A DNA stretch of 64,000 nucleotides from positions 434,001-498,000 of the forward strand of contig NZ_QCXS01000002.1 in assembly GCF_003260015.1 (NCBI RefSeq). The letters are read 5' to 3'. Shown in pieces: positions 1-64,000 of the stretch. The DNA comes from Nakamurella deserti (lineage in GTDB: Bacteria > Actinomycetota > Actinomycetes > Mycobacteriales > Nakamurellaceae). Both the position numbers and the translations under genes were made by a program. Numbering within the stretch: the first letter of the stretch is position 1; each line of letters begins with the position of its first letter. The notes beneath the pieces were generated by a model. That model ran no database searches, was not told the DNA's origin, and saw only the letters and a program-made list of their open reading frames with translations.

Positions 1-1137
1 GCGACGCCGCCGGCGGCGACGCTGCGGCTCCGCCGGCTCCGGGCGCCGGGCGACCACCTGGGTCGCGCCGTCGGCGACCGGTGCCGTCTGCCGCTGCGGC
101 GGGGTCGCCGTGGTGAGGAAGGTGGTGTCGCCGGCGCCGGGTCCGGTGTCGCGCCGGTCGGCGACCCGGCCGCTGTCGGTGTCGCCGTCGGTCCGGGGCC
201 GGGCCGCGGGCATCACCCGGGTGGCGTGGGCCGGCCGCGCCGGGGTCGGCACCGGGACCGGCACCCGGCGGATCAGCAGCCGGGCGCGCATCCGGATCAG
301 TTCAGACAGGAACTCCGCGGCGTCGGCCGGGCGGTCCGATGAGTTGCGGGCGGTCGCGCGCACCATGATCTCGTCCAACGGCGCCGGCACCCCGATGGCC
401 AGCGTCGACGGGGCCGGCACGTCCTCGTGCACGTGCTGGTAGGCCACGCTGAGCGCGGTACCGCCGTCGAACGGCGGCCGCCCGGTGAGCATCTCGAACC
501 CCAGCACGCCCGCGGAGTAGACGTCGGAGCGGGCGTCGGAGAACCCGGTCGAGACCTGCTCGGGGGAGAGGTAGGCGACGGTGCCGAGGATGACGTCGCC
601 GGTGGCCACCGTCGTGGACGTGACCGCTCGGACCAACCCGAAGTCGGCGACCTTGACCTCGCCGCGGGTGGAGATGAGCACGTTCTCCGGCTTGACGTCG
701 CGGTGCACCAGCCCCGCCTCGTGGGCCGCGCCCAGGGCCGACAGCACGGGCTCCAGGATCGACAGCGCCACCGGCACGCTCATCGCGCCGTGCTCGGTCA
801 GCAGGTCGCGCAGGGTGCCGCCGTCGACCAGCTCCATCACCAGGAACACGGTGTCGCCGTCGCGGCCCTGGTCGTACACGGCCACGATGCCGCGGTGGTG
901 CAGGGCGGCCGCGGTTCGGGCCTCGCGGTCGAAACGGGCCAGGAAGGTCGGGTCCCGGACGAGGTCGTCCTTGAGGATCTTGATCGCCACCGGCCGGTCG
1001 AGGCGCAGGTCCACGCCCCGGTACACCGCCGACATACCGCCCCGGGCGATCAACGCACCGAGCCGGTACCGGCCGTCGAGCACGGTGGACCGGGGACCGT
1101 CCGGCGTCGTCGTCTCCGCCGGGCGGCCCGCTTCCAT
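1..1137 (-). CDS. pknL: Serine/threonine protein kinase (PknL-like), 3' end cut by window
   Basis: Hanks-type Ser/Thr kinase. Reading from ATG at 1137, it shows a glycine loop (residues 27-41), catalytic Lys53 in VAIK, the loop HRDVKPEN (145-152) and DFG (165-167). After the kinase domain comes a Pro/Ala/Thr-rich, probably cytosolic juxtamembrane stretch that runs open to base 1, so any membrane segment or sensor domain lies outside the window. The divergent neighbour encodes an Rv2175c-like DNA-binding protein, which is the known PknL substrate in mycobacteria. That synteny, more than the sequence alone, supports the pknL name. A TAGGAT -10 element lies 8 bases before the ATG. The kinase assignment is secure; the paralogue name is inferred. 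Confidence 0.9.
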   Translation of the reverse strand, partial: MEAGRPAETTTPDGPRSTVLDGRYRLGALIARGGMSAVYRGVDLRLDRPVAIKILKDDLVRDPTFLARFDREARTAAALHHRGIVAVYDQGRDGDTVFLVMELVDGGTLRDLLTEHGAMSVPVALSILEPVLSALGAAHEAGLVHRDVKPENVLISTRGEVKVADFGLVRAVTSTTVATGDVILGTVAYLSPEQVSTGFSDARSDVYSAGVLGFEMLTGRPPFDGGTALSVAYQHVHEDVPAPSTLAIGVPAPLDEIMVRATARNSSDRPADAAEFLSELIRMRARLLIRRVPVPVPTPARPAHATRVMPAARPRTDGDTDSGRVADRRDTGPGAGDTTFLTTATPPQRQTAPVADGATQVVARRPEPAEPQRRRRRRR

Positions 1138-1145
1138 GAGGACCG

Positions 1146-1151
1146 ATCCTA
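1146..1151 (-). promoter_or_regulatory. -10 element of the kinase gene
   Basis: On the minus strand the sequence reads TAGGAT, with 8 bases before the ATG at 1137. This spacing would put transcription start on or next to the start codon, giving a leaderless message. No clear -35 is seen. Confidence 0.45.
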
Positions 1152-1192
1152 ACGGCGGGGCGTTGGTGATCGGGCGAGCCGGATGACAGGCT

Positions 1193-1534
1193 GTGGCGGT
1201 GTCCTCCGATCCCACGTTCGTCCCGTTGCCCGACATCGCGATCGCCCTCGACCTCGGCATCACCAAGGTCCACCAGCTGGTGAAGGACCGGGCCGTGCTC
1301 GCCGTCCGCCGCGACGGCGTCCGGGTCATCCCCGCCGAGTTCGTCCACGACGGTCAGGTGGTGAAGTCGTTGCCGGCCACCATCACCCTGCTCACCGACG
1401 CCGGCTACGACGACGACGAGATCATCACCTGGTTGTTCACGCCGGACGACAGCCTGCCCGGCCGGCCGATCGACGCGTTGCGGGAGAACCGCGGCACCGA
1501 GATCAAGCGCCGCGCCCAGGCCGCGGGATTCTGA
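1193..1534 (+). CDS. Rv2175c-like winged-helix DNA-binding protein
   Basis: A 113-residue protein from a GTG start. Its N-terminal half (about residues 9-50) looks like a helix-turn-helix with a short wing (DIAIALDLGITKVHQLVKD). The C-terminal half is a small helical domain typical of the Rv2175c family, here containing LLTDAGYDDDEIITWLF. In mycobacteria this protein binds DNA and is phosphorylated by PknL on an N-terminal Thr, which lowers binding; here the kinase gene is divergent and 55 bases away. The N-terminus has a Thr (residue 8) and several Ser residues. A second GTG at 1199 is an alternative start. Target genes are unknown. Confidence 0.82.
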   Translation: MAVSSDPTFVPLPDIAIALDLGITKVHQLVKDRAVLAVRRDGVRVIPAEFVHDGQVVKSLPATITLLTDAGYDDDEIITWLFTPDDSLPGRPIDALRENRGTEIKRRAQAAGF

Positions 1535-3336
1535 CCGCGACGCCGGAGCGGCCCGCGGCGCTGCCGCGACCGGCCCGGTGGAAGGCCGCCCTGGCCCTGG
1601 TCGTCGCCGCGGCGGTGCACCTGTACGCGCAGGCCGGGATGATGCTCGGCGTCCCCGGGTGGACGGCCGGCACCTTCCGCGACTACTACGTGCCCGACCA
1701 GCTGGCCTACCTGGCCATCGCCACCGACTGGTCGGCCGGCACCACCGCGTCGCTGGAGCCGTTCACCGAGACCGGGTCGATCTACTACCCGCGGCTGTAT
1801 TACCAGTTCCTCGGCACCGTGGCCCGGCTGACCGGCAGCACCGCCGCCACCGCGTGGACCGTCGTCGGGCTGACCGTACAGGTGCTGCTGGTCGTGGCCA
1901 TCGGGCTGACCGCGGTGCTGCTGACCCGTCGCTGGTGGGCGGGCCTCCTCGGGTTCGTGCCGTTCGTCGTGGGGACGCTGGCGAACCTGCGGTACGGCGG
2001 CGACACCTGGTTCTGGCAGCAGGGTGCGCACGCGGTGCTGTGGGGACCGTTCGCGTCCGTGTTCACCCTCAACGGCGACAACACGGCGATGGCGCTGGGC
2101 ACGATGGCGGTGCTGGCGCTGATCCTGGTGGCCGCCGGCCGGATCCGCGGCCGGGCCGCGGTCACGGTGGCCGTCGCGGCGTGCGTGGTCGTCGGCGGGC
2201 TGTCGGCGGTGCAGACGTACTCGTTCCTGATCGTCTCCTACGCCATCGCCGCCGCCGGCGCCGCCTGGGGTCTGTGGCACCACCCCCGCCGCCGGCCGTG
2301 GCTCGTCGCCACCGCGGCGCTGCTGGTGCTGCTGTTCGCGGCGGGTGACGTCGTGCTGCCGGTCACCGGTCCGTTGGTGCTGCTGGTGCTCGCGATGACC
2401 CCGGCGCTGCCGGGTCTGTTCCTGCTGTGGCGGCAGGTCGGCCGGACGGTGCTGTTCGCCGTCCTCGGGTACGGGCTGGCCGCCGCGCCGCAGGTCGTGC
2501 TCACGCTGGCCGGCATCCTCGGCGGTGACGCGTTCCTGAGCTTCCGCACCGGCAACGCCAACGACCTGTCCGTGCGTCCGCTGGACGGCCTGGTCGCGGC
2601 CGGCCCGGTGCTGCTGCCGCTGGTGCTGATCCTGGTGGCGGGACTGCGCCGACGGGAACCGCTGTGGGTCGCCGTGGCCGGCGGCGGCGCGGCCGCGTGG
2701 TTCGTGGCCGCCACCAACGACCTGTGGGGCGCCGACCAGGAGCCCTACCGGATGTACCTCAATTCGTTCGCGCTGCTGGCCGCGGTCGCCGTGCCGGTGG
2801 GGTCGTGGGTGCTGGTCCGGTCGTGGTCGGGCCGGGTGCGGGGGACGCCACCCCGGCGGCGGCTGCTGGTGGCCGCGACCGTCGCCGTCGCCGGTCTGGT
2901 GGCCGCGGCGTTCCCGGACTTCCTGCTGTGGCGCAGCCACGTCACCGGGGAGGGCTACGTCGCGTTCGACACCCCGCAGCTCACCGCGGCGGTGCAGGTG
3001 CTGGAGCGGGTCGGCGACGAGGACGGCCTGGTCCTGGCCGGTCCGTGCCTGGACCCGTTGCTGCTCAAGCCCGCCTGGACGGGGCGGGTCGCGCACTTCA
3101 ACCGCGGTCTGGCCTGGCCGGACACCCCGGCGCCGCTGTACGTGCTCGGCAAGGGGATCGGCGACGGCTTCCTCGACCCGCGGCTGGCCCGGGCGTCCGG
3201 GGTGCGCTGGGTGCTGACCGACACCGCCTGCGACATCGGCCTGATGCCCTCGCCGCTGACCTTCGTGGCCGCGGTCGACTACGCCGGTCCGGACGGCGCC
3301 GGGGCCGTCCGGCTGTGGAGCCTGGACGCCGCCTAG
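1531..3336 (+). CDS. Polytopic membrane protein, GT-C glycosyltransferase-like, function unknown
   Basis: About 601 residues with a hydrophobic N-terminus and roughly 11-13 predicted membrane segments. The long first extracytoplasmic loop carries acidic/aromatic motifs (RDYYVPDQLAYL, YYPRLYYQF), and a soluble C-terminal domain follows from about residue 480. That layout resembles GT-C mannosyl/arabinosyl transferases. The gene sits where mycobacteria carry mptA (Rv2174), between the Rv2175c homologue and the prenyl synthase, but I cannot show homology to MptA. The start is uncertain. No ATG/GTG/TTG lies near the previous stop; a CTG at 1531 overlaps it as CTGA, and the first in-frame GTG (1615) would cut into the first membrane segment. 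The gene ends on a CTAG shared with the convergent gene. Confidence 0.65.
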   Translation: MTATPERPAALPRPARWKAALALVVAAAVHLYAQAGMMLGVPGWTAGTFRDYYVPDQLAYLAIATDWSAGTTASLEPFTETGSIYYPRLYYQFLGTVARLTGSTAATAWTVVGLTVQVLLVVAIGLTAVLLTRRWWAGLLGFVPFVVGTLANLRYGGDTWFWQQGAHAVLWGPFASVFTLNGDNTAMALGTMAVLALILVAAGRIRGRAAVTVAVAACVVVGGLSAVQTYSFLIVSYAIAAAGAAWGLWHHPRRRPWLVATAALLVLLFAAGDVVLPVTGPLVLLVLAMTPALPGLFLLWRQVGRTVLFAVLGYGLAAAPQVVLTLAGILGGDAFLSFRTGNANDLSVRPLDGLVAAGPVLLPLVLILVAGLRRREPLWVAVAGGGAAAWFVAATNDLWGADQEPYRMYLNSFALLAAVAVPVGSWVLVRSWSGRVRGTPPRRRLLVAATVAVAGLVAAAFPDFLLWRSHVTGEGYVAFDTPQLTAAVQVLERVGDEDGLVLAGPCLDPLLLKPAWTGRVAHFNRGLAWPDTPAPLYVLGKGIGDGFLDPRLARASGVRWVLTDTACDIGLMPSPLTFVAAVDYAGPDGAGAVRLWSLDAA

Positions 3337-4343
3337 CGGGTCCGGGCGGTGGCCATCCCGGCGAGTTCGGTCAGGGCGGTGCGGGCCGGCTCGGGCACCT
3401 CGGCGATGCTCGCCAGCCCGGCCGCGAGTTCCCGGCCGATCTCGTCCTCGATGACCTCCGGGGCCCCGGACGCCGCCACCAGCGCGACCAGCCGCTGCAC
3501 CCGGGCGGGATCACCCAGCCCGGCGTCGAGCTCGGCGAGGTCGGCGCCGGCCAGCCGGTCCCGGGCGGTGGCCAGCAGCAGGGTGCGTTTGCCCTCGACG
3601 AGGTCGTCGCCGGCCGGCTTGCCGGTGACCGCGCTGTCGCCGAACACCCCGAGCAGGTCGTCGCGCAGCTGGAACGCCTGACCGAGGTGCACGCCGTAGC
3701 CGCGCAGCGCCGTGACCAGTTCCGCCGACCCACCGGCCAGCGCGGCGCCGAGGTGCAGCGGCCGCTCGACGGTGTAGGCCGCCGTCTTGTAGCGGTTGAC
3801 CTGTCGCGCGTCCGCGGCCGAGCCGTCCGCGGCCAGGTCGAGCAACTGCCCGGCGATGACCTCGGTCCGCATGCCCCGCCACGCCGCGAACGCCGCGGCC
3901 GGCGAGCCGAGGGCGACCGCACCGTCGGTGAACAGGTCGTCGGCCCAGGCCAACGCCAGGTCGCCGAGCAGGATGGCCGGGTTGACCCCCACGGACACGT
4001 GCACGCTGGGCTCACCGCGGCGGGTGTCGCTGTTGTCGATGATGTCGTCGTGCACCAGGGCACTGGCCTGGATCAGCTCCAGCGACGCCGCCGACGCCCA
4101 CGCCGCCTGCGCCCGGGGCCCGTCCGGATCGCCGCCGGCCGCGCGCCACCCCCACCACAGGAACTGCGGCCGCAGCCGCTTCCCGCCGGTCGAGGCGAAC
4201 CGCAGCAGCCGGTCGATCAGCGGCAGCAGCCGCTCGTCGACCGCGGCGACGTCGGCGCGGCGGCGCCGCAGTTCCCCGCGCAGCACGGCGTCCAGGATGT
4301 CGCCGTCGGGGAGCGCGGAGCGGGTGCTGGCGGGTCGGATCAC
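3333..4343 (-). CDS. idsA: Polyprenyl (geranylgeranyl-type) diphosphate synthase
   Basis: A 336-residue trans-prenyltransferase that condenses isopentenyl diphosphate onto allylic diphosphates. It shows GGKRLRP (53-59), the first aspartate-rich motif DDIID (99-103), KTAAYT (186-191), GQAFQLRDD (221-229) and the second DDLLGVFGD (228-236). The residues 4 and 5 positions before the first motif are small (Ala, Ser), which by the usual rule favours C20 or longer products. The GTG start at 4343 follows a TACTGT box by 6 bases. It is divergent from metF across a 24-base gap and matches the mycobacterial idsA2 neighbourhood. Exact chain length is not determined. Confidence 0.9.
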   Translation of the reverse strand: MIRPASTRSALPDGDILDAVLRGELRRRRADVAAVDERLLPLIDRLLRFASTGGKRLRPQFLWWGWRAAGGDPDGPRAQAAWASAASLELIQASALVHDDIIDNSDTRRGEPSVHVSVGVNPAILLGDLALAWADDLFTDGAVALGSPAAAFAAWRGMRTEVIAGQLLDLAADGSAADARQVNRYKTAAYTVERPLHLGAALAGGSAELVTALRGYGVHLGQAFQLRDDLLGVFGDSAVTGKPAGDDLVEGKRTLLLATARDRLAGADLAELDAGLGDPARVQRLVALVAASGAPEVIEDEIGRELAAGLASIAEVPEPARTALTELAGMATARTR

Positions 4344-4353
4344 CGTGCCACAG

Positions 4354-4359
4354 TAAGCT
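4354..4359 (+). promoter_or_regulatory. -10 element of metF
   Basis: TAAGCT lies 8 bases before the metF ATG. The palindrome TGAGCGCTCA (4359-4368) runs from the end of this box into the start codon. The same 24-base gap must also hold the promoter of the divergent prenyl synthase gene, so the two promoters overlap. Confidence 0.45.
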
Positions 4360-4367
4360 GAGCGCTC

Positions 4368-5270
4368 ATGGAGACAGTCCGCGACCGCCTCGCCGCGGGC
4401 GGCCCCACGTTCTCCGTCGAGTTCATGCCGCCCCGGGACGACGCGGCCGAGATCCAGCTGTGGCGGACCATCCGGGAGCTGGAACCGCTGCGTCCGGCCT
4501 TCGTCTCGGTGACCTACGGCGCCGGTGGCTCCAGCCGCGACCGCACCATCCGGGTGACCGGCCGGATCGCGGCCGAGACCTCGCTGCTGCCGGTCGCGCA
4601 CCTCACCGCGGTCGACCACACCGTCGCCGAGCTGCGGCACGTGATCGGCTCGTACGCCAACGTCGGGGTGCGCAACATCCTGGCCCTGCGCGGCGACCCG
4701 CCCGGCAACGTCCAGGGCGAGTGGGTGCCCACCCCGGGCGGGCTCGACTACGCCGCGGACCTCGTCCGGCTGGTGCGCTCGCTCGGCGACTTCTGCGTCG
4801 GGGTGGCCGCCTATCCCGAGATGCACCCGAAGTCCCCGGACGCCGACAGCGACACCCGCCATTACCTGGCCAAGCTGCGCGCCGGCGCCGACTTCGCCAT
4901 CACCCAGATGCTGTTCACCGCCGACGACTACCTGCGGCTCCGCGACAAGGTGGCCGCGCACGACCCGGCGCTGGCGGCCGTCCCGCTGCTGCCCGGCATC
5001 ATGCCGATCACCTCGTGGAAGGGCATCTTCCGGATGGCCACCCTGGCCGGCCAGCAGGTGCCGCAGGCGATCATCGACCGCTTCGAGCCGCTCTCCCACG
5101 ACCCGGCCGCGGTCCGCCAGGAGGGGATCGCGTTCGCCACCGAGATCGCGCAGCGGCTGCTGCCCGAGGACGTGCCGAGCCTGCACTTCTACACCCTCAA
5201 CCGCTCGCGGTCGACGCTCGCGGTGCTGGACAACCTGGGCCTGACGTCGCGCGTCGGTGTGCCGGGCTGA
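4368..5270 (+). CDS. metF: Methylenetetrahydrofolate reductase
   Basis: A 300-residue FAD-dependent reductase of the single-domain bacterial type, making 5-methyltetrahydrofolate for methionine synthesis. Family features visible are FSVEFMPPRDD near the N-terminus, FVSVTYGAGGSSRDRT (about residues 44-59), LRGDPPG (about 107-113), the substrate segment ending in AYPEMHPKS, and QMLF before the last third. The C-terminus ends FYTLNRSRST, typical of the family. The ATG at 4368 follows TAAGCT by 8 bases. It forms a conserved block with the divergent prenyl synthase, as Rv2172c/Rv2173 do in mycobacteria. Confidence 0.93.
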   Translation: METVRDRLAAGGPTFSVEFMPPRDDAAEIQLWRTIRELEPLRPAFVSVTYGAGGSSRDRTIRVTGRIAAETSLLPVAHLTAVDHTVAELRHVIGSYANVGVRNILALRGDPPGNVQGEWVPTPGGLDYAADLVRLVRSLGDFCVGVAAYPEMHPKSPDADSDTRHYLAKLRAGADFAITQMLFTADDYLRLRDKVAAHDPALAAVPLLPGIMPITSWKGIFRMATLAGQQVPQAIIDRFEPLSHDPAAVRQEGIAFATEIAQRLLPEDVPSLHFYTLNRSRSTLAVLDNLGLTSRVGVPG

Positions 5271-6830
5271 GTGGACGCACAGACGCTGGAACGCGCCATG
5301 GGGATCAGCGCCCTGGTCCTGCTTCTGGCTCTGGTCGCCATCCGGTTCTCCCGGAAGCTGGGACTCCCGTCGCTGCTGCTGTACCTGGGCATCGGCGTGC
5401 TGCTGGCCACCGGGCTGGGTATCCAGTTCGGCAACACGCCGGCCAGCACCCTGCTCACCGAGCAGGTCGGGCTGGGGGCGCTGGTCTTCATCCTGGCCGA
5501 GGGCGGCCTGACCACCCGGTGGAGCAACGTCCGGCCCGCGCTGGGCCTGGGCATCGCGCTGTCGACCGTCTCGGTCGTGGTGTCGATCGGGGTCGCCGGC
5601 GTCGGGGTGCACTTCCTGCTCGGACTGGACTGGCGGATGTCGTTCCTCTGGGGTGCGGTCCTGAGCTCCACCGACGCGGCCGCGGTGTTCTCGGTGCTGC
5701 GCGGCATCGGGGTGAAGTCACGTCTGGCCGCCACCCTGGAACTCGAGTCCGGCCTCAACGACGCGCCGGTGGTCATCGCGGTGCTGCTGCTGTCCGCCCC
5801 CGACCCGCTGCACTGGACCGACCCGCTGCTGGTGGTCTCCGAGCTGGGCATCGGCGCCGCGGTCGGGGCGGGGTTCGGGTTCGGCGGCGCCTGGCTGCTG
5901 CGCCGTGGTGCGCTGCCCGCGGCGGGGCTGTACCCGCTGGCCACCATCGCCGTGGTGTGCGGGGCGTACGCGGCCGGGCAGACGCTGCACGGGTCCGGCT
6001 TCCTGGCCACCTACCTCGCCGCGCTGATCCTGGGCAATTCCCGGCTGCCGCACCGGGCGGCCACGCTGTCGTTCGCCGAGGGGCTGGGCTGGCTCGCCCA
6101 GATCGGGCTGTTCGTGATGCTCGGGCTCTACGTCGACCCCGGACGGTTGCCCGGGGTGCTGCTCACCGGCATCGGCGTCGGGTTGATCGTGCTGCTGGTG
6201 GCCCGGCCGCTGTCGGTGATCGCGGCGGCGGTGCCGTTCCGGTTGCCGTGGCGGGAGCAGGCGATGCTGTCGTGGTCGGGCCTGCGCGGGGCGGTCCCCA
6301 TCGTGCTGGCGATGATCCCGCTGATGCAGCGCAACGACGAGGCGTCGGTGCGGCTCGTCGACACGGTGTTCATCGTCGTGGTCATCTTCACCCTGCTGCA
6401 GGGGACCACACTGCCCTGGGTGGCCCGCCGGCTGGGCGTGCTGCAGCTCGGCGAGGCGCACGAGGTGGAGGTCGACGCGTCCCCGCTGGAGGAGATGAAC
6501 GCCCAGCTGCTGCAGGTCCGGCTGCCGCCCGGGTCCCGGATGCACGGCGTCTACCTCGACCAGCTGCGGCTGCCGCCCGAGGCCACCGTCTCGCTGGTGC
6601 TGCGCGACGGCCGGTCGATGCGGCTGTCGGGGGAGCTGCGGCTGCAGGTCGGCGACCAGCTGCTCGTCGTCGTCCCGGAGAAGGTGCTCGAGGTGACCGA
6701 ACGGCGGCTGCGGGCCATCGGCCGCGGCGGTGCGCTGGCCACCTGGTTCGGTGACCGCGGTGACGTCCGGTCCGGATCCCGCGACGATCCGTCCGGGGAG
6801 GCGCCGAACTCTGGGAGACTGGGCAGGTGA
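5271..6830 (+). CDS. Cation/proton antiporter (CPA1/NhaP2 type) with C-terminal TrkA_C domain
   Basis: A 519-residue membrane protein beginning with GTG directly after the metF stop. The N-terminal about 370 residues form the Na/H-exchanger domain, with the conserved ion-path segment SSTDAAAVFSVLRG, ESGLNDAPVVI and the late GLRGAVPIVLA helix. Residues about 395-480 form a TrkA_C-type cytosolic regulatory domain (LRLPPEATVSLVLRDG, LQVGDQLLVVV) followed by a polar tail. The NhaP2/CvrA arrangement usually exchanges K+ (or Na+) for protons; which ion is used here is not visible. It overlaps lspA by 4 bases (GTGA). Confidence 0.9.
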   Translation: MDAQTLERAMGISALVLLLALVAIRFSRKLGLPSLLLYLGIGVLLATGLGIQFGNTPASTLLTEQVGLGALVFILAEGGLTTRWSNVRPALGLGIALSTVSVVVSIGVAGVGVHFLLGLDWRMSFLWGAVLSSTDAAAVFSVLRGIGVKSRLAATLELESGLNDAPVVIAVLLLSAPDPLHWTDPLLVVSELGIGAAVGAGFGFGGAWLLRRGALPAAGLYPLATIAVVCGAYAAGQTLHGSGFLATYLAALILGNSRLPHRAATLSFAEGLGWLAQIGLFVMLGLYVDPGRLPGVLLTGIGVGLIVLLVARPLSVIAAAVPFRLPWREQAMLSWSGLRGAVPIVLAMIPLMQRNDEASVRLVDTVFIVVVIFTLLQGTTLPWVARRLGVLQLGEAHEVEVDASPLEEMNAQLLQVRLPPGSRMHGVYLDQLRLPPEATVSLVLRDGRSMRLSGELRLQVGDQLLVVVPEKVLEVTERRLRAIGRGGALATWFGDRGDVRSGSRDDPSGEAPNSGRLGR

Positions 6831-7369
6831 AATCCCGCGTGCGTCTGCTGGCGACCCTGGCCCTGACGATCATCGCGCTCGACCTGGTCACCAAGATCAT
6901 CGCCGTCGCCACCCTCGACGAGACGACCCCGCCGGCCGAGCAGCCGCGGATCCTCGGCGGGCTGGTGTACTTCTCGCTGATCCGCAACCCCGGAGCGGCG
7001 TTCTCGATGGCCACCGGGATGACCTGGATCCTGGCGTTGATCGCCATCGGCGTCGTCGTCTACATCATCCGCATCGCCCCCAAGCTCAGGTCCACCTGGT
7101 GGGCGGTGTGCCTGGGGCTGGTCCTCGGCGGCGCGATCGGCAACCTGATCGACCGGATCTTCCGCTCGCCCGGCTTCCTGCAGGGCCACGTCGTGGACTA
7201 CGTGTCGGTGTTCGGCCCGAACGCCGAGTACTTCCCGGTGTTCAACGTGGCCGACTCGGCGATCACCGTCGGCGGCATCCTGCTGGTCTTCACCGCACTC
7301 GTGCTGGGGATCGATCTGGACGGCACCCGCTCCAGGGACACTTCGAAGAACAAGGATGCCGATGTCTGA
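6827..7369 (+). CDS. lspA: Lipoprotein signal peptidase (signal peptidase II)
   Basis: A 180-residue inner-membrane aspartyl protease that removes the signal peptide of diacylglyceryl-modified prolipoproteins. Four membrane segments are evident. The catalytic signatures are GNLIDRIF and [12 protein letters not shown], each supplying one active-site Asp, plus the conserved RNPGAAFS. The C-terminus is basic and cytosolic. The GTG start at 6827 overlaps the antiporter stop. The pseudouridine synthase gene begins inside its last codons, the usual lspA-rluD pairing of bacteria. Confidence 0.95.
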
Positions 7370-8288
7370 CCTGCGTTCCCTGCCCGTCCCCGACGGACTG
7401 GCCGGTGAGCGGGTCGACGCGGCGCTGGCCCGGCTGCTCGGGTTGTCCCGGACCGTCGTCGCCGGCCTGGTGGACGCCGGGGACGTGCTGGTCGACGGCA
7501 CCACCGTGCCCAATTCGCACCGCCTCGTCGCCGGCTCCTGGCTGGAGATCACGCTGCCCAGCCCCAAGCCGGTCTCCACGATGGCGGCCGCCGACGTCTC
7601 CGGACTCACCGTGCTGCACGAGGACGACGACATCGTCGTCATCGACAAGCCCGTCGGGGTCGCCGCGCACGCCTCGCCCGGCTGGGACGGCGCCACCGTC
7701 ACCGGGGTGCTGGCCGCCCGCGGCATCCGGCTCGCCGACTCCGGCGCCGCCGAGCGGCAGGGCATCGTGCACCGCCTCGACGTCGGCACCACCGGCGCGA
7801 TGGTGGTGGCCAAGAGCGAACGGGCGTACCGGACCCTCAAGGCCGCGTTCAAGGAGCGCACCGTCGACAAGATCTACCACGCGATCTGTCAGGGCCACCC
7901 GGACCCGTCGACCGGCACCATCGACGCACCCATCGGCCGGCACCCCAAGTCGGACTGGAAGTTCGCGGTCGTCGCGGGCGGCAAGGACTCCGTCACCCAC
8001 TACGACACCCTCGAGGCGTTCCCGTCGGCGACCCTGCTGGAGATCCACCTGGAGACCGGCCGCACCCACCAGATCCGGGTGCACATGTCGGCCCTGCGGC
8101 ACCCGCTGGTGGGCGATCTGACCTACGGTGCGGACCCGACGATCGCCACCCGGCTCGGCCTGAGCCGGCAGTGGCTGCACGCGTTCGCGCTCGGTTTCAC
8201 CCATCCCGGGAGTGGCGAGCACGTGCAGTTCGACGCGCCCTACCCGGCCGACCTGCAGCATGCCCTGACTGTCCTGGCGACTCCGTAA
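7362..8288 (+). CDS. rluD: RluA-family rRNA/tRNA pseudouridine synthase (RluD-like)
   Basis: A 308-residue protein with an N-terminal S4 RNA-binding domain (about 1-65) and an RluA-type catalytic domain. The catalytic Asp lies in [15 protein letters not shown], and the later [11 protein letters not shown] motif is intact. RluD modifies 23S rRNA helix 69; the exact target here is inferred. Two ATGs are possible. I choose 7362 because AAGGA at 7352-7356 sits 5 bases before it, while the ATG at 7356 overlaps that ribosome-binding site. The gene overlaps the end of lspA. Confidence 0.9.
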
Positions 8289-8291
8289 GGT
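8286..8291 (+). promoter_or_regulatory. -10-like element before dnaE1
   Basis: TAAGGT begins at the rluD stop codon (TAA) and ends 7 bases before the dnaE1 ATG. It could serve as a leaderless promoter, but the same bases (TAAGG) could be a ribosome-binding site for a read-through message. Confidence 0.35.
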
Positions 8292-8298
8292 CGTAGGA

Positions 8299-11819
<3,521 letters not shown>

Positions 11820-11823
<4 letters not shown>

Positions 11824-12323
11824 CCGGCTTCCTGCGGGCGTCCGGGGCCGTGGTGCTGGCCGCCGCCGTGCTGGCCGTCGTCCAGGGCTGGCTGTGGTCG
11901 GCCGTCGCGCCGGGCGTGCAGTACCAGGTCTTCTCCAACCAGACCTGGGCGCCGCTGCCGACCGAGACACAGCACGTCTTCTTCGGGTTCGGCATCTTCG
12001 CGGTCACCGGACTGGCCGTCGGCGTGCTGCTGGGGCTGCTGGGCTGGTCGTTCACCGGGCAGCGCGGACCCGCGATGATCCTCGTGGTGGGTGGCGCGGC
12101 GTTCCTCGGGGCCCTGGCGGCCGGCGCGCTCGGTGACCTGCTGGTCTCCGGCACCGACCCCGCGTCGGTCGCGGCGACCCTCGGCGCGCAGCGGATCGTC
12201 ACCGCGCCCGCCGTGCTCACCGGGTGGGCCGGGTACCTGGCCGCCCCCACCGCCGCTGTGATCGTCTACACCTTCCTCGTCTCCTGGAACGGACTGCCGA
12301 ATCTGGGTCGCGGGCGCCCCTAG
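11820..12323 (+). CDS. Small membrane protein, DUF2567-like, unknown function
   Basis: A 167-residue protein with four predicted membrane segments at about 7-27, 57-77, 86-108 and 132-155. The first is followed by an external loop with PGVQYQVFSNQTWAPLPTETQ. The pattern resembles the actinobacterial DUF2567 membrane family, but I could not verify this. Its ATG overlaps the dnaE1 stop (ATGA), so translation is probably coupled. The gap to hisD is only 10 bases but contains a separate promoter-like box. Confidence 0.75.
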
Positions 12324-12326
12324 GCT
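12321..12326 (+). promoter_or_regulatory. -10 element of the his genes
   Basis: TAGGCT starts inside the stop region of the preceding gene and ends 7 bases before the hisD GTG, consistent with a leaderless hisD transcript. No ribosome-binding site is visible between it and the GTG. Confidence 0.45.
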
Positions 12327-12333
12327 TACCTGC

Positions 12334-15368
<3,035 letters not shown>

Positions 15369-15372
<4 letters not shown>

Positions 15373-15527
15373 CCTGGCAGCCGGTGCTGCTGCTGGGTTT
15401 CGCCGGGCTGCTGCTCGGCGGGGTGATCTCGACCTGGAAGAACGACGCGAAGGTCGTGTCGGCGGTGTTGGCGGTCTTCACCGTGGCGCTGACCGTGGGA
15501 GGTGTGCTGTGGGTGCTCGGCGAGTAG
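15369..15527 (+). CDS. 52-residue two-helix membrane protein inside the his operon
   Basis: A GTG at 15369 overlaps the hisB stop (GTGA) and opens a 52-residue frame. Two hydrophobic helices (about 5-20 and 28-48) are separated by a short polar turn with STWKNDAK. The frame ends 19 bases inside the hisH start region, so it is tightly packed between hisB and hisH and is probably translated. I recognise no domain. A membrane anchor or regulator for the operon is only a guess. Confidence 0.6.
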
Positions 15528-16147
15528 TGGTGCTGGACTACGGGTCCGGCAATCTGGCGTCCGCGTCGCGGGCGCTGGAGCGGGTCGGCGCGGACGTCGA
15601 GGTGACCGCCGACCTGGACGCGGCGCTGAACGCCGACGGTCTGGTGGTGCCCGGGGTCGGCGCGTACGCCGCGTGCATGACCGGGATCAACGAGGTCCGT
15701 GGGGGTCGGGCGATCGGTCGGCGGCTGGCCGGCGGGCGGCCGGTGCTGGGCATCTGCGTCGGGATGCAGGTGCTGTTCGAGCGGGGCGTCGAGCACGGCG
15801 AGGAGACCGACGGCCTCGGCGAGTGGCCGGGCACCGTGGAGCGCCTGCAGGCGCCGATCATCCCGCACATGGGCTGGAACACCGTGACGCCGGGGGAGGG
15901 CTCGGTGCTCTTCGACGGGATCGACCCCGACACCCGCTTCTACTTCGTGCACTCCTACGGGGTGCGGAACTGGGAGCTCGAGGTGCACGAACCGTTCGTC
16001 GCACCGGCCGTGACGTGGTCCGAGCACGGTGGCGACCGCTTCGTCGCGGCCGTGGAGAACGGCCCGTTGTCGGCGACGCAGTTCCATCCGGAGAAGTCCG
16101 GGGATGCCGGTGCCGAGGTGCTGTCGCGCTGGCTCGGAGTGTTGTAG
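15509..16147 (+). CDS. hisH: Imidazole glycerol phosphate synthase, glutaminase subunit
   Basis: A 212-residue class I glutamine amidotransferase that feeds ammonia to His[14 protein letters not shown] opens the protein, the nucleophile Cys is in [11 protein letters not shown], and the His/Glu pair is in QFHPEKSG. The GTG start at 15509 follows GGAGG (15498-15502) at 6 bases. Downstream, the expected priA/hisA and hisF genes are absent. The next gene is imuA', so the his operon stops here in this genome. Confidence 0.95.
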
Positions 16148-16149
16148 CG

Positions 16150-16165
16150 TCGAACGCATGTTCGA
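16150..16165. promoter_or_regulatory. LexA (SOS) box over the imuA' start codon
   Basis: TCGAAC-GCAT-GTTCGA is a perfect match to the actinobacterial SOS box TCGAAC-N4-GTTCGA. The ATG of imuA' (16158-16160) lies inside it. The -10-like box TAGCGT (16145-16150) shares its last base with the operator and ends 7 bases before the ATG. LexA bound here would cover both the promoter and the start of the gene, and the message is probably leaderless. Confidence 0.9.
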
Positions 16166-17117
16166 CAACGACTCCGCCGACTTCCCCGATTGGCCGGAGT
16201 TCGAGGGGTCCCCGCCGGTGGGGTCCCGCACCTCCGCGGTGGCCCGGGTGGTGGCGGTGCAGCCCGAGGCGCGGTCGGCGTCCCGGCCGGCGGCGGTCCG
16301 GGCCCCGGCCGACCGCCTGCAGGTCGTCGCCGAGCTGCGCCGCCGGTTGGCCGACACCGCGCCGCCGCCCGCGGCGCCACCGTCCGACCGCGACGCGGTG
16401 CCGGTCCTCGGTGCCGGTGGTCCGGCCGGGCTGGTGGGGAGTGTGGTCGGGCCGTTGCCCGGCGGGGTGGTGCCGATGCTGTCGCCGCTGGACACCCTGC
16501 TGCCGGAGGGTGGGCTCCCGCGCGGGTCGGTGGTCAGCCTGCAGCCGGAGGACGGTGCGACCGGCCTGACCAGTCTGCTGTTCACGCTGCTCGCCGGGCC
16601 GTCGAAACCGTGGTCGGCGCTGGTCGGCTTCGGCGACCTCGGACTGGCGGCCGCCGCCGAGCTGGGGGTCGACCTCACCCGGCTGGTGCTGGTGCCCGAC
16701 CCGGGCGTCGATGTGCTGCAGATCCTGTCGGTGCTCATCGACGGGGTCGACGTGATCGCCGTGTCGGTGCCGAAGGGCCCGATCGGGTCGCCGTCACGGC
16801 AGCGGGTGCTCGCCGGTCGACTGCGGCAGCGCGGCGCGGTGCTGCTCGCGGTGGGGCCGTGGCCGGGGGCCGATCTGTCGCTGACGGTGGCCACGGCGGG
16901 TTGGCGGGGGCTGGGGGCGGGCCACGGCCGGCTGCGCGACCGCGAACTGGTGGTGCGGTTGACCGGTCGGCGCCGGGGCGGTCAGGTGCCCGAGGTGCGG
17001 ATGCTGCTGGCCGGATCCCGGCTGGACGACCGGGTGCTGGTGCAGGCCGCGCCGGTCGCGGCCGAGCGGCGTGCGACGGGCACCGGGACCTATCTGCCGG
17101 TGGCCGACGCGGGGTAG
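16158..17117 (+). CDS. imuA': ImuA' mutasome protein (RecA-fold, degenerate)
   Basis: A 319-residue protein of the ImuA'/RecA-like family that works with ImuB and DnaE2 in SOS mutagenesis. A Pro/Ala-rich N-terminus (1-80) precedes the RecA-type core: LDTLLPEGGLPRGSVVSLQ (about 112-129), then PEDGATGLTS (130-139), which replaces a canonical Walker A loop and has no Lys of the GKT/GKS type. A Walker-B-like LIDGVDVIAVSV and a Gly/Arg-rich tail follow. The start codon sits in a perfect SOS box. It lies 4 kb from imuB-dnaE2, with unrelated genes between. Its last 28 bases overlap the convergent gene. The identity rests on fold-like motifs and SOS context. Confidence 0.85.
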   Translation: MFDNDSADFPDWPEFEGSPPVGSRTSAVARVVAVQPEARSASRPAAVRAPADRLQVVAELRRRLADTAPPPAAPPSDRDAVPVLGAGGPAGLVGSVVGPLPGGVVPMLSPLDTLLPEGGLPRGSVVSLQPEDGATGLTSLLFTLLAGPSKPWSALVGFGDLGLAAAAELGVDLTRLVLVPDPGVDVLQILSVLIDGVDVIAVSVPKGPIGSPSRQRVLAGRLRQRGAVLLAVGPWPGADLSLTVATAGWRGLGAGHGRLRDRELVVRLTGRRRGGQVPEVRMLLAGSRLDDRVLVQAAPVAAERRATGTGTYLPVADAG

Positions 17118-17680
17118 TCGGTGTCGGTGTTGATGCCGGTGCCGGTGTCGGTGCCGGCTCGATGGTCGAGGTCTGCGCGGATCCGCCGCAGGCAGTCGTC
17201 CAACGTCCCGAGCACCAGGGTCGCCGGTACCGCGATCATCAGGTTCACCGGCGCCCCGAAGTCCTCCACGTGCATCCCCGCCGGGTCCAGCCGGGTGCCG
17301 TCGGTGCCGGTCGACACGGGCCCGTGGTGCGCGGCGACCCGTTCCGGCATGGTCGGCGGCCCTTCGGTGTAGGCGTAGAGCGCCTTGCCCTTCGCGTAGC
17401 CGTAGCCGAGCTCGAAGCAGGTGCCGGAGTCGGGTTCCGGGCCGCGGAACGCGTTGACGTTGGCCGCGACGATGTCGCAGCGGTCGATCAACAGCACGTC
17501 CCGGCGGAAGATCTCCGTCGCGAACTCCGCCGGGGTCAGTCCGGTGGGGTCGACGGCGATGTCGGACGGAAACAGGCCCTGGAGTCCGTGCGCGGTGCAG
17601 CGCTGCTTCATGACTGCCGCACGGGCGGCGGCGTCCGGATAGAAGACGTCGAAGCCGGCCAGGTACACCGTGGGGGTCAT
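17090..17680 (-). CDS. Nucleoside 2-deoxyribosyltransferase family protein
   Basis: A 196-residue protein of the nucleoside 2-deoxyribosyltransferase fold, which moves deoxyribose between bases or hydrolyses nucleoside N-glycosidic bonds. It starts TPTVYLAGFDVFYPD. The family pattern runs through IDRCDIVAANVNAFRG, EPDSGTCFELGYG and AKGK, with a conserved acidic residue in DSGTCFE. The C-terminal 20 residues are a Gly/Thr/Asp-rich repetitive tail overlapping the 3' end of imuA' on the other strand. The substrate is unknown. Placement between two SOS units suggests, but does not show, a role in nucleotide salvage after damage. Confidence 0.85.
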   Translation of the reverse strand: MTPTVYLAGFDVFYPDAAARAAVMKQRCTAHGLQGLFPSDIAVDPTGLTPAEFATEIFRRDVLLIDRCDIVAANVNAFRGPEPDSGTCFELGYGYAKGKALYAYTEGPPTMPERVAAHHGPVSTGTDGTRLDPAGMHVEDFGAPVNLMIAVPATLVLGTLDDCLRRIRADLDHRAGTDTGTGINTDTDYPASATGR

Positions 17681-17804
17681 CAGGCTCCTCGGACGTCGGA
17701 TCGGGACCGGGTGCGGTCCGTGTGCATTTTCCGGTCAGCTCGGGGGTGTCGTGTCACCGGGTGGTGGGTGTCGTCGGGTCCCGCCCCGGCTCGTGGTGGG
17801 TCGT

Positions 17805-17902
17805 GGACTCGCTCGGGTGGACTCGCTCCGATGGACTCCGTCGGGTGGATTCCGTCGGGTGGATTCCGTGAGGTGAATTCCGTCGGGTGGGGTCCGTCGG
17901 AC
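17805..17902. repeat. 14-bp tandem repeat, seven units
   Basis: Seven head-to-tail 14-mers start at 17805, 17819, 17833, 17847, 17861, 17875 and 17889, with consensus GGAYTCCGTCGGGT. The inner units differ at one to three positions; the first two carry CGCT in place of CCGT and the last is most diverged. The array is non-coding and lies between two divergent genes. Confidence 0.9.
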
Positions 17903-17936
17903 ACGGTGGACGGGCCCTGGTGTTTCCGCGGAAACA
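17899..17936. repeat. Interspersed element copy 1 with parS-like palindrome
   Basis: The block GGACACGGTGG is followed after 11 bases by the perfect palindrome TGTTTCCGCGGAAACA (17921-17936). The same two blocks recur in the same order and orientation at 19260-19293. The palindrome equals the ParB site TGTTTCACGTGAAACA except for its central four bases (CGCG instead of ACGT). Confidence 0.75.
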
Positions 17937-18079
17937 TCGTGCCCGTCGCCGGACGACGTGGGCAAGCCTGCCCCCGCCATTGTTTGCTGGAATGGCAAGG
18001 ATGTTTGCCATCGCGTCATCATCCGGAGCATGCTCGACGCTGACCCGACGTGTCGGCGTCGGACGAAGCGGGAGACGCG

Positions 18080-18961
18080 ATGGACCACGAATTCGATCGG
18101 CACTACTGGCAGAACCACTGGCGGGAGCGGGAGGGCGGTGCCGATCCCGCGTCCGGGGTCCGTCCGGCCGTCCGGGACCTCCCGCCGAACCCGCACCTGG
18201 TCGGTGAGATCAGCGGTCTGCGGCCCGGATCGGCCCTCGACGCCGGATGCGGCGAGGGGGCGGAGGCGATCTGGCTCGCCGGGCAGGGCTGGCGGGTCAC
18301 CGGGGCCGACATCTCGGCGGAAGCCCTCGCCCGGGCCGAACGGCGCGCCGCGGCAGCGGGGTCACCGGGGGTGGTGCGATGGCTGGAGGCGGACCTGAGC
18401 GTCTGGACACCGGAGGCGCCGTTCGATCTCGTCACCACCCACTACGCCCACGCGACGATCCCGCAACCGGAGCTGTACCGCCGTCTCGCCGGCTGGGTCG
18501 CACCCGGCGGCACGTTGTTCATCGTCGGCCACCTGCGCGACGGTGGAGGAGACGGGCACGGCGGCCGGGGGCACGGCGTCTCCGGCTCCGGTGGTCACGA
18601 CGGGCACGGTCCTGACCGTCCTGGTGTGCATGTTCACGGGGAGCGAGGGGGTGGCGGCGGGCAGGGTGGCACGCACGTGCACGGCGACGCGCACCGGGGT
18701 GGCCACGACCCCGGCCGAGCTGCCGGCCACGGTCAGGACGATCGCGGTCACGGGGTGCCGGGGCGGCGGCCGGTCGGCGGGGCGGTGCCGGAACCGCCGC
18801 CGGTGGAAGCGACGGTGACCGCGGCCGGTACCGCGGCGATCCTGGACCCGCAGCAGTGGCGCATCGACACCGCCGACGAGCGGACCCGTTCCGTTCCCGA
18901 CGGTGCGGGCGGCACGCGCGAGCTGCGTGACGTCGTCGTCCGAGCGACCCGTCAGGGCTGA
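18080..18961 (+). CDS. Class I SAM-dependent methyltransferase with His/Gly-rich insert
   Basis: A 293-residue protein. The SAM-binding motif I is ALDAGCGEG (52-60), the acidic motif II is VTGADIS (73-79), and PFDLVTTHYAH and APGGTLFIVGH complete a Rossmann methyltransferase of the tellurite-resistance/TehB-like kind. After the fifth strand, residues about 154-243 form a low-complexity insert very rich in Gly and with about a dozen His. The last strands then resume with QQWRIDTADERTRS and LRDVVVRATR. The insert could bind metal, but this is a guess. The ATG at 18080 has GGAGA 4 bases upstream; a GTG at 18050 has none. Substrate unknown. Confidence 0.8.
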   Translation: MDHEFDRHYWQNHWREREGGADPASGVRPAVRDLPPNPHLVGEISGLRPGSALDAGCGEGAEAIWLAGQGWRVTGADISAEALARAERRAAAAGSPGVVRWLEADLSVWTPEAPFDLVTTHYAHATIPQPELYRRLAGWVAPGGTLFIVGHLRDGGGDGHGGRGHGVSGSGGHDGHGPDRPGVHVHGERGGGGGQGGTHVHGDAHRGGHDPGRAAGHGQDDRGHGVPGRRPVGGAVPEPPPVEATVTAAGTAAILDPQQWRIDTADERTRSVPDGAGGTRELRDVVVRATRQG

Positions 18962-19259
18962 TCCGCGTCTCGGGGGTTGGTTCCCCGCCGTCACCGGGAG
19001 CTCCGGCGGGTACGCGTGCTCCCGTCATGGCCCGGTGCTCCCGAGCCGCCGACGGGTCGCTCGGTGCCTGACGTCCGGTACTGCACCCGGTGCCGGCGTT
19101 CGGGGAGGAGGGCAGGACCAGGGCGAGCTCGACATCGAGCTGAAAGCCGCCCTGAGCAGAGCGGGAAGACGTAGCTGCTGCTGGAGCGGTGTCGAGGTGT
19201 CGAGGTCGGACGTCGGAGCGCGGGGGGGGCGCGAGACCGCCCTCCGGGGTGCACCGACC

Positions 19260-19293
19260 GGACACGGTGGTTGTCCGGTGTTTCCGCGGAAAC
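19260..19293. repeat. Interspersed element copy 2 with parS-like palindrome
   Basis: GGACACGGTGG (19260-19270) is followed after 8 bases by TG and the palindrome GTTTCCGCGGAAAC (19280-19293). It is a direct repeat of the element at 17899-17936. Together the two copies bracket the methyltransferase gene. Confidence 0.75.
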
Positions 19294-19387
19294 GCGGCAC
19301 CGGGCTGGTGGCGATGCCCGGGGTCGCACCGAGCGACCCGGCCGGCCCCGGCCGGGAGACACGGCGTGATGTCGTGCGGTCGCCACC

Positions 19388-19603
19388 GGGTCGTGACATC
19401 CGCCGGACCGGGTCGTGACATCCGCGGACCGGTCGTGACACCCGCGGATCCGGTCGCGACACCCGCGGATCCGGTCGCGACACCCGCAGGACCCGGGTTG
19501 CGACAGCCGCCGGACCTGGTGGTGACACCCGCGGACCGGGTCGTGACATCCGCGGACGGGGTCGTCACAGCCGCCGGACCGGGTCGCGACACCCGCAGGC
19601 ACC
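19388..19603. repeat. Tandem repeat, about ten units of 20-23 bp
   Basis: Units begin near 19388, 19410, 19431, 19452, 19473, 19495, 19518, 19538, 19558 and 19581, with consensus GGTCGTGACACCCGCGGACC. Two neighbouring units (19431-19472) differ at one base only; others vary by insertion of one or two bases. No spacers separate units. It is a minisatellite-like locus likely to vary in copy number. Confidence 0.88.
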
Positions 19604-19717
19604 GCGCTCACCCCCGTGCGCCGGGACGAAGATGCACCGGGCCGAGGTGGTCGGTTCGGGCGGTGATCCTGCCCGGCTGATCGACGGACGGGTCACTGTC
19701 GGACCCCTGCTCTAGAA

Positions 19718-19733
19718 TCGAACTCACGTTCGA
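19718..19733. promoter_or_regulatory. LexA (SOS) box of the HNH-imuB-dnaE2 operon
   Basis: TCGAAC-TCAC-GTTCGA is a perfect SOS box 21 bases before the ATG of the DUF222-HNH gene. A -10-like TAGAAT (19713-19718) shares its last base with the box. The ribosome-binding site GGGAGG lies between the box and the ATG. The next genes overlap, so this operator should control all three. Confidence 0.92.
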
Positions 19734-19754
19734 ACGAGCTGCAGGGAGGTCCGG

Positions 19755-21167
19755 ATGCTCGACCTGAGGCATCACCAGGGTGTCACGGGGTCACCCCCGG
19801 GTCCATCGCCCGATCCGGTTCCCGGCCTGCCGCCGCCACCGGGATCACCCGTCGAAGCCGCGTCGGCACTGGGGAAGGTGCCGGACGGCGAACTGAAGGA
19901 GCAGATCTGCTCCCTGGCGGCCCGGCTCGCCGCGGCCACCCACACCTGGCTGACGATGGTCGCCGAGTTCGACCGACGTTCGGCCTGGTCGGGGACGGGC
20001 ATCACCTCCTGCGCGCACTGGCTGGCGTGGTCCTGCTCGATGTCCCCTGCGACGGCACGGGAGCACGTCCGGGTCGCCCGGGCGCTGACGGCGTTGCCGC
20101 TGGTGTCGGACATGTTCGCGGCCGGCTCCCTGTCCTACTCGAAGGTGCGTGCACTCACCCGCATCGCCGCCGACACCGACGAGCCGACGCTGGTCCGGCT
20201 GGCCCTGGCCGAGTCCGCCTCCCAGCTCGAACGCACCGTGCGCGGGCACCGTCGGGCCACCGGTGCCGGTCTCGCCCAGCAGCGGCGGCGACGGGCCCGG
20301 ATGTACTGGGACGAGAACGGGATGCTGGTGGTGTCCGCCCGGCTGACCGCCGAGGAGGGAGCGGTCCTGATGGCCGCCGTCGCGGCGGCCCGGTCCACGG
20401 CCGACGCCCCGAACTCTCCCGACGACCGGCTCCGTGAGGACCGGGAGGCCGACCGCCTCGACATCGACTACCGCGCACTGTCCACCGCCGACGCCCTCGT
20501 CGTGATGGCCCGCACCGCGTTGCACGCCGAACCGTCCGACGACTCCGGGGAGGACCGCCATCTCGTGGTGCTCCACGTCGACGCCGACCGGCTGCCGACC
20601 CCCGACCCGGCGGCGCCGGAGCCGGCGGCGGTCGTCCGGCGGATCGAGAACGGCCCGGGGGTCGACCGGCCCACCAGCGAACGGATCGGCTGCGACGCGA
20701 TGGTCGCCGCCGTCGTGCAGGACACGGTCACCGGCACGCTGTCGGCCGGCCGTCGCACCCGCAGGATCGGTGCCGCGCTCCGACGGGCCCTGCTGGTCCG
20801 CGACGCCGGATGCCGGTTCCCCGGCTGCCATCGCCGCACCCACCTCGAGGCGCACCACATCGTGCACTGGTACCACGGCGGCCCCACCGACCCCGACAAC
20901 CTGGTGCTGCTGTGCCGGTTCCACCACATGGCGCTACACGAGGCCGGCTTCCGGCTGGTCGTCACCGACACCACCGGCGCCCCGCTGACCCTGCAGTTCA
21001 GCACCCCCGACGGGTCGCCCGTGGCCGCAGCGCCGGCTCTGGACCCGGGCCCCACCACCGACCTCGATCAACACCTCCACCGGCAACTCGACCCGGGTGG
21101 CATCGGTCCCCGTCAGTACGGCGAACGGTTCTCCCTGGCCGACGCCGTGGGGGTGCTCAGCGCATGA
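19755..21167 (+). CDS. DUF222/13E12-type HNH endonuclease-like protein
   Basis: A 470-residue protein. A DUF222 region fills about residues 35-300 (LAAATHTWLTMVAEFDRRSAW, AREHVRVARALTALPLV, SYSKVRALTRIA). A C-terminal HNH nuclease motif follows: paired Cys in CRFPGC near 353-358, EAHHIVHW near 367-374, then NLVLLCRFHHMALHE. All expected Cys/His residues are present, so catalysis is plausible. DUF222-HNH genes are abundant in actinobacteria, and some 13E12 members are LexA-regulated in mycobacteria. Here the gene opens an SOS operon, and its stop overlaps the imuB start (ATGA). Its role in mutagenesis is unknown. Confidence 0.88.
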   Translation: MLDLRHHQGVTGSPPGPSPDPVPGLPPPPGSPVEAASALGKVPDGELKEQICSLAARLAAATHTWLTMVAEFDRRSAWSGTGITSCAHWLAWSCSMSPATAREHVRVARALTALPLVSDMFAAGSLSYSKVRALTRIAADTDEPTLVRLALAESASQLERTVRGHRRATGAGLAQQRRRRARMYWDENGMLVVSARLTAEEGAVLMAAVAAARSTADAPNSPDDRLREDREADRLDIDYRALSTADALVVMARTALHAEPSDDSGEDRHLVVLHVDADRLPTPDPAAPEPAAVVRRIENGPGVDRPTSERIGCDAMVAAVVQDTVTGTLSAGRRTRRIGAALRRALLVRDAGCRFPGCHRRTHLEAHHIVHWYHGGPTDPDNLVLLCRFHHMALHEAGFRLVVTDTTGAPLTLQFSTPDGSPVAAAPALDPGPTTDLDQHLHRQLDPGGIGPRQYGERFSLADAVGVLSA

Positions 21168-22810
21168 CCAGGTCCCTCGTCGTGTGGTGTCCGGACTGGC
21201 CGGTCGTCACCGCACTCAAGGCCGCCGGCCGACCCACCTCCGTGCCGGCCGCGGTCTTCGTCGCCAACCGGGTCACCTCGTCCACGGCCGCCGCCCGGCG
21301 TGAAGGCGTCATCGTCGGGATGCGCCGCCGGGAGGCGCAGTCCCGCTGCCCCGGACTGCTCGTCCTGAAGGCCGATCCCGAGCGTGACGCCCGGGACTTC
21401 GAGCCGATCGCCGCCGTCGTCGAAGAGCTCGCGCCGGGACTGGAGATCCTCCGGCCCGGCCTGCTCGGGTGCCCGGCCCGCGGCCCGGCGCGTTACTTCC
21501 GCAGCGAGGGGCGGGCCGCCGAGACGATCGTCGACGCCGTCGAAGCGCTGGACGTGGAGTGCCGGATCGGCGTCGCCGACTCCCTCGAGGTCGCCGTGCT
21601 GGCGTCCCGGCTGTCGACGATCGTGCCGCCGGGGGAGTCCGCGACCTTCTGCGCCCCGCTGCCCATCGCCATGCTCGCCGCCGAGGCGTCGATGGCCGCC
21701 GACGGGCGGTCCGACACCGTCGACCTCCTGCAGCGGCTCGGCATCACCACCTTCGCCGACTTCGCCGCCCTGCCCGACACCAAGGTGGCGACCCGGTTCG
21801 GCCCCGACGCGGTCGCCGCCCACCGGTTGTCCCGCGGGCTCGGCGAGCGCCCGGTGTCCCGCCGGGAGATCCCCGCCGACCTCACCGTCGAGCAGGTGTG
21901 CGACCCGCCGTTGGACCGGGTCGACACCGCGGCCTTCGCCGCCCGGTCGCTGGCCGAACGGTTCCACCAACGCCTCGCCGACGCGGGACTCGCCTGCACC
22001 CGGCTGATGATCAGCGCCCGCACCGAGCTGGACCGCGACCTGACCCGGACGTGGCGGTGTGCGGCACCCCTCACCCCGGCGGCCACCGCGGACCGGTTGC
22101 GGTGGCAGCTGGACGGCTGGTTGACCGCGTCCCGTACCGGTGCCGACGGCCCCGGTGCGATCACCCTGCTCCGTCTCGAACCCGTCGAGGCGGTGGGGGC
22201 AGGTCTCATCCAGTACGGACTGTGGGGCTCGGAGGGGGAGTCCGACCAACGGGCCGGCTGGGCCCTCGCCCGCATCCAGGGACTGCTCGGCCCGGCCGCC
22301 GTCCTCTCCCCGGCGCCGGCCGGCGGTCGTAGCCCCGATCAACGGATCGCCCTCATCCCGTGGGGGCAGGAGCAGTCCGTTCCCCGGGATCCGACGGCAC
22401 CCTGGCCCGGGCGGCTGCCCGCGCCGTCGCCGACCCGGTTGCTGCGCGCCGCCCAGGGGGTGGTCGCCCTCCGGGACGACCGCGGCCACGACGTCACCCT
22501 CACCGACCGCGGCCGGTTCAGCACCGACCCCCGATGGTGCGTCACCGACGGCGGGCGGACCCGGGTGCTCGGATGGGCCGGGCCGTGGATGCTGGACGAG
22601 CAGTGGTGGGAGCGCCCCGGCGCCGGCCCGGCGCCGGCCACCGACGACCCCGGTGCACTCTTCCCCGTGTCCGCGACCGCCCCCGTGTCCCGGGCCGTGG
22701 ACGTCGCCCCGCCCCGGCGGGCCCGGGTCCAGCTCGAACTCGCCGACGGCGCCCCGGTGCTGCTCGGTTACCTGGCCGGCGGCTGGGCCATCGAAGGGGT
22801 GTACGACTGA
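21164..22810 (+). CDS. imuB: ImuB, Y-family-like mutasome adaptor
   Basis: A 548-residue protein related to Y-family polymerases. The palm/finger region shows VVWCPDWPVVTA, RREGVIVGMRRREAQSRCP and an altered active site: LEILRPGLLGCPARGPARYF lacks the catalytic acidic pair. CRIGVADSLEVAVLASR, a helix-hairpin-helix (LLQRLGITTFADFAALP) and a little-finger region follow. ImuB is known as an inactive polymerase that bridges ImuA', DnaE2 and the beta clamp. No clear clamp-binding peptide was picked out. The ATG overlaps the HNH stop, and the TGA overlaps the dnaE2 ATG by one base. Confidence 0.92.
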   Translation: MTRSLVVWCPDWPVVTALKAAGRPTSVPAAVFVANRVTSSTAAARREGVIVGMRRREAQSRCPGLLVLKADPERDARDFEPIAAVVEELAPGLEILRPGLLGCPARGPARYFRSEGRAAETIVDAVEALDVECRIGVADSLEVAVLASRLSTIVPPGESATFCAPLPIAMLAAEASMAADGRSDTVDLLQRLGITTFADFAALPDTKVATRFGPDAVAAHRLSRGLGERPVSRREIPADLTVEQVCDPPLDRVDTAAFAARSLAERFHQRLADAGLACTRLMISARTELDRDLTRTWRCAAPLTPAATADRLRWQLDGWLTASRTGADGPGAITLLRLEPVEAVGAGLIQYGLWGSEGESDQRAGWALARIQGLLGPAAVLSPAPAGGRSPDQRIALIPWGQEQSVPRDPTAPWPGRLPAPSPTRLLRAAQGVVALRDDRGHDVTLTDRGRFSTDPRWCVTDGGRTRVLGWAGPWMLDEQWWERPGAGPAPATDDPGALFPVSATAPVSRAVDVAPPRRARVQLELADGAPVLLGYLAGGWAIEGVYD

Positions 22811-25800
22811 TGGGCTGGTACAACCCGCCGGTGCCGTGGTCGGAGCTGGAGCGGGCCCTGTCCGGCCGCAAACCGGCACCGGCCGTCGTCCGCGAGCTGC
22901 ACCGCCAGGGACGGCCGCTGGCGAGCCGGGCCGCCGACGCGCCCGAGCCGGTGGAGCCGCCCCCGCCGCCCGGCCCCGAACACGTCCCGTTCGCGGAGCT
23001 GCACTGCCACTCCGCGTTCAGTTTCCTCGACGGCTCGTCCACCCCGGACGAGCTGGTCGCCGAGGCGGTCCGGCTCGGCCTGGACGCACTCGCGGTGACC
23101 GACCACGACGGCTTCTACGGGGTGGTCCGGTTCGCCGAGGCCGCCGCCGACGCCGGGCTGGCCACCATCTACGGCGCCGAGCTGTCGCTGGACCTGCCCG
23201 AGCCGCAGATGGGCATCCCCGACCCGGTCGGCACCCACCTGCTGGTGCTGGCCCGCGGTCAGGAGGGCTACTCGCGGCTGTCCCGGGAGATCACCCACGC
23301 CCAGCTGGCCGGACGCACCAAGGGCCGGCCCGTCTACGACCTCGACCGGCTCGCGGCCGCCGCCGGTGGGCACTGGATCGTGCTCACCGGCTGCCGCAAG
23401 GGAGCCGTCCGGCAGGCGCTGCGCCGGCACGGGCCGGACGCCGCCGGCGCCGCCCTCGACGACCTGGTGCGACGGTTCGGGCCCGGGAACGTCCTGGTCG
23501 AACTGACCTGTCACCAGGTGCCCACCGACGACGAGGACAACGACGTCCTCGCCGCCCTCGCCGACAGCCGCGGCCTGCCGGTGGTGGCGACCACCGGTGC
23601 GCACTACGCCGCTCCCGACGGCGGTCGGCTCGCCGCGGCGATGGCCGCCGTGCGGGCCCGCCGCAGCCTGGCCGACGCCGATCCGTACCTGCCCGCCGGC
23701 CCGGCCGCCCACCTCCGGTCGGGGGCGGAGATGGCGGAGCTGTTCGACCGGTACCCGACCGCGGTGGCCACCGCCGCCCGGATCGGCCGGGAGTGTGCGT
23801 TCGACCTCACCCTGGTCGCCCCGCAGCTGCCCCCGTTCGACGTGCCCGACGGTCACGACGAGAACAGCTGGCTGCGCGAACTCACGCTCCGCGGTGCGGC
23901 CCGCCGCTACGGCGCCCCGGGCGACAACCCCCGCGCCTACGAGCAGATCGAGAAAGAGCTGCGGATCATCTCCGACCTCGACTTCCCCGGTTACTTCCTC
24001 ATCGTCGACGACCTGGTGCGGTTCTGCCGCGACAACGACATCCTCTGCCAGGGGCGGGGTTCCGCGGCGAACTCGGCGGTCTGCTTCGCCCTGGGCATCA
24101 CCGCGGTCGACGCCGTCCGCTACGACCTGCTCTTCGAACGGTTCCTGGCCCCCGAGCGCGACGGCCCCCCGGACATCGACATCGACATCGAGTCCGATCA
24201 GCGGGAGCTGGTCATCCAGTACGTCTACACCAAGTACGGCCGCGACTGCGCCGCCCAGGTCGCCAACGTCAACACCTACCGACCGCGGATGGCGGTGCGC
24301 GACGTGGCCAAGGCGCTGGGCTACTCGCCCGGTCAGCAGGACGCCTACTCCAAGCAGGTCGACGGTTGGGTGCCGCTGAGCCATCAGGAGGAGAAGGGCA
24401 GCGGCGACCCCTCGCAGATCCCGCTGGAGATCATGGAGCTGGCGTTGCAGATCCAGGACCTGCCCCGGCATCTGTCCATCCACTCCGGCGGCATGGTGAT
24501 CTGCGACCGCCCGGTGTCGGAGGTGTGTCCGGTCGAGTGGGCGCGGATGGCCGAGCGGTCGGTCCTGCAGTGGGACAAGGACGACTGCGCCGCCATCGGA
24601 CTGGTCAAGTTCGACCTGCTCGGGCTGGGCATGCTGTCGGCGCTGCACTACGCCGTCGACATGATCGCCGAGCACGAGGATCTCGAGGTCGACTTCGCCT
24701 CCCTGGATCTCGAGGAGGCCGCCGTCTACGAGATGCTGCAGCGGGCCGACTCGGTCGGTGTCTTCCAGGTCGAGTCCCGCGCCCAGATGGCCACCCTGCC
24801 GCGGCTCAAACCCGGCAACTTCTACGACCTCGTCGTCGAGGTGGCGCTGATCCGGCCCGGTCCCATCCAGGGCAACTCCGTGCACCCCTACATCCGGCGC
24901 CGCAACCAGCAGGAACCGATCGCCTACGACCATCCGGTGATGATCCCGGCGCTGCGCAAGACGCTCGGCATCCCGGTGTTCCAGGAGCAGCTGATGCAGC
25001 TGGCCATCGACGTCGCCGGGTTCGACGCGGGGGAGGCCGACCAGCTCCGCCGGGCGATGGGTTCCAAGCGGTCCACCGCCAAGATGCAACGGATGCGGGC
25101 CCGGCTCTACGACGGCATGCGCGATCTGCACGGCATCGACGGTGAGGTCGCCGACCGGATCTTCGAGCGGCTGCTGGCGTTCGCCAACTTCGGCTTCGCC
25201 GAGTCGCACGCCCTGTCGTTCGCCGCGCTGGTCTTCTACTCGTCCTGGCTCAAGCTGCACCATCCCGCAGCGTTCTGCGCCGCGCTGCTGCGGGCCCAGC
25301 CGATGGGTTTCTACTCGCCGCAGTCGCTCGTCGCCGACGCCCGCCGGCACGGCGTCACCGTGCACCGCCCGGACGTCAACTTCTCCCGCGCCCAGTCCGA
25401 CCTGGAACGCGTCCCGGGCGCCGGCCCGGCGGTCCGGCTGGGACTCGATCAGGTCCGGGGCATCGGCACCGAGCTCGCCGAGGAGATCGTCGCCGCCCGG
25501 GACGCCCGTCCCGAGGGCCGGTTCGCCTCCCTGGACCAGTTGACCCGCGCGGTCACCATGACCAGCGCCCACGCCGAGGCCCTGGCCACCGCCGGTGCGC
25601 TGGACAGCCTGACCACCGCCGATCCCGGGGCCGCCGGCCGGGTCGACCGACGGGCCGCCCTGTGGGGGGCCGGTGCCGCCGCCGGCAACCGGGCCGGCAC
25701 CCTCCCCGACAGCCTGGTCGGGATGGACGCCCCAGCACTGCCCGGGATGAGCGAGATCGAGCTGACCGTCGCCGACATCTGGGCCACCGGCATCTCACCC

Positions 25801-26160
25801 GACAGCTACCCGACGGAGTTCTCCCGGGAACAGCTCGACCGCTACGGCGCTCTGACGGCCGCCCAGTTGATGCCCGTCCCGCACGGCACCCGGGTGCTCG
25901 TGGCCGGCATGGTCACCCACCGCCAACGGCCGGCGACGGCGTCCGGGGTCATCTTCATCAACCTGGAGGACGAGAGCGGGATGCTCAACGTCATCTGCTC
26001 GGTCGGACTGTGGAAGCGGTACCGCACCGTCGCCCGCGGCGCCGGGGCGCTGCTCGTCCGGGGCGTCGTGGAGCGCGACGGCGGCGCGATCTCCATCGTC
26101 GCCGACCGGATCGCCGCCCTGCAACTGCCCGCGCACACGCCTTCGCGGGACTTCCGGTGA
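22810..26160 (+). CDS. dnaE2: Error-prone DNA polymerase III alpha subunit DnaE2
   Basis: A 1116-residue family-C polymerase, shorter than DnaE1, and the catalytic member of the mutasome. The PHP domain starts at about residue 60 (FAELHCHSAFSFLDGSS) after a short basic N-terminus. The polymerase core contains QGRGSAANSAVCFALG and the catalytic PPDIDIDIESDQRE (about 454-467). DnaE2-type features include VEVALIRPGPIQGNSVHPYI and the OB-fold ending GMLNVICSVGLWKRY. The start is the ATG in the TGATG junction with imuB, giving MGWYNPPVPWSELER, a typical DnaE2 N-terminus. It should be damage-inducible through the upstream SOS box. Confidence 0.95.
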   Translation: MGWYNPPVPWSELERALSGRKPAPAVVRELHRQGRPLASRAADAPEPVEPPPPPGPEHVPFAELHCHSAFSFLDGSSTPDELVAEAVRLGLDALAVTDHDGFYGVVRFAEAAADAGLATIYGAELSLDLPEPQMGIPDPVGTHLLVLARGQEGYSRLSREITHAQLAGRTKGRPVYDLDRLAAAAGGHWIVLTGCRKGAVRQALRRHGPDAAGAALDDLVRRFGPGNVLVELTCHQVPTDDEDNDVLAALADSRGLPVVATTGAHYAAPDGGRLAAAMAAVRARRSLADADPYLPAGPAAHLRSGAEMAELFDRYPTAVATAARIGRECAFDLTLVAPQLPPFDVPDGHDENSWLRELTLRGAARRYGAPGDNPRAYEQIEKELRIISDLDFPGYFLIVDDLVRFCRDNDILCQGRGSAANSAVCFALGITAVDAVRYDLLFERFLAPERDGPPDIDIDIESDQRELVIQYVYTKYGRDCAAQVANVNTYRPRMAVRDVAKALGYSPGQQDAYSKQVDGWVPLSHQEEKGSGDPSQIPLEIMELALQIQDLPRHLSIHSGGMVICDRPVSEVCPVEWARMAERSVLQWDKDDCAAIGLVKFDLLGLGMLSALHYAVDMIAEHEDLEVDFASLDLEEAAVYEMLQRADSVGVFQVESRAQMATLPRLKPGNFYDLVVEVALIRPGPIQGNSVHPYIRRRNQQEPIAYDHPVMIPALRKTLGIPVFQEQLMQLAIDVAGFDAGEADQLRRAMGSKRSTAKMQRMRARLYDGMRDLHGIDGEVADRIFERLLAFANFGFAESHALSFAALVFYSSWLKLHHPAAFCAALLRAQPMGFYSPQSLVADARRHGVTVHRPDVNFSRAQSDLERVPGAGPAVRLGLDQVRGIGTELAEEIVAARDARPEGRFASLDQLTRAVTMTSAHAEALATAGALDSLTTADPGAAGRVDRRAALWGAGAAAGNRAGTLPDSLVGMDAPALPGMSEIELTVADIWATGISPDSYPTEFSREQLDRYGALTAAQLMPVPHGTRVLVAGMVTHRQRPATASGVIFINLEDESGMLNVICSVGLWKRYRTVARGAGALLVRGVVERDGGAISIVADRIAALQLPAHTPSRDFR

Positions 26161-26193
26161 TCGCGGCCGGGACCCGGTGCCGGCCCGGTTGGT

Positions 26194-26199
26194 TAGGGT
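26194..26199 (+). promoter_or_regulatory. -10 element of the DUF6941-like gene
   Basis: TAGGGT ends 6 bases before the ATG at 26206, with no ribosome-binding site between, consistent with a leaderless message starting a new transcription unit after dnaE2. Confidence 0.45.
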
Positions 26200-26205
26200 C
26201 AGGGC

Positions 26206-26712
26206 ATGAGCGAGGTGTACGACCGCGCGTCGTTGTCCCTGTCCCTCGCCGACTACGCCGTGACCGACCAGCTGGGCAAGCTGCACGTCGTCGGCGGGGG
26301 ATTGCAGGTGCTGCACCGCGACCACGGCTCCGGGATGACGTCCGCCTTCGCCCTGATCGTCGCCATGACCTTCTCGCCCGACCTGTTCCAGGAGCAGTAC
26401 GCCTTCGAGGTCGTCCTCGAGGAAGCCAACGGAGCGCCGGTCCGGCTCGATCACGTACCCGCGGGTGCGACGTCGGACCTGATCCGGTTCGCGCAGAACA
26501 TGACCGTCGAGGAACCGAACCTGGCCCCGTGGGGTGCGCCCCGTCGCGCCATGCCCGCCCACACCCAGATCGTGGTCTACTTCAACACCGGCCTGCCGCT
26601 GCCGGCCGGGCGACCGTTGCTCTGGCGCGCCCGTATCGACGGCGAATCGAAGGAGATCTGGACGTTGCCGTTCTTCGTTCCCGGCCCGCAGCCCACCCCC
26701 GTCATCGGATGA
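26206..26712 (+). CDS. Conserved actinobacterial protein, DUF6941-like
   Basis: A 168-residue soluble protein without signal peptide or membrane segment. It begins SEVYDRASLSLSLADYAVTD, continues with GKLHVVGGGLQVL, and has a predicted beta-rich core ending in a Pro-rich tail (FFVPGPQPTPVIG). The pattern recalls DUF6941, whose function is unknown; I could not check this. It is followed after 4 bases by the exonuclease III gene, so the two may be co-transcribed. Confidence 0.7.
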   Translation: MSEVYDRASLSLSLADYAVTDQLGKLHVVGGGLQVLHRDHGSGMTSAFALIVAMTFSPDLFQEQYAFEVVLEEANGAPVRLDHVPAGATSDLIRFAQNMTVEEPNLAPWGAPRRAMPAHTQIVVYFNTGLPLPAGRPLLWRARIDGESKEIWTLPFFVPGPQPTPVIG

Positions 26713-26716
26713 GCCG

Positions 26717-27526
26717 GTGAGCACTCTGCGCTTCGCCACCTGGAACGTGAACTCCGTCCGGGCCCGCACCGACCGTCTCCTCGCCTGGCTGCAGCGTTCC
26801 GAGGTCGACGTGGTGGCCCTGCAGGAGACCAAGAGCACCGACGCCACCTTCCCCGCCACGGCGCTGTCCGCGCTCGGCTACGAGACGGCCCACCACGGGG
26901 TCTCGCAGTGGAACGGCGTCGCCATCGTCTCCCGGGTCGGACTCGACGACGTCCAGCGCGGCTTCGCCGGCCAGCCCGCGTTCGGTGCCCCCGACACCAC
27001 CCCCGCGGTCGAGGCCCGCGCCCTCGGTGCCACCTGCGGCGGCGTCCGGATCTGGAGCCTCTACGTCCCGCACGGCCGCGCCGTCGGGGACCCCCACTAC
27101 GACTACAAGCTGGCCTGGCTGGAGGCGCTGCGCACCGACGCCGCCGGCTGGCTCGCCGCCGACCCGCAGGCCCGCATCGCCCTCACCGGCGACTTCAACA
27201 TCGCCCCCACCGACGCCGACGTCTACGACGTCGCCGCCTTCGAGGGGCACACCCACATCACCGCCCCTGAGCGCGCCGCGTTCCGGGCCCTCGACGACGC
27301 CGGCTACCGCGACGTGGTCCGGCCCTTCACCGACGCGCCGCGGACGTACACCTACTGGGACTACCAGCAGCTGCGGTTCCAGAAGAACCGCGGCATGCGC
27401 ATCGACTTCGCGCTCTGCTCACCGGCCCTCGCGACCGCGGTGACCGGGGCGCGGATCGACCGGGACGAACGCAAGGGCAAGGGCGCCTCCGACCACGCGC
27501 CGGTGATCGTGGAGATCGACTCGTGA
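26717..27526 (+). CDS. xth: Exodeoxyribonuclease III
   Basis: A 269-residue AP endonuclease/3'-5' exonuclease of the EEP family used in base-excision repair. Catalytic motifs are ATWNVNSVRARTDRL, ALQETKSTD (metal-binding Glu), LTGDFNIAPTDAD, RIDFALCSP and SDHAPVIVEID (catalytic His). The GTG start at 26717 lies 4 bases after the previous stop. An in-frame ATG further upstream lies within the preceding gene and is rejected. It sits downstream of the SOS operon but has no SOS box of its own. Confidence 0.95.
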   Translation: MSTLRFATWNVNSVRARTDRLLAWLQRSEVDVVALQETKSTDATFPATALSALGYETAHHGVSQWNGVAIVSRVGLDDVQRGFAGQPAFGAPDTTPAVEARALGATCGGVRIWSLYVPHGRAVGDPHYDYKLAWLEALRTDAAGWLAADPQARIALTGDFNIAPTDADVYDVAAFEGHTHITAPERAAFRALDDAGYRDVVRPFTDAPRTYTYWDYQQLRFQKNRGMRIDFALCSPALATAVTGARIDRDERKGKGASDHAPVIVEIDS

Positions 27527-27539
27527 CCGGAACCCGCGG

Positions 27540-28271
27540 ATGAGCACCATCCTGGTGATCGAACACGACCCGTCCGACCCGCTGCTGCGGTTGGGGGAGT
27601 GGCTCACCGACGCCGGTGCGACCGTCGAGGTCCGCCGACCGTACGCCGGCGACACCGTCCCCGAGGACACCGCGGCCTTCGACGCGGTCATCAGCCTGGG
27701 GGGCGAGATGGGCGCCCACGACGACTCCGCCGCCCCGTGGCTCCCCGCGACCCGCCGCCTGCTGGCCCGGTCCGTCGCCGCCCGCACCCCGACCCTGGGC
27801 ATCTGCCTCGGCGCCCAACTGCTCGCCGCGGCCGGCGGTGGCATCGTCACCCGGGGCGAGAACGGTCCGGAACGCGGCGCGTACCTCACCGCCCGCCGCG
27901 ACGCCGCCGAGCACGACCCGCTGTTCCGCGACCTCCCGCTCACCCCGGACGTCATGCACTACCACGACGACGTCGTGTCGGTGCTGCCACCGGGAGCGAC
28001 CCTGCTGCTGTCGTCCCCGGGGTACCCGCACCAGGCGTGGCGGCAGGGCGACGCCGCCTGGGCCGTCCAGTTCCACATCGAGACCGGGGCCGACGACCTG
28101 CGGGCCTGGGCCGCCTCCGACGACCTGCCGATGACGGGCCGGTTCGGGCCGATGCTCGACGAGGCGGCCGAGACCATGGCCCTGGTGTGGCGGGACGTCG
28201 CCGTCCGCTTCGTGGCCCTGGCCGACGCGTACGCCGCCGCCCGCCGCGACGGCGCAGGCGGTGCGCCGTGA
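27540..28271 (+). CDS. Class I glutamine amidotransferase-like protein
   Basis: A 243-residue stand-alone GATase1 domain. The nucleophile elbow is GICLGAQLLAAAGGG, and the catalytic His is in VQFHIETG, where a Glu follows two residues later. SLGGEMGAHDD provides the oxyanion-side loop. Such GuaA-like proteins often have no assigned partner. It overlaps glnE by 4 bases (GTGA), a linkage suggesting a nitrogen-metabolism role, perhaps hydrolysis of gamma-glutamyl compounds, but this is inferred. Confidence 0.85.
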   Translation: MSTILVIEHDPSDPLLRLGEWLTDAGATVEVRRPYAGDTVPEDTAAFDAVISLGGEMGAHDDSAAPWLPATRRLLARSVAARTPTLGICLGAQLLAAAGGGIVTRGENGPERGAYLTARRDAAEHDPLFRDLPLTPDVMHYHDDVVSVLPPGATLLLSSPGYPHQAWRQGDAAWAVQFHIETGADDLRAWAASDDLPMTGRFGPMLDEAAETMALVWRDVAVRFVALADAYAAARRDGAGGAP

Positions 28272-31200
28272 GCCGCCCGGCGTCGCGGAGCCTCGGCCGC
28301 TACGGACTCGGGACCGAACCCAAGATCCTCCGGGACCTCGAGATCACCGGACTCGCCGACGCCGACGGCGTCCGGGACGGCGGTCAGGACGTGCTGCGGG
28401 CGCTGTCGCGCGCCGGCCGCCCGGAGATGGCTTTGGCGGGGCTCGCCAACCTGGCCGCGCACCCGGCGATCTGGGCCCGGGTGCGGCCGGAGCTGCAGGC
28501 CAACTCCCGCTTCCGCGGGCGCCTGATCGCCGTCCTCGGTGCGTCCACCGCGCTGTCCGACCACCTCTCCGCCCGGCCGGACGACTGGGAACTGCTGCTT
28601 CCGGAGGCCGAGAGCACCCGGCTGCTCACCGCCGATCAGGCCTACGCCGTCCTCGCCACCGCCGTCGGTATCGACCCGGCCGCGCCGCGCTGCACCGGTA
28701 CCGCCGGCCCCCGGGCCACCGTCGGTGGGCCGGCCGCCGTCATCGCCCTCCGGCAGGCGTACCGCTCGCAGTTGCTCATCGTCGCCGCGCACGACCTGGC
28801 CCAGGCCGTCGAGTCCTCGCTGCCGGCGGTGGCGCTGCCGGCCGTCACCCAGGCCCTGTCCGACCTCGCCGACGCCACCCTGCAGGTCGGGCTGACGATC
28901 GCCGCCTCGGCCCTGCCCGACACCGCGCCGCCGGCCCGGCTCGCGATCGTCGCGATGGGCAAGTGCGGGGCCCGTGAGCTCAACTACATCTCCGACGTGG
29001 ACGTCATCTTCACCGCCGAGGGTGAGCCCGGCGACGGTGACGCCGGTCTGGCCACCGCGACCACCCTGGCCTCCCAGACCATGCGGATCTGCGGACAGGC
29101 GGCCTGGGAGGTCGACGCCAATCTGCGCCCGGAGGGCAAGGCCGGCGCCCTGGTGCGGACGCTCGCCAGTCACGGCAGCTACTACCAGCGGTGGGCGGCG
29201 ACGTGGGAGTTCCAGGCGTTGCTCAAGGCCCGCCCGTCGGCCGGTGACCTGGAACTCGGGCAGCGGTTCGTCGACCTCACGCAGCCGGGGGTGTGGAACG
29301 CCGCCAAACGCGACTCGTTCGTCGACGACGTGCAGGCGATGCGCCGCCGCGTCGAGGCCAACATCCCCGACGGTGTCCGCGAACGCGAACTCAAGCTCGG
29401 CCCCGGCGGCCTGCGCGACGTCGAGTTCTCCGTCCAGCTGCTGCAGCTCGTCCACGGTCGCACCGACCCCGACCTGCGCATCCCCGGCACCCTGATGGGT
29501 CTGCGGGCGTTGATCCGCGACGGATACGTGGGCCGCACCGACGGCGCCGACATGAGCGCCGCTTACACCTTCCTGCGCCGCGCCGAGCACCGCATCCAGC
29601 TGCAACGGCTGCGCCGCACCCACCTGCTCCCCGACAACCACGCCGACCTCGACTGGCTGGCCCGGACCGCGGGGTACAGCGGGGCGGGCACCTCCGACGC
29701 GGCCGAGGTGTTCAACAACGAGCTGCAGCAACACGTCACCACCGTGCGGCGCCTGCACGAGAAGCTGTTCTACCGGCCACTGCTGCACGCCGTCGCCGCC
29801 GTCCCGGGCGACGAGCTGCAGCTGACCCCGGAGTCCGCGGCCGCCCGGCTGCAGGCCCTGGGTTTCCGCGCCCCCGAGGCCGCGCTGCGCCATCTCGCCG
29901 CCCTGACCAGCGGCGTCAGCCGGCGCGCGGCGATCCAACGACACCTGCTGCCGGTGCTGCTGGACACCTTCTCCACCGCGCCGGACCCCGACGCCGGACT
30001 GCTGTCCTACCGGCACGTGTCGGAGGCGCTCGCCGACACCCCCTGGTACCTGCGGCTGCTGCGCGACGAGGCCCTCGTCGCACAGCGGCTCGCCGGGTTG
30101 CTGGGTTCTTCGCGGCTGGTCGGCGACCTGCTGCCGCGGGCACCCGAAGTGCTCCAACTGCTCGTCGACGACGAACTGCTCCTCGCCCCGGAGCCCGATC
30201 AGGTCGCGGCCTCGCTGCTGCGCCGCTCCCGTCGGGGGCTCACCCCGCAGGAGCAGGTGGACATCGCCCGCAACCGCCGCCGTCACGAGCTGCTCCGGCT
30301 CACCTGCGCGGACATGCTCGGGCTGGTCGCGGTCGCCGACATCGTGCTCGGGCTCACCAGCGCCGCCGAGGCCACCCTGCAGGCCGCGTACGCGGCAGCG
30401 CTGGCGAAGGTCGCCGAGGACCGCGGCCGCGTCGACTTCCGGTTGGCCGTCATCGGGATGGGACGGCTCGGCGGCGCCGAGGTCGGCTACTCCTCCGACG
30501 CGGACGTGATGTACGTCGCCGTCCCGCTGCCCGGCGCCGACCCGGGCGCCGCGATGGCCGCCGCCAACACCGCCGCCGATCTGATGGGGCGGCTGCTCGC
30601 CCGCCCCAGCCCCGACCCGGCGCTGCTGATCGACGCGAATCTGCGGCCGGAGGGCAAGAACGGCCCGCTCGTCCGCAGTCTCGACGCCTACAAGGCCTAC
30701 TGGCAGAAGTTCGCGCAGGCATGGGAGCGGCAGGCTCTGATCCGGGCCCGGCCGGTGGCGGGGGACGCTGAACTCGGCGCCGAGTTCATCGCCGCCGCCG
30801 ACGAGTTCCGCTATCCGACCGGTGGCCTGGCCGAGTCCGACGTCATCGAGATCCGCCGCATCAAGGCGCGGGTCGACGCCGAGCGGCTGCCCCGGGGGGC
30901 CGACCCGACCACCCACACCAAGCTCGGTCACGGCGGCCTGGCCGACGTCGAGTGGACCGTGCAGCTGATGCAGTTGCAGCACGCCGGATGGCACCCGGAG
31001 TTGCGCACCCCGCGGACCCTGGACGCCCTGCGCGCCGCGCGGGACCTGTCACTGCTCAGCGAGGAGGACGCGGAGATCCTGGAGCACAGCTGGCTGCAGG
31101 CCACCCACGTGCGCAACGTGCTCATGATGGTGTCCGGCAAACCGGAGGACCAGATCCCGCGGCTCGGCCGCCCGCTGGCCGCCGTCGCCCGCGCCATGGG

Positions 31201-31303
31201 CTACCCACCGGACGGCGATCCGGGCATCTTCGTCGACGAGTACCGCCGGACCACCCGGCGGGCCCGCAAGGTCGTGGACCGGCTGTTCTCCGGCGTCGGC
31301 TGA
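28268..31303 (+). CDS. glnE: Bifunctional glutamine synthetase adenylyltransferase/deadenylase
   Basis: A 1011-residue enzyme with two nucleotidyltransferase halves. The N-terminal (deadenylylating) half has GKCGARELNYISDVDVIF and the C-terminal (adenylylating) half GMGRLGGAEVGYSSDADVMY; each carries the SDxD metal motif. ANLRPEGKAG and ANLRPEGKNG are the matching repeats downstream of each site, and GPGGLRDVEF and GHGGLADVEW mark the GlnD-UR-like segments. The protein switches GlnA activity in response to PII. GTG at 28268 overlaps the amidotransferase stop. The amtB-glnK-glnD genes are 2 kb downstream. Confidence 0.96.
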   Translation: MSRPASRSLGRYGLGTEPKILRDLEITGLADADGVRDGGQDVLRALSRAGRPEMALAGLANLAAHPAIWARVRPELQANSRFRGRLIAVLGASTALSDHLSARPDDWELLLPEAESTRLLTADQAYAVLATAVGIDPAAPRCTGTAGPRATVGGPAAVIALRQAYRSQLLIVAAHDLAQAVESSLPAVALPAVTQALSDLADATLQVGLTIAASALPDTAPPARLAIVAMGKCGARELNYISDVDVIFTAEGEPGDGDAGLATATTLASQTMRICGQAAWEVDANLRPEGKAGALVRTLASHGSYYQRWAATWEFQALLKARPSAGDLELGQRFVDLTQPGVWNAAKRDSFVDDVQAMRRRVEANIPDGVRERELKLGPGGLRDVEFSVQLLQLVHGRTDPDLRIPGTLMGLRALIRDGYVGRTDGADMSAAYTFLRRAEHRIQLQRLRRTHLLPDNHADLDWLARTAGYSGAGTSDAAEVFNNELQQHVTTVRRLHEKLFYRPLLHAVAAVPGDELQLTPESAAARLQALGFRAPEAALRHLAALTSGVSRRAAIQRHLLPVLLDTFSTAPDPDAGLLSYRHVSEALADTPWYLRLLRDEALVAQRLAGLLGSSRLVGDLLPRAPEVLQLLVDDELLLAPEPDQVAASLLRRSRRGLTPQEQVDIARNRRRHELLRLTCADMLGLVAVADIVLGLTSAAEATLQAAYAAALAKVAEDRGRVDFRLAVIGMGRLGGAEVGYSSDADVMYVAVPLPGADPGAAMAAANTAADLMGRLLARPSPDPALLIDANLRPEGKNGPLVRSLDAYKAYWQKFAQAWERQALIRARPVAGDAELGAEFIAAADEFRYPTGGLAESDVIEIRRIKARVDAERLPRGADPTTHTKLGHGGLADVEWTVQLMQLQHAGWHPELRTPRTLDALRAARDLSLLSEEDAEILEHSWLQATHVRNVLMMVSGKPEDQIPRLGRPLAAVARAMGYPPDGDPGIFVDEYRRTTRRARKVVDRLFSGVG

Positions 31304-31359
31304 CCGTTCCGCAGCACCCGCAACCGTCCCCGTGGTGACCGGCGTCCACCGGCGCACCG

Positions 31360-31365
31360 GATAAT
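31360..31365 (+). promoter_or_regulatory. -10 element of ftsY
   Basis: GATAAT ends 6 bases before the ftsY ATG. A possible -35, GTGACC (31335-31340), lies 19 bases upstream. The distance implies a leaderless transcript. Confidence 0.5.
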
Positions 31366-31371
31366 GACCGG

Positions 31372-32856
31372 ATGCCTACCTGGGTCTGGATCGTCGTTGT
31401 CGTCGCGGTCGTCGTCGTCGCCGCACTCGTCGTCGGGCTGGCGCTGTCGCGCCGCCGGACCGTCTCACTGCGCGAGGCCGACGAGGCCGCCGGCCGCGAG
31501 AAGGCCGCCCCCACCAAGGGGAAGTACACCACCGGCAGTTCCATCTCGTTCTCCTCCGCGCCGTCCAACACCGCGGTGCTGGACCGACCGGAGACGCCGG
31601 AGCCGACCGCCACCCCCACCTGGGAACGGACCGAGACCGACGGCCAACCCGGCGTCGGCGACGACGCCTCGGTCCCGCGGGACTCCGACCGCCCCGAGCT
31701 GACCGACCTGCAGCTGCCGACCGACCTGGCGCCGGCCCCGGTCCGGCCCCGCCCCGCACCCACGGCACCCCCCGCACCCACGGCGCCCCCCGCACCGACC
31801 GCACCCGCGGCCCCCGTCGACCTCCCGCCCGCCACCGGCTCCACCCCGGTGTTCGCGCCCGTCGACCGTCCGGAGCGGATCGAGCGACCGGCCACCGCGC
31901 CGGTGGTGCCCGCCACCGGTCCCGACGAGATCGAGTCCGCCGACGGCCGGTTGGTCCGGCTGCGGGGCCGGCTGTCCCGCACCCAGAACACCTTCGGCCG
32001 GTCGATGCTGGGTCTGCTCGGCGGTGGCGACCTCGACGAGGACTCCTGGAACGACGTCGAGGACACCCTGCTGATGGCCGACCTCGGCTCCGGGGCGGCC
32101 GCGGAGATCGCCGGCCGGCTCCGCGCCGAGGTCGCCGCCCGCGGTGTCGCCTCCGCCGCGGCCGCGAAGGCGCTGCTGCGCAAGGTGATGATCGAGGCGC
32201 TCGACCCGTCGATGGACCGCGCCGTCAAGGCGCTGCCGCACGACGGCCGCCCGTCGGTGGTGCTCGTGGTCGGCGTCAACGGCACCGGCAAGACCACCAC
32301 CACCGGCAAGCTGGCCCGGGTGCTCGTCGGGTCGGGCCGCACCGTGGTGCTCGGAGCCGCCGACACCTTCCGCGCGGCCGCAGCCGACCAGCTCGCCACC
32401 TGGGGTGACCGGGCGGGAGCGGTGACCGTCCGCGGGCCCGCCGGCGGTGACCCGGCCGCGATCGCCTTCGAGGCCGTCAAGCGCGGCATCGCCACCGGCG
32501 CCGACGCGGTCATCATCGACACTGCCGGCCGGCTGCACACCAAGACCGGACTGATGGACGAGCTCGGCAAGGTCAAGCGCGTCATCGAGAAACAGAGTGA
32601 CGTGGACGAGATATTGCTCGTCCTCGACGCCACCACCGGCCAGAACGGGATGGTGCAGGCCAAGGTGTTCGCCGAGGTCGTCGACATCACCGGGATCGTG
32701 CTCACCAAGCTGGACGGCACCGCCAAGGGCGGCATCGTGGTGGCCGTGCAACGGGCGCTGGGCGTGCCGGTGAAGCTGGTGGGTCTGGGGGAGGGGGCCG
32801 ACGACCTGGCGCCGTTCGAGCCGGCCGCTTTCGTGGACGCCCTGCTGGGCGACTGA
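31372..32856 (+). CDS. ftsY: Signal recognition particle receptor FtsY
   Basis: A 494-residue SRP GTPase receptor. Unlike enterobacterial FtsY it begins with a membrane helix ([20 protein letters not shown]). A long acidic, Pro-rich linker follows, including three near-identical APTAPP units encoded by a 15-bp repeat around 31756-31815. The NG domain holds G1 [15 protein letters not shown] (about residue 300), [21 protein letters not shown] and [10 protein letters not shown]. It works with Ffh, encoded 4.3 kb downstream, to dock ribosomes at the membrane. The gene is full length. Confidence 0.95.
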
Positions 32857-32921
32857 CCGGCGCCTCCGGGGCCACCACCCACGGCCTGCACTGACACTGC
32901 GTGACGGTGCCCGCGCGCATC

Positions 32922-32968
32922 TTTACCCCACGGCAACGACGACGCGCCCGCGTTCACGTCGGGGAAAC
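32922..32968 (+). promoter_or_regulatory. Possible GlnR sites upstream of amtB
   Basis: Two motifs of the GlnR form TnAC-N6-GnAAC are seen: TTTAC-N6-GCAAC (32922-32937) and TTCAC-N6-GAAAC (32953-32968). Their starts are 31 bases apart, about three helical turns. GlnR controls amtB-glnK-glnD in many actinobacteria, so the position fits. The separation of the two pairs is wider than in the classic adjacent arrangement, hence moderate confidence. Confidence 0.4.
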
Positions 32969-33065
32969 ATCGTCGAACAGCAACCGCAACACGATCCGGG
33001 GACTCTGCTACCTGTCCCCGGGCCGTCCTGGTCCGGATGCCCATCCGTTCACACCAGGAGACCCT

Positions 33066-34769
<1,704 letters not shown>

Positions 34770-34771
34770 CA

Positions 34772-37135
34772 GTGGATGCCACCGTGGGTACCGGTTACGC
34801 CGACCTGCGGGCCCAGCTGCTGGGCCGGACCGGGGTTCCCGGTCCGGCCCGGCGGCGGGCGTTGGCCCGGTTGACCGACTCCTGGCTGGGCTCGCTCGCC
34901 CAGGAGGCGGGGGTCAACGTGGGGGGCGTCGCGCTGGTCGCCGTGGGCGGCTACGGCCGCGGCGAACTCAGCCCGTTCTCCGATCTCGACCTGTTGCTGC
35001 TGCACTCCAGCGAGACCCCGACGTCCTACGCCGAGATGCTCGCCGAACGCCTGTGGTACCCCATCTGGGATTCGAAGGTGAAGCTCGACCACTCCGTCCG
35101 CTCCGTGGGCGGCGCCCGGCAGATCGCCCGGGTCGACCTGCCCGCGATGCTGGGGATGCTGGACCTGCGCCACATCGCCGGTGACCCGGAGCTCGCCGGG
35201 TTACTGCGCCGTCGGGTGCTGGCCGACTGGCGCGCCGACGCCAAGGAGCGGCTGCCGCTGCTGGAGGCCAGCTGCGACGAACGGACCGCCCGCAGCGGCG
35301 AACTGGCCTTCGCCACCGAACCGAACCTCAAGGAGTCCCGCGGGGGGTTGCGCGATCTGGTCGTGATGCGCGCCGTCGCCGCCTCGTGGCTCGCCGACTG
35401 CCCGCACCAGGGTCTGGAGGAGGCCCGCTCCGACCTGCTCGACGTCCGCGACGCGCTGCACCTGACCGCCGGCCGGCGGACCGACCGGTTGCACATCCAG
35501 GATCAGGACGAGGTGGCCAAGGCCCTCGACATCCCCGACCGCGACTCGCTTCTCGTGGAGGTCGCCGGTATCGGCCGGACCGTGGCGCTGGCCGCCGACC
35601 TGACCTGGCACCGCGTCCACCGGGCCATCGAGGCACCCGACCGCAACGGTCAGGTCTACGACGTGGGAGGCCGCTTCGCCCGTCGCGCCCAGCGGCTGCC
35701 GCTGGCCGACGGTGTCGTCGAGCAGGAGGGCGAGGTCATCCTCGCCCGCGCCGCCAACCCGGCCCGGGACCCGGCGCTGCCGGTCCGCGCGGCCGCGGCC
35801 GCCGCCCAGGCCGGTCTCACCATCGCGCCGGCCACCGTGCACCGGCTGGCGAAGCTGTGCCCGCCGCTGCCCACGCCGTGGCCGTCGGCGGCGCTGACGG
35901 CGTTCGTGTCGCTGCTGGGCGCCGGCGAGCCGATGGTCACCGTCTGGGAGTCGCTGGACCAGGCCGGATTGATCTCGTCCATGCTGCCCGGCTGGGAGCG
36001 CCTGCGGTCGATGCCGCAGTGGGACCCGATCCACATGTTCACCGTCGACCGGCACCTGATGGAGACCGCCGTGCAGGCGTCCCGGCTGGTCCGGCGGGTC
36101 CGCCGGCCCGACCTGCTGCTGCTGGCGGCGATCTTCCACGACATCGGCAAGGGCACCGGCCGGGACCACAGCGTGGCCGGTGCGGACATGATCCCCGAGT
36201 GGCTGGAGCGGCTGGGGGTGTCCGAGCACGACACCGCCACCATCGAGACGCTGGTCCGCCACCACCTGCTGCTTGCCGACACCGCCTCCCGGCGGGACCC
36301 CGAGGACCCGGCCACCATCGCCACGGTCACCGAGGTCGTCACCGATCTGGACACCCTGCAGCTGCTGGCCGCGCTGACCGAGGCGGACAGCCGGGCCGCC
36401 GGACCCAAGTCCTGGTCGAGCTGGAAGGCCGCGCAGGTCGCCCGGCTCGTCGCCCGCGCGGCCGCTGCCATCGGCTCGGGATCACCGCACGTCGCGGTGC
36501 CGGCGGTGTCGGCGCGCGAGACCGAGCTGCTGGCACAGGCCGCCGACGGCGCGGTCAAGGTCCGGGTCGACACCGGCCTCGGCGGCCTGACCGTCACCCT
36601 GGCCGCACCGGACCGCCCTGGGCTGCTCGCCGCCGCGGCGGGCACGCTCACCCTGCACCGGCTGACCATCCGGGGCGCGACCGCCCGCACGGTCGGCGAC
36701 ACCGCCCTGCAGGTGTGGTCGGTGCAGTCGCAGTTCGGCGAGGCGCCCCAGGCCGACACCGTGCGGGCCGACCTGACCCGCGCGATGGACGGCGGCATCG
36801 ACGTCACCGGGGCCCTGGCCAAGCGGGACCCGGCCCGGGAGCGGGTGCCGACGGCGGCGCCGCTGATCGAGCTGCTGCCGGCGGCGTCCGCGCAGGCCAC
36901 CGTGCTGCAGGTGCGGGCCCACGACGTGCCGGGACTGCTGCACCGCATCACCGGGGCGCTGGCCGGCGCGGGCGTCACCGTCACCACCGCCCTGATCGAC
37001 ACGCTCGGCTCGGAGGTGGTCGACGTGTTCTACCTGGTCGGTCCGGACGGTGCGCCGCTCGCGGCGGAGGACGCCCGGCGGGTGCTGGCGGCCGTCGGTC
37101 GGGCGCTCGGTGCGGCACCCGATAATCTGGCCTGA
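34772..37135 (+). CDS. glnD: PII nucleotidyltransferase / removing enzyme GlnD
   Basis: A 787-residue sensor enzyme that modifies and demodifies GlnK. The N-terminal nucleotidyltransferase motif is GGYGRGELSPFSDLDLLLL. A GlnD-type helical region follows (PNLKESRGGLRDL), then an HD hydrolase domain with FHDIGKGTGRDHS and a further His pair at VRHHLLLAD. Two C-terminal ACT domains start near residues 608 (VTLAAPDRPGLLAAAAG) and 708 (LQVRAHDVPGLLHRI), the expected glutamine sensors. In actinobacteria the modification is adenylylation. It shares one base with the ffh start (TGATG). Confidence 0.95.
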   Translation: MDATVGTGYADLRAQLLGRTGVPGPARRRALARLTDSWLGSLAQEAGVNVGGVALVAVGGYGRGELSPFSDLDLLLLHSSETPTSYAEMLAERLWYPIWDSKVKLDHSVRSVGGARQIARVDLPAMLGMLDLRHIAGDPELAGLLRRRVLADWRADAKERLPLLEASCDERTARSGELAFATEPNLKESRGGLRDLVVMRAVAASWLADCPHQGLEEARSDLLDVRDALHLTAGRRTDRLHIQDQDEVAKALDIPDRDSLLVEVAGIGRTVALAADLTWHRVHRAIEAPDRNGQVYDVGGRFARRAQRLPLADGVVEQEGEVILARAANPARDPALPVRAAAAAAQAGLTIAPATVHRLAKLCPPLPTPWPSAALTAFVSLLGAGEPMVTVWESLDQAGLISSMLPGWERLRSMPQWDPIHMFTVDRHLMETAVQASRLVRRVRRPDLLLLAAIFHDIGKGTGRDHSVAGADMIPEWLERLGVSEHDTATIETLVRHHLLLADTASRRDPEDPATIATVTEVVTDLDTLQLLAALTEADSRAAGPKSWSSWKAAQVARLVARAAAAIGSGSPHVAVPAVSARETELLAQAADGAVKVRVDTGLGGLTVTLAAPDRPGLLAAAAGTLTLHRLTIRGATARTVGDTALQVWSVQSQFGEAPQADTVRADLTRAMDGGIDVTGALAKRDPARERVPTAAPLIELLPAASAQATVLQVRAHDVPGLLHRITGALAGAGVTVTTALIDTLGSEVVDVFYLVGPDGAPLAAEDARRVLAAVGRALGAAPDNLA
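37121..37126 (+). promoter_or_regulatory. Possible -10 element of ffh
   Basis: GATAAT lies within the last codons of glnD and ends 8 bases before the ffh ATG, so ffh may have its own leaderless transcript besides read-through from amtB. Confidence 0.35.
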
Positions 37136-38670
37136 TGTTCGACACACTCTCCGATCGGCTCGCCGGCGTCTTCACCTCGCTGCGCGGCAAGGGCCGGATC
37201 ACTCCGGCCGACCTCGACGCGACCGCCCGGGAGATCCGGGTCGCCCTCCTCGAGGCCGACGTCGCGCTTCCGGTGGTGCGGGCGTTCATCGCCGCGGTGA
37301 AGGAGCGGGCGTCGGGCGTCGAGGTCTCGCAGGCGCTCAACCCGGCCCAGCAGATCATCAAGATCGTCAACGAGGAGCTCATCGCCATCCTCGGTGGCGA
37401 GACCCGCCGGCTGGAGTTCGCCAAGAACGGGCCGACGGTCATCATGCTCGCCGGTCTGCAGGGCGCCGGTAAGACGACCCTGGCCGGCAAGCTGGCGCAC
37501 TGGCTGCGCACCAACGGGCACACCCCGCTGCTGGTGGCGTGCGACCTCCAGCGGCCGAACGCGGTGAACCAGCTGCAGGTCGTCGGCGAGCAGGCCGGGG
37601 TGCCGGTGTACGCCCCGTTCCCCGGCAACGGGGTCGGCGACCCCGTGCAGGCCGCCCGCGACGGCGTCGCCGAGGCCACCAACCGCCACCACGACATCGT
37701 GATCGTGGACACCGCGGGCCGGCTCGGCGTGGACACCGAGATGATGGCGCAGGCCGCCGCCATCCGCGATGCCGTCCAGCCGAACGAGACGCTGTTCGTC
37801 CTCGACGCGATGGTCGGTCAGGACGCGGTCACCACCGCGGAGGCGTTCCGTGACGGCGTCGGCTTCTCCGGGGTGGTGCTGACCAAGCTCGACGGCGACG
37901 CCCGCGGTGGTGCCGCGCTGTCGGTGCGCTACGTCACCGGCTCGCCGATCATGTTCGCCTCCACCGGTGAGAAGCTGCGCGACTTCGACGTCTTCCACCC
38001 CGAGCGGATGGCGTCACGCATCCTCGGCATGGGCGACATGCTGACCCTCATCGAGCAGGCCGAGCAGGCGTTCGAGGCCGACGAGGCCGAGGCGATGGCG
38101 CTGAAGATGGGCGAGGGGTCGTTCACCCTCGAGGACTTCCTGCAGCAGATGCAGTCGCTGAAGAAGATGGGCCCGCTGGCCGGCATCCTCGGCATGCTCC
38201 CCGGCGCCGCCGGCATGAAGGACCAGCTGGCCAACGTCGACGACCGCGACATCGACCGCACCGCCGCGATCATCCAGTCGATGACCCCGCAGGAGCGGGC
38301 CGACCCCAAGATCCTCAACGCCTCCCGCCGCAACCGCATCGCCCGCGGCTCGGGATCGACCGTGGCGCAGGTGTCCTCGCTGGTCGAGCGGTTCTACGAG
38401 GCGCGCAAGATGATGAGCGCGATGGCCGGCCGGTTCGGGATGCCCGGCGCCAAGCCGCAGCGGTCGGTCAAGGGCAAGAAGGGCAAGAAGGGGTCGGGCC
38501 GCGGTCCGACACCGCCGAAGATCAAGGGCGGGATCCCCGGCGGTCTGGCCGGGATGCTGCCGCCGGGCATGCCGGGCGGGATGCCCGGCGCGGGCGGCGG
38601 CGGGATGCCGCAGCTGCCGCCGGGCTTCGACTTCGACCCGACCAAACTGCAGTTCCCGAAGGGCAGGTGA
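37135..38670 (+). CDS. ffh: Signal recognition particle protein Ffh
   Basis: A 511-residue SRP54 GTPase. The N domain begins MFDTLSDRLAGVFTSLRGKG. The G domain has GLQGAGKTTLAGKLA (about 103-117), DTAGRLGVD and TKLDGDARGG. The Met-rich M domain has MLGMGDMLTLIEQAE-type start (GMGDMLTLIEQAEQ), GMLPGAAGMKDQ and the RNA-binding RRNRIARGSGST. The C-terminus is a long Gly/Pro/Met-rich tail (about 60 residues). The SRP RNA gene is not recognisable in this window. Partner FtsY is encoded upstream. Confidence 0.96.
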   Translation: MFDTLSDRLAGVFTSLRGKGRITPADLDATAREIRVALLEADVALPVVRAFIAAVKERASGVEVSQALNPAQQIIKIVNEELIAILGGETRRLEFAKNGPTVIMLAGLQGAGKTTLAGKLAHWLRTNGHTPLLVACDLQRPNAVNQLQVVGEQAGVPVYAPFPGNGVGDPVQAARDGVAEATNRHHDIVIVDTAGRLGVDTEMMAQAAAIRDAVQPNETLFVLDAMVGQDAVTTAEAFRDGVGFSGVVLTKLDGDARGGAALSVRYVTGSPIMFASTGEKLRDFDVFHPERMASRILGMGDMLTLIEQAEQAFEADEAEAMALKMGEGSFTLEDFLQQMQSLKKMGPLAGILGMLPGAAGMKDQLANVDDRDIDRTAAIIQSMTPQERADPKILNASRRNRIARGSGSTVAQVSSLVERFYEARKMMSAMAGRFGMPGAKPQRSVKGKKGKKGSGRGPTPPKIKGGIPGGLAGMLPPGMPGGMPGAGGGGMPQLPPGFDFDPTKLQFPKGR

Positions 38671-39779
38671 CCGACCGCCTGCTGCGCGTCACCGGCACCG
38701 ACCCGGTGACGCGGCAGCCGGTCGACCACTGGGTCGCCGACGGCGTCTTCGTCGAGGCCCCCGCCGATCGCGGCGCGGCGGCGGTCACGCTGACCGGCTG
38801 GGTCACCCCCGGCTTCGTCGACGCGCACTGCCACGTCGGCTACTCTGCCGACGGGGTGGCGTCGTTGGCGGGCGCGGCCGCGCAGGCCCGGACGAACCTG
38901 GTCGCCGGCGTCACCGCGATCCGCGACTGCGGGTCACCCCTGGACACGTCCCCGCTGGTCGGGCGACCGGACCTGCCGGTGCTGATCCGGGCCGGCCGGC
39001 ACCTGGCCCGCCCGAAGCGCTACATCCGCGGACTCGGGATCGATCTGGAGGACCCGGCCGACCTGCCCGCCGAGGTCGCCCGCCAGGTCGCCCACGGAGG
39101 CGGCTGGATCAAGCTGGTGGGGGACTGGATCGACCGGTCGATCGGCGACCTCGCGCCACTGTGGCCCGACGACGTGCTGGCCGACGCGGTCGCCGTGGCG
39201 CACGCCGCCGGCGCCCGGGTCACCGCCCACGTCTTCGGCGAGGACGCGATCCCCGGGTTGCTCGCCGCCGGGATCGACTGCCTCGAGCACGGCACCGGGC
39301 TCGGCGAGGACACCATCGACGAGATGGTCAGGCGCGAGGTGCATCTCGTGCCGACGCTGATCAACATCGCCAATTTCCCGGCCTTCGCCGACGCCGCCGA
39401 CCGGTTCCCGGCCTACGCCAAGCACATGCGCGACCTGCACACCCGGTCCGACGACACCGTCGCCGCGGCCATGGCGGCGGGGGTGCCGGTGCACGCCGGC
39501 ACCGACGCAGGCGGCTTCGTCGCCCACGGCCGCATCGCCGAGGAGGCGCAGGCGCTGCTCCGGGTGGCCGCGCTCATCGGCCGGGACGGCCGCGACGTCC
39601 TGGACGCCACCACGGGAAGGGCCCGGCGGTGGCTGGGCCTGGCCGATCCGGCCCCCGGGGAACCGGCCGACCTGGTCGTCTACGGCGCGGACCCGGTCGC
39701 CGAGCCGGGCACCCTGGGCGCCCCCGTGGCGGTGGTCCGGGCCGGTGTGATCGTCGACGGTCGAGATCAGCCCACCTGA
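38667..39779 (+). CDS. Amidohydrolase-superfamily metal-dependent hydrolase
   Basis: A 370-residue imidazolonepropionase-like amidohydrolase. GWVTPGFVDAHCHVGY gives the HxH metal ligands. A lysine in GGWIKLVGDW may be the bridging residue; HVFGEDA and CLEHGTG supply later His ligands, and HAGTDAGGF the catalytic Asp. The substrate, probably a cyclic amide or dipeptide-like compound, is not predictable. The GTG start overlaps the ffh stop by 4 bases. This gene lies between ffh and rpsP in several actinobacteria. Confidence 0.88.
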   Translation: MTDRLLRVTGTDPVTRQPVDHWVADGVFVEAPADRGAAAVTLTGWVTPGFVDAHCHVGYSADGVASLAGAAAQARTNLVAGVTAIRDCGSPLDTSPLVGRPDLPVLIRAGRHLARPKRYIRGLGIDLEDPADLPAEVARQVAHGGGWIKLVGDWIDRSIGDLAPLWPDDVLADAVAVAHAAGARVTAHVFGEDAIPGLLAAGIDCLEHGTGLGEDTIDEMVRREVHLVPTLINIANFPAFADAADRFPAYAKHMRDLHTRSDDTVAAAMAAGVPVHAGTDAGGFVAHGRIAEEAQALLRVAALIGRDGRDVLDATTGRARRWLGLADPAPGEPADLVVYGADPVAEPGTLGAPVAVVRAGVIVDGRDQPT

Positions 39780-39790
39780 TCGGGTAAACT
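39761..39790 (+). promoter_or_regulatory. Promoter of the rpsP operon
   Basis: The -35-like TCGAGA (39761-39766) and -10 TAAACT (39785-39790) are 18 bases apart. Transcription would start near 39797, giving rpsP a leader of about 78 nt. The leader's ribosome-binding site GAAGGAG is at 39858-39864. Confidence 0.5.
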
Positions 39791-39874
39791 CGACTGTCGA
39801 TCCAAAATCAGTCCGGCATGCAGTCCGTCGGGACTGCCAGTCCGCTCACCAGTAGTCGAAGGAGCACGTCCCTC

Positions 39875-40303
39875 GTGGCCGTCAAGATCAAGCTTGCTCG
39901 CATCGGAAAGATCCGCGAGCCGTTCTACCGTGTCGTCGTCGCCGACGCCCGCACCCGTCGTTCGGGTCGCGCCATCGAGGCGATCGGCAAGTACCACCCG
40001 AAGAACGATCCGAGCGTCATCGAGATCGACTCCGAGCGGGCCCAGTACTGGCTGTCCGTCGGCGCCCAGCCGACCGAGTCGGTCGAGGCGCTGCTCAAGG
40101 TGACCGGCGACTGGCAGAAGTTCAAGGGCCTGCCGGGCGCCGAGGGCAGCCTGAAGTCGCAGCCGGAGAAGGCCGACAAGCGCGCCCTGTACGAGGCCGC
40201 CATCGCCGCCATCGGCAACGAGAGCGGCACCGAGGCCACCACGCCGCGCAAGAAGGCCGCCGACAAGCCGGCCGCCGACGCCGCCCCGGCCGAGTCCGAG
40301 TAA
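39875..40303 (+). CDS. rpsP: 30S ribosomal protein S16
   Basis: A 142-residue bS16. The core ([32 protein letters not shown]) is standard, followed by an extended Ala/Lys/Glu-rich C-terminal tail (about 45 residues) typical of actinobacterial S16. The GTG at 39875 gives MAVKIKL. Frames starting further upstream add non-homologous residues. It heads the rpsP-khpA-rimM-trmD-rplS cluster for small-subunit maturation and translation. Confidence 0.96.
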
Positions 40304-40306
40304 CTC

Positions 40307-40540
40307 GTGCTCACCGAGGCGCTGGAGCATCTGGTCCGCGGCATCGTCGATCACTCCGACGACGTCGACGTCACGATGGCCACCTCGCGTCAGGGGCGCA
40401 CCCTGCAGGTCCGGGTGCACCCTGACGACCTCGGCAAGGTGATCGGCCGCAACGGTCGCACCGCCACCGCGCTGCGGACGGTGATGACCGCGGTCGGTGG
40501 CCGCGGCATCCGGGTCGACGTCGTCGACACCGACCGCTGA
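40307..40540 (+). CDS. khpA: KH-domain RNA-binding protein KhpA
   Basis: A 77-residue single KH domain. The RNA-binding GxxG loop is GRNG in DLGKVIGRNGRTATALRTVM. The domain partners with KhpB/Jag in other bacteria and binds many small RNAs and messages. The GTG start is 3 bases after rpsP; the position between rpsP and rimM is the family's hallmark in Gram-positives. Confidence 0.95.
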   Translation: MLTEALEHLVRGIVDHSDDVDVTMATSRQGRTLQVRVHPDDLGKVIGRNGRTATALRTVMTAVGGRGIRVDVVDTDR

Positions 40541-40556
40541 TCACTCGAACCACGTC

Positions 40557-41087
40557 ATGACCGATCTCACCGTCGGCCGTATCGGCCGACCCCACGGGCT
40601 GCGTGGCGAGGTCACGGTCGACATCCGCACCGACGACCCCCGCGAGCGATTCGCTCCGGGGGCTTCGGTGCGTACCGAGCCGGCCACGCGGGGACCGCTC
40701 ACGGTCGCCTCCTTCCGGATCATCTCCGGCCTCAACGTGGTCCGCTTCGACGGCTACGACGACCGCAACGCCGCCGAGACCCTCCGCGGCACGATGCTCG
40801 TCGTCGAGGCCGGGGCGCTGCCGGCGCTGACCGACGAGGACGAGTTCTACGACCACCAGCTGATCGGCCTGACCGCCCGGCTGACCGGCGCCGACGGTGC
40901 CCCCGGTGAGGTCATCGGGCCGGTCACCGACCTGCTGCACCCGCCGGCCAACGACGTGCTCGTCGTCCTCACCCGGATGACCGCGGCCGGTGAGGTGCTG
41001 ATCCCGTTCGTCAAGGCCGTGGTCCCGGTGGTCGACCTGGCCGCGGGACACCTGCTGGTGGATCCGCCCGACGGCCTGTTCGAGTAG
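40557..41087 (+). CDS. rimM: 16S rRNA processing protein RimM
   Basis: A 176-residue ribosome-maturation factor acting on the 30S head with S19. The N-terminal RimM barrel starts VGRIGRPHGLRGEVTVD. The PRC-barrel starts near YDHQLIGLTA and ends in IPFVKAVVPVVDLAAGHLLVDPPDGL, the typical C-terminal signature. The ATG at 40557 fits homologues. An upstream ATG (40497) lies inside khpA. The next gene, trmD, is 6 bases away. Confidence 0.95.
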   Translation: MTDLTVGRIGRPHGLRGEVTVDIRTDDPRERFAPGASVRTEPATRGPLTVASFRIISGLNVVRFDGYDDRNAAETLRGTMLVVEAGALPALTDEDEFYDHQLIGLTARLTGADGAPGEVIGPVTDLLHPPANDVLVVLTRMTAAGEVLIPFVKAVVPVVDLAAGHLLVDPPDGLFE

Positions 41088-41093
41088 TCGCCC

Positions 41094-41795
41094 ATGCGGA
41101 TAGACGTCGTCACGATCTTCGCCGAGTACCTCGCCCCGCTGCGGGAGTCGCTGCTGGGCCGCGCCATCGGTGCCGGACTCATCGACCTCGGGGTCCACGA
41201 CCTGCGGGCCTTCACCACCGACCGCCACCGCACGGTGGACGACACCCCGTACGGCGGGGGGCCCGGCATGGTGATGAAGCCCGACGTCTGGGGTCGGGCG
41301 CTCGACACGCTCTGCAGCCCCACGACCACCCTGGTCGTGCCGACGCCGGCGGGGGAGCGGTTCACCCAGGCGGTGGCCGAGGAACTGGCCTCGGCGGACC
41401 ATCTCGTGTTCGCCTGCGGGCGGTACGAGGGCATCGACCAGCGGGTCGCCGACGAGGCGGCCGGCCGGATGTCGGTTCGGGAACTGTCGATCGGCGACTA
41501 CGTGCTGGCCGGTGGGGAGGCCGCGGTGCTGGTGATGGTGGAGGCGATCGCGCGGCTGGTGCCGGGCGTGCTGGGCAATCCGGCCAGCGCCGTGCAGGAC
41601 AGCTTCGGTGCCGGTTGGCCCGGGCTGCTCGAGGCGCCGAGCTACACCCGGCCGGAGACGTACCGTGGGATCCCGGTGCCACCGGTGCTGCTGTCCGGCA
41701 ACCACGCCGCGATCGATGCGTGGCGCCGCGAACAGTCGTCGGCCAGGACCCGCACCCGGCGTCCCGACCTGTGGGACGCGCAGCACGTCGAGTAG
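41094..41795 (+). CDS. trmD: tRNA (guanine-37-N1)-methyltransferase
   Basis: A 233-residue SPOUT methyltransferase that makes m1G37 in tRNAs reading CNN codons and so prevents frameshifting. Knotted-fold motifs seen are [28 protein letters not shown] and the SAM-binding [22 protein letters not shown] text reads [13 protein letters not shown] before the helical C-terminus. Start ATG at 41094. The length is normal. Confidence 0.96.
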
Positions 41796-41814
41796 AAGAT
41801 TTCGCGTACGACCG

Positions 41815-41836
41815 CCCTTCTGGCAGACTAGAAGGG
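41815..41836. promoter_or_regulatory. Inverted repeat upstream of rplS
   Basis: CCCTTCT (41815-41821) and AGAAGGG (41830-41836) are perfectly complementary around an 8-base loop, 28 bases before the rplS ATG. It may be an RNA leader hairpin for L19 autoregulation, or a DNA palindrome overlapping a promoter (TTCGCG, 17 bases, CAGACT at 41824-41829). The sequence alone does not decide. Confidence 0.4.
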
Positions 41837-41864
41837 TTGCCTTTCTGACTGTAAGGATTCTTCG

Positions 41865-42215
41865 ATGAACACCCTGGATGTACTGGACGCCGCGTCGCTG
41901 CGCTCCGACCTGCCCTCCTTCCGCCCCGGTGACTCCGTCCGGGTGCACGTGAAGGTCATCGAGGGCAACCGGTCCCGCGTGCAGGTCTTCGCCGGTCACG
42001 TCATCCGTCGTCAGGGCGGTGGCATCCGCGAGACCTTCACCGTCCGCAAGATCAGCTTCGGCGTCGGCGTCGAGCGCACCTTCCCGGTGCACTCCCCGAA
42101 CCTGGACAAGGTCGAGCTGGTCACCCGTGGTGACGTCCGCCGCGCCAAGCTGTACTACCTGCGCGATCTGCGTGGCAAGAAGGCCAAGATCAAGGAAAAG
42201 CGCGACGTCCGCTGA
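41865..42215 (+). CDS. rplS: 50S ribosomal protein L19
   Basis: A 116-residue bL19 that sits at the subunit interface. [39 protein letters not shown] and the ending [19 protein letters not shown] are the standard signatures. The ATG at 41865 is preceded by TAAGGATTCTTCG, in which AAGGA is the ribosome-binding site. Confidence 0.97.
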
Positions 42216-42257
42216 CGCGGATCCCGCGTTCCGCACCCGGTAGCTCCCGGATCACGG

Positions 42258-43193
42258 ATGTCGACGGACGGACCCGAGGCACGCACCGGCTCGGTCCCGG
42301 CACCTGACGACGACTCACCCGCCGCGCAGCGGTGGCGTGAGGTCGAAGCAGGACGGGACCGGTCGGTCGCCGCTCCCGTGAAGAAGCAGCGCCCGTTCTG
42401 GGTGGAGCTGCCGATCCTGCTGGTCATCGCGTTCGTGATGACCTTCCTGATCCAGACGTTCCTGTTCAAGGTCTACTACATCCCCTCCGGGTCGATGGAG
42501 CAGACCTTGCACGGAGTGTCCTCGGGCGGCGACCGGGTGCTGGTGAACAAGGTCGTCTACGACTTCGCCGAGCCCGAGCCGGGCGAAGTCGTCGTGTTCA
42601 GCGGCCCGCCCAGCTGGGCACCCGAAGCCGCGATCCCGGGTCCGTCGACCTGGTACGGCAAGCTCTTCCAGTCCGTCGGTTCGGTGGTGGGCATCGCCCC
42701 GCCGAACGAGAAGGACTTCGTCAAACGCGTGATCGCCACCGCCGGCCAGACCGTCGAGTGCTGCGACGAGCAGGGCCGGGTGATGGTCGACGGCGTGCCG
42801 CTCGACGAGCCGTACATCTACCAGGACTGGCCCTTCCTGGCCGGTACCAGCGACTGCCGGTCGGCGGTCAAGGCGCAGCGCTGCTTCGGCCCGGTCACCG
42901 TGCCCGCCGACTCGCTGTGGGTGATGGGTGACCACCGCAGCGGCTCGAAGGACTCCAGCTACAACTGCCGCGGCTCCGAGCCCGGCGAGTGCCAGGGCCC
43001 CATCCCGGTCGACAACGTCATCGGGCACGCGGTCTTCATCGTGATGCCGGTGTCCCGCTGGGACGTCATCTCCTCGCCCGACATCCAGGGCGGCGCCATG
43101 ATCGCCGGTCTCGGGATGCTCGCCCTGCCGCGTCCGGGCGCCGCCGGCGCCGGGGTGACCACGCTCCGGAGATCGCGGTGGCGTCGCCGCTGA
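42258..43193 (+). CDS. lepB: Signal peptidase I
   Basis: A 311-residue membrane serine protease that releases secreted proteins. A polar N-terminus (1-45) precedes one membrane helix ([20 protein letters not shown]). The catalytic Ser is in [12 protein letters not shown] and the general-base Lys in [24 protein letters not shown] is the later conserved box. Four Cys lie in the extracytoplasmic domain (two adjacent at ECCDEQ; others later). A second hydrophobic stretch is near the C-terminus. ATG start at 42258. Confidence 0.96.
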
Positions 43194-43879
43194 CCCCGCG
43201 GTCGACCGGGCCGGCCGTCCCCACCGGGCGGCGACCCGACCTGCGCACCGAGAAGTCGCTGATGCGCGGTGGGGTCGCCCGGCTGGCGGCGATGGACGAG
43301 GTCGGCCGCGGCTCGTTGGCCGGGCCCGTGAGCATCGGCGTCGTGGTCGTCACCCCGGCCATCGGCCGCGTCCCCGCGGGGCTGCGGGACTCCAAACTGC
43401 TCACCCCGGCCGCCCGCACCGCGCTGGTGACCCCGATCCGCCGCTGGGTGCGGGAGTTCGCGGTCGGCCACGCGTCGTCGGTGGAGATCGACGAGGTCGG
43501 CATCATCGGAGGCCTCCGACTCGCCGCGCTGCGCGCGCTGGCGCAGCTGGACACGGTGGACGCGGTCCTGCTCGACGGCAACTACAACTACCTCCTCGGC
43601 AGCACCGACCTCCCGGTGCACACCCGGATCAAGGGCGACATGACCTGTGCCGGGGTGTCCGCGGCGTCGGTGCTGGCCAAGACCGAGCGGGACGCCATGA
43701 TGGTCGATCTCGACCCGGCGCACCCGCCCTACGGTTTCGCGGTCAACAAGGGCTACTCGACGCCCGAGCACATCGGGGCGTTGCGCGAGCACGGTCCGAG
43801 CGCGGCGCACCGCCGATCGTGGCGCCTCCCCGGCTGCGCGTACGACGACGACACAACTCCCGCTATGTTCGGCGTATGA
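43178..43879 (+). CDS. rnhB: Ribonuclease HII
   Basis: A 233-residue RNase H2 that cuts RNA in RNA/DNA hybrids and at single ribonucleotides in DNA. The metal-binding acidic motif is [24 protein letters not shown] and LDGNYNYL follow, and [14 protein letters not shown] carries the later residues. The GTG at 43178, within the last 16 bases of lepB, is the best start since it gives the normal length. Its stop overlaps the next gene (ATGA). Confidence 0.94.
43864..43869 (+). promoter_or_regulatory. -10 element of the DUF2469 gene
   Basis: TATGTT, inside the last codons of rnhB, ends 6 bases before the ATG at 43876, suggesting an internal leaderless promoter. Confidence 0.4.
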
Positions 43880-44193
43880 GCGCAGAGGATCTCGAGCAGT
43901 ACGAAACCGAGATGGAACTGCAGCTGTACCGGGAGTACCGGGACATCGTCGGCCACTTCTCCTTCGTGGTGGAGACCGAGCGCAGGTTCTATCTGTGTAA
44001 CGCCGTCGACGTGCAGGTGCGCAACTCGGACGGGGACATGTACTTCGAGGTACGGATGTCCGACGCCTGGGTGTGGGACATGTACCGGCCGGCCCGGTTC
44101 GTCAAGAACGTCCGCGTGGTGACGTTCAAGGACGTCAACGTGGAGGAACTGGAGAAGCCGGACCTGCGGTTGCCGGAGGACGGCGAGTTCTGA
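43876..44193 (+). CDS. DUF2469 family protein (Rv2901c-like)
   Basis: A 105-residue protein, highly conserved among actinobacteria and next to rnhB in them. The sequence reads [20 protein letters not shown], then [22 protein letters not shown] and [19 protein letters not shown]. It is acidic at the N-terminus, with no membrane segment. Function is unknown. The ATG at 43876 overlaps the rnhB stop, while an upstream ATG at 43819 extends into rnhB. Confidence 0.93.
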
Positions 44194-44212
44194 TCCACCG
44201 GCGGCGTGTGCG

Positions 44213-44249
44213 GCGTCCACAACGACCCGCGGACGGGCAGTTGTCCACA
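44213..44249 (+). promoter_or_regulatory. Two DnaA-box-like sites upstream of yraN-comM-dprA
   Basis: TTGTCCACA (44241-44249) equals the actinobacterial DnaA-box consensus. GCGTCCACA (44213-44221) matches it at seven of nine positions. Both are in the same orientation, starting 28 bases apart, in a 135-base gap before yraN. Two boxes are too few for an origin; binding could regulate the downstream genes or titrate DnaA. Confidence 0.5.
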
Positions 44250-44328
44250 ACCCGCTGACGGTCGGTTCGGCCCGTGAGCCCGGCCCCGGCACGCTCGACC
44301 CCACAGCGGGACGAGGACCGGGGGAGAC

Positions 44329-44691
44329 GTGGCAGCGAAGGACGAGGTCGGCCGCAACGGCGAGGAGCTGGCGGCGAGGTATCTGGGTGACATCGGGCTG
44401 ACGGTGATGACCCGGAACTGGCGGTGCCGCGAGGGGGAGCTGGACATCGTCGCCGTCGACGGTCGTGATCTCGCCGTCGTCTGTGAGGTCAAGACGCGCA
44501 GCGGCGTCCGGTACGGCTCCGGGGCCGAGGCGGTGGACGCCACCAAACGACGCCGGATCCGCCGGCTGGCCACGCTCTGGCTGGCCGAGCACCAGGCCCG
44601 ACCGGGGATCCGGCTCCGGTTCGATGTCATCAGCGTGCTGTGGACGCCGGGTGCCGAACCCCGGCTGACCCACATCGCGGGCGCGTTCTGA
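44329..44691 (+). CDS. yraN: YraN/UPF0102 endonuclease-like protein
   Basis: A 120-residue protein with a PD-(D/E)xK-like restriction-endonuclease fold. GRNGEELAARYL opens it, and the putative active site is EGELDIVAVDG followed by VCEVKTRSG. A GTG start at 44329 follows GGGGGAGAC. It is the first of an overlapping yraN-comM-dprA series. The family's biochemical role is not settled. Confidence 0.92.
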   Translation: MAAKDEVGRNGEELAARYLGDIGLTVMTRNWRCREGELDIVAVDGRDLAVVCEVKTRSGVRYGSGAEAVDATKRRRIRRLATLWLAEHQARPGIRLRFDVISVLWTPGAEPRLTHIAGAF

Positions 44692-46205
44692 TGTCGCTGG
44701 CCCGCACCCTGGCGGTGCAACTGGACGGCCTGGACGGGCACCTGGTCAGCGTCGAGGCCGATCTGGCCAACGGCCTGCCCGGGACGACGGTGATCGGGAT
44801 GGGCGACACCGCGGTCCAGCAGTCCCGCGACCGGGTCAAGGCCGCGGTGGTCAACTCCGGGCAGACCTGGCCGGACCGCCGGATCACGCTGGCGCTGTCG
44901 CCGGCGTCGCTACGCAAGAACGGCTCCGGTTTCGACCTGGCCATCGCCGTCGCCGTGCTGGCCGCGGCCGAGACCGTCGACCTGCGCCGCGGTGCGCAGA
45001 CCGTCTGGATCGGCGAGCTGGGCCTGGACGGCCAGGTCCGTGCGGTCCGTGGTGTGCTGCCCGCCCTGTTCGCGGCGCGGCGGGCCGGTGTCCGGTCGGC
45101 CGTGGTGCCGTTGGGCAACGTCGCCGAGGCGGGCCTCGTCCACGGCATGGAGGTCCTGGGGGCCGCCAGTCTGCGGGAGGTCATCACCCACCTGGGCGGC
45201 GGCACCGCCCTCACCGGTCCGGGCATCCGCGTGGTGCCCGATCCGCCGGTGCTGCCGGACATGGCCGACGTGCTCGGGCAGCCCGAGGGCCGGGCGGCTC
45301 TGGAGCTCGCGGCGGCGGGCGGGCATCACCTGTCCATGATCGGGCCACCCGGCGCCGGCAAGACGATGCTGGCCGCCCGGCTGCCCGGCCTGCTGCCGCC
45401 GCTCACCGGTGACCAGGCGCTGGAGGTCACCGCGGTGCACTCGGTCGCCGGTGAGCTGGCCCCGGGCCTGCCGCTGGTCACCACCCCACCGTTCGTCGAC
45501 CCCCACCACACGGCCTCCGCCGCGGCCATCATCGGCGGCGGGTCGACGGTGGTCCGGCCGGGCAGCATCTCGCTGGCCCACCGCGGGGTGCTGTTCCTCG
45601 ACGAGGCGCCGGAGTTCAAGCCCACGGTGTTGGATGCGCTGCGCCAGCCGCTGGAGAGCGGCGAGGTGCTGATCGCCCGGGCGTCCGGCGCGGTGCGGTA
45701 CCCGGCGCGTTTCCAGCTGGTGCTGGCGGCCAACCCGTGTCCGTGCGCCGCGGCCCGGGATCTCGACTGCCGCTGCGAGGTCGGGCTGCGACGGCGGTAC
45801 CTGAGCCGGCTGTCCGGGCCGCTGATGGACCGGGTCGACATCCGCATCGAGCTGCCGGCGCTGGACCCGGTGGCGCTGGGCTCCGGTGAACCGGGGGAGC
45901 CGTCGTCGGTGATCGCCGCGCGGGTGCTCGCCGCCCGCGACCGCTCGGCGCACCGCTGGCGCGGAACCCCCTGGCGGTACAACGCCGAGGTGCCCGGCGC
46001 GGTGCTGCGCCGCCGGTGGCGGCCGACCGGCGAACCGTCCCGGCTGTTGGACCGTGCCGTCCGCGCGGGACTGCTCACCGGACGGGGCTACGACCGGGTG
46101 CTGCGGCTGTCGTTGACCGCCGCCGACCTCGCCGCCCGCGACGAACCGACCATGCCCGACGTGGCCACAGCGCTGGGCCTGCGGACGAACGGGGCGGCGG
46201 CATGA
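44691..46205 (+). CDS. comM: ComM/YifB Mg-chelatase-like AAA+ ATPase
   Basis: A 504-residue hexameric helicase-like ATPase that promotes branch migration during natural transformation in other bacteria. An N-terminal ChlI/Lon-like domain (VEADLANGLPGTTVIGMGDT) precedes the AAA core with Walker A GPPGAGKTMLAARLPGLLP and Walker B LFLDEAPEF. A cysteine cluster follows (ANPCPCAAARDLDCRCEVG), then the sensor region GPLMDRVDIRIEL. ATG shares one base with the yraN stop, and its stop overlaps dprA. Confidence 0.94.
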   Translation: MSLARTLAVQLDGLDGHLVSVEADLANGLPGTTVIGMGDTAVQQSRDRVKAAVVNSGQTWPDRRITLALSPASLRKNGSGFDLAIAVAVLAAAETVDLRRGAQTVWIGELGLDGQVRAVRGVLPALFAARRAGVRSAVVPLGNVAEAGLVHGMEVLGAASLREVITHLGGGTALTGPGIRVVPDPPVLPDMADVLGQPEGRAALELAAAGGHHLSMIGPPGAGKTMLAARLPGLLPPLTGDQALEVTAVHSVAGELAPGLPLVTTPPFVDPHHTASAAAIIGGGSTVVRPGSISLAHRGVLFLDEAPEFKPTVLDALRQPLESGEVLIARASGAVRYPARFQLVLAANPCPCAAARDLDCRCEVGLRRRYLSRLSGPLMDRVDIRIELPALDPVALGSGEPGEPSSVIAARVLAARDRSAHRWRGTPWRYNAEVPGAVLRRRWRPTGEPSRLLDRAVRAGLLTGRGYDRVLRLSLTAADLAARDEPTMPDVATALGLRTNGAAA

Positions 46206-47434
46206 CCGGCACCGACGCGCCCGACGCCGTGCACCTGGCCCGGGCGGGGCTGCTCCGGTTGGCCGAGCCGCCGGCGCCCGCGGTCGTGGAGCTGGTCGCC
46301 CGGATCGGCGCGGTGGCCGCGTTCGACGCGGTGATCCACCGGTCGGCGCCGCCGGCGGCGCTCGCCGCGACCGCCGCGCGCACCGAGGGCCGGTCGGCCG
46401 AGACGCTCCGGGCGGCTGCGGCCGCCGACCTCCGGGCCGCCGCCGCGGTCGGGGCGTACCTGCTCGGTCCGGAGGACCCGGACTGGCCGGAGGCGGCCAC
46501 CATCGGCTTCGGCATGGCGGGCGGCCGTGGGGTCAGCGGGGCCGCGCCACCGCTCGGGCTGTACGTACGCGGCACCCTGCCACCGGACCTGCCCGGGTCG
46601 GGGGTCACCATCGTCGGGTCACGGGCGAGCAGCCCGTACGGGGAGCGGGTGGCCGCCGACCTCGCGCTCGGCGTCGGAGACGCCGGTCTCGCGGTGGTCT
46701 CCGGCGGGGCGTTCGGCATCGACACCGCCGCCCACCGGGCGGCGGTCACCAGCGGGGCCCTGTCGGCCGCGGTGCTGGCCTGCGGCATCGACCGCGCCTA
46801 CCCCGTCGCGAATGCGCCGCTGCTGCAACGCATCTCCGCCCAGGGTGCGGTGATCAGCGAGTACCCGCCCGGCACCTCGCCGGCCCGGCACCGCTTCCTG
46901 GTGCGCAACAGGCTGCTGGCGGCACTCGGTGCCGTCACGGTGGTGGTGGAGGCGAGCCGACGGTCCGGGTCCCTGTCCACGGCGGCGGCCGCGGCGCACC
47001 TCGGTCGCACGGTCATGGCCGTGCCCGGCCCGGTGACCTCGGCGATGTCGGTGGGCTGTCACCTGCTGCTCCGCGACCGGTTCGCCACCCTGGCCACCTC
47101 GGCGCAGGACGTACTGGCCGCGGTACGACCGGTCGACGCGGGGCTGTTCGACGCGGACCCGTTCGGCGCCGGCTCGTCCACCGGCCCCGCCGCTCCTGCG
47201 GCGACGTCCTCGGACGACCGCCGTGCCGGGCGCCGGTCCGACGTCCGGCGCACCGACACGCTGGATCCGCTCTCGCTGCGGGTGCACGGTGCGCTGCCGA
47301 CCCGCGGCACCGCCACCGTCTCCGAGCTCAGCACCTCGGCTGGAGTGCCGGCGCCGCAGGTGATGGCCACCCTGCCCGTGCTCGAACTGGCCGGTCTAGC
47401 CCGGAAGGAGGGAGCGGTGTGGCGCCGGCTCTGA
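46202..47434 (+). CDS. dprA: DNA-processing protein DprA
   Basis: A 410-residue protein that loads RecA onto incoming single-stranded DNA. The Rossmann core has TIVGSRASSPYGERVA, VSGGAFGIDTAAHRAA, ACGIDRAYPVAN and FLVRNRLLAALGAVTVVVEA. A disordered Pro/Ala linker and a C-terminal winged helix (TVSELSTSAGVPAPQVMATLPVLELAG) complete it. ATG overlaps the comM stop. Competence in this organism is not proven, since the uptake genes are not in this window. Confidence 0.94.
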   Translation: MTGTDAPDAVHLARAGLLRLAEPPAPAVVELVARIGAVAAFDAVIHRSAPPAALAATAARTEGRSAETLRAAAAADLRAAAAVGAYLLGPEDPDWPEAATIGFGMAGGRGVSGAAPPLGLYVRGTLPPDLPGSGVTIVGSRASSPYGERVAADLALGVGDAGLAVVSGGAFGIDTAAHRAAVTSGALSAAVLACGIDRAYPVANAPLLQRISAQGAVISEYPPGTSPARHRFLVRNRLLAALGAVTVVVEASRRSGSLSTAAAAAHLGRTVMAVPGPVTSAMSVGCHLLLRDRFATLATSAQDVLAAVRPVDAGLFDADPFGAGSSTGPAAPAATSSDDRRAGRRSDVRRTDTLDPLSLRVHGALPTRGTATVSELSTSAGVPAPQVMATLPVLELAGLARKEGAVWRRL

Positions 47435-47469
47435 AGCGGCGGCCGGTCGGCAGGCTGGGCGGCAGTGGT

Positions 47470-47639
47470 CGGGGCAGCTCGGCGGGGGGCACAGTCCGGC
47501 GGGGGGCACAGTCCGGCGGTGGGCACAATCCGGCGGTGGGCACAATCCGGCGGTGGGCACAGCTCGGCGGTGGGTACCGCCCGGCGGTCAGAGCAGCCCG
47601 TCGATCAGAGCAGCTCGGCGGTCAGAGCAGCTCGGCGGG
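47470..47639. repeat. 17-bp tandem repeat, ten units
   Basis: Ten head-to-tail 17-mers start at 47470 and recur every 17 bases. The first group follows GGGCACARTCCGGCGGT; units 47521-47537 and 47538-47554 are identical. The last three follow CAGAGCAGCTCGGCGGT. The array fills the gap between dprA and the convergent small gene and supplies its stop codon and last five codons. Confidence 0.9.
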
Positions 47640-47876
47640 CGGCGCCGCGGGCACCGCCGGGCCGGCGGCCGCGGCCTCGGGCCGGCGCCAGAACAGCAGG
47701 GCGTCCACCGAGCTCGCGCCCTTGAAGGTGCTGACCTGCTCGTTGACGTCGGTCGAGACCAGTTCCCAGCCCGACATGCTCATCGCCTCCAGGTGACGGT
47801 CCATGGTGTCGCGGAACTGGTCGGAGTTGATCCCGATGCCCTGGACGGCGATGTGGGTCATCCTGTGCTGGTACAT
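47622..47876 (-). CDS. Small DUF4177-like protein
   Basis: An 84-residue protein from ATG at 47876. [20 protein letters not shown], then [16 protein letters not shown] and DALLFWRRP resemble DUF4177 proteins, where a GWELVS turn and a final FxRP strand are typical. The Ala/Pro-rich C-terminus ends in PPAELL, its last codons coming from the 17-bp repeat array, so its length may vary with repeat number. An inverted repeat CCCGGC-N10-GCCGGG (47877-47898) lies just before its start. Function unknown. Confidence 0.7.
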
Positions 47877-47941
47877 CCCGGCATGCTCGCACGCCGGGAG
47901 AGCTACGCGCATACTCGGATCAGCCCGACCGGGGAGGACCC

Positions 47942-48193
47942 ATGACACTGCTGACCATGCGGCAGGAGTACGAGCAGATCCGCGGCAGCTGGCGCAACCG
48001 CCCGCCCGCGGAGCACCGCCTCGATCTGGACCGGCTGCGCGCCCTCCGCGCCGCCGCCGTCGACTCGCCCGACGAGGGCACCGAGCAGCTCGCCGTCGAG
48101 ATCGAGGATCTGATGGGCCAGATCTCGCACACCAGCCTGCCCCTGCAACGGGACCGGCAGACGGCCTACCACGAGCCCAGCGACGCGATGTGA
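47942..48193 (+). CDS. Small conserved-looking protein, unknown function
   Basis: An 83-residue soluble, largely helical, charged protein ([20 protein letters not shown], then [16 protein letters not shown]). A strong ribosome-binding site GGGGAGGA (47931-47938) and a possible -10 CATACT (47910-47915) favour a real gene. It is divergent from the DUF4177-like gene, and its stop overlaps the xerC start (GTGA). No domain recognised. Confidence 0.6.
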
Positions 48194-49350
48194 CGGTCGG
48201 TTCCGGAGCCGAGCCGATCGCCGACCCGACGGCGGGCACCGGCCGCTGGGACGGGGTGCTCGCCGACTACCTGCGGCACCTGCGGTTCGAGCGCGGCGTG
48301 GCGGCGGCGACCGTGCGGGCCTACCGGGCCGACACGGCCGACCTGCTGGACCACCTCGACCGGCTCGGACGTGACCTGGACCGGCTCGACCTCGCCGCCC
48401 TGCGGAGTTGGCTGGCGCGGTTGGCCACCACCGGCACCGCGCGCTCGTCATTGGCCCGCAAGGCCGCGGCAGCCCGGTCGTTCACCGGCTGGGCCCACCG
48501 CGCCGGACTGATCCGCAGCGACCCGGGGGCGCGGCTGGCCGCACCACGGGCGCACCGCGCGCTGCCCGGCGTGCTCCGCGCCGACCAGGCCACCGCTCTG
48601 CTGACCCCGCCGGCGGCGCCGGTGCGAGCCGGCTCCGCCGGCCCTCCGCCGCCTATCACCCGCAGGTCCCAGGCCACGCCGCCCGCCGCAACCGTCGCCC
48701 GGGACACCCGGCCACCGACCGGCGGCGCCCGGGACACCCCGTCTCCGACCGGCGGCGACCGGGACATCCCGCCCGCCACGGGCGTCCCACGGGACACCGC
48801 GCCCGGCGAAGGCCGCCGCGCCGAGGAGGCCCGCGTCGACGCCGCTGTGCTGCTGCGCGACCAGGCGGTGCTGGAAGTGCTGTACGCCGCCGGGCTCCGG
48901 GTCTCCGAGCTGGTCGGCCTCGATCTCGACGACGTCGACCCTCGCCGGCTGGTGCTGCGGGTGATCGGCAAGGGCGACAAGCAGCGCACCGTGCCCTACG
49001 GCCGGCCGGCCGATCACGCCCTCACCGCCTACCTCGACGCCGGCCGTCCGGTGCTGGCCACCGGACGGGAGCGGGCCGCGGTCTTTCTCGGCCGCCGCGG
49101 CGGCCGCCTCGACCAACGGGCCGTCCGCACCCTCGTCCACGCCCGGCTCGCCGACGTCGACGGCGCCCCCGACCTCGGCCCGCACGGGCTCCGGCACTCA
49201 GCGGCGACGCACCTGCTCGAAGGCGGCGCCGACCTGCGCACCGTGCAGGAGATCCTCGGGCACGCCAGCATCGGAACCACCCAGATCTACACCCACGTCT
49301 CCGCCGAGCGGCTGCGCTCCGTCTTCACCCAGGCGCACCCCCGCGCCTGA
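48190..49350 (+). CDS. xerC: Tyrosine recombinase XerC with repetitive insert
   Basis: A 386-residue tyrosine recombinase that resolves chromosome dimers with XerD. The N-terminal SAM-like DNA-binding domain is about 20-125. The catalytic domain shows Arg237 (GLRVSE), Lys261 ([10 protein letters not shown]), His332/Arg335 (PHGLRH), His358 (LGHAS) and nucleophile Tyr367 (TQIYTH). Between the domains lies a Pro/Gly/Thr-rich insert (about 141-215), absent from typical XerC of about 300 residues. It includes four decapeptide units beginning RDT or RDI at 171-208. GTG at 48190 overlaps the previous stop. Position after dprA and before rpsB is the usual actinobacterial one. Confidence 0.93.
48700..48813. 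repeat. 30-bp in-frame repeats inside xerC
   Basis: Four imperfect 30-bp units encode decapeptides of the form RDTxPxTGGx at residues 171-180, 181-190, 191-200 and 201-208 (the last shortened). They lie in the linker between the two recombinase domains and keep the frame open. Confidence 0.75.
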
Positions 49351-49406
49351 ACCGCCCGTCCCTCCGCTCCCGTGTCCGGGACCACCGCACCCCGTGATCG
49401 ACCCCG

Positions 49407-50039
49407 TCAGCCGTCCCAGGGCAGCAGTCGCACCCGCACCGGCGCGAGCAGCGCCATCGGGTCCAGGTACACCCCGTCCAGCCGCACCCCCCAGTGCACG
49501 CACACCGCCGGTGCGCACCGCGGATGTCCGGCGTCCACGGTCCCGACGACCGCACCCGCCGCCACCCGCGCACCCACCGCGACCGCCGCGGTCACCGGCT
49601 CCAACGACGAGCGCAGCCCGCCCCCGTGGTCGATCGACACCACCCCGCGGTCCACCAGCCGCCCGGCGAAGACCACCACCCCGGCCGCCGGTGCCGACAC
49701 CACCGCCCCGGCGCCGGCGGCCAGATCCACCCCGCGATGCCCGGCCGCGTACGGGCCCGGGGGCGCCGCAAACGGCACCAGCACCGTGGGCGGTCGCACC
49801 GGCGGCTCCAGCACCGCGCCCGGCACCGGCCCGGCCGCCGCCGGGGCCGGACCCGGCGCACCGACCCCGACCGCGACTCCCGCCCCGCCCCGCACCCCCA
49901 CCCCGCCCCGGGCATTTACCCCCACCACGGCCGGGGCCGCGACCCCCGGCCCGCCCGCCGCCGACACCCCCGGGACCGGCGCGAACGACCCCGCCAGCAC
50001 CGCTGCCACCAGCACCGACGCCACGCCACGGAGCTCCAT
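49407..50039 (-). CDS. M23-family peptidase-like secreted protein
   Basis: A 210-residue protein. ATG at 50039 gives a signal peptide ([20 protein letters not shown], ending near PGVSA). A Gly/Ala/Val-rich linker and a LytM/M23 domain follow. The first ligand motif is [10 protein letters not shown] (HxxxD). The second is [10 protein letters not shown], where Cys replaces the first His of the usual HxH, as in some actinobacterial relatives. It may therefore be a weak or non-catalytic peptidoglycan-binding protein. Frames starting further upstream pass through the rpsB leader and are rejected. It is convergent with xerC. Confidence 0.83.
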
Positions 50040-50359
50040 CGCCCCACCCTGACCGGACCCGCCGGCGGACGGGGCCGGCACCTGCCGTGATGTGGACAGC
50101 CGTGGCCCCGGCGCGGCCTGTGAATGCCGTAAGCTCGAACAGCGGTCCGTGCGTGCACGGGCTGACTTCGCGCGCCCTGTCGCGGCCAGCCGTACCGGTC
50201 CTCGGACCGGCCCCGGTAGTGGTCGCCGGAGCACCCCGGTCCCCGCCGGTACTTCACGACGGGGTGGGTGCGCCGAGGGCGCCAGGGCTTCCTCCGCCGG
50301 AGGGAGCGACAACTGAACGCGCGACCAGCACCCTGGCGCGCCTCCACGAAGGGACGACC
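50040..50359 (+). promoter_or_regulatory. rpsB promoter and structured 5' leader
   Basis: The 320-base gap contains a -10-like TAAGCT (50130-50135), which would give rpsB a leader of about 218 nt. Inverted repeats in it include CCGGTCC-N2-GGACCGG (50195-50210), CCTCC-N3-GGAGG (50291-50303) and a longer-range pair GCGCCAGGG/CCCTGGCGC (50279-50287 with 50331-50339). A ribosome-binding site GAAGGGA precedes the ATG. It could be an S2-responsive leader, which is an inference. No gene is seen here. Confidence 0.4.
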
Positions 50360-51271
50360 ATGGCAGTCGTCACGATGCGTCAGCTCCTTGACGCAGGTGT
50401 CCACTTCGGACACCAGACCCGCCGCTGGAACCCGAAGATGAAGCGTTTCATCTTCACCGAGCGCAACGGCATCTACATCATCGATCTCCAGCAGACGCTG
50501 ACGTACATCGATAAGGCGTACGAATTCGTCAAGGAGACCGTGGCCCACGGCGGCACCGTGTTGTTCATCGGCACGAAGCGCCAGGCCCAGGAGGCCATCG
50601 CCGATCAGGCGACCCGCGTCTCGATGCCCTACGTCAACCAGCGCTGGCTGGGCGGCATGCTCACCAACTTCACCACCGTGCACAAGCGTCTGCAGCGCCT
50701 CAAGGACCTCGAGGCGATGGAGGAGGCCCAGGACTTCGCCGGTCGCACCAAGAAGGAGCTCCTTCTGATGAACCGCGAGAAGATCAAGCTGGCCAAGACC
50801 CTCGGCGGCGTCCGGGACATGGCCAAGGTGCCGTCCGTGGTGTGGATCGTGGACACCAAGAAGGAGCACATCGCCGTCGGTGAGGCCCGCAAGCTGGGCA
50901 TCCCGGTCGTCGCCGTGCTCGACACCAACTGCGACCCGGACGAGGTCGACTTCCCGATCCCGGGCAACGACGACGCGATCCGCAGCGCCGCCGTCCTGAC
51001 CCGGGTCGTAGCCGACGCCGTGGCCGAGGGTCTGCTGGCCCGCTCGGGTGGCGGCACCACCGCCGTCGAGGAGCCGCTGGCCGAGTGGGAGCGTGAGCTG
51101 CTCGCGACCACCGACAACGGCGCGTCGGTCATCGCCGCCGCCGAGGCCGCCGCGATCGACCCGGCCGCCCTGCCGACCGAGGCTCCCGTCGCGGAGTCCG
51201 AGGCCGCCGCGCAGGCCGCCAACCAGGCTGCGCGCGAAGAGGTCCCGGGCGACACCTCGTCCATCGTCTGA
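50360..51271 (+). CDS. rpsB: 30S ribosomal protein S2
   Basis: A 303-residue uS2. The core is canonical ([66 protein letters not shown]). An Ala/Glu-rich C-terminal extension of about 55 residues, common in actinobacteria, follows. The ATG at 50360 is supported by the ribosome-binding site and the family start. It is followed by a very stable hairpin and then tsf. Confidence 0.97.
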
Positions 51272-51278
51272 TCCCCAT

Positions 51279-51325
51279 CCCGCGGGCGGGTGGCCGGGCC
51301 TCGTGCCCGGCCACCCGCCCGCGGG
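51279..51325 (+). terminator. Perfect 21-bp hairpin between rpsB and tsf
   Basis: The left arm (51279-51299, starting CCCGCGGGCGGG) and right arm (51305-51325, ending CCCGCGGG) are perfectly complementary over 21 bp, with the loop CTCGT. No U-tract follows, as is usual for GC-rich actinobacterial terminators. The position between two co-transcribed genes suggests an attenuator or processing/stability element rather than a full stop. Confidence 0.8.
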
Positions 51326-51374
51326 TGCCGGACCACTGTTGTGAAGCACCACAGACAAGAGGGAAAGAAGCATC

Positions 51375-52190
51375 ATGGCGAGCGCTGCTGAAGTGAAGAA
51401 GCTCCGGGATCTGACCGGAGCCGGGATGATGGATTGCAAGCGGGCTCTGGACGAGACCGACGGCGACTTCGACAAGGCCGTGGAGATCCTGCGCATCAAG
51501 GGCGCCAAGGACGTCGGCAAGCGCGCCGACCGCACCGCCTCGCAGGGTCTGGTCGCCGCCTCCAACGGTGCGCTCATCGAGCTCGCCTCCGAGACGGACT
51601 TCGTGGCCAAGAACGAGGAGTTCCAGGCGCTGGCCAACGACATCGTCGGGGCCGTGTCCGAGTCCGCGTCCGACGTCGCGTCCGTGCTGGCCGCCCCGCT
51701 GGGCAACGGCACCGTCGAGGACGCGATCACCGCGGCCTCGGCCAAGCTCGGCGAGAAGATCGAGCTGCGCCGCGTCGTGCGCTACGACGGCCCGACCACC
51801 ACCTACCTGCACCGCCGGTCCGCGGACCTGCCGCCGGCCATCGGCGTGCTGATCCAGTACACCGGTTCCGGCGACGCCGCCGCCGACGTCGCGCGTGCCG
51901 CGGCGATGCAGGTCGCGTCGCTGCGGGCCCGCTACGTCACCCGCGACGAGGTCCCCGCCGATGTGCTCGAGACCGAGCGCCGTATCGCCGAGGCCACCGC
52001 GCGCGAGGAGGGCAAGCCGGAGGCGGCGCTGCCCAAGATCGTCGAGGGCCGGGTGAACGGGTTCTTCAAGGACTCCGTGCTGCTGGAGCAGTCCTCGGTG
52101 CTGGACTCCAAGAAGACCGTCGGCAAGCTCCTCGAAGAGGCCGGCGTGACCGTCACCGCGTTCTCGCGGTTCGAGGTCGGCGCGAGCTGA
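51375..52190 (+). CDS. tsf: Elongation factor Ts
   Basis: A 271-residue nucleotide-exchange factor for EF-Tu. The N-terminal UBA-like part is [36 protein letters not shown] is the core that contacts EF-Tu. The C-terminal subdomain ends in [14 protein letters not shown]. The ATG at 51375 has GAGGGAAAG upstream. It lies about 50 bases after the rpsB hairpin. Confidence 0.97.
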
Positions 52191-52257
52191 GCCCAGGCGG
52201 CTCCGCTCCACCCCGTACCTCCCAGCTCCACCTGCAGAAAGGCCGGTGCATCGGCAG

Positions 52258-52992
52258 ATGACAGACAACCTCCCGGTGCGCCGGCCTTTCCAGCGTGTGT
52301 TGCTCAAACTCGGCGGTGAGATGTTCGGTGGCGGCGAGGTCGGGGTCGACCCCGGCGTCGTCTCCACCGTCGCCCGCCAGATCGCCGAGGTCGTCGCCAC
52401 CGGCACCCAGGTGGCGGTCGTCATCGGCGGCGGCAATTTCTTCCGCGGCGCCGAACTGTCCGACATCGGCATGGACCGCGCCCGTGCGGATTACATGGGC
52501 ATGCTCGGCACGGTGATGAACTGCCTGGCTCTGCAGGACTTCCTCGAGCGTGAGTTCGACATCGACACCCGCGTGCAGACCGCCATCACGATGGGCCAGG
52601 TCGCCGAGCCCTACATCCCGCGTCGCGCCCAGCGGCACCTGGAGAAGGGCCGCGTGGTCATCTTCGGCTCCGGTATGGGCATGCCGTACTTCTCCACCGA
52701 CACCACGGCGGCCCAGCGCGCGCTGGAGATCCACGCCGAGGTCGTGCTGATGGCCAAGGCGGTCGACGGTGTCTACGACGCCGACCCGCGCAAGGTCCCC
52801 GACGCCACCATGTTCACCGAGATCACCCACCGGGAGGTCGTCGAGCGCGGCCTGCAGGTCGCCGACGCCACCGCGTTCACGCTGTGCATGGACAACAAGA
52901 TGCCCATCATCGTGTTCAACTTGCTGGTCGAGGGCAACATCGCGCGCGCCGTCCTCGGCGAGCCGATCGGCACCCTCGTCACCACCCTCTGA
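52258..52992 (+). CDS. pyrH: Uridylate kinase
   Basis: A 244-residue hexameric UMP kinase of the amino-acid-kinase fold. [40 protein letters not shown] text ([18 protein letters not shown]), [15 protein letters not shown] and [10 protein letters not shown] are the expected motifs. The start is uncertain. ATG 52258 gives the usual N-terminus, but GTG 52246 is closer to AGAAAGG (52236-52242). frr follows after 34 bases. Confidence 0.95.
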
Positions 52993-53026
52993 ACCAGCTC
53001 GCCGAGCCAGAAGTGAAGGTTTCCAG

Positions 53027-53590
53027 ATGATCGACGAAGAGTTGTTCGACGCCGAGGAAAAGATGGAGAAGGCGGTCACCTCCGCCAAGGACGACCTGCA
53101 GACGCTGCGGACCGGCCGGGCCAACCCGAACATGTTCGCGCGCATCCAGATCGACTACTACGGCGCGCCGACCCCGTTGACCCAGATGGCCCAGATCACC
53201 GTGCCCGAGGCGCGGATGGCGGTCATCAAGCCCTACGACATGAGCCAGTTGTCGGCCATCGAGAAGGGCATCCGGGACTCCGATCTCGGGGTGAACCCCA
53301 GCAACGACGGCTCCATCCTGCGGGTGATCTTCCCGCAGCTCACCGAGGAGCGCCGCCGCGAGCTCGGTAAGACCGCACGCGCCAAGGGCGAGGACGCCAA
53401 GGTCGCGATCCGCAACATCCGTCGGCGCACCAAGGACACCATCGACAAGCTGGTCAAGGACAAAGAGAGTGAAGTGTCCGAGGACGACGGCAGGTCCGCG
53501 GAGAAGGAGCTGCAGACCCTGACCGACCGGTACGTCAACACCGTCGACGAGCTGGTCAAGCACAAGGAAGCCGAGCTGCTCGAGGTCTGA
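53027..53590 (+). CDS. frr: Ribosome recycling factor
   Basis: A 187-residue factor that splits terminated ribosomes with EF-G. The family features are [45 protein letters not shown] and [21 protein letters not shown], followed by the long three-helix bundle. The ATG at 53027 is preceded by GAAGG. The order pyrH-frr-cdsA is conserved. Confidence 0.97.
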
Positions 53591-53610
53591 CGACCGACCG
53601 GCCGACTCTG

Positions 53611-54447
53611 ATGACCACTCCTGCCGCCGCTCCCGCGGGTCGTCCCGCGTCCCGGGCCGGCCGTGACCTGCCCGCCGCGATCGGTGTCGCGCTGGTGCTC
53701 GGCGTCGTCGTGGTCGGCTCGCTGCTGGTGTTCCGCCCGCTGTTCGTCGCCGTGGTGGCCGCCGCCGCCGCGGCCTCGGTGTGGGAGCTCCGCGGCACCC
53801 TGGCTGCCGCCCGCGGCATCGTGCTGAGCTGGATCCCCATCATGGTGGGCGGGGTCGCCACCATCGCGCTGGCCTGGCCGTACGGGCTGCGGGCGCAGGT
53901 GGTGGGCATCGCCCTCACCGTGCTGGCCTGCATGGTCTGGCGGCTCGCCGCCGGCGCCGACGGGTACCTCCGCGACGTCTCCGCGTCCGTCTTCGTGACG
54001 TTGTACGTGATGTTCTTCGCCTCGTTCGCGACCCTGCTGGTGTCCCCCGACGACGGGGCCGACCGGGTCCTGACCTTCATCATCGTGGTCGTCGCCTCCG
54101 ACACCGGGGGGTACGCCGCCGGGGTGGTGTTCGGCCGACACCCGATGGCGCCGCGGATCTCACCGAAGAAGAGCTGGGAGGGCTTCGCGGGTTCGGTCAC
54201 CGGTGCCGCCGTCGCCGGAGCACTCACCGGCAGTCTGATGCTGGACCACCCGTGGTGGCGCGGCGCGCTGCTCGGCCTCGTCGTGTGCGTCACCGCCACG
54301 CTGGGCGACCTCATCGAGTCGATGGTCAAGCGCGACATCGGGGTCAAGGACATGGGATCGCTGTTGCCCGGTCACGGTGGGGTCATGGACCGGATGGACT
54401 CGCTGCTACCGTCGGCCGTCGTCACCTGGATCCTGCTGTCCCTCTGA
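53611..54447 (+). CDS. cdsA: Phosphatidate cytidylyltransferase
   Basis: A 278-residue membrane enzyme making CDP-diacylglycerol from phosphatidic acid and CTP, the gateway to phospholipids including PI mannosides in actinobacteria. About eight membrane segments are seen. Signature regions are PRISPKKSWEGFAGS and, at the C-terminus, IESMVKRDIGVKDMGSLLPG followed by HGGVMDRMDS. The start is ATG 53611, 20 bases after frr. Confidence 0.95.
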   Translation: MTTPAAAPAGRPASRAGRDLPAAIGVALVLGVVVVGSLLVFRPLFVAVVAAAAAASVWELRGTLAAARGIVLSWIPIMVGGVATIALAWPYGLRAQVVGIALTVLACMVWRLAAGADGYLRDVSASVFVTLYVMFFASFATLLVSPDDGADRVLTFIIVVVASDTGGYAAGVVFGRHPMAPRISPKKSWEGFAGSVTGAAVAGALTGSLMLDHPWWRGALLGLVVCVTATLGDLIESMVKRDIGVKDMGSLLPGHGGVMDRMDSLLPSAVVTWILLSL

Positions 54448-54473
54448 CCGGGGCGACTGTCGAAAGGCACCGC

Positions 54474-55223
54474 ATGAGCACGCGTATCAGCGCCAACACC
54501 ATGCTCCCGGCCCGCCGGGAGCCGTTCACCCTGCGCACCGCCGACGGGTTGGACCTCGTCGCGGAACTCGCCCTGCCGCTGGACCGGGACCCGGTGGCCA
54601 CCCTGGTGACGCTGCACCCGCTGCCCACCCACGCCGGGATGATGGACTCCCACATCTACCGCAAGGCGGCGTTCCGGTTGCCCGCGCTGGCCGACATCGC
54701 CGTGCTGCGCTTCAACACCCGGGGCACCGTCAGTGCCGCCGGCCGCAGTGACGGCGCCTTCGACGGCGGCGACGGCGAGCGACACGACGTGCAGGCCGCC
54801 GTGGACGCGGCCGTCGGCCGGGGACTGCCCGACCGCTGGCTGGTCGGCTGGTCGTTCGGGACGGAGCTCGCGCTGCGCTACGGCGCCACGGCCGACGTCA
54901 CCGGGGCCGTGCTGCTGTCGCCGCCGCTGCACCGCGCCCAGGACAGCGATCTCGACGCCTGGGCCGCATCGGGGAAACCGCTGGTGGCGCTGGTGCCCGA
55001 GCTCGACGACTACCTGCGCCCGGCCGAGGCGCGGGACCGGTTCGCCCGGGTCCCGCAGTGCACGGTCCGCGACTTCCCGAAGGTCAAACACCTGTGGGTC
55101 GGGCAGGCCGAGGCCGCGTTGGACGCCGTCGTGGGCACCGTCCGTCCCGGCTTCGGGCCGCTGCCGCGCGAGTGGGACGGGCCGTCGGAGAACGTGCCGG
55201 CCCAGATCGTGTCCGCGGGCTGA
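54474..55223 (+). CDS. Alpha/beta-hydrolase superfamily protein
   Basis: A 249-residue cytosolic alpha/beta hydrolase. A conserved strand-turn LHPLPTHAGMMDSHIY opens the fold, the nucleophile elbow is GWSFGT, and a C-terminal His lies in KVKHLWVG. The layout resembles COG2945-type hydrolases, whose substrate is unknown. ATG 54474 follows GAAAGG. It may belong to the cdsA transcription unit, as the gap is 26 bases. Confidence 0.82.
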   Translation: MSTRISANTMLPARREPFTLRTADGLDLVAELALPLDRDPVATLVTLHPLPTHAGMMDSHIYRKAAFRLPALADIAVLRFNTRGTVSAAGRSDGAFDGGDGERHDVQAAVDAAVGRGLPDRWLVGWSFGTELALRYGATADVTGAVLLSPPLHRAQDSDLDAWAASGKPLVALVPELDDYLRPAEARDRFARVPQCTVRDFPKVKHLWVGQAEAALDAVVGTVRPGFGPLPREWDGPSENVPAQIVSAG

Positions 55224-55250
55224 CGTCGCCGACCGCCGGGAGGAGGTGAG

Positions 55251-55976
55251 ATGCCGTCCACGACTCCGGTGCTGCTGCTCCCGCCGTTCCCCTTCGACAG
55301 CCGGGTGTTCGCCCCGCTCCGTGCCGCCCTCGGGCGGCAGCGGCCGGTGCTCACGCCCGACCCCGTCCTCGACGGCGCACCCACGCTGGACACGGTGGCC
55401 GACCGGGCGGTCGCCGAACTCGACGCCCACGGTGTGGACCGGGCCGTCGTCGGCGGGGTCTCGATGGGCGGCTACGTGGCCCTGAACCTGGTGCGGCGCC
55501 ACCCCGACCGGCTCGCCGGGGTCGTCCTGATGGACACCAGAGCGACCGCCGACACCGCCGACGCACGGGCGCAGCGGTGGGCGGTGGCCGACCGCGCCGA
55601 CCGCGGCGAACGGCCCGAGCGGCGGGCGACTGTCGCCGGCATGGTCAGCCCGCTCACCCGCAGCTACCGCCCCACCGTGGTCCGGTTCCTCGAGGACGTC
55701 GTCGCCGACCAGTCCGCCGCCTCGGTCGCCTGGCGCCAGCGCGCGATGGCCGCCCGTCCGGACAGCACCGCCGCGCTGGCCGCCGTCGCCGTGCCGGTGC
55801 TGGTCATCGTGGGTTCCGACGACGCGCTGACGCCCCCCACCCTGGCGGCGCAGATGGCAGCGTGTGCGCGACAATCGACGCTGCGTGAGATTCCGGGCAC
55901 CGGCCACCTGGCCGTCGCCGAGGATCCGGCGGCCGTCGCGACCGCGATGGCGGCCTGGTGGGAGGGGTGGGCGTGA
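55251..55976 (+). CDS. Alpha/beta-hydrolase superfamily protein (esterase/MenH-like)
   Basis: A 241-residue alpha/beta hydrolase. The nucleophile elbow is GGVSMGGYVAL, the acid Asp is likely in VGSDDALTPP, and the catalytic His in GTGHLAVAEDP, so the triad appears intact. A very strong ribosome-binding site (GGAGGAGG) precedes ATG 55251. It shares GTGA with the following ABC ATPase gene. The substrate is unknown. Confidence 0.87.
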   Translation: MPSTTPVLLLPPFPFDSRVFAPLRAALGRQRPVLTPDPVLDGAPTLDTVADRAVAELDAHGVDRAVVGGVSMGGYVALNLVRRHPDRLAGVVLMDTRATADTADARAQRWAVADRADRGERPERRATVAGMVSPLTRSYRPTVVRFLEDVVADQSAASVAWRQRAMAARPDSTAALAAVAVPVLVIVGSDDALTPPTLAAQMAACARQSTLREIPGTGHLAVAEDPAAVATAMAAWWEGWA

Positions 55977-56791
55977 GCGAGCAGCAGCTGAAGTACCCGG
56001 GGGTGGACGCGGACCCGACGATCGCCGGCACCGCGCTGGCGACCCGCGGCCTGCACAAGCAGTTCGGGGACGTGGTCGCCGTCGACCGGCTGACCCTGGA
56101 CGTGCCCGCCGGGTCGTTCTTCGGACTCGTCGGTCCGAACGGCGCCGGGAAGACGACGACCCTGTCGATGGTCACCGGACTGCTGCGGCCCGACGCGGGC
56201 TCGGCCTACATCGCCGGTCACGACATCTGGCAGGACCCGGTCGGGGCGAAGGCCCGGATGGGGGTGCTGCCGGACGGGCTGCGGCTGTTCGAGCGGCTGT
56301 CCGGCATCGAGCTGCTGACCTATCTCGGACGTTTCCGGGGGATGCCGTTGGACGAGGTGCGCTCCCGCGCCACCGAGCTGCTGCGCGTGCTGGACCTCAC
56401 CGACGCCGGCGACAAGCTCGTCGCCGACTACTCGACCGGCATGCGCAAGAAGGTGACGCTGGCCGCGGCGCTGCTGCACTCGCCGCAGGTGCTGCTGCTC
56501 GACGAGCCGCTGGAGGCGGTCGATCCGGTGTCGGCGCGGGTGATCCGGACCGTGCTGACCCGCTACACCGCCGGTGGCGGCACCGTGATCTTCTCCAGTC
56601 ACGTGATGGCGCTGGTGGAGGAGCTGTGCTCGCACGTCGCCGTGATGGCCCACGGCCGGCTCGCCGCCGTCGGTACCCTCGCCGAGGTCCGCGGTGCGGC
56701 GGCGTCCCTGGACGACGCGTTCATGCACCTGGTGGGGGCCGACGACCGTGGGGCGGGGGGGCTGGAGTGGTTGCGCTCTTCGTCAGCCTGA
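55973..56791 (+). CDS. ABC transporter ATP-binding protein (exporter type)
   Basis: A 272-residue ATPase. Walker A is GPNGAGKTTTLSMVTGLL, the signature loop is the relaxed DYSTGMRKKVTLA, and Walker B is VLLLDEPLEAVD. It pairs with the following multi-helix permease, whose GTG start lies within its last codons. The ABC-2-like organisation suggests export of a lipid, drug or peptide, not import. GTG start 55973 overlaps the hydrolase stop. Confidence 0.92.
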   Translation: MSEQQLKYPGVDADPTIAGTALATRGLHKQFGDVVAVDRLTLDVPAGSFFGLVGPNGAGKTTTLSMVTGLLRPDAGSAYIAGHDIWQDPVGAKARMGVLPDGLRLFERLSGIELLTYLGRFRGMPLDEVRSRATELLRVLDLTDAGDKLVADYSTGMRKKVTLAAALLHSPQVLLLDEPLEAVDPVSARVIRTVLTRYTAGGGTVIFSSHVMALVEELCSHVAVMAHGRLAAVGTLAEVRGAAASLDDAFMHLVGADDRGAGGLEWLRSSSA

Positions 56792-58350
56792 AGTGGCGGC
56801 TGCTGACCAGCCGACTGCGGGCGGCGACCCCGGGCCGGCGGGTCGTCACCCTGGTCGCCCTGGCCGTGGCCCTGCTCGTCGCGGCGGTCGCGGCGTTCGG
56901 GCTCTCGCTGCTGCGGGAACTGCCGGCCTACGCGGTGACGACCGCGGCGGTGCTGCTGGCCAGCCAGCTGGTCGCCTGGATGCTGACGCCGTTGATCGCG
57001 TTCGGGGTCGACGAGACGCTGGATCCGCAACGGTTCGCGCTGCTGCCCCTGCGCCGCGGCGACCTGCTCCGGGGACTGGCGGTCAGCTCGCTGGTCGGCT
57101 GGTTGCCGGCGGTCAACACCATCCTGCTGGTCGGGGTGGCCGTGATGGTCAGCCCCAGCTGGGGGGTGCTGCCGGTCGCGCTGGCCTGCATGGCCCTGCA
57201 GCTGCTGCTGCTGGTGACGCTGTCCCGGGCGGCGTCCACCGCACTGGCGGGCCTGATGTCCACCCGCCGGGGCCGTGACCTGGGCATGATCGTCGGGTTC
57301 GGCGTCTTCGTGGTGTACTTCGCCGCCAGCCTGGCCCTCGGGCAGGTGTCGTCGGGCGCCGGTTTCGGCGACGGGGTGTCGGCCGCGGGCCGGGTGCTGG
57401 GCTGGACGCCGCCCGGCGCGCTGGCCCGGATCCCGACCCTGGTCCACGACGGTGACCTCGGCCTCGCCGCGGTCCTGCTGCTGATCGCGCTCGCCGGCAT
57501 CGCCCTCGCCGCGCTGTGGTGGGGGCGGTCGTTGCGGCGGTCGATGGAGTCCGGCACCTCGCTGACCGAATCGTCCTCGTCGGCGTCGGGGGAGCACGAC
57601 TTCGGCCCGGCCGCCGGTGGCACCGCCCGCGTCGTCGCCGGCCGCGACCGGCTGCTGACCTGGCGGGACCCGATGCGCCGACTGCCGTGGCTGATGGTCC
57701 TGGTGTTCATCGTGCTGTGGCCGTTCCTGGTGGTGCGCGGGCACGGCTCGCTGTTCGCGGTGGCGTTCGGGGCGCTGATGTCGGGCACCCAGGTCGGCAA
57801 CCAGTTCGGGGTGGACGGCTCCGGCATGTGGCTGCACCTGGTGGCCATCGGCGACCGCAACCGCGCGCGGGCCGAGATGGTCGGTCACCTGCTGGTCGCG
57901 CTGGTGCCCGGCTCGGTCATCGTGGTCGTCGGGGTGTTCGTCCAGGCGCTCCTCCGCGACGACCTGGCCTGGGTGCCGGCGGCCCTGGGACTGTGCCTGG
58001 CGTCGTTGGTGGCCTCGGCGGGACTCGCGTCGTACATGTCGGCGGTGAAGCCCTACGCGATGCCGCAGCAGCGCACGTCGATGTTCGCCTCGGCCGCTCC
58101 CCAGCACAAGTCGCGCTCACTGGCGGTGGCCGCGACCGTGCTGTTCGGCGGACTGGGCGTGGCGCTGCCGGGCGTGGTCTTCGCGGTGCTGACCGTGACG
58201 GTCGCCCTGTGGTGGGGGTGGGTCGGCCTGGTCGCGGCCCCGGCGATCGCCGCGGCCGTCACCTGGCGCCTCGTCCAGGTCGCCGCCACCCGCTACTTCG
58301 AGCAGGGCCCCGAGATCTTCGCCGAGGTCAGGACCGGCGACCGGAGCTGA
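56767..58350 (+). CDS. ABC-2-like exporter permease
   Basis: A 527-residue polytopic protein with about 12 hydrophobic segments in two groups separated by a polar loop (SLTESSSSASGEHDFGPAAG). No solute-binding or ATPase motif is present. GTG 56767 gives MVALFVSLKWRLLTSRLR, a typical membrane start, and overlaps the ATPase gene by 25 bases. Its last 23 bases overlap the convergent coiled-coil gene. The substrate is unknown. Confidence 0.86.
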   Translation: MVALFVSLKWRLLTSRLRAATPGRRVVTLVALAVALLVAAVAAFGLSLLRELPAYAVTTAAVLLASQLVAWMLTPLIAFGVDETLDPQRFALLPLRRGDLLRGLAVSSLVGWLPAVNTILLVGVAVMVSPSWGVLPVALACMALQLLLLVTLSRAASTALAGLMSTRRGRDLGMIVGFGVFVVYFAASLALGQVSSGAGFGDGVSAAGRVLGWTPPGALARIPTLVHDGDLGLAAVLLLIALAGIALAALWWGRSLRRSMESGTSLTESSSSASGEHDFGPAAGGTARVVAGRDRLLTWRDPMRRLPWLMVLVFIVLWPFLVVRGHGSLFAVAFGALMSGTQVGNQFGVDGSGMWLHLVAIGDRNRARAEMVGHLLVALVPGSVIVVVGVFVQALLRDDLAWVPAALGLCLASLVASAGLASYMSAVKPYAMPQQRTSMFASAAPQHKSRSLAVAATVLFGGLGVALPGVVFAVLTVTVALWWGWVGLVAAPAIAAAVTWRLVQVAATRYFEQGPEIFAEVRTGDRS

Positions 58351-59569
58351 CCGGAGATCCGACGCGCTCGTCGTCGGCCCCGTCGTCGCTCCCGTCGGCC
58401 GCGGCGTCCCCGGCGGGCTCGTCGATGGGATCGACGGCCGCGGTGTCCGCGATGTCCGCGGTGTCCGACGTCGGGTCGACCTCGGCCCGCGGGTCACCGG
58501 CGCTGAAGTCGACCGTGCCGACCTCCGGGTCGAAGTCCGCGCCGCCGGGCTTGGACGCCTCGTCTGCGTGGGCCTGCAGCAGGTCGTCGGCCCGGGCCGT
58601 GGCTTCGTCGATCTGCGCGAGGAACGGGCGCAGGCCGGCGAGCTGGCCGAGGACGTGGGTGCGCAGGCCGATGAGCTGGTCGACGGCCTCGTCGGCCTCC
58701 ACGACCCGGCGGTGCGACTCCTGCGCGGCCAGGGACACCCGGCGCTGGGCCTCGGCGTCGGCGGCCTCGACGATGCGCCGGGCCTCGGCGGTCGCGTTGG
58801 CGACCAGCTCCTCGGCCTGCTGGCGAGACTCGTTCTCCTGCTCGGCGACGTACTGGTGGGCCTGCGCCCGGCGCGCGGTGATCGCGATGGTGAAGTCCTC
58901 CTCGACCTCCTTGCGCCGCGCCTCGGACTCCGCGTCCAGCCGCTGCCGCTCGGCGGTGGCGGCCGCGTCGAGCTGCTGGGCGTGCTCGACGGTGCGCTCG
59001 AGGTAGTCCGTCGCCTGCGAGATGAGCCGCTGGGACTCCGCCTGGGCGGCGCCGACCATGCTGGCGGCCTGATTGCTGGCCTCGGTGCGGACCCGCTCGC
59101 TCTCGTGCAGGGCCTCGTTGGTGATGTCCTCGACCTGCTGGGCGAGCTGCCCGCGGGCCTTCTCCCGCTCCGCCTCGAAGGCCCGCCGGGCCTCGGCCAG
59201 CTCGGCGACGCGGGCGTCGATCTCGGCCTTGCGATCGGCGGCGTCGGTGTTGGCCCGGGCGCGGATCTCCGACGCCTCCTCCTCGGCCAGCCGGATCATC
59301 CGCTGCATCCGCTCCGAGAGCCCCGCCATCGTCGGGGTGCTCATCGCAGTCCGGTCGAGCTGGAGGCGCAGGTCGTCGGCGTCGGACTGCGCGGCCTGCA
59401 ACTGGGCGGTCAGCTCCGACAGCCGGTGCGTCGCCGAGTCGCGGTCGGCGGTGAGGATGCGCAGGTCGTACTCGAGCCGGTCCATGTACTCGTTGACCTG
59501 CTCCGGGCTGTAACCGCGGCGGACAGTCTCGAACGCGACCTGTTGCGGAAGCCATTCACGGGAAGTCAT
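58328..59569 (-). CDS. DivIVA/FilP-like coiled-coil protein
   Basis: A 413-residue protein. The N-terminus FETVRRGYSPEQVNEYMDRL is the DivIVA-type membrane-targeting/crossover motif. A long coiled coil runs from about 25 to 330 (repeated Ala/Glu/Gln/Arg heptads such as AEEEASEIRARANTDAADRK). An acidic Asp/Ala-rich tail ends the protein. Relatives such as Wag31 and FilP/Scy scaffold polar growth or cytoskeleton in actinobacteria, and a similar role is inferred. ATG 59569 is 100 bases from a divergent ABC operon. Confidence 0.87.
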   Translation of the reverse strand: MTSREWLPQQVAFETVRRGYSPEQVNEYMDRLEYDLRILTADRDSATHRLSELTAQLQAAQSDADDLRLQLDRTAMSTPTMAGLSERMQRMIRLAEEEASEIRARANTDAADRKAEIDARVAELAEARRAFEAEREKARGQLAQQVEDITNEALHESERVRTEASNQAASMVGAAQAESQRLISQATDYLERTVEHAQQLDAAATAERQRLDAESEARRKEVEEDFTIAITARRAQAHQYVAEQENESRQQAEELVANATAEARRIVEAADAEAQRRVSLAAQESHRRVVEADEAVDQLIGLRTHVLGQLAGLRPFLAQIDEATARADDLLQAHADEASKPGGADFDPEVGTVDFSAGDPRAEVDPTSDTADIADTAAVDPIDEPAGDAAADGSDDGADDERVGSPVSSGRRS

Positions 59570-59657
59570 GGGTCCATGTTCCCACGCACCGACACCACGT
59601 CCCGGGCGGCGTGCCGCGGCGTCCGGGTGTGTCCTGGCCCGCCCGGGAATGGCCCTC

Positions 59658-59663
59658 TAGGGT
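59658..59663 (+). promoter_or_regulatory. -10 element of the second ABC operon
   Basis: TAGGGT ends 6 bases before the ATG at 59670, suggesting a leaderless transcript of the ATPase-permease pair. Confidence 0.45.
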
Positions 59664-59669
59664 GACGCC

Positions 59670-60568
<899 letters not shown>

Positions 60569-60572
<4 letters not shown>

Positions 60573-61630
60573 CCGGGTTCCGCGCGCTGGGCCTGGCCAT
60601 GCTCAAGGGCTTCTACCGGGACCGGATGACGATCTTCTTCACCGTCTTCTTCCCGCTGTTCTTCATCCTGATCTTCGGTGTGGTCTTCGCCGGCGGGGAC
60701 ACCCAGTCGCGGCAGAAAGTGGTCCCGGTCGGGGACGTCGCATTCGTGCAGGACCTGCCGGCGCCCGCGCGGGCGTCGTTCGACGAGGTCTTCGACCTGC
60801 AGCCCGCAGCGCCGTTGGACGTCGCCCTCGACGCGGTCCGCACCGGCGACGCCGCCGCCGCGCTGGAGCAGCAGGGCGATGCGCTGGTGGTGCACATCTC
60901 CCGGGCCGACCAGGTCGCGGCGGCCACCGTGCAGGGCGTGCTGTCGTCGTTCGTGGACACCACCAACCTCGCCGTCGCCCAGGTGACGCCCACCTACAGC
61001 TTGCAGGTGACGGCGGTCGAGGACGAGTCGCTGAAGGGCATCCAGTACGTGGCCCCCGGCATGATCAGCTACGGCATCACCGTCGGGGCCACCTTCGGGG
61101 CGGCGCTGACCCTGATCACCTGGCGCAACAGCAAGCTGCTGCGCCGGCTGCGGCTCGCCCCCGTCGCGACCGGCTCGGTCGTCGGGGCGCGGGTGGTGGT
61201 GTCGCTGGCGGTCGCGGTGTTCCAGCTGGTGCTGATGATCGGGGTGTCGAGCCTGCTCGGGCTGCGGCTCTCGGGGGCCTGGTACATGGCCGTGCCGCTG
61301 ACCATCGCCGGCACCCTGGCGTTCCTGGCCATCGGGCTGCTGGTCGGGTCCATCGCCAGGACGTCCGAGGGTGGCTCGGGCCTGGCCAACCTCATCACCC
61401 TGCCCATGGGGTTCCTGTCGGGTGCGTTCATCCCGTTGGCGGCCGCACCGGGCTGGCTGATCGCCATCAGCAAGGTGATGCCGATGGGCTACCTGGTGTC
61501 CGGGCTGACCGACGTGCTCGTGCGTGGCGAGGGCCCGTCGGCCGCGCTGCTGCCGATCGCCATCCTGCTCGCCTTCGCCGCCGTGCTGACCATGATCGCC
61601 ACCCGGCTGTTCCGCTGGGACGCGGCCTGA
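60569..61630 (+). CDS. ABC-2 type transporter permease
   Basis: A 353-residue permease with an N-terminal membrane helix (MTIFFTVFFPLFFILIFGVV), a large extracytoplasmic domain (about 40-165) and five or six C-terminal helices ending near AVLTMIATRLF. This DrrB/ABC-2 pattern matches the preceding ATPase. GTG start overlaps the ATPase stop (GTGA). A MarR regulator lies convergently 19 bases downstream and may control the pair, but no operator was identified. Confidence 0.9.
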
Positions 61631-61649
61631 CGGCGACGCCGCGCGCGGC

Positions 61650-62147
61650 CTAGAAGTCCCCGGCCGCCTTGCGCAGCTTGGTGAGCAGCACCGAGAGCTG
61701 ACTGAGCTCGCCCGGCTCGAGACCGACGAACCCGAAATCGGTCTTGAGCACGCTCTGGGTGGCCTCGGTCAGCCGCTTGCGGCCGGTGGCGGTCAGGGTC
61801 ACCAGGGTGGTGCGGCGATCGGTCGGGTGCGGCAGGCGTTGGGCCAGTCCGTCGGCCTCGAGCCGGTCGACGATGTTGGTGATCGAGGTGGGGTGCAGCT
61901 GCAGCCGCTCACCCATCAACCGCATGGGCAGTGAATCGCGGCTGGAGAAGGACAGCAGGACCAGCGCCTCGTAGCGGGCGAAGGTCAGACCGTGCTGACG
62001 CAACGACTCGTCCACCGCGGCCTGCAGGATCTGCTGCACCCGCATGATGTTGCTGACGGCCTCCATGGACTCCGACGGCCCGATGCGCTCCCGCCACGTC
62101 TCGGCGGCTTTGGCGATCAGGTCGAAGGTCACCGGAGTCTCTGTCAC
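61650..62147 (-). CDS. MarR-family transcriptional regulator
   Basis: A 165-residue winged-helix repressor. The helix-turn-helix is in LMGERLQLHPTSITNIVDRL, the recognition wing in HPTDRRTTLVTLTATGRK, and the dimerising helices are at both ends (SNIMRVQQILQAAVDESL). GTG 62147 is preceded by TAGCGT on the same strand at 7 bases. A GTG at about 62132 is an alternative start. Ligand and targets are unknown. Confidence 0.92.
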   Translation of the reverse strand: MTETPVTFDLIAKAAETWRERIGPSESMEAVSNIMRVQQILQAAVDESLRQHGLTFARYEALVLLSFSSRDSLPMRLMGERLQLHPTSITNIVDRLEADGLAQRLPHPTDRRTTLVTLTATGRKRLTEATQSVLKTDFGFVGLEPGELSQLSVLLTKLRKAAGDF

Positions 62148-62154
62148 GGTGCAG

Positions 62155-62160
62155 ACGCTA
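62155..62160 (-). promoter_or_regulatory. -10 element of the marR gene
   Basis: On the minus strand TAGCGT ends 7 bases before the GTG at 62147, consistent with a leaderless message. The divergent cnoX-like gene starts 35 bases away, so MarR could also affect it. Confidence 0.4.
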
Positions 62161-62181
62161 GCAGGATGGACAATCACTGGT

Positions 62182-63114
62182 ATGACCCGAAGCAACCCGC
62201 GTTCCGACCCCGCCGCGCTCTCCGCGGCCTTCTCCCGTGCGGTCGACCTGTCCGCCCTGAAGCGTCCCGCCGGCCCGGCCGGGCCCGCCGCCGGCGCCCC
62301 CCGGCCCGCCTGGGTGGCCGACGTCACCGAGGCCAACTTCCCGGCCGAGGTCGTCGAGAAGTCCGCCCAGAACCTGGTTCTCGTCGACCTGGGGTCGCCG
62401 CGCTCACCGGTGTCGGCCGACGTCAGTGCGATGATGGAGCGCGTCGTCGCCCCGTACGGCGGCGCGGTCGCGTTGGCCCGGGTGGACGTGGACGCACAGC
62501 CCCGGATCGCCCAGGCGTTCGGCGTGCAGACGATCCCGACGGTCATCGCCGTCGCCGCCGGACAGCCGGTGGACGCCTTCACCGGTGAGCAGCCCGAGGC
62601 GCAGGTCAGCACCTGGGTGCAGAGCCTGGTCGAGGCGGTCGCCGACCGCCTTCCCGGGATGGCGGCTGCGGGCGCGGTCGACGGGGCGGCCGCCGAGGCG
62701 CCCGTCGACCCGCTGCTCGAGCAGGCCGAGGACGCCCTGGAGGCCGGCGACCTGGCCTCGGCCATCACCGCCTACGAGGCGCTCGTCGCGCAGAACCCCG
62801 CCGACACCGAGGCGGCCGCGGCGCTGGCGCAGCTGCGCTTCCAGGAGCGGGCGGCGGCACTGCCCGCCGACGCCGTCGAGCAGGCCCAGGCCGCGCCCGA
62901 CGATCTCGCCGCCCAGTTCGACGCGGCCGACCTGCTGTTCGCCACCGGTCGCACCGAGGAGTCCTTCGCCCTGCTGGTGGACGTCGTGAGCCGGTTCTAC
63001 GGCGACGAGCGCACCGCGACCCGGGACCATCTGCTGGAGCTGTTCGCGCTGGTGGGCAACGACGACCCGCTGGTCATCGCCTCCCGCCGCAAGCTGGCCG
63101 CGGCCCTGTACTGA
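62182..63114 (+). CDS. cnoX: Thioredoxin-fold/TPR co-chaperone (CnoX/YbbN-like)
   Basis: A 310-residue protein. An N-terminal thioredoxin-like domain (about 45-150) has LVLVDLGSPRSPVSADV where CxxC would be, so it has no redox-active cysteine pair; GVQTIPTVIAVAAGQPV is the cis-Pro loop. Residues about 170-310 form TPR-like repeats (LLEQAEDALEAGDLASAI, ADLLFATGRTEESFALL). In E. coli CnoX holds chlorinated proteins for the chaperonin; the Cys-less type is common in actinobacteria. ATG 62182. Confidence 0.9.
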   Translation: MTRSNPRSDPAALSAAFSRAVDLSALKRPAGPAGPAAGAPRPAWVADVTEANFPAEVVEKSAQNLVLVDLGSPRSPVSADVSAMMERVVAPYGGAVALARVDVDAQPRIAQAFGVQTIPTVIAVAAGQPVDAFTGEQPEAQVSTWVQSLVEAVADRLPGMAAAGAVDGAAAEAPVDPLLEQAEDALEAGDLASAITAYEALVAQNPADTEAAAALAQLRFQERAAALPADAVEQAQAAPDDLAAQFDAADLLFATGRTEESFALLVDVVSRFYGDERTATRDHLLELFALVGNDDPLVIASRRKLAAALY

Positions 63115-63135
63115 GCGGTGCCGAGTGCCTCGCTG

Positions 63136-64000
63136 TCAGCAGCGACCGGCGAACCCGTCGAGGTAGCCGACGACGACGTCCGGTGATGTGTCGGGCCGGG
63201 TGCGCAGAAAGGTCAGCGCCTCGTCGGGATCGGTGAGCCGACCGCCGACGGCGTCCGGCCCGGCCTCGCCGAAGACCTCCGCCATCCAGCGGCCGACGGT
63301 GCAGCCGCGGGCGGTGTCGTCGCCGGCCGCGGCGGTCAGCCGGGCCGCCGCCGCGAGTGCGGCGTCACCCAGCGGTGCGGCCAGCGCCCGGTCGGCGTCG
63401 GACACCGTGACCGGGGGGAGGTCCCGCGGTGCCCGCGACGCCGGCGGCGTCAGCCGCCCCAGCGTGACGTCGATGTCGCCGGGCCCGACGTCCCGGCACG
63501 CGGGTGGCCCGCCGCGCAGCCCGAGCAGGGCGCCCTGCGCCCGGTCCACGGACAGGCCGTGGGCGGTCGCATCGGCGGGTGTCACCGACGGCTGGTCGCC
63601 GAAGTCCAGCAGCGGCGCCAGCGCGGTGATCCGCTGGTCGGCCGGGATCAGCGCCGCCAGCGCGGCCCCGGCCAGGCAGTCGGCCTGCAGCTCGCGGAAC
63701 AGCGGCTCGGCAGGCGCACCCAGCCGGGCCGCCACGGCGTGACCGAACTCGTGCGCCAGGCTCGCCGTCAGCCCGCCGGTGCCGTAGTGGTCGGTCAGCA
63801 CGGGCACGAGAACGCCGGTGTCGTAGACGATCCCGTCGTCGGCGGGACAGTAGTAGGCGTTGCCGGTGATCTGGTCCGGGGTGGCGATGCAGAGTGCGCC
63901 GTCACCGTCGGCGCCGGAATCCAGCGGACGCAGACCGCCGCGCAGCTCCACCCACCCGGTGCCGAACGACACCGGGAAGGCCTGCCGCCAGAAGTCCTGG
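63136..64000 (-). CDS. Neutral zinc metallopeptidase, 5' end outside window
   Basis: The frame enters from the window's right end (QDFWRQAFPVSFGTGWVEL), so the N-terminus, probably with a signal or membrane segment, is missing. The zinc motif HEFGH is in SLAHEFGHAVAARLG, with a downstream Glu in FRELQADCLAGAALA. This HExxH...E pattern is that of YpfJ-like predicted metallopeptidases. DDGIVYDTGVLVPVL precedes it. A GTG at 63972 is an internal start at best. It is convergent with the cnoX-like gene across 21 bases. Confidence 0.85.
   Translation of the reverse strand, partial: QDFWRQAFPVSFGTGWVELRGGLRPLDSGADGDGALCIATPDQITGNAYYCPADDGIVYDTGVLVPVLTDHYGTGGLTASLAHEFGHAVAARLGAPAEPLFRELQADCLAGAALAALIPADQRITALAPLLDFGDQPSVTPADATAHGLSVDRAQGALLGLRGGPPACRDVGPGDIDVTLGRLTPPASRAPRDLPPVTVSDADRALAAPLGDAALAAAARLTAAAGDDTARGCTVGRWMAEVFGEAGPDAVGGRLTDPDEALTFLRTRPDTSPDVVVGYLDGFAGRC

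Follow-up and report, generated by a model that had tools for sequence, protein, structure and literature searches.

The locus lies in a 64,000-nucleotide stretch of the Nakamurella deserti genome, called the window here. In the window a gene coding for a protein with a DUF222 part and an HNH domain stands directly ahead of imuB and dnaE2, and imuA' lies further upstream. The features are as follows.

16150..16165, + strand: perfect SOS box TCGAACGCATGTTCGA of imuA', containing the imuA' ATG (sequence scan)
16158..17117, + strand: imuA', DnaE2-dependent mutagenesis accessory factor (NF058630, 157 bits, cut-off 65)
19697..19718, + strand: RecA-NDp/PafBC-type promoter TGTCGGAC-N8-TAGAAT (match to the consensus tTGTCRgtg-8nt-TannnT)
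19718..19733, + strand: perfect SOS (LexA) box TCGAAC-TCAC-GTTCGA, TCGAACTCACGTTCGA (sequence scan)
19743..19749, + strand: AGGGAGG, ribosome-binding-site-like, between SOS box and ATG (sequence)
19755..21167, + strand: DUF222-HNH protein, 470 amino acids, intact HNH motif (PF02720, PF01844)
20007..20189, + strand: DUF222 part, residues about 85-145, with weak ParB/Noc-like helix-turn-helix resemblance (Foldseek; PDB-sequence profile search)
20811..20939, + strand: HNH motif CRFPGC ... AHH ... N ... LCRFHH ... H (sequence, Pfam, homologue comparison)
21164..22810, + strand: imuB, start overlapping the HNH stop in ATGA (Pfam, sequence)
22810..26160, + strand: dnaE2, start overlapping the imuB stop in TGATG (NF004225, sequence)

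A sequence-only reading of this DNA had described a perfect SOS box before a DUF222-HNH gene with an intact HNH motif, followed by imuB and dnaE2 in overlapping frames, and all of this was confirmed. The box ends 21 nt ahead of the ATG, both overlaps were read at the HNH/imuB and imuB/dnaE2 junctions (GCGCATGACC and GACTGATGGG, respectively), and the two cysteines, the HH, the N and the C..HH...H end of the motif are all present. Pfam places DUF222 (PF02720, E 7e-14) before HNH (PF01844, E 7e-8) in the first protein, both over the cut-off. The second gene was identified as imuB of the IMS/Y-family by a domain match (PF00817, 37 bits against a cut-off of 23, E 3e-9), and the third as the error-prone polymerase gene dnaE2 by NF004225 at 1507 bits (cut-off 939). 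The sequence supports a single predicted LexA-boxed unit of the three genes with overlapping reading frames. Five perfect SOS boxes occur in the 4.63 Mb genome, two of them in this region, and the same pattern read backwards occurs nowhere in it; the boxes found here therefore exceed chance. The host genome also encodes LexA.

The mutasome of this genome is divided between two LexA-boxed units, the imuA' box being 3.6 kb upstream of the HNH box. imuA' and imuB are not in one operon, as about 4 kb and two genes lie between them and each has a separate SOS box. Outside Nakamurella imuA' is usually followed by imuB and often preceded by a box, and dnaE2 may or may not come next. The second perfect box, imuA' and the PafBC-type promoter had gone unmentioned in the sequence-only reading. 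A PADLOC match to mad2 was set aside as a sign of defence; it stems from the adjacent methyltransferase and extends over the methyltransferase stretch alone.

The RecA-NDp promoter and the SOS box share one base, the T at 19718, which closes the -10 element of the former and opens the latter. The consensus of this promoter is given as tTGTCRgtg-8nt-TannnT (PMC5656591), from which the motif in the window departs at the lower-case t and gtg. According to PMC8223512, several genes of the PafBC regulon carry both a RecA-NDp motif and an SOS box. Candidates for pafBC in the host are two WYL genes on the same strand, about 1 kb from each other, for which there is no NCBIfam name. The pairing is common in the genus: a RecA-NDp motif and an SOS box stand together ahead of HNH or imuB in 10 of the 17 Nakamurella genomes, one of these boxes being near-perfect (G011). 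In the window and 8 of the 16 relatives the motif lies 21-32 nt before a perfect box. Two of the four genomes in which HNH is linked to imuB have one signal each at the HNH gene, G002 a RecA-NDp motif but no SOS box and G010 an SOS box but no exact RecA-NDp motif.

It was found that DUF222-HNH directly precedes imuB, with overlapping frames, in 4 of the 17 Nakamurella genomes, the window included. The overlap is 4 nt in three of them and 1 nt in the other, the start codon closest to the one expected from homology having been chosen by script in each case. N. leprariae YIM 132084 (L122) is a named relative that carries the operon. The pairing that the sequence-only reading had wished to see surveyed is thus recurrent within the genus, where 13 of the 17 genomes have no HNH ahead of imuB, but it does not extend beyond it: HNH adjoins imuB at none of the 109 loci outside Nakamurella (33 + 76 named loci, some perhaps of one species), two DUF222 genes lying 2-3 kb from imuB (L075, L146) being scored as not adjacent. 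The absence of HNH in these 13 genomes and 109 loci implies that the mutasome does without it. Directly upstream of dnaE2, a DUF222-HNH gene was seen outside the genus at 2 of the 89 genes examined (L076, L149), with an SOS box between the two genes in one of these cases, and the L149 DUF222 protein has no Pfam HNH match.

Such patchy presence, for which the ImuB-DnaE2 tree requires 3 or more changes, could be the mark of a passenger or selfish gene. On that view imuB might have been separated from its promoter by the arrival of a DUF222-HNH copy that contributes nothing to mutagenesis; the copy would be expressed on damage because its insertion site is, and the damage promoters found in the family would help the gene to propagate itself. 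The family is indeed multi-copy, with 2-20 DUF222 matches per Nakamurella genome (4 in this one) and at least 31 in each of two genomes of the order, and close unlinked HNH copies are found in G015 and G006. However, the stop/start overlap is kept in all four linked genomes, and the HNH motif residues and the frame are intact in the window protein and its three linked homologues at about 50% identity. The linked copies also group together as a single clade (support 80/84, and in 76% of bootstraps) in a tree from which L095 (G005), whose match is split over two frames, was excluded, and the inner order of the clade, (G000,G007),(G002,G010), is compatible with the ImuB-DnaE2 tree. Only one plasmid record out of 72,556 and one phage record out of 50,697 contain a relative that this protein detects, in a search that misses distant members. 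As a scar test, the box-to-imuB spacers of the species lacking HNH were set against the four linked HNH genes; among 13 such species 4 spacers were too short and 2 genomes had no box within 260 nt, and none of the 7 scored rose above 40 letter shuffles. On this evidence we consider the passenger explanation possible but rather unlikely.

DUF222 genes are widespread, being present in 48 of the 61 order genomes and 32 of the 80 phylum genomes sampled, and to our knowledge they have no known function. Their upstream regions are rich in damage-response signals. In the genus, an exact RecA-NDp motif was found in 19 of 60 upstream regions (the first in list order whose profile start precedes position 40, with the linked four excluded) against a first-order Markov mean of 0.2 and maximum of 2; only 26 of the 60 carry either signal and 34 carry neither. 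The same motif occurs in 14 of 25 upstream regions in the order (Markov mean 0.11) and 10 of 26 in the phylum (mean 0.08), and an SOS box with at most 1 mismatch in 8 of 25 (mean 0.05) and 12 of 26 (mean 0.07), respectively; these figures cover the loci among the rows listed, and L298 is too near its contig end for proper placement of its window. A search for the exact fused promoter returned 114 sites in 66 of 298 genomes, leaving 232 without it, and the backwards control returned 0. At the 30 sites read (one per genome, none from Nakamurella) the promoter leads into 24 DUF222-family genes, 2 imuA'-imuB, 2 ruvC, 1 lexA and 1 HEPN_SAV_6107. In 23 of the 24 family genes an in-frame start codon lies inside the LexA box; of the 24, 16 have an HNH-like motif and 4 fall outside the pattern used, the other 4 being too short for a judgement. 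As 24 of the 30 loci belong to the family, the HNH gene of the window probably belongs to a damage-response family and is not an oddity. A similar switch is common at relatives elsewhere in the phylum, which suggests a part for the DUF222 family in the DNA damage response.

These promoters also bear on the suggestion that the HNH gene captured the promoter of the operon. In its favour, the paired promoter stands before imuB in 8 of the 13 Nakamurella species without linked HNH, but promoters of this type are also common at DUF222 genes elsewhere. The promoter may accordingly have come with either gene, so that the suggestion is correct only in part.

The 13E12 proteins of the tubercle bacillus are DUF222 proteins. 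13E12 members belong to the LexA regulon of that organism (PMC5005354, PMC4181829), so that LexA control of DUF222 relatives is already published. Five putative HNH endonucleases with RecA-dependent induction have also been described, with no statement there that they are DUF222 proteins (PMC8151990). Within the accessible parts of the literature no report of PafBC control, or of a RecA-NDp motif beside an SOS box, was found for the 13E12/DUF222 family, and a text search of the LexA-regulon paper on Streptomyces venezuelae gave no named HNH or DUF222 gene. A mismatch-repair-like role has been proposed for the HNH proteins of the tubercle bacillus (PMC4181829), in which they would nick near mismatches for DnaE2/ImuB and RuvC processing. 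The company of DUF222-family, imuA'-imuB and ruvC genes at the fused promoter fits this role, but the shared promoters are all that speaks for it and Pfam gives DUF222 and HNH with no mismatch-recognition domain; we hold it to be very improbable.

The structure model of the HNH protein has a mean pLDDT of 47 and is confident only at residues about 30-168. Its top two Foldseek matches are of ParB/Noc type and weak (probability 0.99, E about 0.1, TM to target 0.35), with no match at E 0.001. A profile search of PDB sequences gave ParB and Spo0J, also weakly (E 0.025-0.047), single-sequence search found no relative of solved structure, and Pfam reports in the DUF222 stretch DUF222 alone. The HNH part distantly resembles IscB and a phosphorothioate-DNA restriction enzyme, far below their cut-offs. 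This resemblance and the damage-type promoter would suit a protein of defence or self-destruction, which cuts invading or own DNA once phage or heavy damage triggers SOS. The HNH protein, however, has no match among the PADLOC models at E up to 0.01, and the linkage to the mutasome and a promoter type common to ruvC and lexA point to repair, so a defensive function appears improbable.

We therefore favour, at a probability of roughly 0.55, a DNA-damage operon with a two-input switch, whose HNH protein is a DNA-binding and DNA-nicking or -cutting member of a family under damage promoters. PafBC would activate the RecA-NDp promoter, which has its -10 directly against the LexA box, and LexA, until cleaved in response to RecA, would cover the start region. 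Most likely the HNH protein would bind DNA by a ParB/Noc-like helix-turn-helix in DUF222 and, during the damage response, use its HNH domain to nick or cut it. Presumably co-transcribed with imuB and dnaE2, it would be made in step with the mutasome polymerase, yet would not be required by the mutasome as such. More speculatively, DUF222-HNH proteins at large could be unrecognised damage-response effectors, ParB-like nucleases made from fused PafBC-LexA promoters, often leaderless with the start codon in the operator, and in some Nakamurella one of them might be a standing partner of ImuB-DnaE2 that prepares DNA for error-prone synthesis; this extension is tentative. With many DUF222 genes under two putative damage regulators and one of them overlapping mutagenic polymerase genes, it can be tested directly whether error-prone DNA synthesis is fed or held back by a nuclease made on damage. 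A fused promoter whose operator holds a start codon is also a simple marker for finding family members and the dual regulon in a genome.

The locus resembles the ImuA'-ImuB-DnaE2 mutasome of actinobacteria in having imuA', imuB and dnaE2, with a perfect SOS box for each unit. It differs in that imuA' is separated by deoxyribosyltransferase and methyltransferase genes and that a DUF222-HNH gene heads imuB-dnaE2. With dual PafBC/LexA promoters, of which that of recA is an example, it shares the RecA-NDp motif together with an SOS box, but here the two are fused and, in nearly all of the DUF222-family genes read, an in-frame start codon lies inside the box. The DUF222 part may be likened to the DNA-binding domain of ParB/Noc/Spo0J by a match below significance, whereas the window protein ends in an HNH nuclease domain. 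Like the 13E12/DUF222-HNH family of the tubercle bacillus, it combines DUF222 with HNH, has several copies and an SOS box; unlike that family, here one member shares its promoter and overlapping frames with imuB.

Our data establish how the sequence of the DUF222-HNH operon is arranged, that this arrangement is conserved, and that damage promoters are enriched at genes of the DUF222 family. The window is located at G000:C2:434001-498000 in a host genome of 4.63 Mb. The sequence-only reading had described a DUF222-HNH gene (here HNH), imuB and dnaE2, an SOS box and overlapping reading frames, all of which proved exact on recheck. The features of the region are:

16150-16165, second perfect SOS box, enclosing the imuA' ATG
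16158-17117, imuA' (NF058630), directly after hisH
19697-19718, RecA-NDp-type promoter TGTCGGAC-N8-TAGAAT, whose final base is the first base of the SOS box
19718-19733, perfect SOS box of the HNH operon
19755-21167 (+), HNH
21164-22810, imuB
22810-26160, dnaE2

imuA' is separate from imuB in the window and has its own perfect SOS box, which lies 2 bases after the hisH stop. The interval between imuA' and the HNH operon holds a nucleoside deoxyribosyltransferase gene (minus strand) and a methyltransferase gene. The HNH start is preceded by AGGGAGG and a short leader, unlike the DUF222 genes elsewhere that start inside the box. About 10 tandem 21-base units (ACCGGGTCGTGACACCCGCGG) are present at 19385-19604, ~90 bases upstream of the HNH promoter. 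Genome-wide, the host has five perfect SOS boxes, including the two of the window, and the backwards pattern, used as a control, gave none. Of the other three, one (L004, 2417-2432) lies before another DUF222 gene, with the ATG (MFD) inside the box; the remaining two (L007 1501-1516 and L008 1501-1516) have only open frames nearby and no obvious SOS or damage gene. The host encodes LexA (TIGR00498) as well as two WYL genes on the same strand, ~1 kb apart, an arrangement expected for pafB-pafC, though they carry no NCBIfam name.

The consensus of the RecA-independent damage promoter (RecA-NDp) is tTGTCRgtg-8nt-TannnT (PMC5656591), and PafBC acts via this promoter (PMC6789036, PMC8223512). Judged by its sequence, the putative promoter of the window fits this consensus. 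An exact-pattern scan of the imuB loci of 16 other Nakamurella genomes (189 kb, both strands) gave 15 occurrences, 8 of them 21-32 nt upstream of a perfect HNH or imuB box, and the motif is accompanied by a near-perfect box in genome G011. With the window and G011 included, the pair of motif and box was observed in 10 of the 17 Nakamurella genomes, 2 before HNH (G000, the host, and G007) and 8 before imuB. The HNH gene of G002 has the motif and no SOS box of its own, while that of G010 has the box and lacks the exact motif. By analogy with the known regulators, LexA would occupy the -10/start region; damage would release LexA, PafBC would activate the promoter, and HNH, ImuB and DnaE2 would then be produced together.

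The DUF222 part of the HNH protein may bind DNA and the HNH part may cut it. The HNH motif (cysteine pair, HH, N, C..HH...H) is conserved in all four proteins encoded directly upstream of imuB (linked HNHs). The structure model is good solely for residues ~30-168. Its top two Foldseek matches were ParB (7bnr) and Noc (7ng0), with probability 0.99, E ~0.1 and TM to target 0.35, and no match reached E 0.001. A profile of 17 DUF222 N-termini recovered ParB/Spo0J chains at E 0.025-0.047, and its hits also include BGL18 at E 0.017 and pD5-14 at E 0.031; Pfam gave nothing besides DUF222 in the ParB-resembling stretch. The two lines concur, each short of proof, and weakly suggest a ParB/Noc-like DUF222.

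ImuB was found in 50 of the 61 genomes searched. A survey of other genomes, suggested as a check in the sequence-only reading, revealed that the HNH-imuB pairing does recur, in 4/17 Nakamurella genomes (G000, G002, G007 and G010) and at none of the 109 imuB loci outside the genus. The frames overlap in all four, by 4 nt in three and 1 nt in G007, taking the script-chosen starts nearest the expected position. In G002 the gene order is SOS-imuA'-HNH-imuB-dnaE2. On the ImuB+DnaE2 tree the four linked genomes require three changes. In a tree of 50 DUF222 proteins the linked HNHs form a single clade (80/84, 76% of bootstrap trees), whose nearest neighbours are unlinked copies from G015 and G006; in the G015 copy the RecA-NDp motif is still present, as is a two-mismatch box. 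Another close unlinked relative, L095 (G005:C16, ~229461-231004), has a RecA-NDp motif upstream and looks broken, its match being split over two frames. In the HNH-less loci L043, L047, L042 and L050 the spacer from SOS box to imuB is 150-180 bases, with a GGAGG-/GGGAGG-like stretch and a short open frame, which may encode a leader peptide or mark a longer ImuB start.

Damage promoters were sought in the 600 nt upstream of DUF222 genes, using the exact RecA-NDp pattern and SOS boxes with at most one mismatch. In the genus, the RecA-NDp promoter was present in 19/60 upstreams, against 2 in antisense, 0 for the backwards pattern and a mean of 0.2 (at most 2 in 300) for first-order Markov sequences. 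An SOS box was present in 7/60 and either signal in 26/60; the Markov control in the genus covers the RecA-NDp promoter only. For promoter, box and either, the order outside the genus gave 14/25, 8/25 and 19/25, respectively (antisense 0), and the phylum 10/26, 12/26 and 18/26 (antisense 2), with Markov means of 0.05-0.11; these two sets take one DUF222 gene per genome, the best-scoring match and a non-random choice, and L271 and L272 among the 25 are identical proteins.

In the reverse search, the fused pattern (TGTCRN11TAN{3,6}CGAACN4GTTCG) gave 114 sites in 66 of 298 genomes of the order and was absent in its exact form from 232; the backwards control gave 0. The genus holds 20 of these sites, 9 being the HNH/imuB promoter. 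Thirty of the 114 sites were read, one per genome and every one outside the genus, and their targets were 24 DUF222-family genes (called with a profile built from 50 members), 2 imuA'-imuB, 2 ruvC, 1 lexA and 1 SAV_6107-like HEPN gene. An HNH-like motif is present in 16 of the 24; among the rest, four genes (of 49, 48, 109 and 102 codons) are short or truncated, and four longer ones gave no match to the motif pattern. For 23 of the 24 (within L404-L433) the LexA box itself contains an in-frame start codon (ATGTTCG, GTGTTCG or ATGNGTTCG), as for imuA' of the window; the frames of these genes run from the first possible start, and true starts may differ. The refined LexA motif in PMC4181829 ends in WTGTTCGA, which may partly reflect start codons inside boxes. 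The lexA gene at L413 has tandem SOS boxes and a RecA-NDp motif, with a divergent gene adjoining.

Outside the genus, DUF222 genes near dnaE2 are rare. dnaE2 is present in 109/150 genomes, and a DUF222-HNH gene directly before it was found in 2 cases (G045 and G206) among 89 of the 92 non-genus dnaE2 genes, four of the 89 ending at contig edges. Two or more such cases have a Poisson probability of ~0.005 vs an expectation of ~0.1, the latter a rough estimate from copy number and the target picked post hoc. The order is imuB, one-mismatch box, DUF222-HNH, 41 nt, dnaE2 at L076 (G045), with HNH right at the cut-off, and HNH-SOS-dnaE2 at L354 (G206). At L149, from a Pseudonocardiaceae MAG, an SOS box with GTG inside is followed by a DUF222 protein gene and, after 10 nt, dnaE2; this protein has no Pfam HNH match and its HNH end is divergent. 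L066 (G033) has the order HNH-SOS-imuA'. A second dnaE2 with its own perfect SOS box occurs in one Nakamurella genome (L394, G011:C13:251792-252839).

No report of a DUF222-HNH gene sharing an operon with imuB, or of the PafBC promoter as usual for the DUF222 family, was found in the portions of the open-licence literature consulted, and a text search of the Streptomyces venezuelae LexA paper for HNH or DUF222 gave none. The tubercle bacillus has a LexA-regulated HNH family, 13E12, which we take to be DUF222. Its 13E12 genes are under LexA control (PMC5005354, PMC4181829), and five putative HNH endonucleases of this bacterium are RecA-dependent (PMC8151990). It was proposed in section 27 of PMC4181829 that 13E12 HNH proteins work with DnaE2 and ImuA/B. 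Thus, LexA control and the idea of an HNH-mutasome link are already known, the former having been published for 13E12 and the latter proposed in PMC4181829.
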